Below, piece after piece: positions 1 to 35,346 of a stretch of 35,346 bases of DNA. Numbering within the stretch: the first letter of the stretch is position 1; every line of letters starts with the position of its first letter. Where the stretch lies: IMG/VR virus record IMGVR_UViG_3300043467_001590, positions 1 through 35,346 of that record. One strand, written 5' to 3'. A model generated the notes under the pieces. That model did no database searches. It saw only the letters and a program-made list of their open reading frames with translations, and was not told the origin of the DNA. Position numbers and translations under genes: made by a program. Source of the DNA: a virus.

Positions 1-96
1 GCCTTGCACCTTAGCACAGCCGAGCGTAAATCATTGAATGACCTAATCAAAGACAATTTAGAGACCACTAAAAAGTCGGGCCTCCCGTTTTTCTGA
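1..96 (+). CDS. 3' end of an unidentified gene (partial)
   Basis: Frame 1 is open from the first base to a TGA at 94-96, giving 31 residues that end in GLPFF. The other two plus frames close within about 36 bases. The visible part is charged and probably helical (LSTAERKSLNDLIKDNLETT). The next gene begins four bases after the stop, which fits a co-directional operon entering from the left. The fragment is too short to identify, and it could be a chance open frame. Confidence 0.45.
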   Translation, partial: ALHLSTAERKSLNDLIKDNLETTKKSGLPFF

Positions 97-100
97 AAAT

Positions 101-610
101 ATGTTAGACCTAGATACCGTAAAATATCACATAGGACTCTGGATAGAGACTTTTGTGGAAGTCCCCCATCCTGCCCTAGGCGGTTGGCCCCCTTGTCCGT
201 ATGCTCGCAAGGCCAGGCTAGATCAGGACTTTACAGTTAGGGTAGGAGTTAATCCCTACTTTGACCTTCTTAATGTTGCCAGAGACGGACTAAGTGGCAA
301 AAGTGTGTTAATACTTGCATACAATCCCGACGAATTCTTTTATTCACAATTTACTAGCGACATTAAAGCTGCTAACGAAGAAGCATTGCTACAAAACGAT
401 TTGCTGGCTTTAGAGGATCATCCTGGGGATCAAGAAATTGTTAACGGTGTTAGCATGAATCAAGGCACGTATGCACTGGCACTTGTACAGAGCCTAACGG
501 ACCTAAATGAAAAAGCCCAACTTGTTGCCAAGCAGGGCTTTTATGATACTTGGCCCGAAGATTACTTACAGGCTTTGTTCAAACACCGTAAAGATCCGCG
601 GGCAACTTAA
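101..610 (+). CDS. Hypothetical protein, 169 residues
   Basis: This is a complete gene starting at ATG 101, four bases after the preceding stop; there is no strong Shine-Dalgarno sequence. The N-terminal part has WIETFVEVPHPALGGWPPCP followed by YARKARLD. The shape, a helix and then a CPxA-type turn, faintly recalls the N-terminal motif of DUF1415 proteins (GLNLCPFA), but I cannot confirm that. The rest is a mixed alpha/beta sequence with an acidic centre. Its 3' end overlaps the 3' end of the convergent transferase-like gene by 32 bases. I do not recognise a function. Confidence 0.7.
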   Translation: MLDLDTVKYHIGLWIETFVEVPHPALGGWPPCPYARKARLDQDFTVRVGVNPYFDLLNVARDGLSGKSVLILAYNPDEFFYSQFTSDIKAANEEALLQNDLLALEDHPGDQEIVNGVSMNQGTYALALVQSLTDLNEKAQLVAKQGFYDTWPEDYLQALFKHRKDPRAT

Positions 611-1259
611 TTTTACTATCACGTTTGCACAGCCAAACATATTGATCTACATCTTGGGACCAAACATCACCGTTCCACCACTCAAAGCCCTGTATCTCTG
701 CCTTGTAAATTGAACTTTTTTCGTATCCTGGGCCTAAATAAACATACTCGTACTCTTGTTGTTTAGCCCAAGCAATTTCATGTTCTAGACTACGTGACCC
801 TAGGCGAGAGGCCGGTAAACTATAATCCCATACAAACAAACACGTTTCAATAGCCTGTGGTGAATAATGGCGCAGTTTGGCCCATGCTACAAAAATGTCA
901 TCATGGTAGTAGGCAATAAAACGATCACCGCTTAGACGTTGCCCTACTTCAAAATATTTTTTAAATTTTTTATAATAGCAATAGCTAGTATAGATATGAT
1001 CCATTTCTGTAAACTGACTAGCAGTAGGATTTACTAATTCGCAAGCAGTATCCAATATAGTGTAATTGGTGTTAGCAACTGCTACTCTTGTGCTACGACT
1101 TTGATACCAGCGTATTTGATTATTTCGTATGGTTTGTAAAAAACCCATTTCTAAAGCTGCATTGTGTTCTATCAATTCAACATCAATGAGCTCGCAACGG
1201 AAATGAAAAAACTCGCCTTGCTCTTGTTGGCCAAAATTATGATCAAACTTTATTTTCAT
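579..1259 (-). CDS. Arginyl-tRNA-protein transferase-like protein (C-terminal GNAT-type domain)
   Basis: The 226-residue product resembles the C-terminal half of arginyl/aspartyl-tRNA-protein transferases (ATE/Bpt), which attach an amino acid from aminoacyl-tRNA to a protein N-terminus. Visible matches are SRLGSRSLEHEIAWAK at about residues 151-166, corresponding to the family's SLG...EIxWA segment, and YVYLGPGYEKSSIYKAE at about 172-188, corresponding to YxYLGY....KMxYKA, followed by GFEWW. The N-terminal half differs from ATE_N and has no CxxC-type cysteine cluster, so it may be a standalone acyltransferase of the same fold. The gene is divergent from the DUF6614-like gene with 38 bases between starts, and it converges on the 101-610 gene with a 32-base overlap. 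Biochemical function is inferred only. Confidence 0.65.
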   Translation of the reverse strand: MKIKFDHNFGQQEQGEFFHFRCELIDVELIEHNAALEMGFLQTIRNNQIRWYQSRSTRVAVANTNYTILDTACELVNPTASQFTEMDHIYTSYCYYKKFKKYFEVGQRLSGDRFIAYYHDDIFVAWAKLRHYSPQAIETCLFVWDYSLPASRLGSRSLEHEIAWAKQQEYEYVYLGPGYEKSSIYKAEIQGFEWWNGDVWSQDVDQYVWLCKRDSKIKLPADLYGV

Positions 1260-1297
1260 ATAATTATATATGTATATTATTACTCAAGGATAAAATA
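1260..1297. promoter_or_regulatory. AT-rich divergent promoter region
   Basis: Only 38 bases separate the starts of the minus-strand transferase-like gene and the plus-strand DUF6614-like gene. They are almost entirely A/T with alternating TATATATGTATATTATT, so both promoters must lie here or reach into the gene starts. AAGGA at 1287-1291 is a good Shine-Dalgarno sequence for the plus-strand ATG at 1298. I could not pick a convincing -35/-10 pair. Confidence 0.4.
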
Positions 1298-1630
1298 ATG
1301 GATCTCTACACTATATGGGCAAACAAAGAAGGCGACATTTCGGACTTAGATTGGGTCAACGGCATGAAAAGTTTCTTTGAACAGTTAATTAGTGAGGGCA
1401 AAATGGAAACCTACAGAATTACTCGTTGTAAGATGGGCTTCCGTAGTATCGCCGACATGCCCGAATGGATGATTCTAATGGAATTTAAAGACATGGCGCA
1501 GATGGACAGTGCCTTTAAGAGGGTTGCTCCGTTAGAAGGAGAACTAGAAGTCAAACACAAAAGTTTCAATCAGTTTGTTAGTGGAGATATACAACATGCC
1601 TTGTTTAGAGATTGGCCCGATACGTTCTAG
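1298..1630 (+). CDS. DUF6614-like small protein
   Basis: The 110-residue product begins MDLYTIWANKEG, contains KMGFRSIADMPEWMILMEF and KDMAQMDSAF, and ends near HALFRDWPD. From memory of the family, this matches the layout of DUF6614 proteins: an N-terminal MxxYxIW strand, a GFR/GFG loop, a DLAQLDxAF helix and a terminal ALxRDFPD. These are small bacterial alpha/beta proteins, probably of ferredoxin-like dimeric barrel type, with no assigned function. ATG 1298 is preceded by AAGGA at good spacing. The gene stands alone on the plus strand and is followed by a 502-base region between convergent genes. It may be host-derived. Confidence 0.65.
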   Translation: MDLYTIWANKEGDISDLDWVNGMKSFFEQLISEGKMETYRITRCKMGFRSIADMPEWMILMEFKDMAQMDSAFKRVAPLEGELEVKHKSFNQFVSGDIQHALFRDWPDTF

Positions 1631-1733
1631 ATGAAAAAGTTTGTAAAACTAGACATTTGTATGATTTTCTTAGCGTATGTACAAAAAGATTTTGCTTTGT
1701 TTAGTTTTGTAAGATTTTGTTAGCGGTAATAAA

Positions 1734-1752
1734 AGATTAGCTACGCTAATCT
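1734..1752. repeat. Perfect inverted repeat, 8-bp stem, 3-base loop
   Basis: AGATTAGC and GCTAATCT flank the loop TAC. The stem is perfect and stands directly next to a second stem (1753-1776), so the two could stack. It lies about 100 bases after the DUF6614-like gene. There is no T-run right after it on the plus strand, but the minus-strand reading continues TTTTATTACC, which is mildly U-rich, so it could help stop the minus-strand transcript. Confidence 0.6.
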
Positions 1753-1776
1753 ATGTCTTTCGTTACACTCAGACAT
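1753..1776. repeat. Inverted repeat, 6-bp stem, 12-base loop
   Basis: ATGTCT at 1753-1758 pairs with AGACAT at 1771-1776 around a 12-base loop (TTCGTTACACTC). It abuts the preceding hairpin without a spacer, which is the main reason to note it. Confidence 0.4.
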
Positions 1777-1809
1777 GATTGTTTTTCTTACGCATTATCC
1801 AGATTATGT

Positions 1810-1840
1810 GGTCACAATTCACCGTTACGGTGAATTGACC
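1810..1840. repeat. Long near-perfect palindrome
   Basis: AATTCACCGT at 1816-1825 and ACGGTGAATT at 1827-1836 form a ten-base inverted repeat around one base. Outer GGTC (1810-1813) and GACC (1837-1840) extend it with a two-base bulge. As RNA the loop would open to a few bases. Without a U-run it is not a clear terminator. The symmetry would also suit a dimeric DNA-binding protein. Confidence 0.6.
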
Positions 1841-1938
1841 TTGACACATTATCCGAGTGACAGCAGTCATTTATTATAAAGAGATTGTATTTCTACGCAG
1901 AGGCGGTTGACCGGTACCCCTTACTCTAGCTTCACAAA

Positions 1939-2019
1939 TCAACGGAACCCTAGTGACCCGACAATAAATCCAAGTCCTATAAGCATGAGTCGTATCTTTT
2001 TCAACGGAGCCCAAACCAT
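1939..2019 (-). CDS. Possible 26-residue membrane peptide
   Basis: A minus-strand ATG at 2019 is preceded by TTAAGG six bases upstream and opens a 26-codon frame, MVWAPLKKIRLM then LIGLGFIVGSLGF and R. A short basic stretch followed by a hydrophobic run of about 14 residues looks like a tiny membrane protein. In-frame codons extend upstream to a GTG (VRKAIANLRQQ). A 15-codon leader-like frame (GTG 2080 to TAA 2033) with AAGGAGG in front lies just upstream in another frame. It could instead be the remnant of a frameshifted small gene. Too short to be sure it is translated. Confidence 0.3.
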   Translation of the reverse strand: MVWAPLKKIRLMLIGLGFIVGSLGFR

Positions 2020-2083
2020 TTGTTGCCTTAAGTTAGCAATTGCCTTTCGCACACAAGATTATCCGGACCGGGTATTTCACCGT

Positions 2084-2091
2084 TCCTCCTT
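2084..2091 (-). promoter_or_regulatory. Strong Shine-Dalgarno sequence without a recognised gene
   Basis: On the minus strand AAGGAGGA precedes a GTG at 2080-2078 by four bases. That GTG opens only a 15-codon frame ending at 2033, 13 bases before the candidate 26-residue membrane peptide. So strong a site in a region between genes implies that a short peptide is, or once was, translated here. Confidence 0.35.
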
Positions 2092-2095
2092 GCAA

Positions 2096-2111
2096 GTCTA
2101 GCTACCTAGAC
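2096..2111. repeat. Perfect inverted repeat just past the minus-strand operon end
   Basis: GTCTAG at 2096-2101 and CTAGAC at 2106-2111 form a 6-bp stem with a 4-base loop, about 20 bases beyond the stop of the last minus-strand gene. The position suits a transcript-end structure. The following minus-strand bases (TTGCAAGGAGG) are not U-rich, so it is not a standard intrinsic terminator. Confidence 0.45.
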
Positions 2112-2132
2112 CAAACATAGCGGATTAATGCC

Positions 2133-2960
2133 TTACTGTTGATTTTCTAAAAATGTTTTTACTTGATGGAAGTAATGCTGGTTGCTTTGGGTGCCTGGAT
2201 GCATCTTATCAAAATTTAAATCTGTTTTATTTTTAAGGAATGAATCATATAAATTGATCCAATTAGTAGCATCAATACCGCCGGCTAACTCATAGTCGGC
2301 ATGCATTATGTTATAAAGTTTAAAAATGTCTTCGTCGTTGCGTGATTCAATATTCAGTATTTCTTTTTTAGTAAATGATGTAAATTGTTCTGGCATGGCT
2401 CCGGGTAATCTAACAAAGTAATCTTGGTCCCACGGGCATAGTCCGTTAATAAAAAATAATTTAATATTAAATTCTTTAGCCAATTTTTGTAAAATATTAG
2501 AATATTCTACAACCTTGACAATTTCGTGATGCAGATGATGCAATACTAATAATCTGTCTAATAAATCATCTAAATATTTTCTAGTCCACTTATCCCCACG
2601 ATTTAAATTGACATCAAATTTAGATCGGGCAGTTGGTGATAGTTGTTCAGTAGTAGGCCAAAGTTCAAATCCAACACTAAAATTATATCTTGGCATGCCG
2701 GTCCATTGACAAAAAAGCATACTAATATCAAACCGAGACTCTGCAATTGCTCGTGTTACAATTGTAAATATTTCTGAATTAGATGCACCGCCCTTTCCTA
2801 AATTTACAAGTTCTAAATTTTTTAACTGATCAATTTGATCACAACACAAATTGACCCATAAATTTGGAGAATTTTTACATTGTTCAACAACCCCGAGTTC
2901 GTCCCACCCACTTCCGGCAGTAAACGAACATCCAGCAAAAATTACTTTACTCATTATCAT
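2133..2960 (-). CDS. SGNH/GDSL-hydrolase-like protein (copy 1)
   Basis: The 275-residue product has the layout of a phage SGNH-hydrolase-like protein. Block I is FAGCSFTAGSGW with the candidate nucleophile Ser12, block II is a GKGGASNSE loop, and a QWTGMPRYN segment sits near block III. Block V is DKMHP, giving the candidate pair Asp251/His254. SGNH enzymes cleave esters on lipids or glycans; the substrate is unknown here. The gene overlaps the end of the GIY-YIG gene by 14 bases. Start may be ATG 2960 or ATG 2954 (MSKVIF), and no strong ribosome site decides. It is the last gene of the operon. A diverged paralogue lies at 9026-9811. It is AT-rich compared with gp46. Confidence 0.65.
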   Translation of the reverse strand: MIMSKVIFAGCSFTAGSGWDELGVVEQCKNSPNLWVNLCCDQIDQLKNLELVNLGKGGASNSEIFTIVTRAIAESRFDISMLFCQWTGMPRYNFSVGFELWPTTEQLSPTARSKFDVNLNRGDKWTRKYLDDLLDRLLVLHHLHHEIVKVVEYSNILQKLAKEFNIKLFFINGLCPWDQDYFVRLPGAMPEQFTSFTKKEILNIESRNDEDIFKLYNIMHADYELAGGIDATNWINLYDSFLKNKTDLNFDKMHPGTQSNQHYFHQVKTFLENQQ

Positions 2961-3387
2961 TTTTTCTTTTAATTATATGACTACCATGTACACGTACTTG
3001 TATGTGCCCGTTGTAGTAATCATCTGTTTCTAATACACGTCTTGAGAATTGTTCGCGAGCTTCTATGTAACTACATTCGGATTTAGACCTACAGTAGTAT
3101 AATATTTCGCGAGTAAAGTTGCCTGGTCCTAGTTGTTCTATGTCTTTTGTTAATTCCGGACTTGATCCGTAGTATAGTTGCCAGTCTGAATCGATTTTGC
3201 TTCTGATTTTCTTGCGTTTTTTGTTGCCGTTTTTAAGTTTTATTGTTTTATATGTTGTCTTACTAAATTTTGCTAATTTTTTTCCAATGTATTTCCTACC
3301 GGTTAAGTTATTTGTAATCAAATATACAAAACCAACGCACTCTTCGGGCAAAACATCGATTTGTTTGTTTTCGTAAAGCCATACCAT
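2947..3387 (-). CDS. GIY-YIG nuclease-like protein
   Basis: This 146-residue protein shows the GIY-YIG core near the N-terminus: GFVYLITNN at about 19-27 and RKYIGKK at 31-37. A basic stretch follows (KRKKIRSKIDSDW), then YGSSPEL, FTREILYYC and SYIEAREQF, where Glu109 is the likely metal-binding acid. The C-terminal DDYYNGHIQVRVHGSH is familiar to me from small putative endonucleases of T4-like marine phages. In such phages GIY-YIG proteins are often free-standing homing-type or repair-like nucleases. It is 13 bases after the preceding gene in a compact operon and overlaps the following SGNH-like gene. Confidence 0.75.
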   Translation of the reverse strand: MVWLYENKQIDVLPEECVGFVYLITNNLTGRKYIGKKLAKFSKTTYKTIKLKNGNKKRKKIRSKIDSDWQLYYGSSPELTKDIEQLGPGNFTREILYYCRSKSECSYIEAREQFSRRVLETDDYYNGHIQVRVHGSHIIKRKNDNE

Positions 3388-3400
3388 GGACTAGTAGTTA

Positions 3401-4267
3401 TCATACCGCAAGCTCGCTTGTTAAAAAAGTGTCTGCCTGTTTTAAAGTTTTAAAAATTGGCACATTTTTAATTAAGGTATTTTTTAAAAAATATTCTTTT
3501 ATTAATATATTGTCAAAACTATCCAACTTGATGGTTGACTTACCAGCGATAACTGCTTTAGAATTATACCCTATTGCGTCTTTTAAATTTGTATGTACTG
3601 TAAAACAATATTGTTGAATCTCTCCCTGGGCCGATAACCATCTATGTACATTATCATATACTGTTGACTGATCACTAATTAACAAATGGATATCAGACAG
3701 ATCGGCAAGATATAATTTCTCCAAAGAAATAGCAACATCAAATACATCTTCTACTGAAGTGCGAAGTCTAGTCCCAAATCTAAGTTGTTCTTTTAACACA
3801 AATTCTCCGAAGACGTTATTATTTTTTAAATATTGATGAACAGGTTGATTATAAATTTTACCAAGATACGAATCGGTCTGCGCAACTTTTTTACACCAAT
3901 TTTTTAAAACTATAGGAAACATATTTTCTGGATATGTTATTCCAACTGAAACACTGTTAGAAAAATATTTTTGTAAAACAGAAATTTGATCAACCCTATG
4001 GGTCGGAATCACAAATTGAGTAATGTTTTCTGCCTTGATAATATCAGCCAATGTACAACAATCTTCATGAGACCATTCTTTAAAATACCACAAGTTTGAT
4101 TCAAACAACTCTTTAAATGATAAATCTAAGGTAGGACTAATTCTTCCTGAGTCGGTAAAATTAAAATTGGTTACAACACCACGATACTGATTGTCGGACA
4201 GCAACAAACTTTGAATAAAATCTCCCCCACTACCGGGCTCCCAATACAGAATTATTATATTAAACAT
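3401..4267 (-). CDS. Hypothetical protein with glycine-rich N-terminal loop
   Basis: The 288-residue protein starts with a hydrophobic strand and a glycine-rich turn, IIILYWEPGSGGDFIQSLL (about residues 4-22). This resembles the first strand and phosphate-binding loop of sulfotransferase or kinase-like folds, though it is not a canonical Walker A (no GK[ST]). The 6935-7804 gene encodes a protein of nearly equal length with a similar turn, GTHGHFLEVVLNN, so the two may be distant relatives. The C-terminal half has several Lys-rich helices and ends QADTFLTSELAV. It overlaps the methyltransferase-like gene upstream by 8 bases. The sequence is very AT-rich relative to gp46. Function unknown. Confidence 0.6.
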   Translation of the reverse strand: MFNIIILYWEPGSGGDFIQSLLLSDNQYRGVVTNFNFTDSGRISPTLDLSFKELFESNLWYFKEWSHEDCCTLADIIKAENITQFVIPTHRVDQISVLQKYFSNSVSVGITYPENMFPIVLKNWCKKVAQTDSYLGKIYNQPVHQYLKNNNVFGEFVLKEQLRFGTRLRTSVEDVFDVAISLEKLYLADLSDIHLLISDQSTVYDNVHRWLSAQGEIQQYCFTVHTNLKDAIGYNSKAVIAGKSTIKLDSFDNILIKEYFLKNTLIKNVPIFKTLKQADTFLTSELAV

Positions 4268-4754
4268 AATCTATACAAAAAAAATAATCACCATATCCTG
4301 GGTTTGTTTTACCTAATAAATTTAAAAATTTTGTTAACTTCAATCTGTTTGAATTTGTAAACCAAGTTGAAATTAATGTGTTAACTGATATCTCTACACG
4401 GTTATAAATTATAAATTTATGTTCTAAACTTACAATAATTTTTCCGCCTGGTTTCAAAAATTGATTGGCGAGATTTTCTATCCATACATTGGTTTGATCA
4501 ACGGTTAAATTAATAAATTCGATATTATTAATTAACACCAAATTGTCATATTTGTCTCTGGGAGATAAATCAATCATACCTTGATATATTTCTCCCAAGC
4601 AGTTATAACATAAAGTTGATCCAGGTATTAAATTCCTTAATACAAACTGATCCTCTAGAACCAAAATTTTCTTTTGATTTTTTTGATTGTGTCTCATAAC
4701 CGCCCACCGGCTAAGGTAATGGCTTTTTAACCTTCTAATTTGAAGTTTTGTCAT
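4260..4754 (-). CDS. SAM-dependent methyltransferase-like protein (short or degenerate)
   Basis: The 164-residue product shows the second half of a class I methyltransferase pattern: YDNLVLINNIEFI (motif IV region), a helix with WIENLANQF, then LKPGGKIIVSLEHKF (the motif VI loop and strand). The usual GxGxG SAM-binding motif I is not clear. The region where it should be reads LIPGSTLCYNCLGEIYQGM. At 164 residues it is shorter than most class I enzymes, so it may be truncated or inactive. It overlaps the upstream 147-residue gene by 20 bases and the downstream gene by 8. The call rests on pattern only. Confidence 0.5.
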   Translation of the reverse strand: MTKLQIRRLKSHYLSRWAVMRHNQKNQKKILVLEDQFVLRNLIPGSTLCYNCLGEIYQGMIDLSPRDKYDNLVLINNIEFINLTVDQTNVWIENLANQFLKPGGKIIVSLEHKFIIYNRVEISVNTLISTWFTNSNRLKLTKFLNLLGKTNPGYGDYFFCIDYV

Positions 4755-5178
4755 GTCGTTTTAAAACCATTGTAGTTACAGGATGGACAAAATTACCTAG
4801 TTGTCCGTGATCATCTAACCGAATAGAGGAACTAACTAATTCAAATTGATCCTTAATTAAATTATAACAGTGGTCGACTAACAGTGAGTCATAATCTTGT
4901 GTAGGACTAATATCTAGATCTATGTCAGAATAAATGTAAAACTTGTTTATAGCCAGATAAAAATAGTGTGTAACGGATTGACATGCTATAATAATTTTTT
5001 TATCTAGTTCTGCTAACGAGCAATACCCGTCGTTAATGACTAATGCTGTGGTTAAATTATTGGATATTATGGTACAAAAATCTTGATATTGCGGCAACTG
5101 GTTTTTGTTATGCAACTTAGACAAAAATAAACTTTTACACGAAGCAACCGGAACGCGGTTAACAAGATCTACTATCAT
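4735..5178 (-). CDS. Hypothetical protein, 147 residues
   Basis: The start codon overlaps the gp46 stop as ATGA, so translation is probably coupled to gp46. The product has a hydrophobic core, with TTALVINDGYCSLAEL and a tyrosine-rich stretch (HYFYLAINKFYIYSDIDLDI), and ends in HPVTTMVLKRHDKTSN. I recognise no domain. Its 3' end lies within the methyltransferase-like gene (20-base overlap), so the two products may act together. The region is AT-rich like the genes that follow. Confidence 0.6.
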   Translation of the reverse strand: MIVDLVNRVPVASCKSLFLSKLHNKNQLPQYQDFCTIISNNLTTALVINDGYCSLAELDKKIIIACQSVTHYFYLAINKFYIYSDIDLDISPTQDYDSLLVDHCYNLIKDQFELVSSSIRLDDHGQLGNFVHPVTTMVLKRHDKTSN

Positions 5179-6938
5179 GCTATTTCACTATCTGTGTTAT
5201 AGCTTGTAAAGCCGTTTTCTTTAACAACCTTAAGGATATTTTCTACACGACCAGCCAGCTCGTCTCTATGACTTACTAGCCAAATACTCTTGTGTCGTTC
5301 ACGGCTCATTTGCTTTAACAATGCCAATGCCGATTCAACGCCCTGTGTATCTAGGCCGTTGTCAATCATTTCGTCAATGAATAATACATTAATTGGTTGA
5401 TATAAACTCTCAAATACATCTCGGAATGCCCAGCTCATACTTAAAATTAGTCTGTTACGTTCACCGCGACTCAGGTTATCAAAGTCTAACTCTCTACCCA
5501 ATTCTTCAATACTAACACTCAGGTCATTTTGAAACACTACAGTATGTGGCAAGCCAATACGATCCAAGTAGTGTGTTAGGCGAGCATTCAGATAGCTGAG
5601 GTTTTGTTCAATAATCTTTTTTCGGATAAAACTGTCTTTGCTGGTGAGTAGCTTGAGTAAGAATTCTTGGTGTTCTTGTAAACGACTAAGTCCATTAAGT
5701 GTATCATAATTAACCTCCTGCAAGGCCTGATTCTGCATGTCCTCAATCTGTTCAATATACGGATCAACTTCTGCTGTCTTGGTAACCAACTGTATTTCTA
5801 AGTTTGATAAATTAGCACGATGTTGAATTGCTTGCTCTTCTTTGTCGTAAAATGTTTTGGGAGGCTTACCTAGCGTCCCCAAGGCTTCGACGGCAGTCTC
5901 CAACTCTGATAAGAGTTGTGTGTGTTCCTGGCTTGCTGTTCTAGCTGTTGCCAAATCTTCCTGTTTACCCGCCAGTACCTGTTCGTGCTTTTGATCGTGA
6001 AAGGCCTGGCCGCATGTATGGCATGTATGATCGATGAGAGAAGTAATTTCCTTCTCCAGCTTGACCACGGCCTTTGTCTCTCGGTCCTTATCAAGTTTTG
6101 CCCGACTAATTGCGCTCGATAGTTCGTTGATATCTTTCCTGCGCTGATCCCAAGCCTCGTGCGCCTTATGCGCCTCAATTTCAGATTCAATGTTGATCTC
6201 TTTGAGGCTTGCCAGCGCAGTCTCAAATTTTGTTTTCTCTTCTTCATGTTTAGTTGTCCACATGCCTTGTCTGCGTTTCAGTGCGTCGATTTGTTCCTCA
6301 ATACGCTTGTTAGCCTCCTGCACCGCACGAATACGAAATTCTTCTTGAGTAATTCCATCTTTAGTAGCACGATTTTGTTCTTTAATCTTGTCAGCACGTT
6401 CTGATAACAAAGTAATACCAAGCAACTGCTCAATAATAGTTCGCTGATCGTTGGCTTTTAAACTTAAGAAAGGTTCTGTGTACGTGTTTAACGCCATAAT
6501 ATGCTTAAACATATCGTGGCTAAGTCCTAGCGTATGTTCAATAGCATCTTGTGTTTCTCTACTGTCACCTTGTGCCTCGTCTGTAATTTCTTGCTCTTGA
6601 TTGTTTACAAAGAATCTTAACAAGTTAGGTTTACGACCACGTTCAATTCGATAATCTTTATCACCAACACTAAAATCCAAACTGACTAACATATTTTTAT
6701 TGTTAGTCTTGTTGACTAAGTTATCCTTACGGATATTGCTAAGTGCTTGTCCATATAGACTATAGCTAAGAGCATTGATAATCGTAGTCTTGCCTGTGCC
6801 ATTGCGACTTCCATCACCACCTAGGTCTAAATTTTCACCTAAAACCAGCGTAAGGTCTTTACGATCAAATCCAATCGCTTGTGTGCTGTTACCTACACTC
6901 ATAAAGTTTTTAACGGTTAGATTTTTTATATGGATCAT
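5175..6938 (-). CDS. 46: gp46 recombination endonuclease subunit (Rad50/SbcC-like ATPase)
   Basis: This is the large ATPase subunit of the phage gp46/gp47 complex, which resects DNA ends for recombination-dependent replication and degrades host DNA. Its 587 residues are close to T4 gp46 (560). Walker A is GENLDLGGDGSRNGTGKTT (residues 34-52, Lys50). A zinc hook CHTC at 306-309 lies between two coiled-coil arms rich in Glu/Lys/Arg. The ABC signature is LSRGE (489-493), Walker B is INVLFIDE (516-523), the D-loop is NGLD (527-530), and the switch histidine is His557 in LVSHRDE. The start overlaps the upstream stop as ATGA, and its own stop overlaps the next start as ATGA. gp47 is separated from it by two accessory genes rather than being adjacent. 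Confidence 0.95.
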   Translation of the reverse strand: MIHIKNLTVKNFMSVGNSTQAIGFDRKDLTLVLGENLDLGGDGSRNGTGKTTIINALSYSLYGQALSNIRKDNLVNKTNNKNMLVSLDFSVGDKDYRIERGRKPNLLRFFVNNQEQEITDEAQGDSRETQDAIEHTLGLSHDMFKHIMALNTYTEPFLSLKANDQRTIIEQLLGITLLSERADKIKEQNRATKDGITQEEFRIRAVQEANKRIEEQIDALKRRQGMWTTKHEEEKTKFETALASLKEINIESEIEAHKAHEAWDQRRKDINELSSAISRAKLDKDRETKAVVKLEKEITSLIDHTCHTCGQAFHDQKHEQVLAGKQEDLATARTASQEHTQLLSELETAVEALGTLGKPPKTFYDKEEQAIQHRANLSNLEIQLVTKTAEVDPYIEQIEDMQNQALQEVNYDTLNGLSRLQEHQEFLLKLLTSKDSFIRKKIIEQNLSYLNARLTHYLDRIGLPHTVVFQNDLSVSIEELGRELDFDNLSRGERNRLILSMSWAFRDVFESLYQPINVLFIDEMIDNGLDTQGVESALALLKQMSRERHKSIWLVSHRDELAGRVENILKVVKENGFTSYNTDSEIA

Positions 6939-7804
6939 AGATTAGGTGCCCGAGTTTCTAAATATTGTAACACATCTTTTGTAGATGTAAAGTAGGTTAG
7001 GTTATGAAATGGCATCTCTTTTTTGTAAATATTTTCTAACTGGCCATTAATATAACTTTCTTGAAACAGTGTCAACGAAGGAATGCGTTGTGGTTGACCT
7101 CGTTGGATAGCCGATATAATATTATCGCACTGCACCTTATGACCAATATATGGTATTAAAGTTAGAAATTTTTTGTGTAGCATTTCGAGATTACTATCGA
7201 ATTTAAAAGGTATTTCTATAAAATTTTGCAATTTTTTTAAAGTATCAACAAACAAATTATAATTATAAAATGCTTTAAATTTAAATATAAACACCGGCAT
7301 TGTATAGTGCATTTGTTGTTGTTTTTTCCAATAGCCATTGATATTTGGATTTGAAAACCCAAATTTAAAAAATTCTCTTAAAATGTTTCTAGGAATCGAG
7401 CCGCTGCCGGTATCAACATTTGGGTATGCATTTAAAATTTCTACTAACATCTCTTGATAAAAATCGTTACTAAGTTTAGAATAAGTATTAATTTCTAATT
7501 GATTGTTATCAAGTCCTTGATCACCAGCTCGTAATAAGCTCACCGACGATACTAATAATAAATCGTCCTGATCAAATTGTATAGAAATTGCACGATTAAA
7601 TTGAGACAACCGATCACTAGGATCTTCAAACCAATGTTGGGCCACAAATATCCTCGAGTTTAAATATTTAGAATTAACTTTGTGACTTGCACCAAGTGAG
7701 TTAAAGGGGTCCAGAGTTGGTGCGGCAGTGTTAAAAAAATTATTTAATACTACTTCTAAAAAATGGCCATGAGTGCCCGCTACAAAATCAATTGGTATTA
7801 GCAT
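6935..7804 (-). CDS. Hypothetical protein with GxxGHF turn, inserted between gp47 and gp46
   Basis: The 289-residue product begins PIDFVAGTHGHFLEVVLNNF, a strand and glycine-rich turn like that of the 288-residue product of 3401-4267. Later segments include KVNSKYLNSRIFVAQHWFE, a DTGSGSIPRNILREFFKF stretch and an aromatic MPVFIFKFKAFYNYNLF. The glycine loop plus the overall length could fit a sulfotransferase- or kinase-type nucleotide-binding fold, but no catalytic set is identifiable. It overlaps the 66-residue gene upstream by 17 bases and the gp46 start by 4, so it is translationally embedded in the recombination operon. Confidence 0.6.
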   Translation of the reverse strand: MLIPIDFVAGTHGHFLEVVLNNFFNTAAPTLDPFNSLGASHKVNSKYLNSRIFVAQHWFEDPSDRLSQFNRAISIQFDQDDLLLVSSVSLLRAGDQGLDNNQLEINTYSKLSNDFYQEMLVEILNAYPNVDTGSGSIPRNILREFFKFGFSNPNINGYWKKQQQMHYTMPVFIFKFKAFYNYNLFVDTLKKLQNFIEIPFKFDSNLEMLHKKFLTLIPYIGHKVQCDNIISAIQRGQPQRIPSLTLFQESYINGQLENIYKKEMPFHNLTYFTSTKDVLQYLETRAPNL

Positions 7805-7988
7805 CAGGATTTTTAATTTTAAATTGGATTGTTGACACTAAATTAGTAGCCAACGGGTAACAATGTAAAAGTTGTGCAAACTTAGCGTCTGTACCAACAT
7901 AGTTTACCAAGTTTTCTTTGCACAAATTTACTATTAATTGATCTTGCTCACACAAGTCATTGCTTAATTGCACTGATCGCCAACTCAT
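7788..7988 (-). CDS. Small hypothetical protein, 66 residues
   Basis: The ATG overlaps the gp47 stop as ATGA and the 3' end overlaps the next gene by 17 bases, so it is flanked by two overlapping junctions typical of real phage genes. The product starts MSWRSVQLSNDLCEQDQL, has three cysteines, and is predicted soluble. No family recognised. It may be a partner of the following 289-residue protein. Confidence 0.55.
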   Translation of the reverse strand: MSWRSVQLSNDLCEQDQLIVNLCKENLVNYVGTDAKFAQLLHCYPLATNLVSTIQFKIKNPDANTN

Positions 7989-9001
7989 AGGTTCTGATAT
8001 ATTTTCAATAGTAATTTAGGATCGTAAAATTCACTTTCAATATTGGTCAACTGATCTGTGACAATTTGATCTACACTTTCAAATTTGACTTCTCCGGGAG
8101 ACATGTCCATGTCTACTGCTGTGCTTTTAACTGGAATTAAGGCCATTTCTCGTAAGTTATAATCCTTGACAAATTTATCTTTAATAAAGGTTGCTTCCTC
8201 ATAGCTAATGTCAATGTCTAACTCTACACGCACATGCATATTGGGTTTTAGAATGTTAGCACCGTTGTCAATTGCTTCACTTAACCTCATAACACGATAT
8301 AGAGGTTGCCCAGGCCATGCATAATAAACTGGTTCTTTGTCCCACTCTAGTACCATCATACCTCGTTTATCGTCCCCGGCATCGGCAAAGTTGTGTGGGA
8401 AACAGTTTCCAATATAGGTAATATTTTTACGTTGCTGACGCAAATGAAAATGTCCACTAAACACACGGTCAATCCCACCAAAGTTTTCTACCTTGATTTC
8501 ACCATGGTCCGGCATCTCTACCATAGCATTCATTTTAAAATGTGGCAATTCAAAATGTCCAAACATGTACTTTGACGACATTTTTTTTAGTTTCTTATGA
8601 TCGTCACCAACCAGCCAAGGTGCAATTATAACATCGTCTTGTTTAAACCAGTCGTTGACAATGGTAATATTGGGCAAATGCCGAGCCCACTCCGCTCCGT
8701 GAATATCGCGCTTGTCACGATAGTATAGATCGTGATTGCCGGGAATAAAATAAAAATGATCAAACGCTGCAGATAGTTTTTCTAAACACCTAAGTGATAC
8801 ATGCAAGGTCTGCATGTTAATTGCAGCTCTAGAGTGATGCCAATCGCCTAGGAACATGCCGGTTTCACATCTCTCTTCACGGGCCTTGGCAATAAACCAA
8901 TCAACAAAATCTTCGCAGTCCCGCAGGTGCACAATGCTATTAGACTTTAAACCAAAGTGTATATCAGTCATCACAGCCGTTTTTTTGAATAGATTTGTCA
9001 T
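7985..9001 (-). CDS. 47: gp47 recombination endonuclease subunit (Mre11/SbcD-like nuclease)
   Basis: This is the nuclease partner of gp46, a calcineurin-like metallophosphoesterase. At 338 residues it matches T4 gp47 (339). Metal-binding motifs are MTDIHFG (Asp13, His15), FLGDWHHS (Asp53), IPGNHDLYYR (Asn89, His90), a GHFE motif (MFGHFELPHF) and SGHFHLRQ, the set expected in order for an active enzyme. A C-terminal capping part follows. It lies 24 bases after the upstream SGNH-like gene, and its stop overlaps the next start as ATGA. I see no strong Shine-Dalgarno sequence before ATG 9001. Confidence 0.95.
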   Translation of the reverse strand: MTNLFKKTAVMTDIHFGLKSNSIVHLRDCEDFVDWFIAKAREERCETGMFLGDWHHSRAAINMQTLHVSLRCLEKLSAAFDHFYFIPGNHDLYYRDKRDIHGAEWARHLPNITIVNDWFKQDDVIIAPWLVGDDHKKLKKMSSKYMFGHFELPHFKMNAMVEMPDHGEIKVENFGGIDRVFSGHFHLRQQRKNITYIGNCFPHNFADAGDDKRGMMVLEWDKEPVYYAWPGQPLYRVMRLSEAIDNGANILKPNMHVRVELDIDISYEEATFIKDKFVKDYNLREMALIPVKSTAVDMDMSPGEVKFESVDQIVTDQLTNIESEFYDPKLLLKIYQNL

Positions 9002-9025
9002 ATTTTTAAATTATACATTAATAAA

Positions 9026-9811
9026 TTATAAATTACAATCAGACTGGCAATTTCTATCTAGGTGATGTAGAATCTCATCGGCCCAAAGTAGATTACACTG
9101 CTCTCCAAAATGTCTGTTATCATCTGACAAATCCAATTCAGCTTGGCCAAAATAAAATGCTCCAAATTTTAAACAATTATTAAAATCAAGTTGGTTATAT
9201 AGACCAAGAAGAATGTTTAGTTTCTGTAATATGTACGAATCATCCCGATTATCAAAATCAAGTATTTTCCTTAAATTTTCGCAAAGATTAATATTTTCTA
9301 ATGAAGTAATAGTTTGATTACGATAAACATTCAATTTGTCGACTAAATTATTAGACCCATTTACAAATACATAGTTAATATTTTTTAATTTGCATACTGC
9401 TTGTAGAGAAATCATATATTCAAACCAAAATTTTAGTGCCATGTAATCATTGCAATAATAAGCAGAATGGGTCTTATACAACGGCCATGCTAAATCTGGA
9501 TTGAGTCCACTTGGGTGAGGTAATACTTGGGTAAAGTTGTCAACATTATTATCTTGTTGATACACCCATATTCTATGTAAACAACTCCACTGCACTAATA
9601 AAACATCATGTTCATTAATGTCACTTATTGTAATGTACTCCACCGCCCTTAAAAAAATTTCATGGTTGCTCATACCACCGATTGACAAATTAATAACGTC
9701 GCATCCAGTCTGTTTTTTTAAAAGATTAGGATAATGTTTATGACTGTTTTGTTCAGTAAATCCAGAATTAGCACTATGTGAACACCCCACAAGAATAATT
9801 CGATTAATCAT
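9026..9811 (-). CDS. SGNH/GDSL-hydrolase-like protein (copy 2)
   Basis: The 261-residue product has the same plan as the 2133-2960 protein: block I ILVGCSHSANSGF with Ser11, a glycine loop SIGGMSNHEI, a VQWSCLHRIWVY segment matching QWTGMPRYN in the other copy, and a C-terminal DDNRHF giving Asp231/His234. The Q-W-(S/T)...R segment is shared by both, so they are probably paralogues. It lies 5 bases after gp55 and 24 before gp47, splitting two core genes. Substrate unknown. The C-terminus is cysteine-containing (RNCQSDCNL). Whether it is catalytically active cannot be told here. Confidence 0.65.
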   Translation of the reverse strand: MINRIILVGCSHSANSGFTEQNSHKHYPNLLKKQTGCDVINLSIGGMSNHEIFLRAVEYITISDINEHDVLLVQWSCLHRIWVYQQDNNVDNFTQVLPHPSGLNPDLAWPLYKTHSAYYCNDYMALKFWFEYMISLQAVCKLKNINYVFVNGSNNLVDKLNVYRNQTITSLENINLCENLRKILDFDNRDDSYILQKLNILLGLYNQLDFNNCLKFGAFYFGQAELDLSDDNRHFGEQCNLLWADEILHHLDRNCQSDCNL

Positions 9812-9816
9812 AGTTA

Positions 9817-10710
9817 TTACTCTGGAGTAATGATGGTAACTACCGCGCCAAAGTTAGGATCCTTCTTGCCGGCGTTTTGCCTGGTCCACGACGGATTTAA
9901 TCCGGCTTGCTCTAGCATGTCATCGCGAATATTTTGATTTTTCTTTTCTAAATTTAAAATTCTAGTAAACGAGTTAGTGATTGCCGCGGTATAATATGCA
10001 AACGGATTCTGTGATTTACTTTCGTCAAACTGTAGGCCAATCTGGCTTAATTGCAACAAGGCCTGTCCACGCATTTCTTCGTTGTAGGTATATCCCCGCC
10101 AGTTTGATCGAGTGGCATAGCGTTCACATAACTTCATAAACATTGTAGCCAATGTACGGGTCATTGTTCCATGTTCCTTGCTGAATTCACCATGAGCGAA
10201 ATCACCAATCCAGTGGCTTTTGCCCACTTGAAATGGCACTTTGTTTTCATCTAATCGATAGTGGTAAAACGGCGGAAATGGTAAACGCACATGCTTGGGA
10301 TCCAACACAGGAATATCAATTAGGTCGGCCAAGGGATCATCTGATTCTAATTCTAATTCAAAAATGTCTTCGATTTTCTTCTTTTTAGCCTGAGTTTTGG
10401 GTATTTTTTTAGGTGCCATGGGTATGTGTTCCCAACAGGTAATTCTAAATACTAAATCAGTGTTGGCAATCTTTTTAGGGTCAATGACAATACCTTCGCG
10501 CTTGAATCTGTCGGCACGATTGCGACGAGCTTCTGCAATAGTGCGTTGATTGATTTTTAACAAGGTGGGCAAAATAATATCGTACTGATGATCAGCTACA
10601 GGATCTGTGTAACTACAGTAGGTATTTTTGCTTAGGTGAATTTGTTTTAAGATATCTCTATTATTGAGATAATTTGTTTTTGCTGGTGTTTTTGTGATGG
10701 GTGTGGCCAA
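9817..10710 (-). CDS. 55: gp55-like late-transcription sigma factor
   Basis: The product is a divergent sigma factor that in T4 directs host RNA polymerase to late promoters with the sliding clamp. The N-terminal NYLNNRDILKQI matches NYVNNKELL of T4 gp55. Residues near 205-270 hold RSNWRGYTYNEEMRGQALL, FDESKSQNPFAYYTAAITNS and ILNLEKKNQNIRDDM, aligning with T4 FSGYTQSWKQEMIADG, FDETKYKNPHAYITQA and the KKERK segment. At 297 residues it is much longer than T4 gp55 (185). The extra part is a central insert with PKKIPKTQAKKKKI followed by an acidic stretch and PPFYHYRLDE. The start is TTG at 10710, chosen because AGGAGG sits seven bases upstream. A sigma70-type promoter precedes it. Confidence 0.85.
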   Translation of the reverse strand: MATPITKTPAKTNYLNNRDILKQIHLSKNTYCSYTDPVADHQYDIILPTLLKINQRTIAEARRNRADRFKREGIVIDPKKIANTDLVFRITCWEHIPMAPKKIPKTQAKKKKIEDIFELELESDDPLADLIDIPVLDPKHVRLPFPPFYHYRLDENKVPFQVGKSHWIGDFAHGEFSKEHGTMTRTLATMFMKLCERYATRSNWRGYTYNEEMRGQALLQLSQIGLQFDESKSQNPFAYYTAAITNSFTRILNLEKKNQNIRDDMLEQAGLNPSWTRQNAGKKDPNFGAVVTIITPE

Positions 10711-10717
10711 GAATAAA

Positions 10718-10723
10718 CCTCCT
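10718..10723 (-). promoter_or_regulatory. Shine-Dalgarno site that sets the TTG start of gp55
   Basis: On the minus strand AGGAGG is seven bases before TTG GCC ACA. No ATG or GTG is at suitable spacing, so the TTG is the likely initiator. TTG initiation in a regulator gene may lower its expression. Confidence 0.7.
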
Positions 10724-10735
10724 AATAGTGTATTT

Positions 10736-10763
10736 ATTGTAGCATAAAACCCACAGTTGTCAA
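10736..10763 (-). promoter_or_regulatory. Sigma70-type promoter for the gp55 operon
   Basis: On the minus strand a perfect -35 TTGACA (10763-10758) and a -10 TACAAT (10741-10736, five of six consensus bases) are separated by 16 bases. Transcription would start near 10729, just ahead of the AGGAGG of gp55. This fits host-polymerase transcription of the recombination and regulator operon before late genes are switched on. Confidence 0.65.
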
Positions 10764-10773
10764 CCTTTTAATC

Positions 10774-10805
10774 ATTAAATATGCCGTTTTTTCTTGCGGT
10801 AAATA
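10774..10805 (+). promoter_or_regulatory. Weak T4-late-like motifs ahead of the baseplate operon
   Basis: The plus strand has ATTAAATA (10774-10781) and GGTAAATA (10798-10805), each partly matching the T4 late consensus TATAAATA, 22-46 bases before ATG 10827. A gp55-type sigma factor is encoded just across the divergent region, so a late promoter is expected here, but neither copy is a full match. Confidence 0.35.
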
Positions 10806-10826
10806 TATGGATAACAGGACTGATCA

Positions 10827-12251
10827 ATGCCACAAGTACTCATAGATGGACAATATGTTGAAATAACCCAAGAGCAATTTGATAGCTATACCACTGGGCA
10901 AAATCAAAATGTTGCTTCCGCTACTACACAAAATACTGCGGCTACCATTGCTGCTGGTGGCACAGTTACGCAAACAGATTCAGCAACCTCGTTAATTTTA
11001 ACACCAAATACTACCAACACCAGTCCAGGACAAACACTGGTAACAACATCTGCAACAGTAAGTCGGGCCGCCACATCGGTTGATCCGGCAACAAGTTTGG
11101 CGCCAGGCGAAACAATAGTAACAGACGGTGATGTCAATAGCAACACCGCGGTGAGTGCAGCAGACAGTGGGTTTGTTGAAACATCACCTGGGGTGTTTCA
11201 GGCCGCCGAAGATCTTCCAGTCGATCCGGCTACCGATCCCACAGCCGGTGGTGGATTTGTTCAACAAGCAGATGGCTCTTTTGTAGCCGCCGAAGATTTA
11301 CCGATAACCGATATCAATGGTGAGGCTGCTAGTCCAACTGAAGATCCTAATGTACCACAAGAGGTCAGTGCAGTTACAACCGAGAGAAATACCGGCACCG
11401 GTACATCAGCCGACAGTGCTGCTGCTGACGCAAATATCCAAGGGCTAATCAAAGGCGCCCAAGCTCAAAAAACCATTGCTGATCAACGCAAACAGATCAA
11501 CAATGGCGACTGGCGTGTAAGATTGCGCCTGGCCCCTCAGGCCAAATATCTATATAACGCACCTAATCCGGGTATTCTCAAACCCTTACAAGTCACCGAT
11601 GGCATTATATTTCCATACACTCCGGCTATAAACACCGTGTACCGAGCTCAGTATACTCCGTATGATTTAACTCACTCAAACTATCGAGGATATTGGTATC
11701 AAAACAGTTATGTAAATGAAATTAATTTAACAGCCATATTTACAGCGCAGGATACCAACGATGCTAACTACTTGTTGGCAGTGATACATTTTTTACGTTC
11801 AGCTACCAAAATGTTTTATGGACAAGATGCCGAGCGCGGCACTCCGCCACCGTTAGTATATTTGTCAGGCCTTGGTGATTATCAATTTAGAGAGCATGCT
11901 TGTGCAATTAGCAGTTTTAATTATAATTTACCGGCAGATGTAGACTATATTCGTGCTGGAAGTCCTAACAATGCAGGTCTTAATTTTAATAATATTCGTG
12001 ATCGGCAAAGTGTGGCAACCAACAGCATTTTTGGTACTGTAAATAGATTGGCAGCGGCGTTTTTGACCAAGGGCGCCATAACTGGTAGTGCTGCACCGCC
12101 CACCTTAGGTCTAAATAGACCAACGTATGTACCAACTAAAATGGAAATTCAATTGACATTATTGCCAGTGCAAAGTCGACAACAAGTTAGCAAACAGTTC
12201 AGTCTTAAGGAATACGCTAATGGAAACTTGCTCAAAGGAGGATTCTGGTAA
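10827..12251 (+). CDS. Baseplate tail-tube cap/initiator-like structural protein
   Basis: The 474-residue protein has two parts. Residues 25 to about 210 are low-complexity, rich in Thr/Ala/Ser/Gln/Pro, with an internal repeat GFVxxxxGxFxAAEDLP (residues 115-131 and 143-159). Residues 220-474 are a folded domain: WRVRLRLAPQAKYLY, PFTP-like FPYTPAINTVYRAQYTPYD, FTAQDTNDANYLLAVIHFLR, KMFYGQDAERGTPPPLVYLS and FNYNLPADVDYI. That domain is familiar to me from T4-like phages, where it is assigned to the tube-cap/initiator group (gp48/gp54). The exact equivalence is inferred. AGGA precedes the ATG. It is the first gene of the plus-strand structural block, and its stop overlaps the next start by one base (TAATG). 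Confidence 0.7.
   Translation: MPQVLIDGQYVEITQEQFDSYTTGQNQNVASATTQNTAATIAAGGTVTQTDSATSLILTPNTTNTSPGQTLVTTSATVSRAATSVDPATSLAPGETIVTDGDVNSNTAVSAADSGFVETSPGVFQAAEDLPVDPATDPTAGGGFVQQADGSFVAAEDLPITDINGEAASPTEDPNVPQEVSAVTTERNTGTGTSADSAAADANIQGLIKGAQAQKTIADQRKQINNGDWRVRLRLAPQAKYLYNAPNPGILKPLQVTDGIIFPYTPAINTVYRAQYTPYDLTHSNYRGYWYQNSYVNEINLTAIFTAQDTNDANYLLAVIHFLRSATKMFYGQDAERGTPPPLVYLSGLGDYQFREHACAISSFNYNLPADVDYIRAGSPNNAGLNFNNIRDRQSVATNSIFGTVNRLAAAFLTKGAITGSAAPPTLGLNRPTYVPTKMEIQLTLLPVQSRQQVSKQFSLKEYANGNLLKGGFW
11169..11303 (+). repeat. Internal peptide repeat in the tube-cap-like protein
   Basis: Two copies of a 17-residue unit, GFVETSPGVFQAAEDLP (11169-11219) and GFVQQADGSFVAAEDLP (11253-11303), lie 84 bases apart start to start within the low-complexity linker. 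They agree at the GFV, G.F and AAEDLP positions. Confidence 0.7.
12234..12241 (+). promoter_or_regulatory. Strong Shine-Dalgarno site for the gp53-like gene
   Basis: AAAGGAGG ends nine bases before ATG 12251 and lies inside the end of the preceding gene, whose TAA shares its last base with this ATG. It is among the strongest ribosome sites in the window, suggesting that this small wedge protein is made efficiently. Confidence 0.65.
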
Positions 12252-12550
12252 TGGCCAACTATGATCCAACTAGTCCGTATTTTCAAACTGGCTATAGTCA
12301 ATTTTTTCTAGATGTAATGGTCAATAGACCTATCCCTAAACAAACTGATGATATCTTGTTTAAAATTAATACCACCTATCAGTATCGTCCTGACCTGTTA
12401 GCATTTGACCTTTATGACAATGCCGGCCTTTGGTGGGTGTTTTATCAGCGTAATCCCAACACATTGACCAAACCCCCGTTAGATTTTGTAGCAGATACAC
12501 AGATATATGTACCCAAAATTACAACTCTTCGCTCAGTGCTAGGATTCTAA
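12251..12550 (+). CDS. 53: Baseplate wedge gp53-like protein (short form)
   Basis: This 99-residue protein holds RPIPKQTDDILFKI, RPDLLAFDLYDNAGLWWVFYQRNP and DFVADTQIYVPKI. The pattern of leaving a low-number start, a WW(V)xxxxNP core and an IYxP strand is shared with gp53 of T4 (ANIIYGNPQLYWVLLMCN) and with LysM-type gp53 proteins of related phages. T4 gp53 is 196 residues, so this is a reduced version. In T4 gp53 helps join wedges around the hub, which fits its place among hub and tube-cap genes. The start is fixed by AAAGGAGG and the TAATG overlap. Confidence 0.7.
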   Translation: MANYDPTSPYFQTGYSQFFLDVMVNRPIPKQTDDILFKINTTYQYRPDLLAFDLYDNAGLWWVFYQRNPNTLTKPPLDFVADTQIYVPKITTLRSVLGF

Positions 12551-12551
12551 C

Positions 12552-13958
12552 ATGGCAGACATTCAATCTTTACAAATACAGATTGCTACTTTACAAGCAC
12601 AGATCTCGTCGCTTAATCAACAACAAAATGTTGCCATTGGTGCTGGAAACACTGCCTTGGCGCAACAAATTGCTAGTCAAGTTGCAGTTCTTGCAAACCA
12701 ATTGACCAATGCTCAAGAATTATTGCAGGCGGCACAAACAACTGCTGCAGTGCCAACTGCCAGTGCAGGCCAAGTAGCCCAAGATGACGGCACCACCGGT
12801 ATACAAAATCCAGCTACACCACCAACTACAGTTACAATTCAAACAGCTGCTGACGGTCGAATTGTTCCGGCTGCTGGCACAGTAAATTCTTCTTATGTTA
12901 GCACCGATGGCGCAACAGCGTCTACCTTGTCATTGACAAATTCTCAAGGCACTCCAGCATCAAATACAAATGCAAATTCCAGCCTAGTGGCCGCACCCGC
13001 TACCAGTCCCGGGGTCGGTGCAGAACGTGAAGACAATACTGCACCAACTGTTAAACCAGCTCAGCAAATTATCAGTGCTTCGTTTAATCAACAAATTATT
13101 CCACAACCAAATGTATTGGATGCCTATACTAGCTATACCTATGGACTCAGCTGGTATGTGTTAACACCAACACAGTACACAGATTTTACCAATGGCTCAA
13201 AAAATATTTCAACCTGGAGCTTGCTGGCGCAAACTGGTGGCGCCAGCCAAATTGGGCGCAATCAATTTTTCCAATTAGACTACTACATGGACAATTTAAT
13301 AATTGATAGTTATACCCCAGGCAAAGGATCGGGTCTATCACACTCGGCACAAAAATTTGAATTTACTGTTACAGAACCCAACGGAATAACTTTAATTAAT
13401 AATTTGCATAATGCAGTGACTACCTTGTATAAACAGGCTAATGTTACTGACAAAGCCGCAGCCTACCTCCAGGCACAGTATTGCATGGTTATTAGATTTT
13501 ATGGCTACGATGAACAAGGAAATTTAGTAAATCCCATACGTAGCCAGGGGTTGGTTGGGTATCCTGGACAAGGCAGTACCAAATCAGTGGTTGAAAAATA
13601 CTATCCATTTGTAATTCGAGATTTAACATTTCGTCTGGTTACCAAACAAATCGAATATCATGTGACCTGCAACCCAATACCGTATCAAACTGCCCTAAGT
13701 CAGGACCGTGGTAGTATTCCTCTACAGTTTGAATTTGTTGGCGAAACAGTGTCAGACATACTAGTAGGTAAACCAGTGGGCACACAATATCCTACAGTGG
13801 ATCCAGGCGCTAGAACAACTACATCGGCACCAGCTACCAGTGCACCAGGCCCAGCACCGGCCACCTCAGTAAATGACATCACAGCTAGTGCTGGTATCGA
13901 TATCAATGGAAACTTTACCGGTGAAACTGCTAGTCCGTTTGCAGTGGTGGCACCGTAA
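12552..13958 (+). CDS. Baseplate hub-like structural protein, N-terminal half
   Basis: The 468-residue protein has a coiled-coil-like N-terminus (IQIATLQAQISSLNQQQ; residues about 5-60), a low-complexity Thr/Ala/Pro linker to about 165, and a folded domain with FQLDYYMDNLIIDSY, MVIRFYGYDEQGN, YYPFVIRDLTFRLVTKQIEY and a DRGSIPLQFEF end. This domain resembles the N-terminal part of the hub protein in T4-like phages, where a GSIP motif ends a tail-hub domain. A second linker leads to a C-terminal tail GIDINGNFTGETASPFAVVAP. The next gene ends with a closely similar tail, so the pair may be one hub split in two. The start is ATG 12552, one base after the preceding stop, with AGGA upstream. Confidence 0.65.
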   Translation: MADIQSLQIQIATLQAQISSLNQQQNVAIGAGNTALAQQIASQVAVLANQLTNAQELLQAAQTTAAVPTASAGQVAQDDGTTGIQNPATPPTTVTIQTAADGRIVPAAGTVNSSYVSTDGATASTLSLTNSQGTPASNTNANSSLVAAPATSPGVGAEREDNTAPTVKPAQQIISASFNQQIIPQPNVLDAYTSYTYGLSWYVLTPTQYTDFTNGSKNISTWSLLAQTGGASQIGRNQFFQLDYYMDNLIIDSYTPGKGSGLSHSAQKFEFTVTEPNGITLINNLHNAVTTLYKQANVTDKAAAYLQAQYCMVIRFYGYDEQGNLVNPIRSQGLVGYPGQGSTKSVVEKYYPFVIRDLTFRLVTKQIEYHVTCNPIPYQTALSQDRGSIPLQFEFVGETVSDILVGKPVGTQYPTVDPGARTTTSAPATSAPGPAPATSVNDITASAGIDINGNFTGETASPFAVVAP

Positions 13959-13962
13959 TATT

Positions 13963-15504
13963 ATGGCAACCTCATTTGAATCAGCACAAAAAGCCGCCGG
14001 GGTTACAACCACTCCGGCTTATGTTCCACTTGGTGGTCGTGCTGCTAGTGCAACCGGTGGTGGACTGTTACCTGGCAGTAGCGGAACTGCGGTGCCGTCA
14101 ACTGGTGCCACTCCAGCTGCAGCCGCCGCACCACCCACAAGTGCTGGCAATGCACCACCCACAGCCGCAGCAGCTACTAAAGTTAATTCAACTTTTACTG
14201 GATTATGTGAGGCCTTAAACACCTATCAACAAGGAAAAGTTACAGCTGGCAAACAAAAAGTGGCCGACATATATGAAATAAAATTTGCTCCAGCATCTAT
14301 GGCTGCCAGCACGATTAAAAAACCTGGCAGTACTAACTTTAGTGCAACATCAATGCAAGCTAAAGATGCCAACGGTAGATCTTTGGCTCCAGTAACAAAC
14401 AATGTAGACACTTCTTCTAGATCTGAAAAAGTTCAAGCAGGAACACAAATTGTACAGTTCATTGACAAGGTCATGCGCAACAGCAGCTACATATCCGATC
14501 AAGCCTTGTACACCACGGACGAAGTCACAGGTAAACAAGTACCAAATGCCAATAATAAAACAGGGCAAATGGCATGGTTTAAAATCAATGTAACCGCTGT
14601 TCCATTGGCCTGGGATAGTCTTCGCAACGATTTTGCTTATCGAATGACCTATACAATCAGTACCTATGCTATTACTCAGATGCAAAGTGAATATTTTCCT
14701 ACCAGTCGATTTCGAGGCCTGCACAAGGTTTATAATTATTGGTTTACAGGACAAAATACACAGGTATTAGATTTTAGTCAAGAATTTAATAATCTATATC
14801 GTTGGGTGTTGAGTGGCAGCCAGATAAAAAATCAAGAAACTACTACATCGGATCCTAGAAATATCACTCGCCGTACAGTCATGGTTGCTAGTGCTCAAAG
14901 CAGTCAGGGAGCCGACAAGCAAGCCAATGAAGTTGCCGCTAATGCTGCAGATTATTTGTATAGTCCTGGTGACCAAGCTGCGGTTAAACTAAAAATTGTA
15001 GGAGATCCCGCTTGGTTACAGCAAGGAGAAGTCACTACCGGAGTTAGTGCCAAGAATTTTAATTTTGCTCCATTTAATGCTGATGGTACCATTAACTATG
15101 AAGCATCAGAAATTACATTTAGTATTGGGTGGAATCAACCAACGGACTATAACTTTGACACAGGTATCATGAATGTTAGTGCTAATAATGTCAGTGGAAC
15201 TGCTGCGCTCGGTGTGGCAGCCAGTAGCGGCCCGCAAAATACCTATGCTTATGTGGCGCAAATAGTTAGAAGCACCTTTTCAAAAGGTAAATTTGAACAA
15301 GAGCTCGAAGGCAAGTTATTGACCCAAGCATACAAAGATCTTCAAGCCATGGCTGCCTCTGCACCAGCAGCCGCTGCGCCAGGTACACCAAATCAAGCTA
15401 CTACAGCCGCTACACTCCCATATACGCCGCCAGCCGTGGCTGGTGTGGATGAAATAGGAAATTTTACCGGTGAGTCTACTAGCCCTTTCCAGGTCGGAGC
15501 ATAA
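13963..15504 (+). CDS. Baseplate hub-like structural protein, C-terminal half
   Basis: The 513-residue protein starts at ATG 13963 (MATSFESAQKA), four bases after the preceding stop. An upstream ATG at 13873 would lie inside the previous gene and is less likely. Residues 1-80 are Ala/Pro/Gly-rich. The folded part includes TFTGLCEALNTYQQ, DIYEIKFAP, a GTQIVQFIDKVMRNSSYI helix, AWFKINVTAVPLAWDSLRND and FAYRMTYTISTYAI, then YNYWFTGQNTQVLDF. As I recall, these segments occur in the second half of single-chain hub proteins of other T4-like phages. It ends GVDEIGNFTGESTSPFQVGA, nearly the tail of the preceding protein. Confidence 0.7.
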   Translation: MATSFESAQKAAGVTTTPAYVPLGGRAASATGGGLLPGSSGTAVPSTGATPAAAAAPPTSAGNAPPTAAAATKVNSTFTGLCEALNTYQQGKVTAGKQKVADIYEIKFAPASMAASTIKKPGSTNFSATSMQAKDANGRSLAPVTNNVDTSSRSEKVQAGTQIVQFIDKVMRNSSYISDQALYTTDEVTGKQVPNANNKTGQMAWFKINVTAVPLAWDSLRNDFAYRMTYTISTYAITQMQSEYFPTSRFRGLHKVYNYWFTGQNTQVLDFSQEFNNLYRWVLSGSQIKNQETTTSDPRNITRRTVMVASAQSSQGADKQANEVAANAADYLYSPGDQAAVKLKIVGDPAWLQQGEVTTGVSAKNFNFAPFNADGTINYEASEITFSIGWNQPTDYNFDTGIMNVSANNVSGTAALGVAASSGPQNTYAYVAQIVRSTFSKGKFEQELEGKLLTQAYKDLQAMAASAPAAAAPGTPNQATTAATLPYTPPAVAGVDEIGNFTGESTSPFQVGA

Positions 15505-15507
15505 CAT

Positions 15508-15780
15508 ATGACACGTGGAATAAGATCTGCATTAAGAACAGCCGAATATCCTGGACGCCAGTCTTATACGACTAGCCCAACTCCGTACACTAATGATCAG
15601 GAAACTCCGGTATCAGATACACAACCATTACCAGCACAATTAATACAACCGCCAACCTCGGATGGATCGGTAGTTGTTGCTGCACCTGGAGCATTACCAC
15701 TATATAATACACCCAAGGTGTTAGGGCCCAATAACGGAATTAATACTACTCCACCCCAAATTTTAAACAGAGAAGCGTAA
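15508..15780 (+). CDS. Small proline-rich structural-region protein
   Basis: The 90-residue product begins MTRGIRSALRTAEYPGRQ and is then dominated by Pro/Thr/Ser/Gln (LPAQLIQPPTSDGSVVVAAP) with few charged residues, so it is probably an extended linker or accessory peptide. GGAG nine bases before ATG 15508 is a fair ribosome site. Its stop overlaps the gp5 start as TAATG. It precedes the hub/spike gene directly, so it may act with gp5. I do not recognise a family. Confidence 0.6.
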   Translation: MTRGIRSALRTAEYPGRQSYTTSPTPYTNDQETPVSDTQPLPAQLIQPPTSDGSVVVAAPGALPLYNTPKVLGPNNGINTTPPQILNREA

Positions 15781-17294
15781 TGTCAGAAAATATACAAAAA
15801 AGCACTGGTCGCCCGGCCAATTTTAAATTTGATAAAGGTGGCATCCCGACCGAGATGGGCCCATTTGTTGGTGTTGTGATGAACAACATTGATCCTAGTC
15901 GCGCTGGCCGGTTACAAGTTTTTATTGAACAATTTGGAGGGGAACAAGCAAACAAAGATAGTTGGCGCACCGTTAGCTATTGTCCACCATTTTATGGATC
16001 AACCCCCAGAAGCAATTCCAGTGGAACCAGTGGCACCGGAACATATCCTGGTAACCAGAGTTCTTACGGTATGTGGTTTACCCCGCCAGACTTGGGCGTC
16101 AGTGTCTTGTGCTTTTTTGTTGGTGGAGATCCAGATCTAGGATATTATCTAGGGTGTATACCAGATCAAGGGCTTAATCGCATGGTTCCGGCTATTGGTG
16201 CCTCGGACAAATATGTAAAAGCCAATGCCAACCAAGAAACTTATTTTGCTCAGAGCAAACTATTGCCAGTGACCGAAGTTAACAATCCTCCAGAAAATAC
16301 CAAGATAAGTGAAAATCCTAAATTCTTTGATCAACCAAAACCAATACATGCTTATGCGGCCGCAGTGTTGTTTCAACAAGGCCTAAACAACGATCCAATT
16401 CGCGGAAGCATTGGTAGTACTGCTCAGAGAGAAAGCCCTAGCGCATGTTATGGAATTGCCACACCCGGCCGTGCTATCTATGCCGGCGGCGCCTCGGATG
16501 CTGCCATTACTAAACAAGTAACCAGTACAGGCGCACCTGCCGGGGCCGCCACTGTGATTGGTCGGCGCGGCGGCCATACCTTGGTCATGGATGATGGTGC
16601 CTTAGATGGCAGCGATAATTTGATTCGTATTCGTACTGCCAAGGGACATCAGATCACCATGAGCGATGATGGCAATGCTTTTTATATTTGTCATGCCAAC
16701 GGCCAATCCTGGGTAGAACTAGGACAAGAAGGCACACTGGATGTGTTTAGTACCAACTCAATTAATTTGCGAACCGAAGGCACTATTAATTTGCATGCTG
16801 ACAAGGATATCAACATGTTTGCCGGGGAAAAAATCAATATAAAAAGTATAAAAGGAACAGCAATTCAAAGTGATGATGAGCTATCGGTTGCTTGCAAAAA
16901 AACCATGACACTCTTTAGCGAAGGTAAAGTTGGTATTAAATCTAACACGCAGCTAGCGATAAAAAGCAAAGTAGCCACAATTGATGGTGGTACAGCATTG
17001 AGCCTTAAAGGTATTTTAATTAGCCTAAATGGTGGTCCTGCATTGGGGGTAGATGCGCCCAAGGGCATCACCAAATATGTTATGCCTGACACAAATTTTG
17101 ACAGCAGTACCGGTTGGCAGGTTGCTCCAGCCGGGTTAGAAAGTATTGTAACTAGAGCACCCACACACGAACCATGGCCTTATCATAATCAAGGTGTGGC
17201 TGTCACTGTTAATTTAGAAAACGGTCAACCAACACCACCACCGGGCGCACCTGCATTGCCAACTGGTACAAGCATTACAAAAACTGGACCATAA
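15780..17294 (+). CDS. 5: gp5-like baseplate hub/spike protein
   Basis: This is the central spike of the baseplate, acting at the tip of the tail tube. Residues about 28-150 form the OB-fold: MGPFVGVVMNNIDPSRAGRL, YGMWFTPPDLGVSVLCFFVG, DPDLGYYLGCIP. From about 270 the VgrG-like beta-helix begins (GHTLVMDDGA, IRIRTAKGHQITMSDDG, SWVELGQEGTLDVFS) and continues in repeating strands (INLRTEGTINLHADKDINMF). T4 gp5 carries a lysozyme domain between these parts. Here residues 150-265 are a linker-like region with no lysozyme E...D/T motif seen. The C-terminus is a Pro/Thr tail. It starts in a TAATG overlap and ends in another. Confidence 0.9.
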   Translation: MSENIQKSTGRPANFKFDKGGIPTEMGPFVGVVMNNIDPSRAGRLQVFIEQFGGEQANKDSWRTVSYCPPFYGSTPRSNSSGTSGTGTYPGNQSSYGMWFTPPDLGVSVLCFFVGGDPDLGYYLGCIPDQGLNRMVPAIGASDKYVKANANQETYFAQSKLLPVTEVNNPPENTKISENPKFFDQPKPIHAYAAAVLFQQGLNNDPIRGSIGSTAQRESPSACYGIATPGRAIYAGGASDAAITKQVTSTGAPAGAATVIGRRGGHTLVMDDGALDGSDNLIRIRTAKGHQITMSDDGNAFYICHANGQSWVELGQEGTLDVFSTNSINLRTEGTINLHADKDINMFAGEKINIKSIKGTAIQSDDELSVACKKTMTLFSEGKVGIKSNTQLAIKSKVATIDGGTALSLKGILISLNGGPALGVDAPKGITKYVMPDTNFDSSTGWQVAPAGLESIVTRAPTHEPWPYHNQGVAVTVNLENGQPTPPPGAPALPTGTSITKTGP

Positions 17295-18829
17295 TGGCTA
17301 TATTTAAATATACTCTTCCGAGCGGTAACGAATTTGAGTTAATTACTCCTGGTGGATACACCCAGGCACAAGCTGACCTGTTGTTTTACAGTCAGGTGGT
17401 AGCCGGAAGTCTTGTAGGGTACAGTGTTGGACAAACATTGACCAGTGTCCAAACACGATTGACTAATTTTGAATTAAGTCGTTTAGAAAGAGATACTGCC
17501 GGAGTTGACCGTGTGACTATTTTATCAATTGTCACTGGTGAAATCGCCCTGTCAATACCTTCGTTGGCAAACACACCTTTACAAACTCCAATAACTGCGG
17601 CAGATTATGCAATGACCGGACCGGTCACCGGGGTAGGACCATTATCACCAGAAGAAGTACAGGCGTTGATTACAACCACAGAAGTATATGTTGATCAACC
17701 ACCAGACACTATTACCGATACTGGTATTGGCACTTATAATCTCACACCACAGTCTTTAGAAAAAACAGGATATCTAAAACCAGGCACCAGCAATTATCCT
17801 GACTTTGCTTGTGTAATCGGTACGCCTAGCATATGGACTGGCAAGGATGGAGTAACCTCAGTGGCCGGTATACTAGATGATCCAGCACTACAAACTCGGA
17901 TACAAAATGGAGTCCTGCAACTTAACTACGAGTCGTTAACTGCCAGCGGAACTATCCAAACCCAAAACTCGGCTCCTGCAAGTACCAGCACAGGACAAAT
18001 CTACGGCGCTACAGGATTAACAGGATTGACCGCAGCTAGTTTAGTATCTGGAACTGCAGCACTTGGTAGCAATTTTAATAACCTTATTACTTCATCATTT
18101 TCGGGAGTTACTTCTCTGACCAACTCTATAACCGGCCAGGTGCCAGCCTCAGTCAGTAGTTTATTATCAACTCCAATTAATAATATATCAACTATTGCCA
18201 ATGGTGCAGTTAACAGCGTAACGCAGGGAGTTGCTAATTTAACTGCCGAGGCCACCTCTGCAGCCAATCAATTAATAAAAGAATCGGTTGGTGCAGTAGT
18301 TAATAACGCTGCTCAATTTACTGCGCCGGTAGCCGCCGCTTGGGCACAAGGTAGTGCATTGTTAAATAGTACGCTAGGGGAGGCCCAAGGAGTATTAAAC
18401 AGTGCCTTAGGACAAGCTCAAGGTTTGTTAACTGGAGCCATTGGTAGTGCCCAGGGATATGCCACCAATGCCCTGGGCAGTTTATCCGGCATAGCCACAG
18501 GCGCCCTAGGATCGTTAGGAACTCAAGCACAAGCCTTGCTAGGCAATCTTGGTAGTAGTCTAGACATATTTGGAAAAATGTCAAGCTTCAGTGTAGACTT
18601 TAGTTTGTTTAGTTCAGACAGTTTAGTATCAGCAACTAAGGTAGCCGCAGGATTTAGTAATACGGTTAACCGCCAGACAGTAGATGCTGCAGTGGCAAGA
18701 ATATTAGGAAATGCTAAAATTCCTGCACCTAGTTTTGAATTTCCTAGTGCTCTTACTGCTGGAATTAACGCCGATATTTTACAGGCACAGAAAAAATTAT
18801 CTGAGCTCAAACCACAATTTATAGGATAG
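17294..18829 (+). CDS. Virion structural protein with 11-residue repeats
   Basis: The 511-residue product follows gp5 with a one-base TAATG overlap. The N-terminus (IFKYTLPSGNEFEL) is beta-rich. A compact segment at about 148-222 has LTPQSLEKTGYLKPGT, PSIWTGKDGVTSVAGILDD and LQLNYESLTASGTI, a pattern I associate with structural proteins of other large myoviruses but cannot name. Residues 235-350 are Ser/Thr/Ala-rich. Residues 359-424 are six consecutive 11-residue units of the type xALGxAQGxLx. The C-terminal 60 residues include a helix with ILQAQKKLSELKPQ. Lying between gp5 and gp25, it is likely a baseplate or tail-inner component, such as one contacting the membrane. Confidence 0.65.
   Translation: MAIFKYTLPSGNEFELITPGGYTQAQADLLFYSQVVAGSLVGYSVGQTLTSVQTRLTNFELSRLERDTAGVDRVTILSIVTGEIALSIPSLANTPLQTPITAADYAMTGPVTGVGPLSPEEVQALITTTEVYVDQPPDTITDTGIGTYNLTPQSLEKTGYLKPGTSNYPDFACVIGTPSIWTGKDGVTSVAGILDDPALQTRIQNGVLQLNYESLTASGTIQTQNSAPASTSTGQIYGATGLTGLTAASLVSGTAALGSNFNNLITSSFSGVTSLTNSITGQVPASVSSLLSTPINNISTIANGAVNSVTQGVANLTAEATSAANQLIKESVGAVVNNAAQFTAPVAAAWAQGSALLNSTLGEAQGVLNSALGQAQGLLTGAIGSAQGYATNALGSLSGIATGALGSLGTQAQALLGNLGSSLDIFGKMSSFSVDFSLFSSDSLVSATKVAAGFSNTVNRQTVDAAVARILGNAKIPAPSFEFPSALTAGINADILQAQKKLSELKPQFIG
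18368..18565 (+). repeat. Six tandem 11-residue repeats
   Basis: Units run STLGEAQGVLN, SALGQAQGLLT, GAIGSAQGYAT, NALGSLSGIAT, GALGSLGTQAQ, ALLGNLGSSLD. Glycine at position 4 is invariant and A/L residues recur at fixed spacing. An 11-residue period fits an amphipathic helix or right-handed coil packed with small residues. Confidence 0.75.
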
Positions 18830-18841
18830 AGTAAATACAAT

Positions 18842-19216
18842 ATGACTACCTTCGTTGGATTTAGTACTATTGATCAATTCAAAAAGTTTACATTGGTAGA
18901 CTTTGAGTTAATTAAACGCGATCTATTAAACGCTTTTAATATTCGACAGGGAGAACTTGTTGGTCGCCCTGGCTACGGCACCTCTATCTATGACAATGTG
19001 TTTGAAAATCAAACACAAGAGACCGAACGTGCCCTAACCACGGAAATACAGCGAGTTGTTGGTGGTGATCCTAGAATACAAATCACACAGCTAGATATAT
19101 TTCCGCAAGAACACGGCATACTGATTCAACTAGAAATTGCTGTAATTCCCGGACAGACCGCTACTCTGCTGTCAGTATTTTTTGATCAACAAACTCGCCG
19201 TGCCAGTTATATCTAG
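18842..19216 (+). CDS. 25: gp25-like baseplate wedge protein
   Basis: The 124-residue protein is of the gp25/GPW family, the sheath-initiator wedge component. The family signature appears as RQGELVGRPGYGTSIYDNVFE at about residues 37-57, followed by TTEIQRVVGGDPRI, a typical helix and turn, and beta-strands ending in FDQQTRRASYI. T4 gp25 is 132 residues. ATG 18842 is 12 bases after the previous stop. AAATACAATATG precedes it and there is no strong ribosome site. It is followed by 51 bases with a late-promoter-like motif, then gp6. Confidence 0.9.
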   Translation: MTTFVGFSTIDQFKKFTLVDFELIKRDLLNAFNIRQGELVGRPGYGTSIYDNVFENQTQETERALTTEIQRVVGGDPRIQITQLDIFPQEHGILIQLEIAVIPGQTATLLSVFFDQQTRRASYI

Positions 19217-19240
19217 TTAAACTACCCACTTTATTCTAAC

Positions 19241-19248
19241 CATAAATA
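19241..19248 (+). promoter_or_regulatory. T4-late-type promoter for gp6
   Basis: CATAAATA in the 51-base gap between gp25 and gp6 matches the T4 late -10 consensus TATAAATA at seven of eight positions. A start about 6-10 bases downstream would leave a short leader before ATG 19268. A gp55-type factor is present in the window to use it. This is the best late-promoter match I found. Confidence 0.55.
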
Positions 19249-19267
19249 ATACAACGACGGAATAAAC

Positions 19268-22200
19268 ATGGCCACAACCACAAGACAAACAGCTATATTT
19301 GGTGTTGAAGATTGGAAACGAATCTATCAAACCTACCGCGAAGCTGACTTTCAAAGTTACGATTTTGAAACCTTACGCAAGAGTTTTGTGGATTATTTGC
19401 GACTTTATTATCCAGAAACATTTAATGACTACATTGAGTCCAGTGAATTTATTGCCTTACTCGATGTCATGGCCTTTATGGGTCAAGCATTGGCGTTCCG
19501 CACGGATTTAAACACACGCGAAAATTATTTAGACACAGCCGAACGCAGAGATAGCGTAGTTAAACTTGCACAATTAGTGAGTTATACTCCTAAGCGTAAT
19601 ACAGAGGCCAGTGGTTATTTAAAAGTATTCAGTGTTAAAACTACAGAAAATGTTTTAGATTATAATGGAGTTAATTTGGCCAGCATTACAGTGAATTGGG
19701 CTGATCCCAGCAACTTTGATTGGCAAGAACAATTTACGGCCATTGTCAATGCCAGTTTATTAAACACACAACGTATAGGTAGACCAGCCAACAATCAAAT
19801 AATCTTAGGGGTAGACACCAGCGAATATGCTATTAATTTAGTTCCTGGATATATTCCAGTGATTCCATACACTGCTACGGTTGACGGAGTCAACATGCCA
19901 TTTGAAGCGGTTAACGCTAGTTCAATTGGTCGGAGTTATGTGTATGAACCTCGCCCGTTGCCCAACGGGCAGTTCAATGTATTGTTCCGTAATGATCAAT
20001 TGGGTTTTGCCAGCGCCAATACTGGTTATTTCTTTTTGTTCAAACAAGGCGTGTTACAAAATCAAGATTTTAATTTGCCAGAGCGTATCAGTAATCGTTC
20101 CGTAGACATCAACATCGAAGGGGTTAACAATGAAGATGTTTGGTTATACCAACTTGACAATTTAGGAAATGTAACTAGAGAATGGATCAAAACCGATAAT
20201 GTATATGGGGCCGCGGTTGAACAACTAACTCCGGGTTCTCGTACTATATATTCAGTGACCAGCCGCACCAATGATCAGATTACATTAAACTTTGGTGATG
20301 GCGTTTTTTCCACCATCCCAGTTGGAACTTTCCGTAATTATGTTCGTGCCAGTAATGGATTACAATATATTATTAATCCAGAAGAAATGCAAAACATTCA
20401 AGTTCCTATTGCGTATGTTAGTCGAACTGGACAAATTGAGACTATCACATTTACTTGCGGTATCACACAACCTGTAAGTAATAGCCAGGCACGTGAGACC
20501 ATTCAAGAAATTAAACAACGAGCACCTGCACGTTATTACACACAAGATCGCATGGTCAATGGCGAAGATTACAATAACTTTCCATTCACCGCCTACAATA
20601 GTATTTTAAAAAGTAAGGCCTTAAATCGTGCCAGCATTGGCACCAGCCGATATCTTGATCTAGTAGACAACACCGGAAAATATTCCAGCACAAATATTTT
20701 TGCCAGCGATGGTGCCTTGTATGAAGCTAATAATTTGCCAGCCTTTCAATTTACCTGGCTAACCAATAATGACATTGCTGACGTAATAGCTAATAGTATT
20801 CAACCGGTGATCGGCGAAGATGGTGCCAGACAATTTTATTATGCCAACTACACTCGTCCTGACCTAACAGTGTTAAATATTACCTGGAACCAAAGCACTA
20901 CACAATTGAATGAAACTACAGGCTATTTTCAAAATTCATTGGAAAATCCAGTATCCATCGGCACATATTCTAGCAATAACACCAAGTATATTGAAGTTGG
21001 GTCTTTGGTAAAATTTATAGCTCCTACCGGTTATTTCTTTGATAAAGACAATCAATTAGTGGCTGGAGTTCCCATAAGAGCCAATGAAAAATATGCGATC
21101 TGGGCAAGTCCAACTGCCGTTTATGTCGATGGCACCAATCAAGGGCTGGGCAATTTTACCAATGGGTTAGGACCGGTGGTACTTAACAACTTTGTTCCTA
21201 CCGGAGCTATTGCCACCCAGGTTATTCCCCTGTTTACCACAGATTTTACCACAACATTTGCACAAAGCATCACTGAGCAAATTCGATTAAATCGTAATTT
21301 TGGTCTGGGCTATAATAATCTGACCGCCACATGGTATTTGATCAATAGTACCAATCTTGATGTGAATGCTGATTTTAGCCTTGCCAATGCACAATCAACC
21401 GCCGGAGTCAACAGTGATGCTTCGTGGTTTATACAGGCTACCACGGACGGATCAACATATACTGTGGTTAGTCGTAGTTTGGACTATTACTTTGGCAGCG
21501 TATTAGAAACTAGATTTTTCTTTTTTACCAATCAAAAGATCTATGACAGTCGCACCGGCACAGTGATCAGCGATTTTGTTAACATATTAAAAACCAACAG
21601 CAAGCCCGATAATAATACTCCACTCGAAGGCGATACTCGAGTACGGATCATTGGGCAACCAGTAGAAAGCGACGGGTATGTTGATGATTTTCAGGTCATA
21701 GTTGGATTTGAGGACAATGATGCCGATGGTGTTCCTGACAATCCAGATTTTTTTAATGACATTGTAGCGCCCGGCGTGAATAGTAATTTAAAATTGGTAT
21801 TCCTACAACAAACTGTGGACTTTGATAATCTTCAACGCTATTTGTTAGTTGAACAAGGTGTAGTCAACAGCGACTATGCTACACAGGCCGCGATTGAACT
21901 GGACAAGGCCGAATACTCCAACGGTCAAGTATTTTACGCCTACAACCCAACCAGCGCCACTAGCAACATTGATTACAGTGCTGGCCTGTTTTATCAACTG
22001 ACCTTGAATAACGATTTAACAAGAACTGTAGATCCTGTCACTGGTTGGATTGCTCGAGTTGGCCGTCAAGATTTATACTTCCAATATCGACATAATAGCC
22101 CATTAACAAGTCGGCTCGATCCCGGAACTACTAATATCATTGACCTTTATATTGTAACCTTGACTTATTATGTCGCATATCAAAATTGGATTAAAGATTC

Positions 22201-22705
22201 AACCGGCACGGTACCCGAACCAACTCCGCCTACATTAGATGAACTCACTACCGAATATGCCGGTCTCCAAGATTATAAAATGATCTCTGACAATATGATT
22301 TTAAACACTGTACAATTTAAACCGTTATTTGGAGCCAAGGCAGCAGAAGAATTACGGGCAATTATCAAGGTAATTCCTGCTGCCGGAACCACAACCAGCA
22401 CAAGCGAGATTAAAAATTTAGTAGTGGCCAATATGGATGCTTATTTTAGTTTAGACAAATGGGATTTTGGGGCTACATTTTATTTTAGCGAATTGGCTGC
22501 CTATATCCACAGTCAAATTGGCAGCATTGTAAGTAGTGTGGTGTTGGTGCCTCTTAACCCACAAAAGTCATTTGGCGACTTGTATGAAATACGGTCGGCA
22601 CCGAATCAAATTTTTGTTAACGCGGCCACGGTGAATGATATTCAGGTTATACAGGCCTTGACCAGTACAAATATTCGGACAGCACCTGGTAGCGGAGTAA
22701 TTTAA
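19268..22705 (+). CDS. 6: gp6-like baseplate wedge protein
   Basis: This is the main wedge scaffold protein of the baseplate rim. The N-terminal DWKRIYQTYREADFQSYDF, LRLYYPETFNDYIESSEF and FMGQALAFRTDLNTRENYL segments (about residues 12-90) are the diagnostic T4-type gp6 start, followed by TAERRDSVVKLAQLVSYTPK. Later segments include INLNFGDGVFS-type residues (TLNFGDGVFSTIPVGTFRNY) and ARYYTQDRMVNGEDYNNFPF, which are also conserved. At 1,145 residues it is considerably longer than T4 gp6 (660). The extra length is in the middle and C-terminal half, which is beta-rich. Its TAA shares a base with the next ATG (TAATG). Confidence 0.9.
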   Translation: MATTTRQTAIFGVEDWKRIYQTYREADFQSYDFETLRKSFVDYLRLYYPETFNDYIESSEFIALLDVMAFMGQALAFRTDLNTRENYLDTAERRDSVVKLAQLVSYTPKRNTEASGYLKVFSVKTTENVLDYNGVNLASITVNWADPSNFDWQEQFTAIVNASLLNTQRIGRPANNQIILGVDTSEYAINLVPGYIPVIPYTATVDGVNMPFEAVNASSIGRSYVYEPRPLPNGQFNVLFRNDQLGFASANTGYFFLFKQGVLQNQDFNLPERISNRSVDINIEGVNNEDVWLYQLDNLGNVTREWIKTDNVYGAAVEQLTPGSRTIYSVTSRTNDQITLNFGDGVFSTIPVGTFRNYVRASNGLQYIINPEEMQNIQVPIAYVSRTGQIETITFTCGITQPVSNSQARETIQEIKQRAPARYYTQDRMVNGEDYNNFPFTAYNSILKSKALNRASIGTSRYLDLVDNTGKYSSTNIFASDGALYEANNLPAFQFTWLTNNDIADVIANSIQPVIGEDGARQFYYANYTRPDLTVLNITWNQSTTQLNETTGYFQNSLENPVSIGTYSSNNTKYIEVGSLVKFIAPTGYFFDKDNQLVAGVPIRANEKYAIWASPTAVYVDGTNQGLGNFTNGLGPVVLNNFVPTGAIATQVIPLFTTDFTTTFAQSITEQIRLNRNFGLGYNNLTATWYLINSTNLDVNADFSLANAQSTAGVNSDASWFIQATTDGSTYTVVSRSLDYYFGSVLETRFFFFTNQKIYDSRTGTVISDFVNILKTNSKPDNNTPLEGDTRVRIIGQPVESDGYVDDFQVIVGFEDNDADGVPDNPDFFNDIVAPGVNSNLKLVFLQQTVDFDNLQRYLLVEQGVVNSDYATQAAIELDKAEYSNGQVFYAYNPTSATSNIDYSAGLFYQLTLNNDLTRTVDPVTGWIARVGRQDLYFQYRHNSPLTSRLDPGTTNIIDLYIVTLTYYVAYQNWIKDSTGTVPEPTPPTLDELTTEYAGLQDYKMISDNMILNTVQFKPLFGAKAAEELRAIIKVIPAAGTTTSTSEIKNLVVANMDAYFSLDKWDFGATFYFSELAAYIHSQIGSIVSSVVLVPLNPQKSFGDLYEIRSAPNQIFVNAATVNDIQVIQALTSTNIRTAPGSGVI

Positions 22706-25700
22706 TGGCAAGAGTTCGCACAGTTGACTTTCTGCCAGAAATATTTCAAACACCGGTCAACAGACAATTTCTAGCAGCCACCCTAGACCAACTGGTCCAA
22801 GAACCTGAATTTAAAAAGACACAAGGCTATGTAGGCCGCAAGGTGGGCCCCGGCGTTAATCCAGAAGATCGATATGTAATTGAGCCAACGGCCAGTCGTA
22901 CCAATTATCAACTAGAACCGGGCGTGGTAGAAATCAATCCTGAAAACAGCAAAGAAATTGTTGATGCTATTACCTATCCAGGAATTACTGACGCATTAAA
23001 ATTACAGGGTGCTGATACCAGTAAGGCCGATCGTTTATATACTAGCGAATATTATGCATTTGATCCGTTTGTAGATTTTGACAAGTTTACAAACTTTGCC
23101 CAATACTATTGGTTACCCTCGGGGCCACTAAGTGTTGATGTGTCAGCAACAGCTATTCCATTGACTGACGATTTTACGGTGACTCGGGCCAACGGAGTTT
23201 ATGCATTTAGTGGAGTTACTGGTAACAACCCAATTATAACTCTAGTACGTGGCGGCAATTATAATTTTAATGTTGCACAAAATGCCACAGAAACTGTAAA
23301 CTTCCGAGTGAGCAATAGTGGTAGTTCATCTTACATCATTGACTATCAACCAAACCCAACGTTAATATTGGTTCGCGGCAATACCTATGTATTTAATTTA
23401 AATTTAACTGGTGTTTACCCATTTTATATCAAGACCATTGCCAGTCTAGGAAACATTAATACCTATGATACTGGGGTGCTTCGTAACGGGGCTACCACAG
23501 GAATTATTACATTTACTGTTCCTCAAGACGCGCCCGATACTCTATACTATTCCAGTGCCAATGAATATAATTTGCAGGGACAAATTAATATTGTCAATGC
23601 TACCCCCGGAACAGGCCCTGGGTTTTGGATTCAAACAGATCCTGGAGTTGCCGGACGTTTACCGTATGCACCAAACATCAGCAGTCGTGATGTGTTTGGG
23701 GTTCTCAACAATGGAGAAGATCTTGGCACCGTTACCTTTGATGTGCCCGACAAGGACGCACAAAGTTTTTATTATAGTTTAAACACAATTGGCAATATTT
23801 CAGGCAAGCCGTCAGGCACGGTAGATCTTGTAACTACTCTTGATTTTGATCAAATTAATAATCAATTTGTTACTCCGTTTTTAGATGTCACAGGCGGAAT
23901 CGATGGCATAACATCATTAGATGGCCGCACTGTAGTTTTTTTAAATCAAAATCAAGATCCCGAAGCCGGCGGATGGCAAGTTACCACACAGTTTGACCCG
24001 TTGTTACAAACATCATTTGCAAATATTGGTGGAACAAAGTCCGGAACAGTAGTTAATCAAACTTATAGTTCTATTACTCCAACCACTGTAACCGGTAGTG
24101 GCACTGGGTTGATTGTTAACGTAAAACTTTTGTCTAACAGTGTAGTATATTCAAACTCAACTACATCTATTACTGTAGTTGATTCTGGAACAGGGTATAC
24201 TGTCGGGGATACTATAAAGATTCCTGGGAATTTATTAGGAGGCACAACCCCTGTTAACGATTTAACTTTTAAAGTTGTTGTAGTATCAGAAAATAATACA
24301 CCTGGATCATTTGATTCAATATTGTTTGATCAGACCACCTATCTTCCGCAAGATCAATATTACGATGTCTGGCAAATACAGTATAAAACTGATACTGATG
24401 GTCAGCAATTTATGGTGTTAAACAATGTATTGTCAGTTAGCAATTTAGAAAAATTTAATATTCTATTTGGTACCGAGTATTCCAGCACTAGCTGGTATAA
24501 AAATGCTTCTGGATTCTTTGAAGAAATTCCGTTATTAACAGCTATCAAAGATGTGCTGTATTATCAAGACGGCACCGACCCTGAAATTTTTGGGCAGATT
24601 CGTCTTGTCAATCCTGAAAATAATGCCACAATCAAAATTGACGAAATTATTGGTAAAGCCAACTATACCGCACCAAATGGCGTAGTATTCACTAATGGAT
24701 TAAAAGTTGTATTTCGAGGCAATGTAATTCCTGCCAGTTATGCTGGCAATGAATACTATGTTGAGGGAGTCGGAACAGCAATCACATTATTGCCTGTGAG
24801 TAATTTTATCACACCGGAAACATATACACAAAGTTCTACAGTACCATATGACAGCACTCCTTTTGATGTGGGTAACTTTGATGCAACATTAAATGCGCCA
24901 ATCATTCAAGATTATCTCACAATCAATCGTGCAGGAAAAGATCTCAATCCATGGACCCGTAGTAACCGTTGGTTCCATATTGATGTAATTAATGCGTCGG
25001 CAGCCTACAATGATACTGTAGCCGTAGTTGACAATTTGCAGCGTGGGCGCAGGCCTATTTTAGAATTCCGTGCCGGCACAAAATTATATGATTTTGGTAC
25101 TGACGCCATAGCACCGGTTGATATTATTGATTTTAATGTTAGTGATGCACTTAGTGTCGTAAATGGATCTTTAGGGTATGGAGTAGATGGATATACATTT
25201 ATTGATGGGACCACTGTTATTTTTGCTGCAGATACTGATCCAGACGTTAGAAATCAAGTTTACCAGGTTGAATTCATTACACCCGATACTGTACCTCCGT
25301 TGATGCTAGAGCCGGTGATCAATCTCACACCAGTGTATTCAACTGCAATAAAATTTGATCAAACCGTGGTATGCCTCAGCGGAGATACCTTGCAAGGACT
25401 GAGTTTTTACTTTGATGGAGTTGAGTGGATCAGTGCTCAGCAAAAAACAAAAACAAACCAAGCGCCGTTGTTTAATGTCTATGACAACGATGGTATAAGT
25501 TTTGGCTATAAACCCAAATATCCTAGTTCAACATTTGCGGGCAGCAAGTTATTCAGTTATGCTACCCCCAGCACTGCCGCCGAAACCACAATCACCAGCA
25601 CACTTAACGATCCTGTGCTAGGTTTTCAACTAACCTACCTTAGTTTAACTAATGTAGGAGATATTGTATTTGACAATAATCTTTACAAAGATACATTTGT

Positions 25701-28700
25701 GTATGCACCAGAGTCGGTTGGCACTACTGTAGCGATCAGCACAGGATTTGTACGAGAATACAGCGATCGTGTTACCTATTCTCGAGAAATTGGTTGGCAA
25801 ACTGCGGCGACCAAGAGTCGTGCCAGACAACAGTTTCAATTTACCTATGACGGTAAACCTTTGCTGTTAGACGTTAAAGTTATAGACAATAATGTAGTTC
25901 CTGCTGTTCAATTATATGTAAATGAAAGCTTTCAAGAAAGTTACAATTACACAGTAGCAACCACAGATACAACTACAACAATTACACTTAACACAGTATA
26001 TACACCAGGTGATATTATTGAAGTAGCGGTACTAAGCGATCAGGCCAGTGCTGTTGGTTTTTATCAAGTTCCTATCAATTTAGAAAATAATCCATTAAAC
26101 GCCAATAGTGAATCATTTACGTTGGGCACCTTGCGTAATCATTACGATACCATTTGTCAAAATTTAATTAACATAAATGGCCCAATTAACGGCGCCAACA
26201 ATAGTCGTGACTTAGGCAACATTATCCCTTACGGTCAACAAATTTTACAGCAATCGTCGCCACTAACTTTGTCTGGGTATTTCATGCGCAGTCAAGAATA
26301 TGATATTTTTGCGGCGTTGGACTATAACAGTAGAGAATACATTAAATTTAAATCAAAGTTATTAGAAACAGTGATTGCCAATGATTACGGAACTATGACT
26401 GTACCTGAAATACTAGATGCTGCTATCGCCGATATTACCCTGGGGCGCACCGACCTCAACCCATTTTATTGGTCTGACATGTTACCCACCGGGTCAGTTT
26501 ATACTGAAACTAACACCACAGTTACCGCCATAACCGTTGCAACATTTAACACAGTACAAACTTATAATTTCACCAGTGCTAACTATCTGGGTCTTTTAGT
26601 GTATCTAACTAGAATTATTGATAATCAAATCGTTACCACTTTGTTAGAACGAGATTTTGAATATGTTGTAAGTCCTACTGGTCCACGATTGACCATTAGT
26701 ATTTCTTTGGCCGTAGGAGATGTAATAAGCATTCGCGAATATTCAGATACCGCAGGTAGCTTCTGCCCAAACACTCCAACTAAGTTAGGATTGTATCCAA
26801 AATTCCGCCCTGAAATTTTTTATGATACAAATTATGTAAATCCTTCACTAGTAATTCGCGGCCATGATGGTAGCATTACCGTGGCCTTTGACGACTATAG
26901 AAATGATATATTGTTAGAGTTTGAAAAACGCATCTATGACAATATCAAAACAGATGAGAACCCTATTCCATTAACAGTTGATGAGGTTATACCCGGCTTC
27001 TTCCGCACAACAGATTATACACAAGCAGAGATTACTGCAATTCTTGGTAATAGTTTCTTGTCCTGGGTTGGCTGGAACAAGTTAGACTATAAGACTCAAG
27101 ACTATGTAGCTAGTAATCCGTTTACCTACAACTATAGTAGTGCCGGTAATAAAATCAATGAAGAACCATTGCTGGGCGCCTGGCGAGGCATCTATCGTTA
27201 CTTCTACGATACAGAAAGTCCAAACTATACCCCATGGGAAATGCTGGGCTTCAGTGAACAGCCCGAGTGGTGGATTGATCGCTATGGTCCTGCACCATAC
27301 ACCCGTGACAACTTGGTGTTATGGGACGACCTGGAAGCCGGAGTAGTAGCGGACCCAGTGGCGTTTTATATTCGGCCCAATTATCGTCGGCCAGGACTGA
27401 CCTCGGTTATTCCGGTTGGCAGTGAAGGTGAATTATTAAGTCCGTTTGAAAGTGTTATGGGTGCCTACGATCCTACTGCATTCCGCAAGAGCTGGCAAGT
27501 TGGTGACGGTGGCCCAGTTGAAGCTGCATGGTATACAAGTAGTAGCTACCCGTTTGCTGTTATGCGTTTGCTGGCATTAACACGCCCTGCAGAATTTTTT
27601 GCCTTGTTTGCCGACCGAGATCTTTATCGTTTCAACTCTGAGTTAGACCAATATTTGTATAACGGTCGTTATAGATTAGACGCCAATGGTATTCAAATAT
27701 ACGGCAATGGTGTAAGCAAGGCCAGTTACATCAACTGGATTGTTGACTACAATCAACAACTAGGGATTAACAGTACTGATAGTTTAACTACTGCACTGGC
27801 CAATTTAGATGTGCGCTTGTGCTATCGTATGGCATCGTTTACTGACAAGCAATATCTACAAGTATACACAGAAAGATCAAGTCCCAATAGTTTAAACAGC
27901 AGTTTGTTGTTGCCAGACGAAAGCTATAATCTTTTATTGTACAAAAATCAACCGTTTGCCGACATTACCTACAGTGCATTAATTGTTGAACGAGTAGTTG
28001 ATGGTTATGCAATTTACGGTTATAGCACAATTGCTCCTTATTTTCAGATTTTAGTTAGTTCAAGCAATGGCATATTACAAACAGTCAGTGCTGGCGGTGC
28101 CGCAGTGCGTGTGCCTGCTCAATATACTCAAAATATTGCACAGATTCCATATGGATATACCTTTACTAATACCACTATGGTGGTTGATTTTATTTTAAGT
28201 TATGGAGAATATTTAAAAACTCAAGGATTAATATTTGACGATCAAGAAAATGGATATACGTTAAACTGGAGTCAAATGGCTGCAGAGTTTTTATATTTTA
28301 GTCAACAAGGTTGGGCAGAAGGGACCATGATCAACTTAAATCCTGTGGCCACAACACTTCGAGCCTACAGAGCCGGCGCTATAGTTGACACTATTATAAG
28401 TCGCACCCCAGAAAATATGTTGCTAGATCAAAACCGCGGCACATTAGAAACAAGAGACTTGGTTGTGCAAAGATACGGTAATGAGTTTTTAGTCACCTCC
28501 ACGACCAATCAAACTATCAGTTTCCTACAATTACGTTTTACCAATTATGAAAACATGGTAGTGTTGGACAATGTTAGTATCTTTAACGATTTAATATATA
28601 ATCCAACCACAGCAGCTCGACAGAATCGTATCAAAATAGCAGCATCAACTACAACTAACTGGATTGGCGAAGTAGATACTCCAGGATTTGTACTGAATCA

Positions 28701-31700
28701 AGACAATATTGAACAATGGGCTCCATACAAAAAATACACCAAAGGTGAAATTGTTTTGTTCAAGAATAATTATTGGTCGGCCATGGCAATTGTGCAACCT
28801 AAAGATAGATTTGATTATCAAGACTGGGTTAAGAGCGATTACAGTTTAATACAAAAAGGTCTGCTGCCAAATATTGCCAACAAAGCCAATCAGTTGGCCA
28901 ACAGTTATAATATTAATAGTGCAAATCTTGAACGAGACAATGACCTACTCAGCTATGGCTTGATTGGATTCAGACCGCGTCAATACATGGCTGCATTAAA
29001 TCTTGACGATGTTACACAGGTTAATTTATATCAACAGTTTCTAGGAACCAAAGGAACTGTGCGAGCCGCAGAATTGTTTACTCGTGCTGATTTAGGCAAA
29101 GAATCTGGCGAATACAACATTTACGAAAACTGGGGAGTATTGGCTTCCACGTATGGCGCCAACGCTAATAAGAGTTTTTATGAGCTACAATTAAATGAAG
29201 CCAATCTACAAGCAGATCCGGCTACTATACAGGTTATCCTGCCGCAGGAAACCAGTGAAGCAGATCAAACTGTGTTTTTAAATAATGTCTGGCGCACCAG
29301 TTATAAGCTAACTTCTACCGATATTTTACCGACAACCTACAGCCCCTCTTCAGAAACTGCATTGCCTTCTGCAGGATATGTCAACATTGACGATGTAGAT
29401 ATCACCGTGTATAGTTTAGACGATCCAGCTAACATTGCGGCCTCTATTGATACGGTTGGTATAGGTACAACCATTTGGGTAGCCAAGGTCAACAGCTATA
29501 ACTGGGAGATTTATCGTTGCAGCGAAAATCCTGGCACGGTAACACAAATACAAGACAATCTTAATGGCACGGCTATTGCATATTTTACAAATCCTCATAA
29601 TCTTGTCGTAGGTGATTTAATTATTTTGAGATATTTTGGCAATGAGGATGGAGTATATCGAGTGTTAGGTGTACCAAGTATTACATCTATTACTATTGCA
29701 ATTAGTTTTTACAACACCAACCAAACCAGTATTATTGGCACGGGCTTGGCGTTTTATTTGGAAAGTCAACGTGTTAGTCAACCTAGTGATATTCTTAATT
29801 TGTCTTATGCACAAGATCTAAAACCCGGAGCCAGAGTTTGGGTTGACAACGACAGCACTGGACATTGGGAAGTTTTAGAAAAGCAGGAGCCGTTTACTGC
29901 TTTCCAATTTTTAATACCTACCCCACCAGTGGTCAACAGTCGCTATGGATCGAGTGTTACACAAAATCTTGATCATTTTGCTGCATTAGTAGGACAACCA
30001 GGTACTGGCTCTGACACCGGGCTTGTGCATACCTATCAGCGAGGTACTGATACCAATTATTTTGAAAATATTATTTTAGAATTAAATGCACCCAATGTAG
30101 TAGGGTATGGATCCAGCCTTGACTTTGGTGGCAACAATTGGGCTGTAATTGGCGCCCCTGGCAGCAACAGTAATTCTGGGTATATAAACACAGTATACCT
30201 AATCCCTGGTTCAAACGACTATACACAAACACAATTATTGATGGCCCCAGATCAAAATTTTGGCCCAACTACTTTTGGCTATGCCGTAGCAATTAGTGTA
30301 GATGAACTTTGGATGTATGTTGGGGCACCGGTAGCCAATCGAGTGTATGCGTATGCCAGAGTTGATGTAGAATCACAACAGGTGTCTTATGTATCGGATA
30401 GTGTCACTACCTATTACAATTATGCTAACACTATTGAAATTGATTCTAATTATCCAGAACAATTAACTGTAACAGTAGATACTATAACATTGATTTATCA
30501 AACAGATTATGTGCTTGCTGGAAGTAATATAGTGCTTACTGCAGCGCCGGCACTGGGTCAAGTTATACGAATATCTCGTCGCACCGGAGTTCAAATTGAT
30601 CAACAGATATATTATAATATTCAACCAAATTCCAGCACTGGCTCGGGATCGGGCGTGGTGTTCACTGTGGCCAACACACGTGGAACTTATTATCCTACAT
30701 TGACCAATGCTGGAGTCAACTATAACATTGGTGACGTACTGACCATTAGTTATCTGCAGGTGTCTCCGGCGGGCAGTGCGGCTAACAATTTAACCATCAC
30801 AGTTAATAGTGTCTACTCTGGAGGTGCGATCAACACGTTTACTCCAACCGGTGCAGGCATTGATAACACCGCAACATTCCAGTTAAATCCCTATTTGTAC
30901 ACGGCCAATAACATATATGCATTTACTGTCTTGGTTGATGGAGTTGTACAACGCCCACACATTGATTACGAATTTAATAATGATAGTACCGACTCTACAT
31001 ATGACATTACCTTTGCAGCTAGTTCGTTACCGGCACCGGGCGCTGTAATCACTGTGGTAGCCAACACCTACTGGCAATATGTTGATACTATATCAGTAGC
31101 TGGACTGGCCGCTGGTGCTAGGTTTGGCGCCAGCATTTCCACGGCCACAGACGGCACCCAGGTAGTAATTGGTGCGCCCGGAGCCACAGTAAATTCTATA
31201 GCCGGCAGTGGTACAGTATATGTGTTTGACCGTAGCGTGGTTGCTTATCAAGTTACCGACACAACTCAAACAACCTACGCAATTTCTGGCAACTTTACCG
31301 AGCCAGTTATGGTATCACTCAATGGCAGTTTCTTAACCAATGATGATCAATTCCTAAATGGACAATTTTCTGTTGTGGGTACAGATGTAGTATTGTCAAC
31401 TTCGGTTGATTTAACAATTGGCGACACAATAAAAATTGCAACTAATCAATTCCAGTTACTGGAACAATTTCAAGATTTAGCAGCAGTTAGTCCGGCAGCA
31501 ATTGGATATAGTGTAAAACTATGTCATTACAACTGCAGCATTTATATTGGCGCTCCATTAGAAAGTATACAATTACCTCAAGATGGTGCGGTGTATAGGC
31601 AAGTAAATCAATCCAGAGTCTATGGGGTTACAACCAGTACTGTGGCCAATCCAAGTCTAGACAATGGTGATACTATTCGTATCAATGATTACGAGGTAGC

Positions 31701-34700
31701 AGTACCTACGGCACCCAATCAAAACATTGCAGGTCTTGTGGCTGCAATTAACGCGGCCAACATTCCAAATGCTATAGCTACATTAACTTCTGATTTGGAA
31801 TTTATTGGTGATGGAATTACTAAAGTGTTTGCTGTTGGATCAATATATTCTGTGGCCAGTTCTTACACCACAGTGGTATACATTGATGATGTATTGCAAA
31901 CTAGCGGAGTAAATTACACTTACAATGCCACCACAGAACAAATAAATTTTGTTACAGCGCCAACACTTGGTGCAGCAATTGTGGTAATATCCGGGCGTAT
32001 GACTGTGAGTGTCAAAAATATCATAGCAGGCACTCCGGCTAATTTACTCACAGTACTGCCAGGCGTTGTTGGTACTGCATTTGCTGATCTTGGATTTGAT
32101 ACTTATCCGTTTGTACAATTAATAACCAGTCCATTGCCCCAAGATTATGCACAGTTTGGCACCGCTGTTGATATTGATACCAATAGTCAAAATTTAATTG
32201 TTGGGGCGCCATACGGTACAGTAATTGAACCAGAAATTTTTGATGGTGGCGAAACTATATTTGACGATCGTAGCACTACATTCTTCTCACCAATCATAAA
32301 CAGCGGAGTTGCATACACCTATAATTTATTAGATAGTACCAATGGATCAATAAACAATCCTGGCATGTTTGTATTTGGCCAACAAATTTATAATGATACT
32401 TTACGAACTGGAGATTTATTTGGCTCCGCAGTAAACTACACTCACAATCGGTTACTAGTCGGCTCACCGGGACAAGATCTTGGAGATAGCAGTGTAAACT
32501 ATGGTCAAGTAAGTGTGTTTGATAATCCAACCAATGCTCTGTCATGGGCAGTAATTCGAGCACAAGAACCTGCAGTCGATACCAATTTAATCAATGGGGT
32601 ATTTGCCTATGATAGGTTGACATCAAAAACTACAACTTACTTTGATTATATCAACCCATTGCAAGGTAAAATACTCGGGGCTGCCCGCAGAAACATTGAT
32701 TACATTGGTGCTGTAGATCCTGCCCAGTACAACGAAGGCGCAGTTCACAATAATGGAAATAGTTGGGCCAGCGAGTACCTAGGAAAAATTTGGTGGGACA
32801 CTGACACAGTTAGATTTATAGACCCAGGTCAAGATAGTATTAGCTATGCAAGTCGTCGTTGGGGACAATTATTCCCAGGTAGTAGAGTTGACATTTATCA
32901 ATGGGTTGGTAGCACAACTCCACCGGTGAGCTATACTGGTACTGGAACCCCATTGAGCACCAGCAGCTATACTGTAAACACCGCGCTGAATAAACAAAAT
33001 ATTATTGAGACCACATATTATTTCTGGGTGCGTGGTATCGCTACAATTGAAACTGGAGCAGGAAAAACACTCAGCACCACTGGTATTGCTAGTTACATTG
33101 AAAGTCCACGTACCAGTGGAATACCGTATTTGGCCGCTATAAACTCCAGCACTGTGGCAATCTATAATGCACTAGATTTAATTTCTGCCCAAGATACAAT
33201 TCTACACATTGGATATGATCGACAAGCACTTGGTGGCGATAACAATGTTCACCAAGAATATCAATTTGTTGCCGACGGTCGTCCTGACAGTTTCTTGAAT
33301 GCTACATTATATCGTAAATTACAAGACAGTTTCTGTGGAGTTGACGAAGCAGGGGCTGCAGTTCCAGACCCTACACTTGGCCCCGCAGAACGATATGGCG
33401 TACAATTCCGCCCACGTCAGAGCATGTTTGCTGATCGATTTGCTGCACTAAAAAATTATTTAACTCGTGTAAATTCAATATTAGCTTTGTATCCTATTAT
33501 TGAAAGTCGTAATTTTAGTTTATTAAACAGTCGTGAGCCCGAACCTAGCACAAATTCTGGCGCATGGAACAAACGTGTGGCCAATCTTGAAGAGCTAGGC
33601 TATCAACAGCTCAATGCTGTAGCTATTGGTTATCGTTACCTTGTGGTCAGCGATAGTGGCCAACAAGGACGGTGGACTATATATGAAGTTGCGCTAGGAA
33701 CACTGCCGGGCGAAAAAATTCTAAATTTAGTTCGTATTCAAAATTACGATACTCGATTATATTGGAATCACATTAACTGGTATCTGCCTGGATACAACAA
33801 CACTATCCAACCTATAGCCCAAGTACCAAATCGCAGCAGCCTAGATACCTTGACTTTAACAACTGCACCCATTGGTAGCAGTGTCAAAGTTACAGCCAAT
33901 AGCCAGGGTAAATTTGAAATTTATTTAAGAGATATCACTGGATGGACCAGAGTGGGGCTTGAAGACGGCACAATAGAATTCAAAGAAGAACTTTGGAATT
34001 ATTCCGTTGGATATTTTGGATTTGATGTTGAAGTGTTTGATGCACAGTATTTTGATCAGGAGCCAGTGATTGAAACTCGTAAGATTATTCAAGCCATCAA
34101 TGACGAATTATTAATTGGTGATTTGTTGATTGAACGTAATCAAGCCTTAATATTAATGTTTAATTTTGTATACAGTGAATTTACTGCACCAGAGTGGTTG
34201 ATGAAAACTAGTTTAATTGATGTAGATCACAAAATTCGGGCCTTATTACCGTTCCAGACCTACATGCAGGACAATCAAACATTTGTGTTGGATTACATTC
34301 AAGAAGTCAAACCTTACCACGTGCAGATTCGAGAATTTAATTTGTCTTACTATGGTCAAGACACTTATCCGGGCAGTTTAACTGACTTTGATGTGCCGGC
34401 CTATTGGAATTCTACCTTAGATATTCCGCAATATATTAGTCCTATATTGTTGCCTTACGATCATGCTACAACTACAGTGCAAAATGATGTTAGTGATGCA
34501 GCATCTAACACCGAAGTATGGACTGTAGATCCTTGGAAGCAATGGTACAATAACTATCTATTAGGCATACAAAGTGTTACTATTGTCGATGGGGGTAGTG
34601 GATACTTTAGCGCACCAGAAGTAGTAGTTACTGGAGACTGCGTTACACCAGCGGTGATGACTGCAATAATCAACAGTGCTGGGCAGGTGGTTGCTGTTGA

Positions 34701-35346
34701 TATTGTTAGCCCTGGCGCTGGATATAGTACTACTGCTATTCTAACTTTTGTAGGCGAATCTATTACAACCGCGGTGGCCGTAGCATTAATGGGCAACGAT
34801 CTAGTCCGTTCAATTAAAACAGTAATCAAGTATGACCGTTGTGAATATACTACAACCCTGGTAGACTGGCAACCAAACACCACTTACGACAATGGCACAT
34901 TGGTTCGTTATGATGACCGAGTATGGGAAGCTAATAACACCGATAGTACAGCAATCAACACTACAATCTTTATACTTTCAGACTGGACCTTGGTTGATGC
35001 CGATACATTAAGTGGCACTGATCGTACCATGGGCTACTACTTGCCAACAGCAAATGAACCAGGATTAGAATTACCATTATTAATTGATGGAATCAGCTAT
35101 CCTGGTGTGCAGGTAACTGGACCATTGTACAGTCAAAATACTGGGTTTGATGTAGGTAACTTTGACATCAATCCGTTCGATAATATCAGCTACGGTCCAG
35201 AAGGATTGCCCACATACGATCCTGCTATCTTAGATGCCATATACACCAGCCAGTATCTGGACCCGTATCTGGGAACCAGACCTACCGACATCAATGTTGA
35301 TGGTGGTGCCTATGTAGACACTTTCAGTAGTCATGCTCCACAAGAG
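22705..35346 (+). CDS. Giant modular baseplate or tail protein in the gp7 position (3' truncated by window)
   Basis: ATG 22705 shares one base with the gp6 stop, with CGGAG just upstream. I read the frame through to the last base without a stop: 4,214 codons and still open. The N-terminus (VRTVDFLPEIFQTPVNRQFL; TSEYYAFDPFVDFDKFTNFA) and segments such as GKDLNPWTRSNRWFHIDVIN, QKTKTNQAPLFNVYDNDGIS, LDYIQEVKPYHVQIREFNLS and INVDGGAYVDTFSSHAP occur in large structural proteins of T4-like aquatic phages. Modules in order are a cupredoxin-like unit (218-300), a GYTVGD unit (about 453-520), beta modules, a CBM-like motif (2005), seven FG-GAP motifs (2413-3274), and a second CBM-like motif (4055). 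It occupies the gp7 place after gp6, but resemblance to T4 gp7 is not visible. Likely role: baseplate rim or host contact. Confidence 0.9.
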   Translation, partial: MARVRTVDFLPEIFQTPVNRQFLAATLDQLVQEPEFKKTQGYVGRKVGPGVNPEDRYVIEPTASRTNYQLEPGVVEINPENSKEIVDAITYPGITDALKLQGADTSKADRLYTSEYYAFDPFVDFDKFTNFAQYYWLPSGPLSVDVSATAIPLTDDFTVTRANGVYAFSGVTGNNPIITLVRGGNYNFNVAQNATETVNFRVSNSGSSSYIIDYQPNPTLILVRGNTYVFNLNLTGVYPFYIKTIASLGNINTYDTGVLRNGATTGIITFTVPQDAPDTLYYSSANEYNLQGQINIVNATPGTGPGFWIQTDPGVAGRLPYAPNISSRDVFGVLNNGEDLGTVTFDVPDKDAQSFYYSLNTIGNISGKPSGTVDLVTTLDFDQINNQFVTPFLDVTGGIDGITSLDGRTVVFLNQNQDPEAGGWQVTTQFDPLLQTSFANIGGTKSGTVVNQTYSSITPTTVTGSGTGLIVNVKLLSNSVVYSNSTTSITVVDSGTGYTVGDTIKIPGNLLGGTTPVNDLTFKVVVVSENNTPGSFDSILFDQTTYLPQDQYYDVWQIQYKTDTDGQQFMVLNNVLSVSNLEKFNILFGTEYSSTSWYKNASGFFEEIPLLTAIKDVLYYQDGTDPEIFGQIRLVNPENNATIKIDEIIGKANYTAPNGVVFTNGLKVVFRGNVIPASYAGNEYYVEGVGTAITLLPVSNFITPETYTQSSTVPYDSTPFDVGNFDATLNAPIIQDYLTINRAGKDLNPWTRSNRWFHIDVINASAAYNDTVAVVDNLQRGRRPILEFRAGTKLYDFGTDAIAPVDIIDFNVSDALSVVNGSLGYGVDGYTFIDGTTVIFAADTDPDVRNQVYQVEFITPDTVPPLMLEPVINLTPVYSTAIKFDQTVVCLSGDTLQGLSFYFDGVEWISAQQKTKTNQAPLFNVYDNDGISFGYKPKYPSSTFAGSKLFSYATPSTAAETTITSTLNDPVLGFQLTYLSLTNVGDIVFDNNLYKDTFVYAPESVGTTVAISTGFVREYSDRVTYSREIGWQTAATKSRARQQFQFTYDGKPLLLDVKVIDNNVVPAVQLYVNESFQESYNYTVATTDTTTTITLNTVYTPGDIIEVAVLSDQASAVGFYQVPINLENNPLNANSESFTLGTLRNHYDTICQNLININGPINGANNSRDLGNIIPYGQQILQQSSPLTLSGYFMRSQEYDIFAALDYNSREYIKFKSKLLETVIANDYGTMTVPEILDAAIADITLGRTDLNPFYWSDMLPTGSVYTETNTTVTAITVATFNTVQTYNFTSANYLGLLVYLTRIIDNQIVTTLLERDFEYVVSPTGPRLTISISLAVGDVISIREYSDTAGSFCPNTPTKLGLYPKFRPEIFYDTNYVNPSLVIRGHDGSITVAFDDYRNDILLEFEKRIYDNIKTDENPIPLTVDEVIPGFFRTTDYTQAEITAILGNSFLSWVGWNKLDYKTQDYVASNPFTYNYSSAGNKINEEPLLGAWRGIYRYFYDTESPNYTPWEMLGFSEQPEWWIDRYGPAPYTRDNLVLWDDLEAGVVADPVAFYIRPNYRRPGLTSVIPVGSEGELLSPFESVMGAYDPTAFRKSWQVGDGGPVEAAWYTSSSYPFAVMRLLALTRPAEFFALFADRDLYRFNSELDQYLYNGRYRLDANGIQIYGNGVSKASYINWIVDYNQQLGINSTDSLTTALANLDVRLCYRMASFTDKQYLQVYTERSSPNSLNSSLLLPDESYNLLLYKNQPFADITYSALIVERVVDGYAIYGYSTIAPYFQILVSSSNGILQTVSAGGAAVRVPAQYTQNIAQIPYGYTFTNTTMVVDFILSYGEYLKTQGLIFDDQENGYTLNWSQMAAEFLYFSQQGWAEGTMINLNPVATTLRAYRAGAIVDTIISRTPENMLLDQNRGTLETRDLVVQRYGNEFLVTSTTNQTISFLQLRFTNYENMVVLDNVSIFNDLIYNPTTAARQNRIKIAASTTTNWIGEVDTPGFVLNQDNIEQWAPYKKYTKGEIVLFKNNYWSAMAIVQPKDRFDYQDWVKSDYSLIQKGLLPNIANKANQLANSYNINSANLERDNDLLSYGLIGFRPRQYMAALNLDDVTQVNLYQQFLGTKGTVRAAELFTRADLGKESGEYNIYENWGVLASTYGANANKSFYELQLNEANLQADPATIQVILPQETSEADQTVFLNNVWRTSYKLTSTDILPTTYSPSSETALPSAGYVNIDDVDITVYSLDDPANIAASIDTVGIGTTIWVAKVNSYNWEIYRCSENPGTVTQIQDNLNGTAIAYFTNPHNLVVGDLIILRYFGNEDGVYRVLGVPSITSITIAISFYNTNQTSIIGTGLAFYLESQRVSQPSDILNLSYAQDLKPGARVWVDNDSTGHWEVLEKQEPFTAFQFLIPTPPVVNSRYGSSVTQNLDHFAALVGQPGTGSDTGLVHTYQRGTDTNYFENIILELNAPNVVGYGSSLDFGGNNWAVIGAPGSNSNSGYINTVYLIPGSNDYTQTQLLMAPDQNFGPTTFGYAVAISVDELWMYVGAPVANRVYAYARVDVESQQVSYVSDSVTTYYNYANTIEIDSNYPEQLTVTVDTITLIYQTDYVLAGSNIVLTAAPALGQVIRISRRTGVQIDQQIYYNIQPNSSTGSGSGVVFTVANTRGTYYPTLTNAGVNYNIGDVLTISYLQVSPAGSAANNLTITVNSVYSGGAINTFTPTGAGIDNTATFQLNPYLYTANNIYAFTVLVDGVVQRPHIDYEFNNDSTDSTYDITFAASSLPAPGAVITVVANTYWQYVDTISVAGLAAGARFGASISTATDGTQVVIGAPGATVNSIAGSGTVYVFDRSVVAYQVTDTTQTTYAISGNFTEPVMVSLNGSFLTNDDQFLNGQFSVVGTDVVLSTSVDLTIGDTIKIATNQFQLLEQFQDLAAVSPAAIGYSVKLCHYNCSIYIGAPLESIQLPQDGAVYRQVNQSRVYGVTTSTVANPSLDNGDTIRINDYEVAVPTAPNQNIAGLVAAINAANIPNAIATLTSDLEFIGDGITKVFAVGSIYSVASSYTTVVYIDDVLQTSGVNYTYNATTEQINFVTAPTLGAAIVVISGRMTVSVKNIIAGTPANLLTVLPGVVGTAFADLGFDTYPFVQLITSPLPQDYAQFGTAVDIDTNSQNLIVGAPYGTVIEPEIFDGGETIFDDRSTTFFSPIINSGVAYTYNLLDSTNGSINNPGMFVFGQQIYNDTLRTGDLFGSAVNYTHNRLLVGSPGQDLGDSSVNYGQVSVFDNPTNALSWAVIRAQEPAVDTNLINGVFAYDRLTSKTTTYFDYINPLQGKILGAARRNIDYIGAVDPAQYNEGAVHNNGNSWASEYLGKIWWDTDTVRFIDPGQDSISYASRRWGQLFPGSRVDIYQWVGSTTPPVSYTGTGTPLSTSSYTVNTALNKQNIIETTYYFWVRGIATIETGAGKTLSTTGIASYIESPRTSGIPYLAAINSSTVAIYNALDLISAQDTILHIGYDRQALGGDNNVHQEYQFVADGRPDSFLNATLYRKLQDSFCGVDEAGAAVPDPTLGPAERYGVQFRPRQSMFADRFAALKNYLTRVNSILALYPIIESRNFSLLNSREPEPSTNSGAWNKRVANLEELGYQQLNAVAIGYRYLVVSDSGQQGRWTIYEVALGTLPGEKILNLVRIQNYDTRLYWNHINWYLPGYNNTIQPIAQVPNRSSLDTLTLTTAPIGSSVKVTANSQGKFEIYLRDITGWTRVGLEDGTIEFKEELWNYSVGYFGFDVEVFDAQYFDQEPVIETRKIIQAINDELLIGDLLIERNQALILMFNFVYSEFTAPEWLMKTSLIDVDHKIRALLPFQTYMQDNQTFVLDYIQEVKPYHVQIREFNLSYYGQDTYPGSLTDFDVPAYWNSTLDIPQYISPILLPYDHATTTVQNDVSDAASNTEVWTVDPWKQWYNNYLLGIQSVTIVDGGSGYFSAPEVVVTGDCVTPAVMTAIINSAGQVVAVDIVSPGAGYSTTAILTFVGESITTAVAVALMGNDLVRSIKTVIKYDRCEYTTTLVDWQPNTTYDNGTLVRYDDRVWEANNTDSTAINTTIFILSDWTLVDADTLSGTDRTMGYYLPTANEPGLELPLLIDGISYPGVQVTGPLYSQNTGFDVGNFDINPFDNISYGPEGLPTYDPAILDAIYTSQYLDPYLGTRPTDINVDGGAYVDTFSSHAPQE
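23356..23604 (+). other. Cupredoxin-like module in the giant protein, metal ligands not evident
   Basis: NPTLILVRGNTYVFNLNLTG, YPFYIKTIASLG, GATTGIITFTVPQDAPDTLYY and a closing INIVNA are the successive strands of a cupredoxin-type module common in aquatic phage proteins. In those I recall, the strand before the end carries a Cys-x-x-His...Met set. Here it reads SSANEYNLQG, so copper binding is unlikely. Partial copies of the same strands lie before it (TLVRGGNYNFNV) and after it (GEDLGTVTFDVPDKDAQSFY). Confidence 0.55.
24061..24285 (+). other. GxGYxxGD-type module, copy 1
   Basis: GSGTGLIVNVKLL, TVVDSGTGYTVGDTIKIPG and GGTTPVNDLTFKVVV form one beta unit. The same order of features occurs again at about 30640-30800 (GSGSGVVFTVAN, NAGVNYNIGDVLTIS, AANNLTITVN), so the module is duplicated within the giant protein. 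A looser version is at 34573-34755 (VDGGSGYFSAPEVVVTG and VSPGAGYSTTAILTF). Confidence 0.55.
28717..28833 (+). other. CBM5/12-like carbohydrate-binding motif, copy 1
   Basis: Residues 2005-2041 of the giant protein read WAPYKKYTKGEIVLFKNNYW and later DYQDW. Spaced Trp/Tyr residues with a KGEIV strand match the small chitin/cellulose-binding fold CBM5/12 (WxxxxxYxxGDxVxYxGxxW). These aromatic side chains bind sugars in known members. A second copy lies at 34867-34986. Confidence 0.5.
29941..32525 (+). other. Seven FG-GAP motifs forming a predicted beta-propeller with inserted domains
   Basis: Seven motifs of the FG-GAP type (FGxSV......VGAP....Gxvyxy) occur in order: RYGSSV..ALVGQP (29941), GYGSSL..AVIGAPG (30106), TFGYAV..MYVGAP (30274), RFGASI..VVIGAPG (31114), IGYSVK..IYIGAP (31501), QFGTAV..LIVGAP (32149), LFGSAV..LLVGSPG (32416). 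Integrin-type propellers have seven blades of this type. Long inserts lie between blades 3-4, 4-5 and 5-6, and a shorter one within blade 6. Calcium-binding DxDxDG loops are not obvious. The structure is inferred from the motifs. Confidence 0.65.
34867..34986 (+). other. CBM5/12-like carbohydrate-binding motif, copy 2
   Basis: Residues 4055-4094 read WQPNTTYDNGTLVRYDDRVW and, later, SDW. The aromatic spacing and the NGTLVRY strand match copy 1 and the CBM5/12 pattern. It is followed by conserved C-terminal segments of the giant protein. Confidence 0.55.

Follow-up and report, generated by a model that had tools for sequence, protein, structure and literature searches.

A phage-borne branch of the arginyltransferase (ATE) superfamily without the ATE metal site

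Enzymes of the ATE family have so far been known from eukaryotes and bacteria. An open reading frame in the genome of an uncultured virus raises the question of whether phages too carry a member of this family and, if so, what such a protein might do. The window, by which we mean the whole analysed stretch of 35,346 bases from one IMG/VR record, encodes on its minus strand (1259 to 579) a 226-residue protein in which an earlier note on the bare sequence had noticed ATE-type motifs; these are indeed present, as RLGSRSLEHEIAWA (residues 152–165) and YVYLGPGYEKSSIYKA (residues 172–187). The phage origin assumed in that note is likewise borne out, as the window carries tail and baseplate genes of myovirus type, with domains like baseplate V and gp6, and encodes a structural protein akin to counterparts in large T4-like phages. 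The phage is probably aquatic, judging by the kind of contigs involved and the marine relatives of the partner genes. At the other end of the window, downstream of a baseplate gene, a single tail ORF (22705–35346) extends over 4,214 codons or more and is still open where the record ends. The features that concern us here are the following:

101–610, plus strand: g1, a DUF6875/DUF1415-like gene with CP[YF]A and DHP motifs, which adjoins the ATE-like gene in 77 of 80 loci
579–1259, minus strand: ATE-like protein, long form, 226 aa (open reading frame; ATE_C match above cut-off; family alignments A1, A4 and A5; structural model)
684–1091, minus strand: GNAT core, residues 57–192, the part retained in a short form of the protein (short-form profile matches)
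702–740, minus strand: the YLGPGYEKSSIYK signature, residues 174–186 (invariant residues across 33 diverse members)
777–806, minus strand: RLGSRSLEHE loop and helix start, residues 152–161, equivalent of SLGTF in ATE (profile alignment)
1092–1259, minus strand: N-terminal part, residues 1–56, the ATE_N counterpart without the cysteine cluster (structure match from residue 1; hhalign match from residue 26)
1298–1630, plus strand: DUF6614 gene, third member of the cassette, divergent from the ATE-like gene (PF20319, E=2.2e-21)

Kinship with the arginyltransferases

The ATE-like gene is conserved across hundreds of uncultured phage contigs: successive scans returned 36 and then 48 loci, followed by 368 candidate stretches, 80 of which were kept, on contigs of up to 338 kb. 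Single-sequence tblastn with three long forms and one short form gave no match in a set of 50,697 records from cultured or deposited phages. The phage-type gene was likewise not found on plasmids, nor in bacterial genomes by a close-pattern scan, whose reach is that of close relatives. Among the cultured phages the only ATE-like hits are contigs labelled "Acinetobacter phage MD-2021a"; they carry a bacterial-type ATE, which is probably host sequence, and were set aside.

The kinship of these proteins with ATE is solid. Residues 98–176 of the window protein match ATE_C (PF04377) with E=6.2e-6 and 27.3 bits (cut-off 25), and the same model recovers all 24 of the nearest relatives and, at E-values up to 0.1, 32 of 33 members of a diverse set reaching down to 32% identity. 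Up to 31 of these 33 also hit NCBIfam models of arginyltransferases, with scores so far under the model cut-offs that we regard the phage proteins as relatives rather than orthologues of ATE. For a more sensitive comparison, a profile of the wide 33-member phage set (A5) was aligned with hhalign to a profile (A3) built from 21 bacterial ATEs of plasmid and genome origin, which had been collected with a consensus bait, only real database sequences being used in the later steps. The two profiles align over residues 26–200 (E=5.2e-7) with a score of 51.6, while 40 column-shuffled control profiles reached a mean of 13.6 and a maximum of 19.1 against the same bacterial ATEs, and the likeness is thus beyond chance. 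With the profile of close relatives (A1) the match was confined to residues 111–201, and it is the wider A5 that stretched it to 26–200. Searched against solved structures in the PDB, A5 retrieved the yeast ATE1 (KlATE1) first (6.6e-5). Profile comparison of ATE_C with the GNAT families, a check that the earlier note had called for, favours ATE_C over the Acetyltransf families in long and short forms alike, and no FemAB Pfam match was seen among the 24 close and 33 diverse members.

Structure prediction, the second check envisaged, leads to the same family. An AlphaFold2 model built with A5 (pLDDT 89, pTM 0.86) has a GNAT fold, with many GNAT matches at Z 11–13, and Foldseek ranks ATE1 first (7.2e-7). 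In VIA-align the model superposes on human ATE1 through residues 1–217, with Z 13.7 over 202 residues at 4.2 Å, making ATE1 its best full-length structural match; the GNAT acetyltransferases, MprF and FemX reach Z 11–13.6 while covering only 108–170 residues. Among these, FemX (Z about 11–12 over about 141 aa) resembles the phage protein in fold only. In the viral structure library the top match is A0A6J7WRI5, an uncharacterised 143-aa UniProt protein from an uncultured phage, which is 35% identical to the ATE-like protein and whose length fits the short form.

A lineage without the metal site, and its trimmed form

The phage proteins share with the ATE family (ATE1 and the bacterial Bpt-type enzymes) the ATE_C domain, the fold over residues 1–217, the LG loop, the YLG and YK motifs and a conserved C-terminal W, and differ from it in having no Cys/zinc (or Fe–S) site, no ATE_N match, a YLGP motif and a short, acidic segment. 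In the bacterial set A3, C7, C51, C54 and C57 are invariant and correspond to the cysteines of the zinc site of yeast ATE1 (scATE1), C20, C23, C94 and C95 (PMC10115844). By our reading of the alignment, the loop bearing three of them is deleted in the phage profile (YRPxCxxCxACxSVRI in ATE versus WYQSRSTRV), and the first is absent too, the phage proteins being without an invariant Cys at that point. The window protein does not match ATE_N (PF04376) at E-values up to 10, and a search of five related phage records with this model found nothing either, whereas a control genome did match. The earlier note had reported the ATE_N cysteine region to be missing: this stands for the cysteines themselves, whereas the N-terminal half is kept, since the structural match to ATE1 begins with the first residue of the model, which suggests a Cys-less counterpart of that half rather than an absent domain.

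The phage proteins differ from ATE in further respects. In scATE1 the basic helix alpha-f binds the tRNA acceptor stem (PMC10115844); between the point of the Cys loop and the next helix, ATEs carry a basic QRRVxRRN segment, which by its position may be equated with this helix. The equivalent segment is 26 aa long in the phage proteins versus 33 in ATE, with a mean charge of −1.7 versus +3.3, and the whole proteins are acidic, with a mean pI of 5.5 against 8.0; tRNA may, however, be bound by a different surface. The YLGY...MxYK of ATE has become YxGPGYExSSxYK, with YLGP in place of YLGY, the M missing and a YLG-to-YK spacing of 8 instead of 10, and SAMYTF has become ETxLFxW. LG, YxG and YK are invariant in the phage set, and across all 33 diverse long forms so are Y174, G176, G178, Y179, Y185 and K186, as well as the GFEWWxGxxW that comes after YxGPGYExSSxYK. 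More than 20 invariant residues in all are clustered in these two motifs (YxGxGYxxxxxYK and GFEWWxGxxW), which, as far as conservation goes, suggests an active site under constraint. The acetyl-CoA pyrophosphate-loop motif [QR]xxGx[GA] was found in none of the 33 long forms and none of the 20 short ones. Taken with the altered metal site and motifs, its absence means that these proteins are neither bona fide ATEs nor recognisable CoA-dependent GNATs.

Among other GNAT-fold enzymes, FemX, DhpH-C, PacB, VlmA and Orf11/Sba18 combine the GNAT aminoacyltransferase fold with roles in small-molecule and cell-wall pathways (PMC12945691); these are double-GNAT proteins of the FemABX type, whereas the sequence likeness of the phage protein is to ATE. 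The aminoacyl-phosphatidylglycerol synthases (MprF, L-PGS and A-PGS) match the model in fold (Z about 11–13), yet the phage protein shows no sequence match to them and has no membrane domain. With RimI and VipF it has the GNAT core in common, without their acetyl-CoA motif. An isolated, cysteine-poor protein related to ATE from a plasmid of the Bacteroidota genus Bernardetia (L060:235-945) also lacks the cysteine cluster, so that this loss is not exclusive to phages.

Alongside the long form there is a short form of about 144 aa, which matches only residues about 57–192 of the long one (E 1.7e-31 to 6.2e-17) and so has no counterpart of the sheet with which ATE binds its substrate. ATE_C is again the closest family (18 of 20 match, the best at 2e-9), and the short and long profiles align with an hhalign E-value of 3.3e-34. 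A maximum-likelihood tree of the core unites the short forms in one clade (100/100) nested within the long forms and sets the bacterial ATEs apart in another (100/100), whose branch, at 3.75 changes, is very long; if the tree is rooted on ATE, the ATE-like architecture of the long form comes out as ancestral, and the short form has lost both ends, a polarity that depends on a root made uncertain by the length of the ATE branch. The two forms also exchange places. In L290, which has a g1 82% identical to the window's own, a short form (L290:4504-4935) lies on the plus strand between g1 and DUF6614, in the slot that a long form on the minus strand holds in L289, a relative of the window. When the short form was sought in 13 long-form contigs, it turned up as a second copy only in G006 and G008, and the long form was absent from all 12 short-form contigs searched. 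We read this exchange within one slot as replacement by a functional equivalent.

Thus, the protein represents a branch of the ATE superfamily, apparently specific to phages, that has the GNAT fold and has lost the ATE metal site. Neither a phage branch of ATE nor a phage arginyltransferase is reported in the open literature that we searched.

The gene cassette and its partners

In the loci nearest to the window the order is fixed: a SegE-type GIY-YIG gene, DUF6614 on the opposite strand, the ATE-like gene, and g1 on the opposite strand, the last two overlapping at their 3′ ends, in the window itself by 32 bp. Across diverse loci g1 adjoins the ATE-like gene in 36 of 41, and does so in three relative orientations, namely convergent and overlapping, on the same strand (L231, L234-L236) and divergent (L247); hence, their association is not easily explained as a passenger effect of one overlapping pair. 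Loci anchored on g1 contain DUF6614 in 74 of 80, besides the ATE-like gene in the 77 listed above. A fourth partner, an amidinotransferase-like gene, is frequent elsewhere: around it, g1 is found in 53, the ATE-like gene in 50 and DUF6614 in 35 of 80 loci. All these fractions are descriptive only, since each anchored set consists of the 80 best-scoring loci and may include near-duplicates of one phage. The commonest arrangement places the four genes on one strand, as g1 > ATE-like > amidinotransferase > DUF6614; the median gaps between neighbours are −7, 14 and 4 nt, and the set of such same-strand operons comprises 110 short and 17 long forms. In the window's own lineage no amidinotransferase gene stands beside the ATE-like gene. 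Of 16 phage contigs examined, 8 have no tRNA genes, and we therefore see no link to phage-encoded tRNAs.

The amidinotransferase-like protein matches HsvA, L-arginine:glycine amidinotransferase (AGAT) and StrB, with H213, D215, H344 and C345 invariant. Its family is large, with at least 546 relatives in IMG/VR (sampled at L225, L237-L240, L247 and L364-L443), and several copies may lie side by side (L376, L380, L428). For g1, an alignment of 16 proteins shows CPxA and DHP as invariant; L241 and L242 are without DHP. Its likeness to DUF6875 and DUF1415 is limited to the first ~45 residues, and one member, L230, passes the DUF6875 cut-off, across 42 residues only. DUF6875 proteins have been reported to be enzymes that bind heme and oxidise tryptophan (PMC13307353).

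Some of these partners also occur in marine phages. The amidinotransferase-like gene is present in the marine single-cell virus AG-345-D19 and in the cyanophage S-SCSM2R, the latter having a g1-like gene as well, and neither has an ATE-like gene in the stretches examined. In S-SCSM2R and the roseophage CRP-810, where the ATE-like gene was not found as far as we searched, the g1-like gene adjoins an annotated 2OG-Fe(II) oxygenase gene (L248:4180-5450, L250:4414-5522).

Two further elements lie close by. Between DUF6614 and the next gene, on the minus strand (1860–2125), is a conserved stretch of ~270 nt without an open frame, of which 60 distinct homologues, 73–97% identical, occur in the fetched loci, including those of short-form phages. 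Its consensus fold has 54 pairs, 19 of them changed on both sides, with 15 of 3,240 cells broken, and no Rfam family matches it; it is a candidate for an undescribed structured RNA. The ORFs at 2133–2960, near the cassette, and 9026–9811 are paralogous, the second being weakly like DUF6071, and they begin with a GCSFTxG-type motif that we take to be of the kind seen in SGNH hydrolases.

What the phage protein may do

The cassette, which formed no part of the earlier note, resembles a small biosynthetic pathway more than a protein-degradation tag, and this context favours aminoacyl or acyl transfer in an amino-acid-derived biosynthesis over N-degron tagging. Hence, we tentatively propose, with a probability of about 0.4, that the protein is an aminoacyltransferase that acts in the cassette's biosynthesis, passing an aminoacyl group, probably tRNA-borne, to the amine of a small molecule or short peptide. 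Computation shows the kinship with ATE, the fold, the lost cysteine loop, the membership of the cassette and the exchange of long and trimmed forms in one slot; the aminoacyl donor, the tRNA dependence, the acceptor, the product and what each partner does are what we infer. The GNAT cleft would hold the donor aminoacyl group, probably delivered by a charged tRNA, and the acceptor amine would attack it, as one step in a phage cassette comprising the DUF6875/DUF1415-like, possibly heme-binding protein, DUF6614 and often the amidinotransferase-like enzyme. K186, the invariant lysine of YK, is a candidate active-site residue that may lie near the reacting centre, likened from motif position rather than residue-level superposition to Lys305 of FemX and Lys329 of DhpH-C, for which such a place has been proposed (PMC12945691). 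GNAT-fold enzymes using aminoacyl-tRNA do occur in natural-product pathways (PMC12945691). The proposal draws on ATE being the top relative in every sequence search, on the closeness in fold of the aminoacyl-phosphatidylglycerol synthases and FemX, on the absent acetyl-CoA motif, and on the cassette, its partners and the exchange of forms in one slot; against it count the acidic, shortened helix segment, the low pI, a window lineage without an adjoining amidinotransferase, the partial nature of the likeness between g1 and DUF6875, the missing link to phage tRNAs and the possible near-duplicates among the loci. A bolder version, which we consider unlikely as it stands, would have the four genes, as DUF6875-like heme oxygenase, ATE-derived transferase, arginine amidinotransferase and DUF6614, build an amino-acid-derived, guanidino-bearing small molecule or peptide while the host is infected, in hundreds of uncultured aquatic phages, diverting host aminoacyl-tRNA and arginine.

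The alternative that survives best, doubtful as it is, supposes that an ATE-derived GNAT core has taken up CoA or another ordinary, non-tRNA acyl donor and N-acylates a product of the cassette. The good matches of the model to RimI, VipF and aminoglycoside acetyltransferases, the acidic surface with its lost basic helix segment, and a short form that is the GNAT core alone would all fit such an enzyme, whereas the CoA loop motif is missing from all 53 members and sequence searches prefer ATE_C to the Acetyltransf families. 

The earlier note had suggested that the enzyme could tag host or phage proteins for degradation or else use another aminoacyl-tRNA or acyl donor, and of these two the latter is the better guess. 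Tagging would amount to a phage N-degron enzyme that adds an N-terminal amino acid in the manner of Bpt or ATE1, marking host or phage proteins for removal by ClpS/ClpAP. ATE homology over nearly the full length, N-terminal sheet included, is what one would expect of it; nevertheless, with the metal site and the basic helix segment lost, YLGY changed to YLGP and SAMYTF to ETxLFxW, a slot also filled by a trimmed form without the substrate-binding part, and cassette partners that resemble metabolic enzymes, the amidinotransferase-like one among them, we hold it to be improbable. Least probable of all is a ligand-binding or structural protein on the ATE/GNAT fold with no transferase activity, which would agree with the alteration of both ATE and GNAT acetyltransferase donor-binding features and with the lack of any known activity, yet sits poorly with more than 20 invariant motif residues across 33 diverse members, suggestive of a conserved active site, and with an operon shared with enzymes.

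Whichever donor the protein may use, what emerges is a whole clade of the ATE superfamily that is borne by phages and has shed the very metal site that defines the family. Full ATE, the Cys-less long form and the short form reduced to the GNAT core make up a natural series, along which what the metal site does can be tested apart from what the substrate-binding sheet does. The cassette, in turn, points to a biosynthesis in phages that has gone unrecognised and may draw on aminoacyl-tRNA and arginine.
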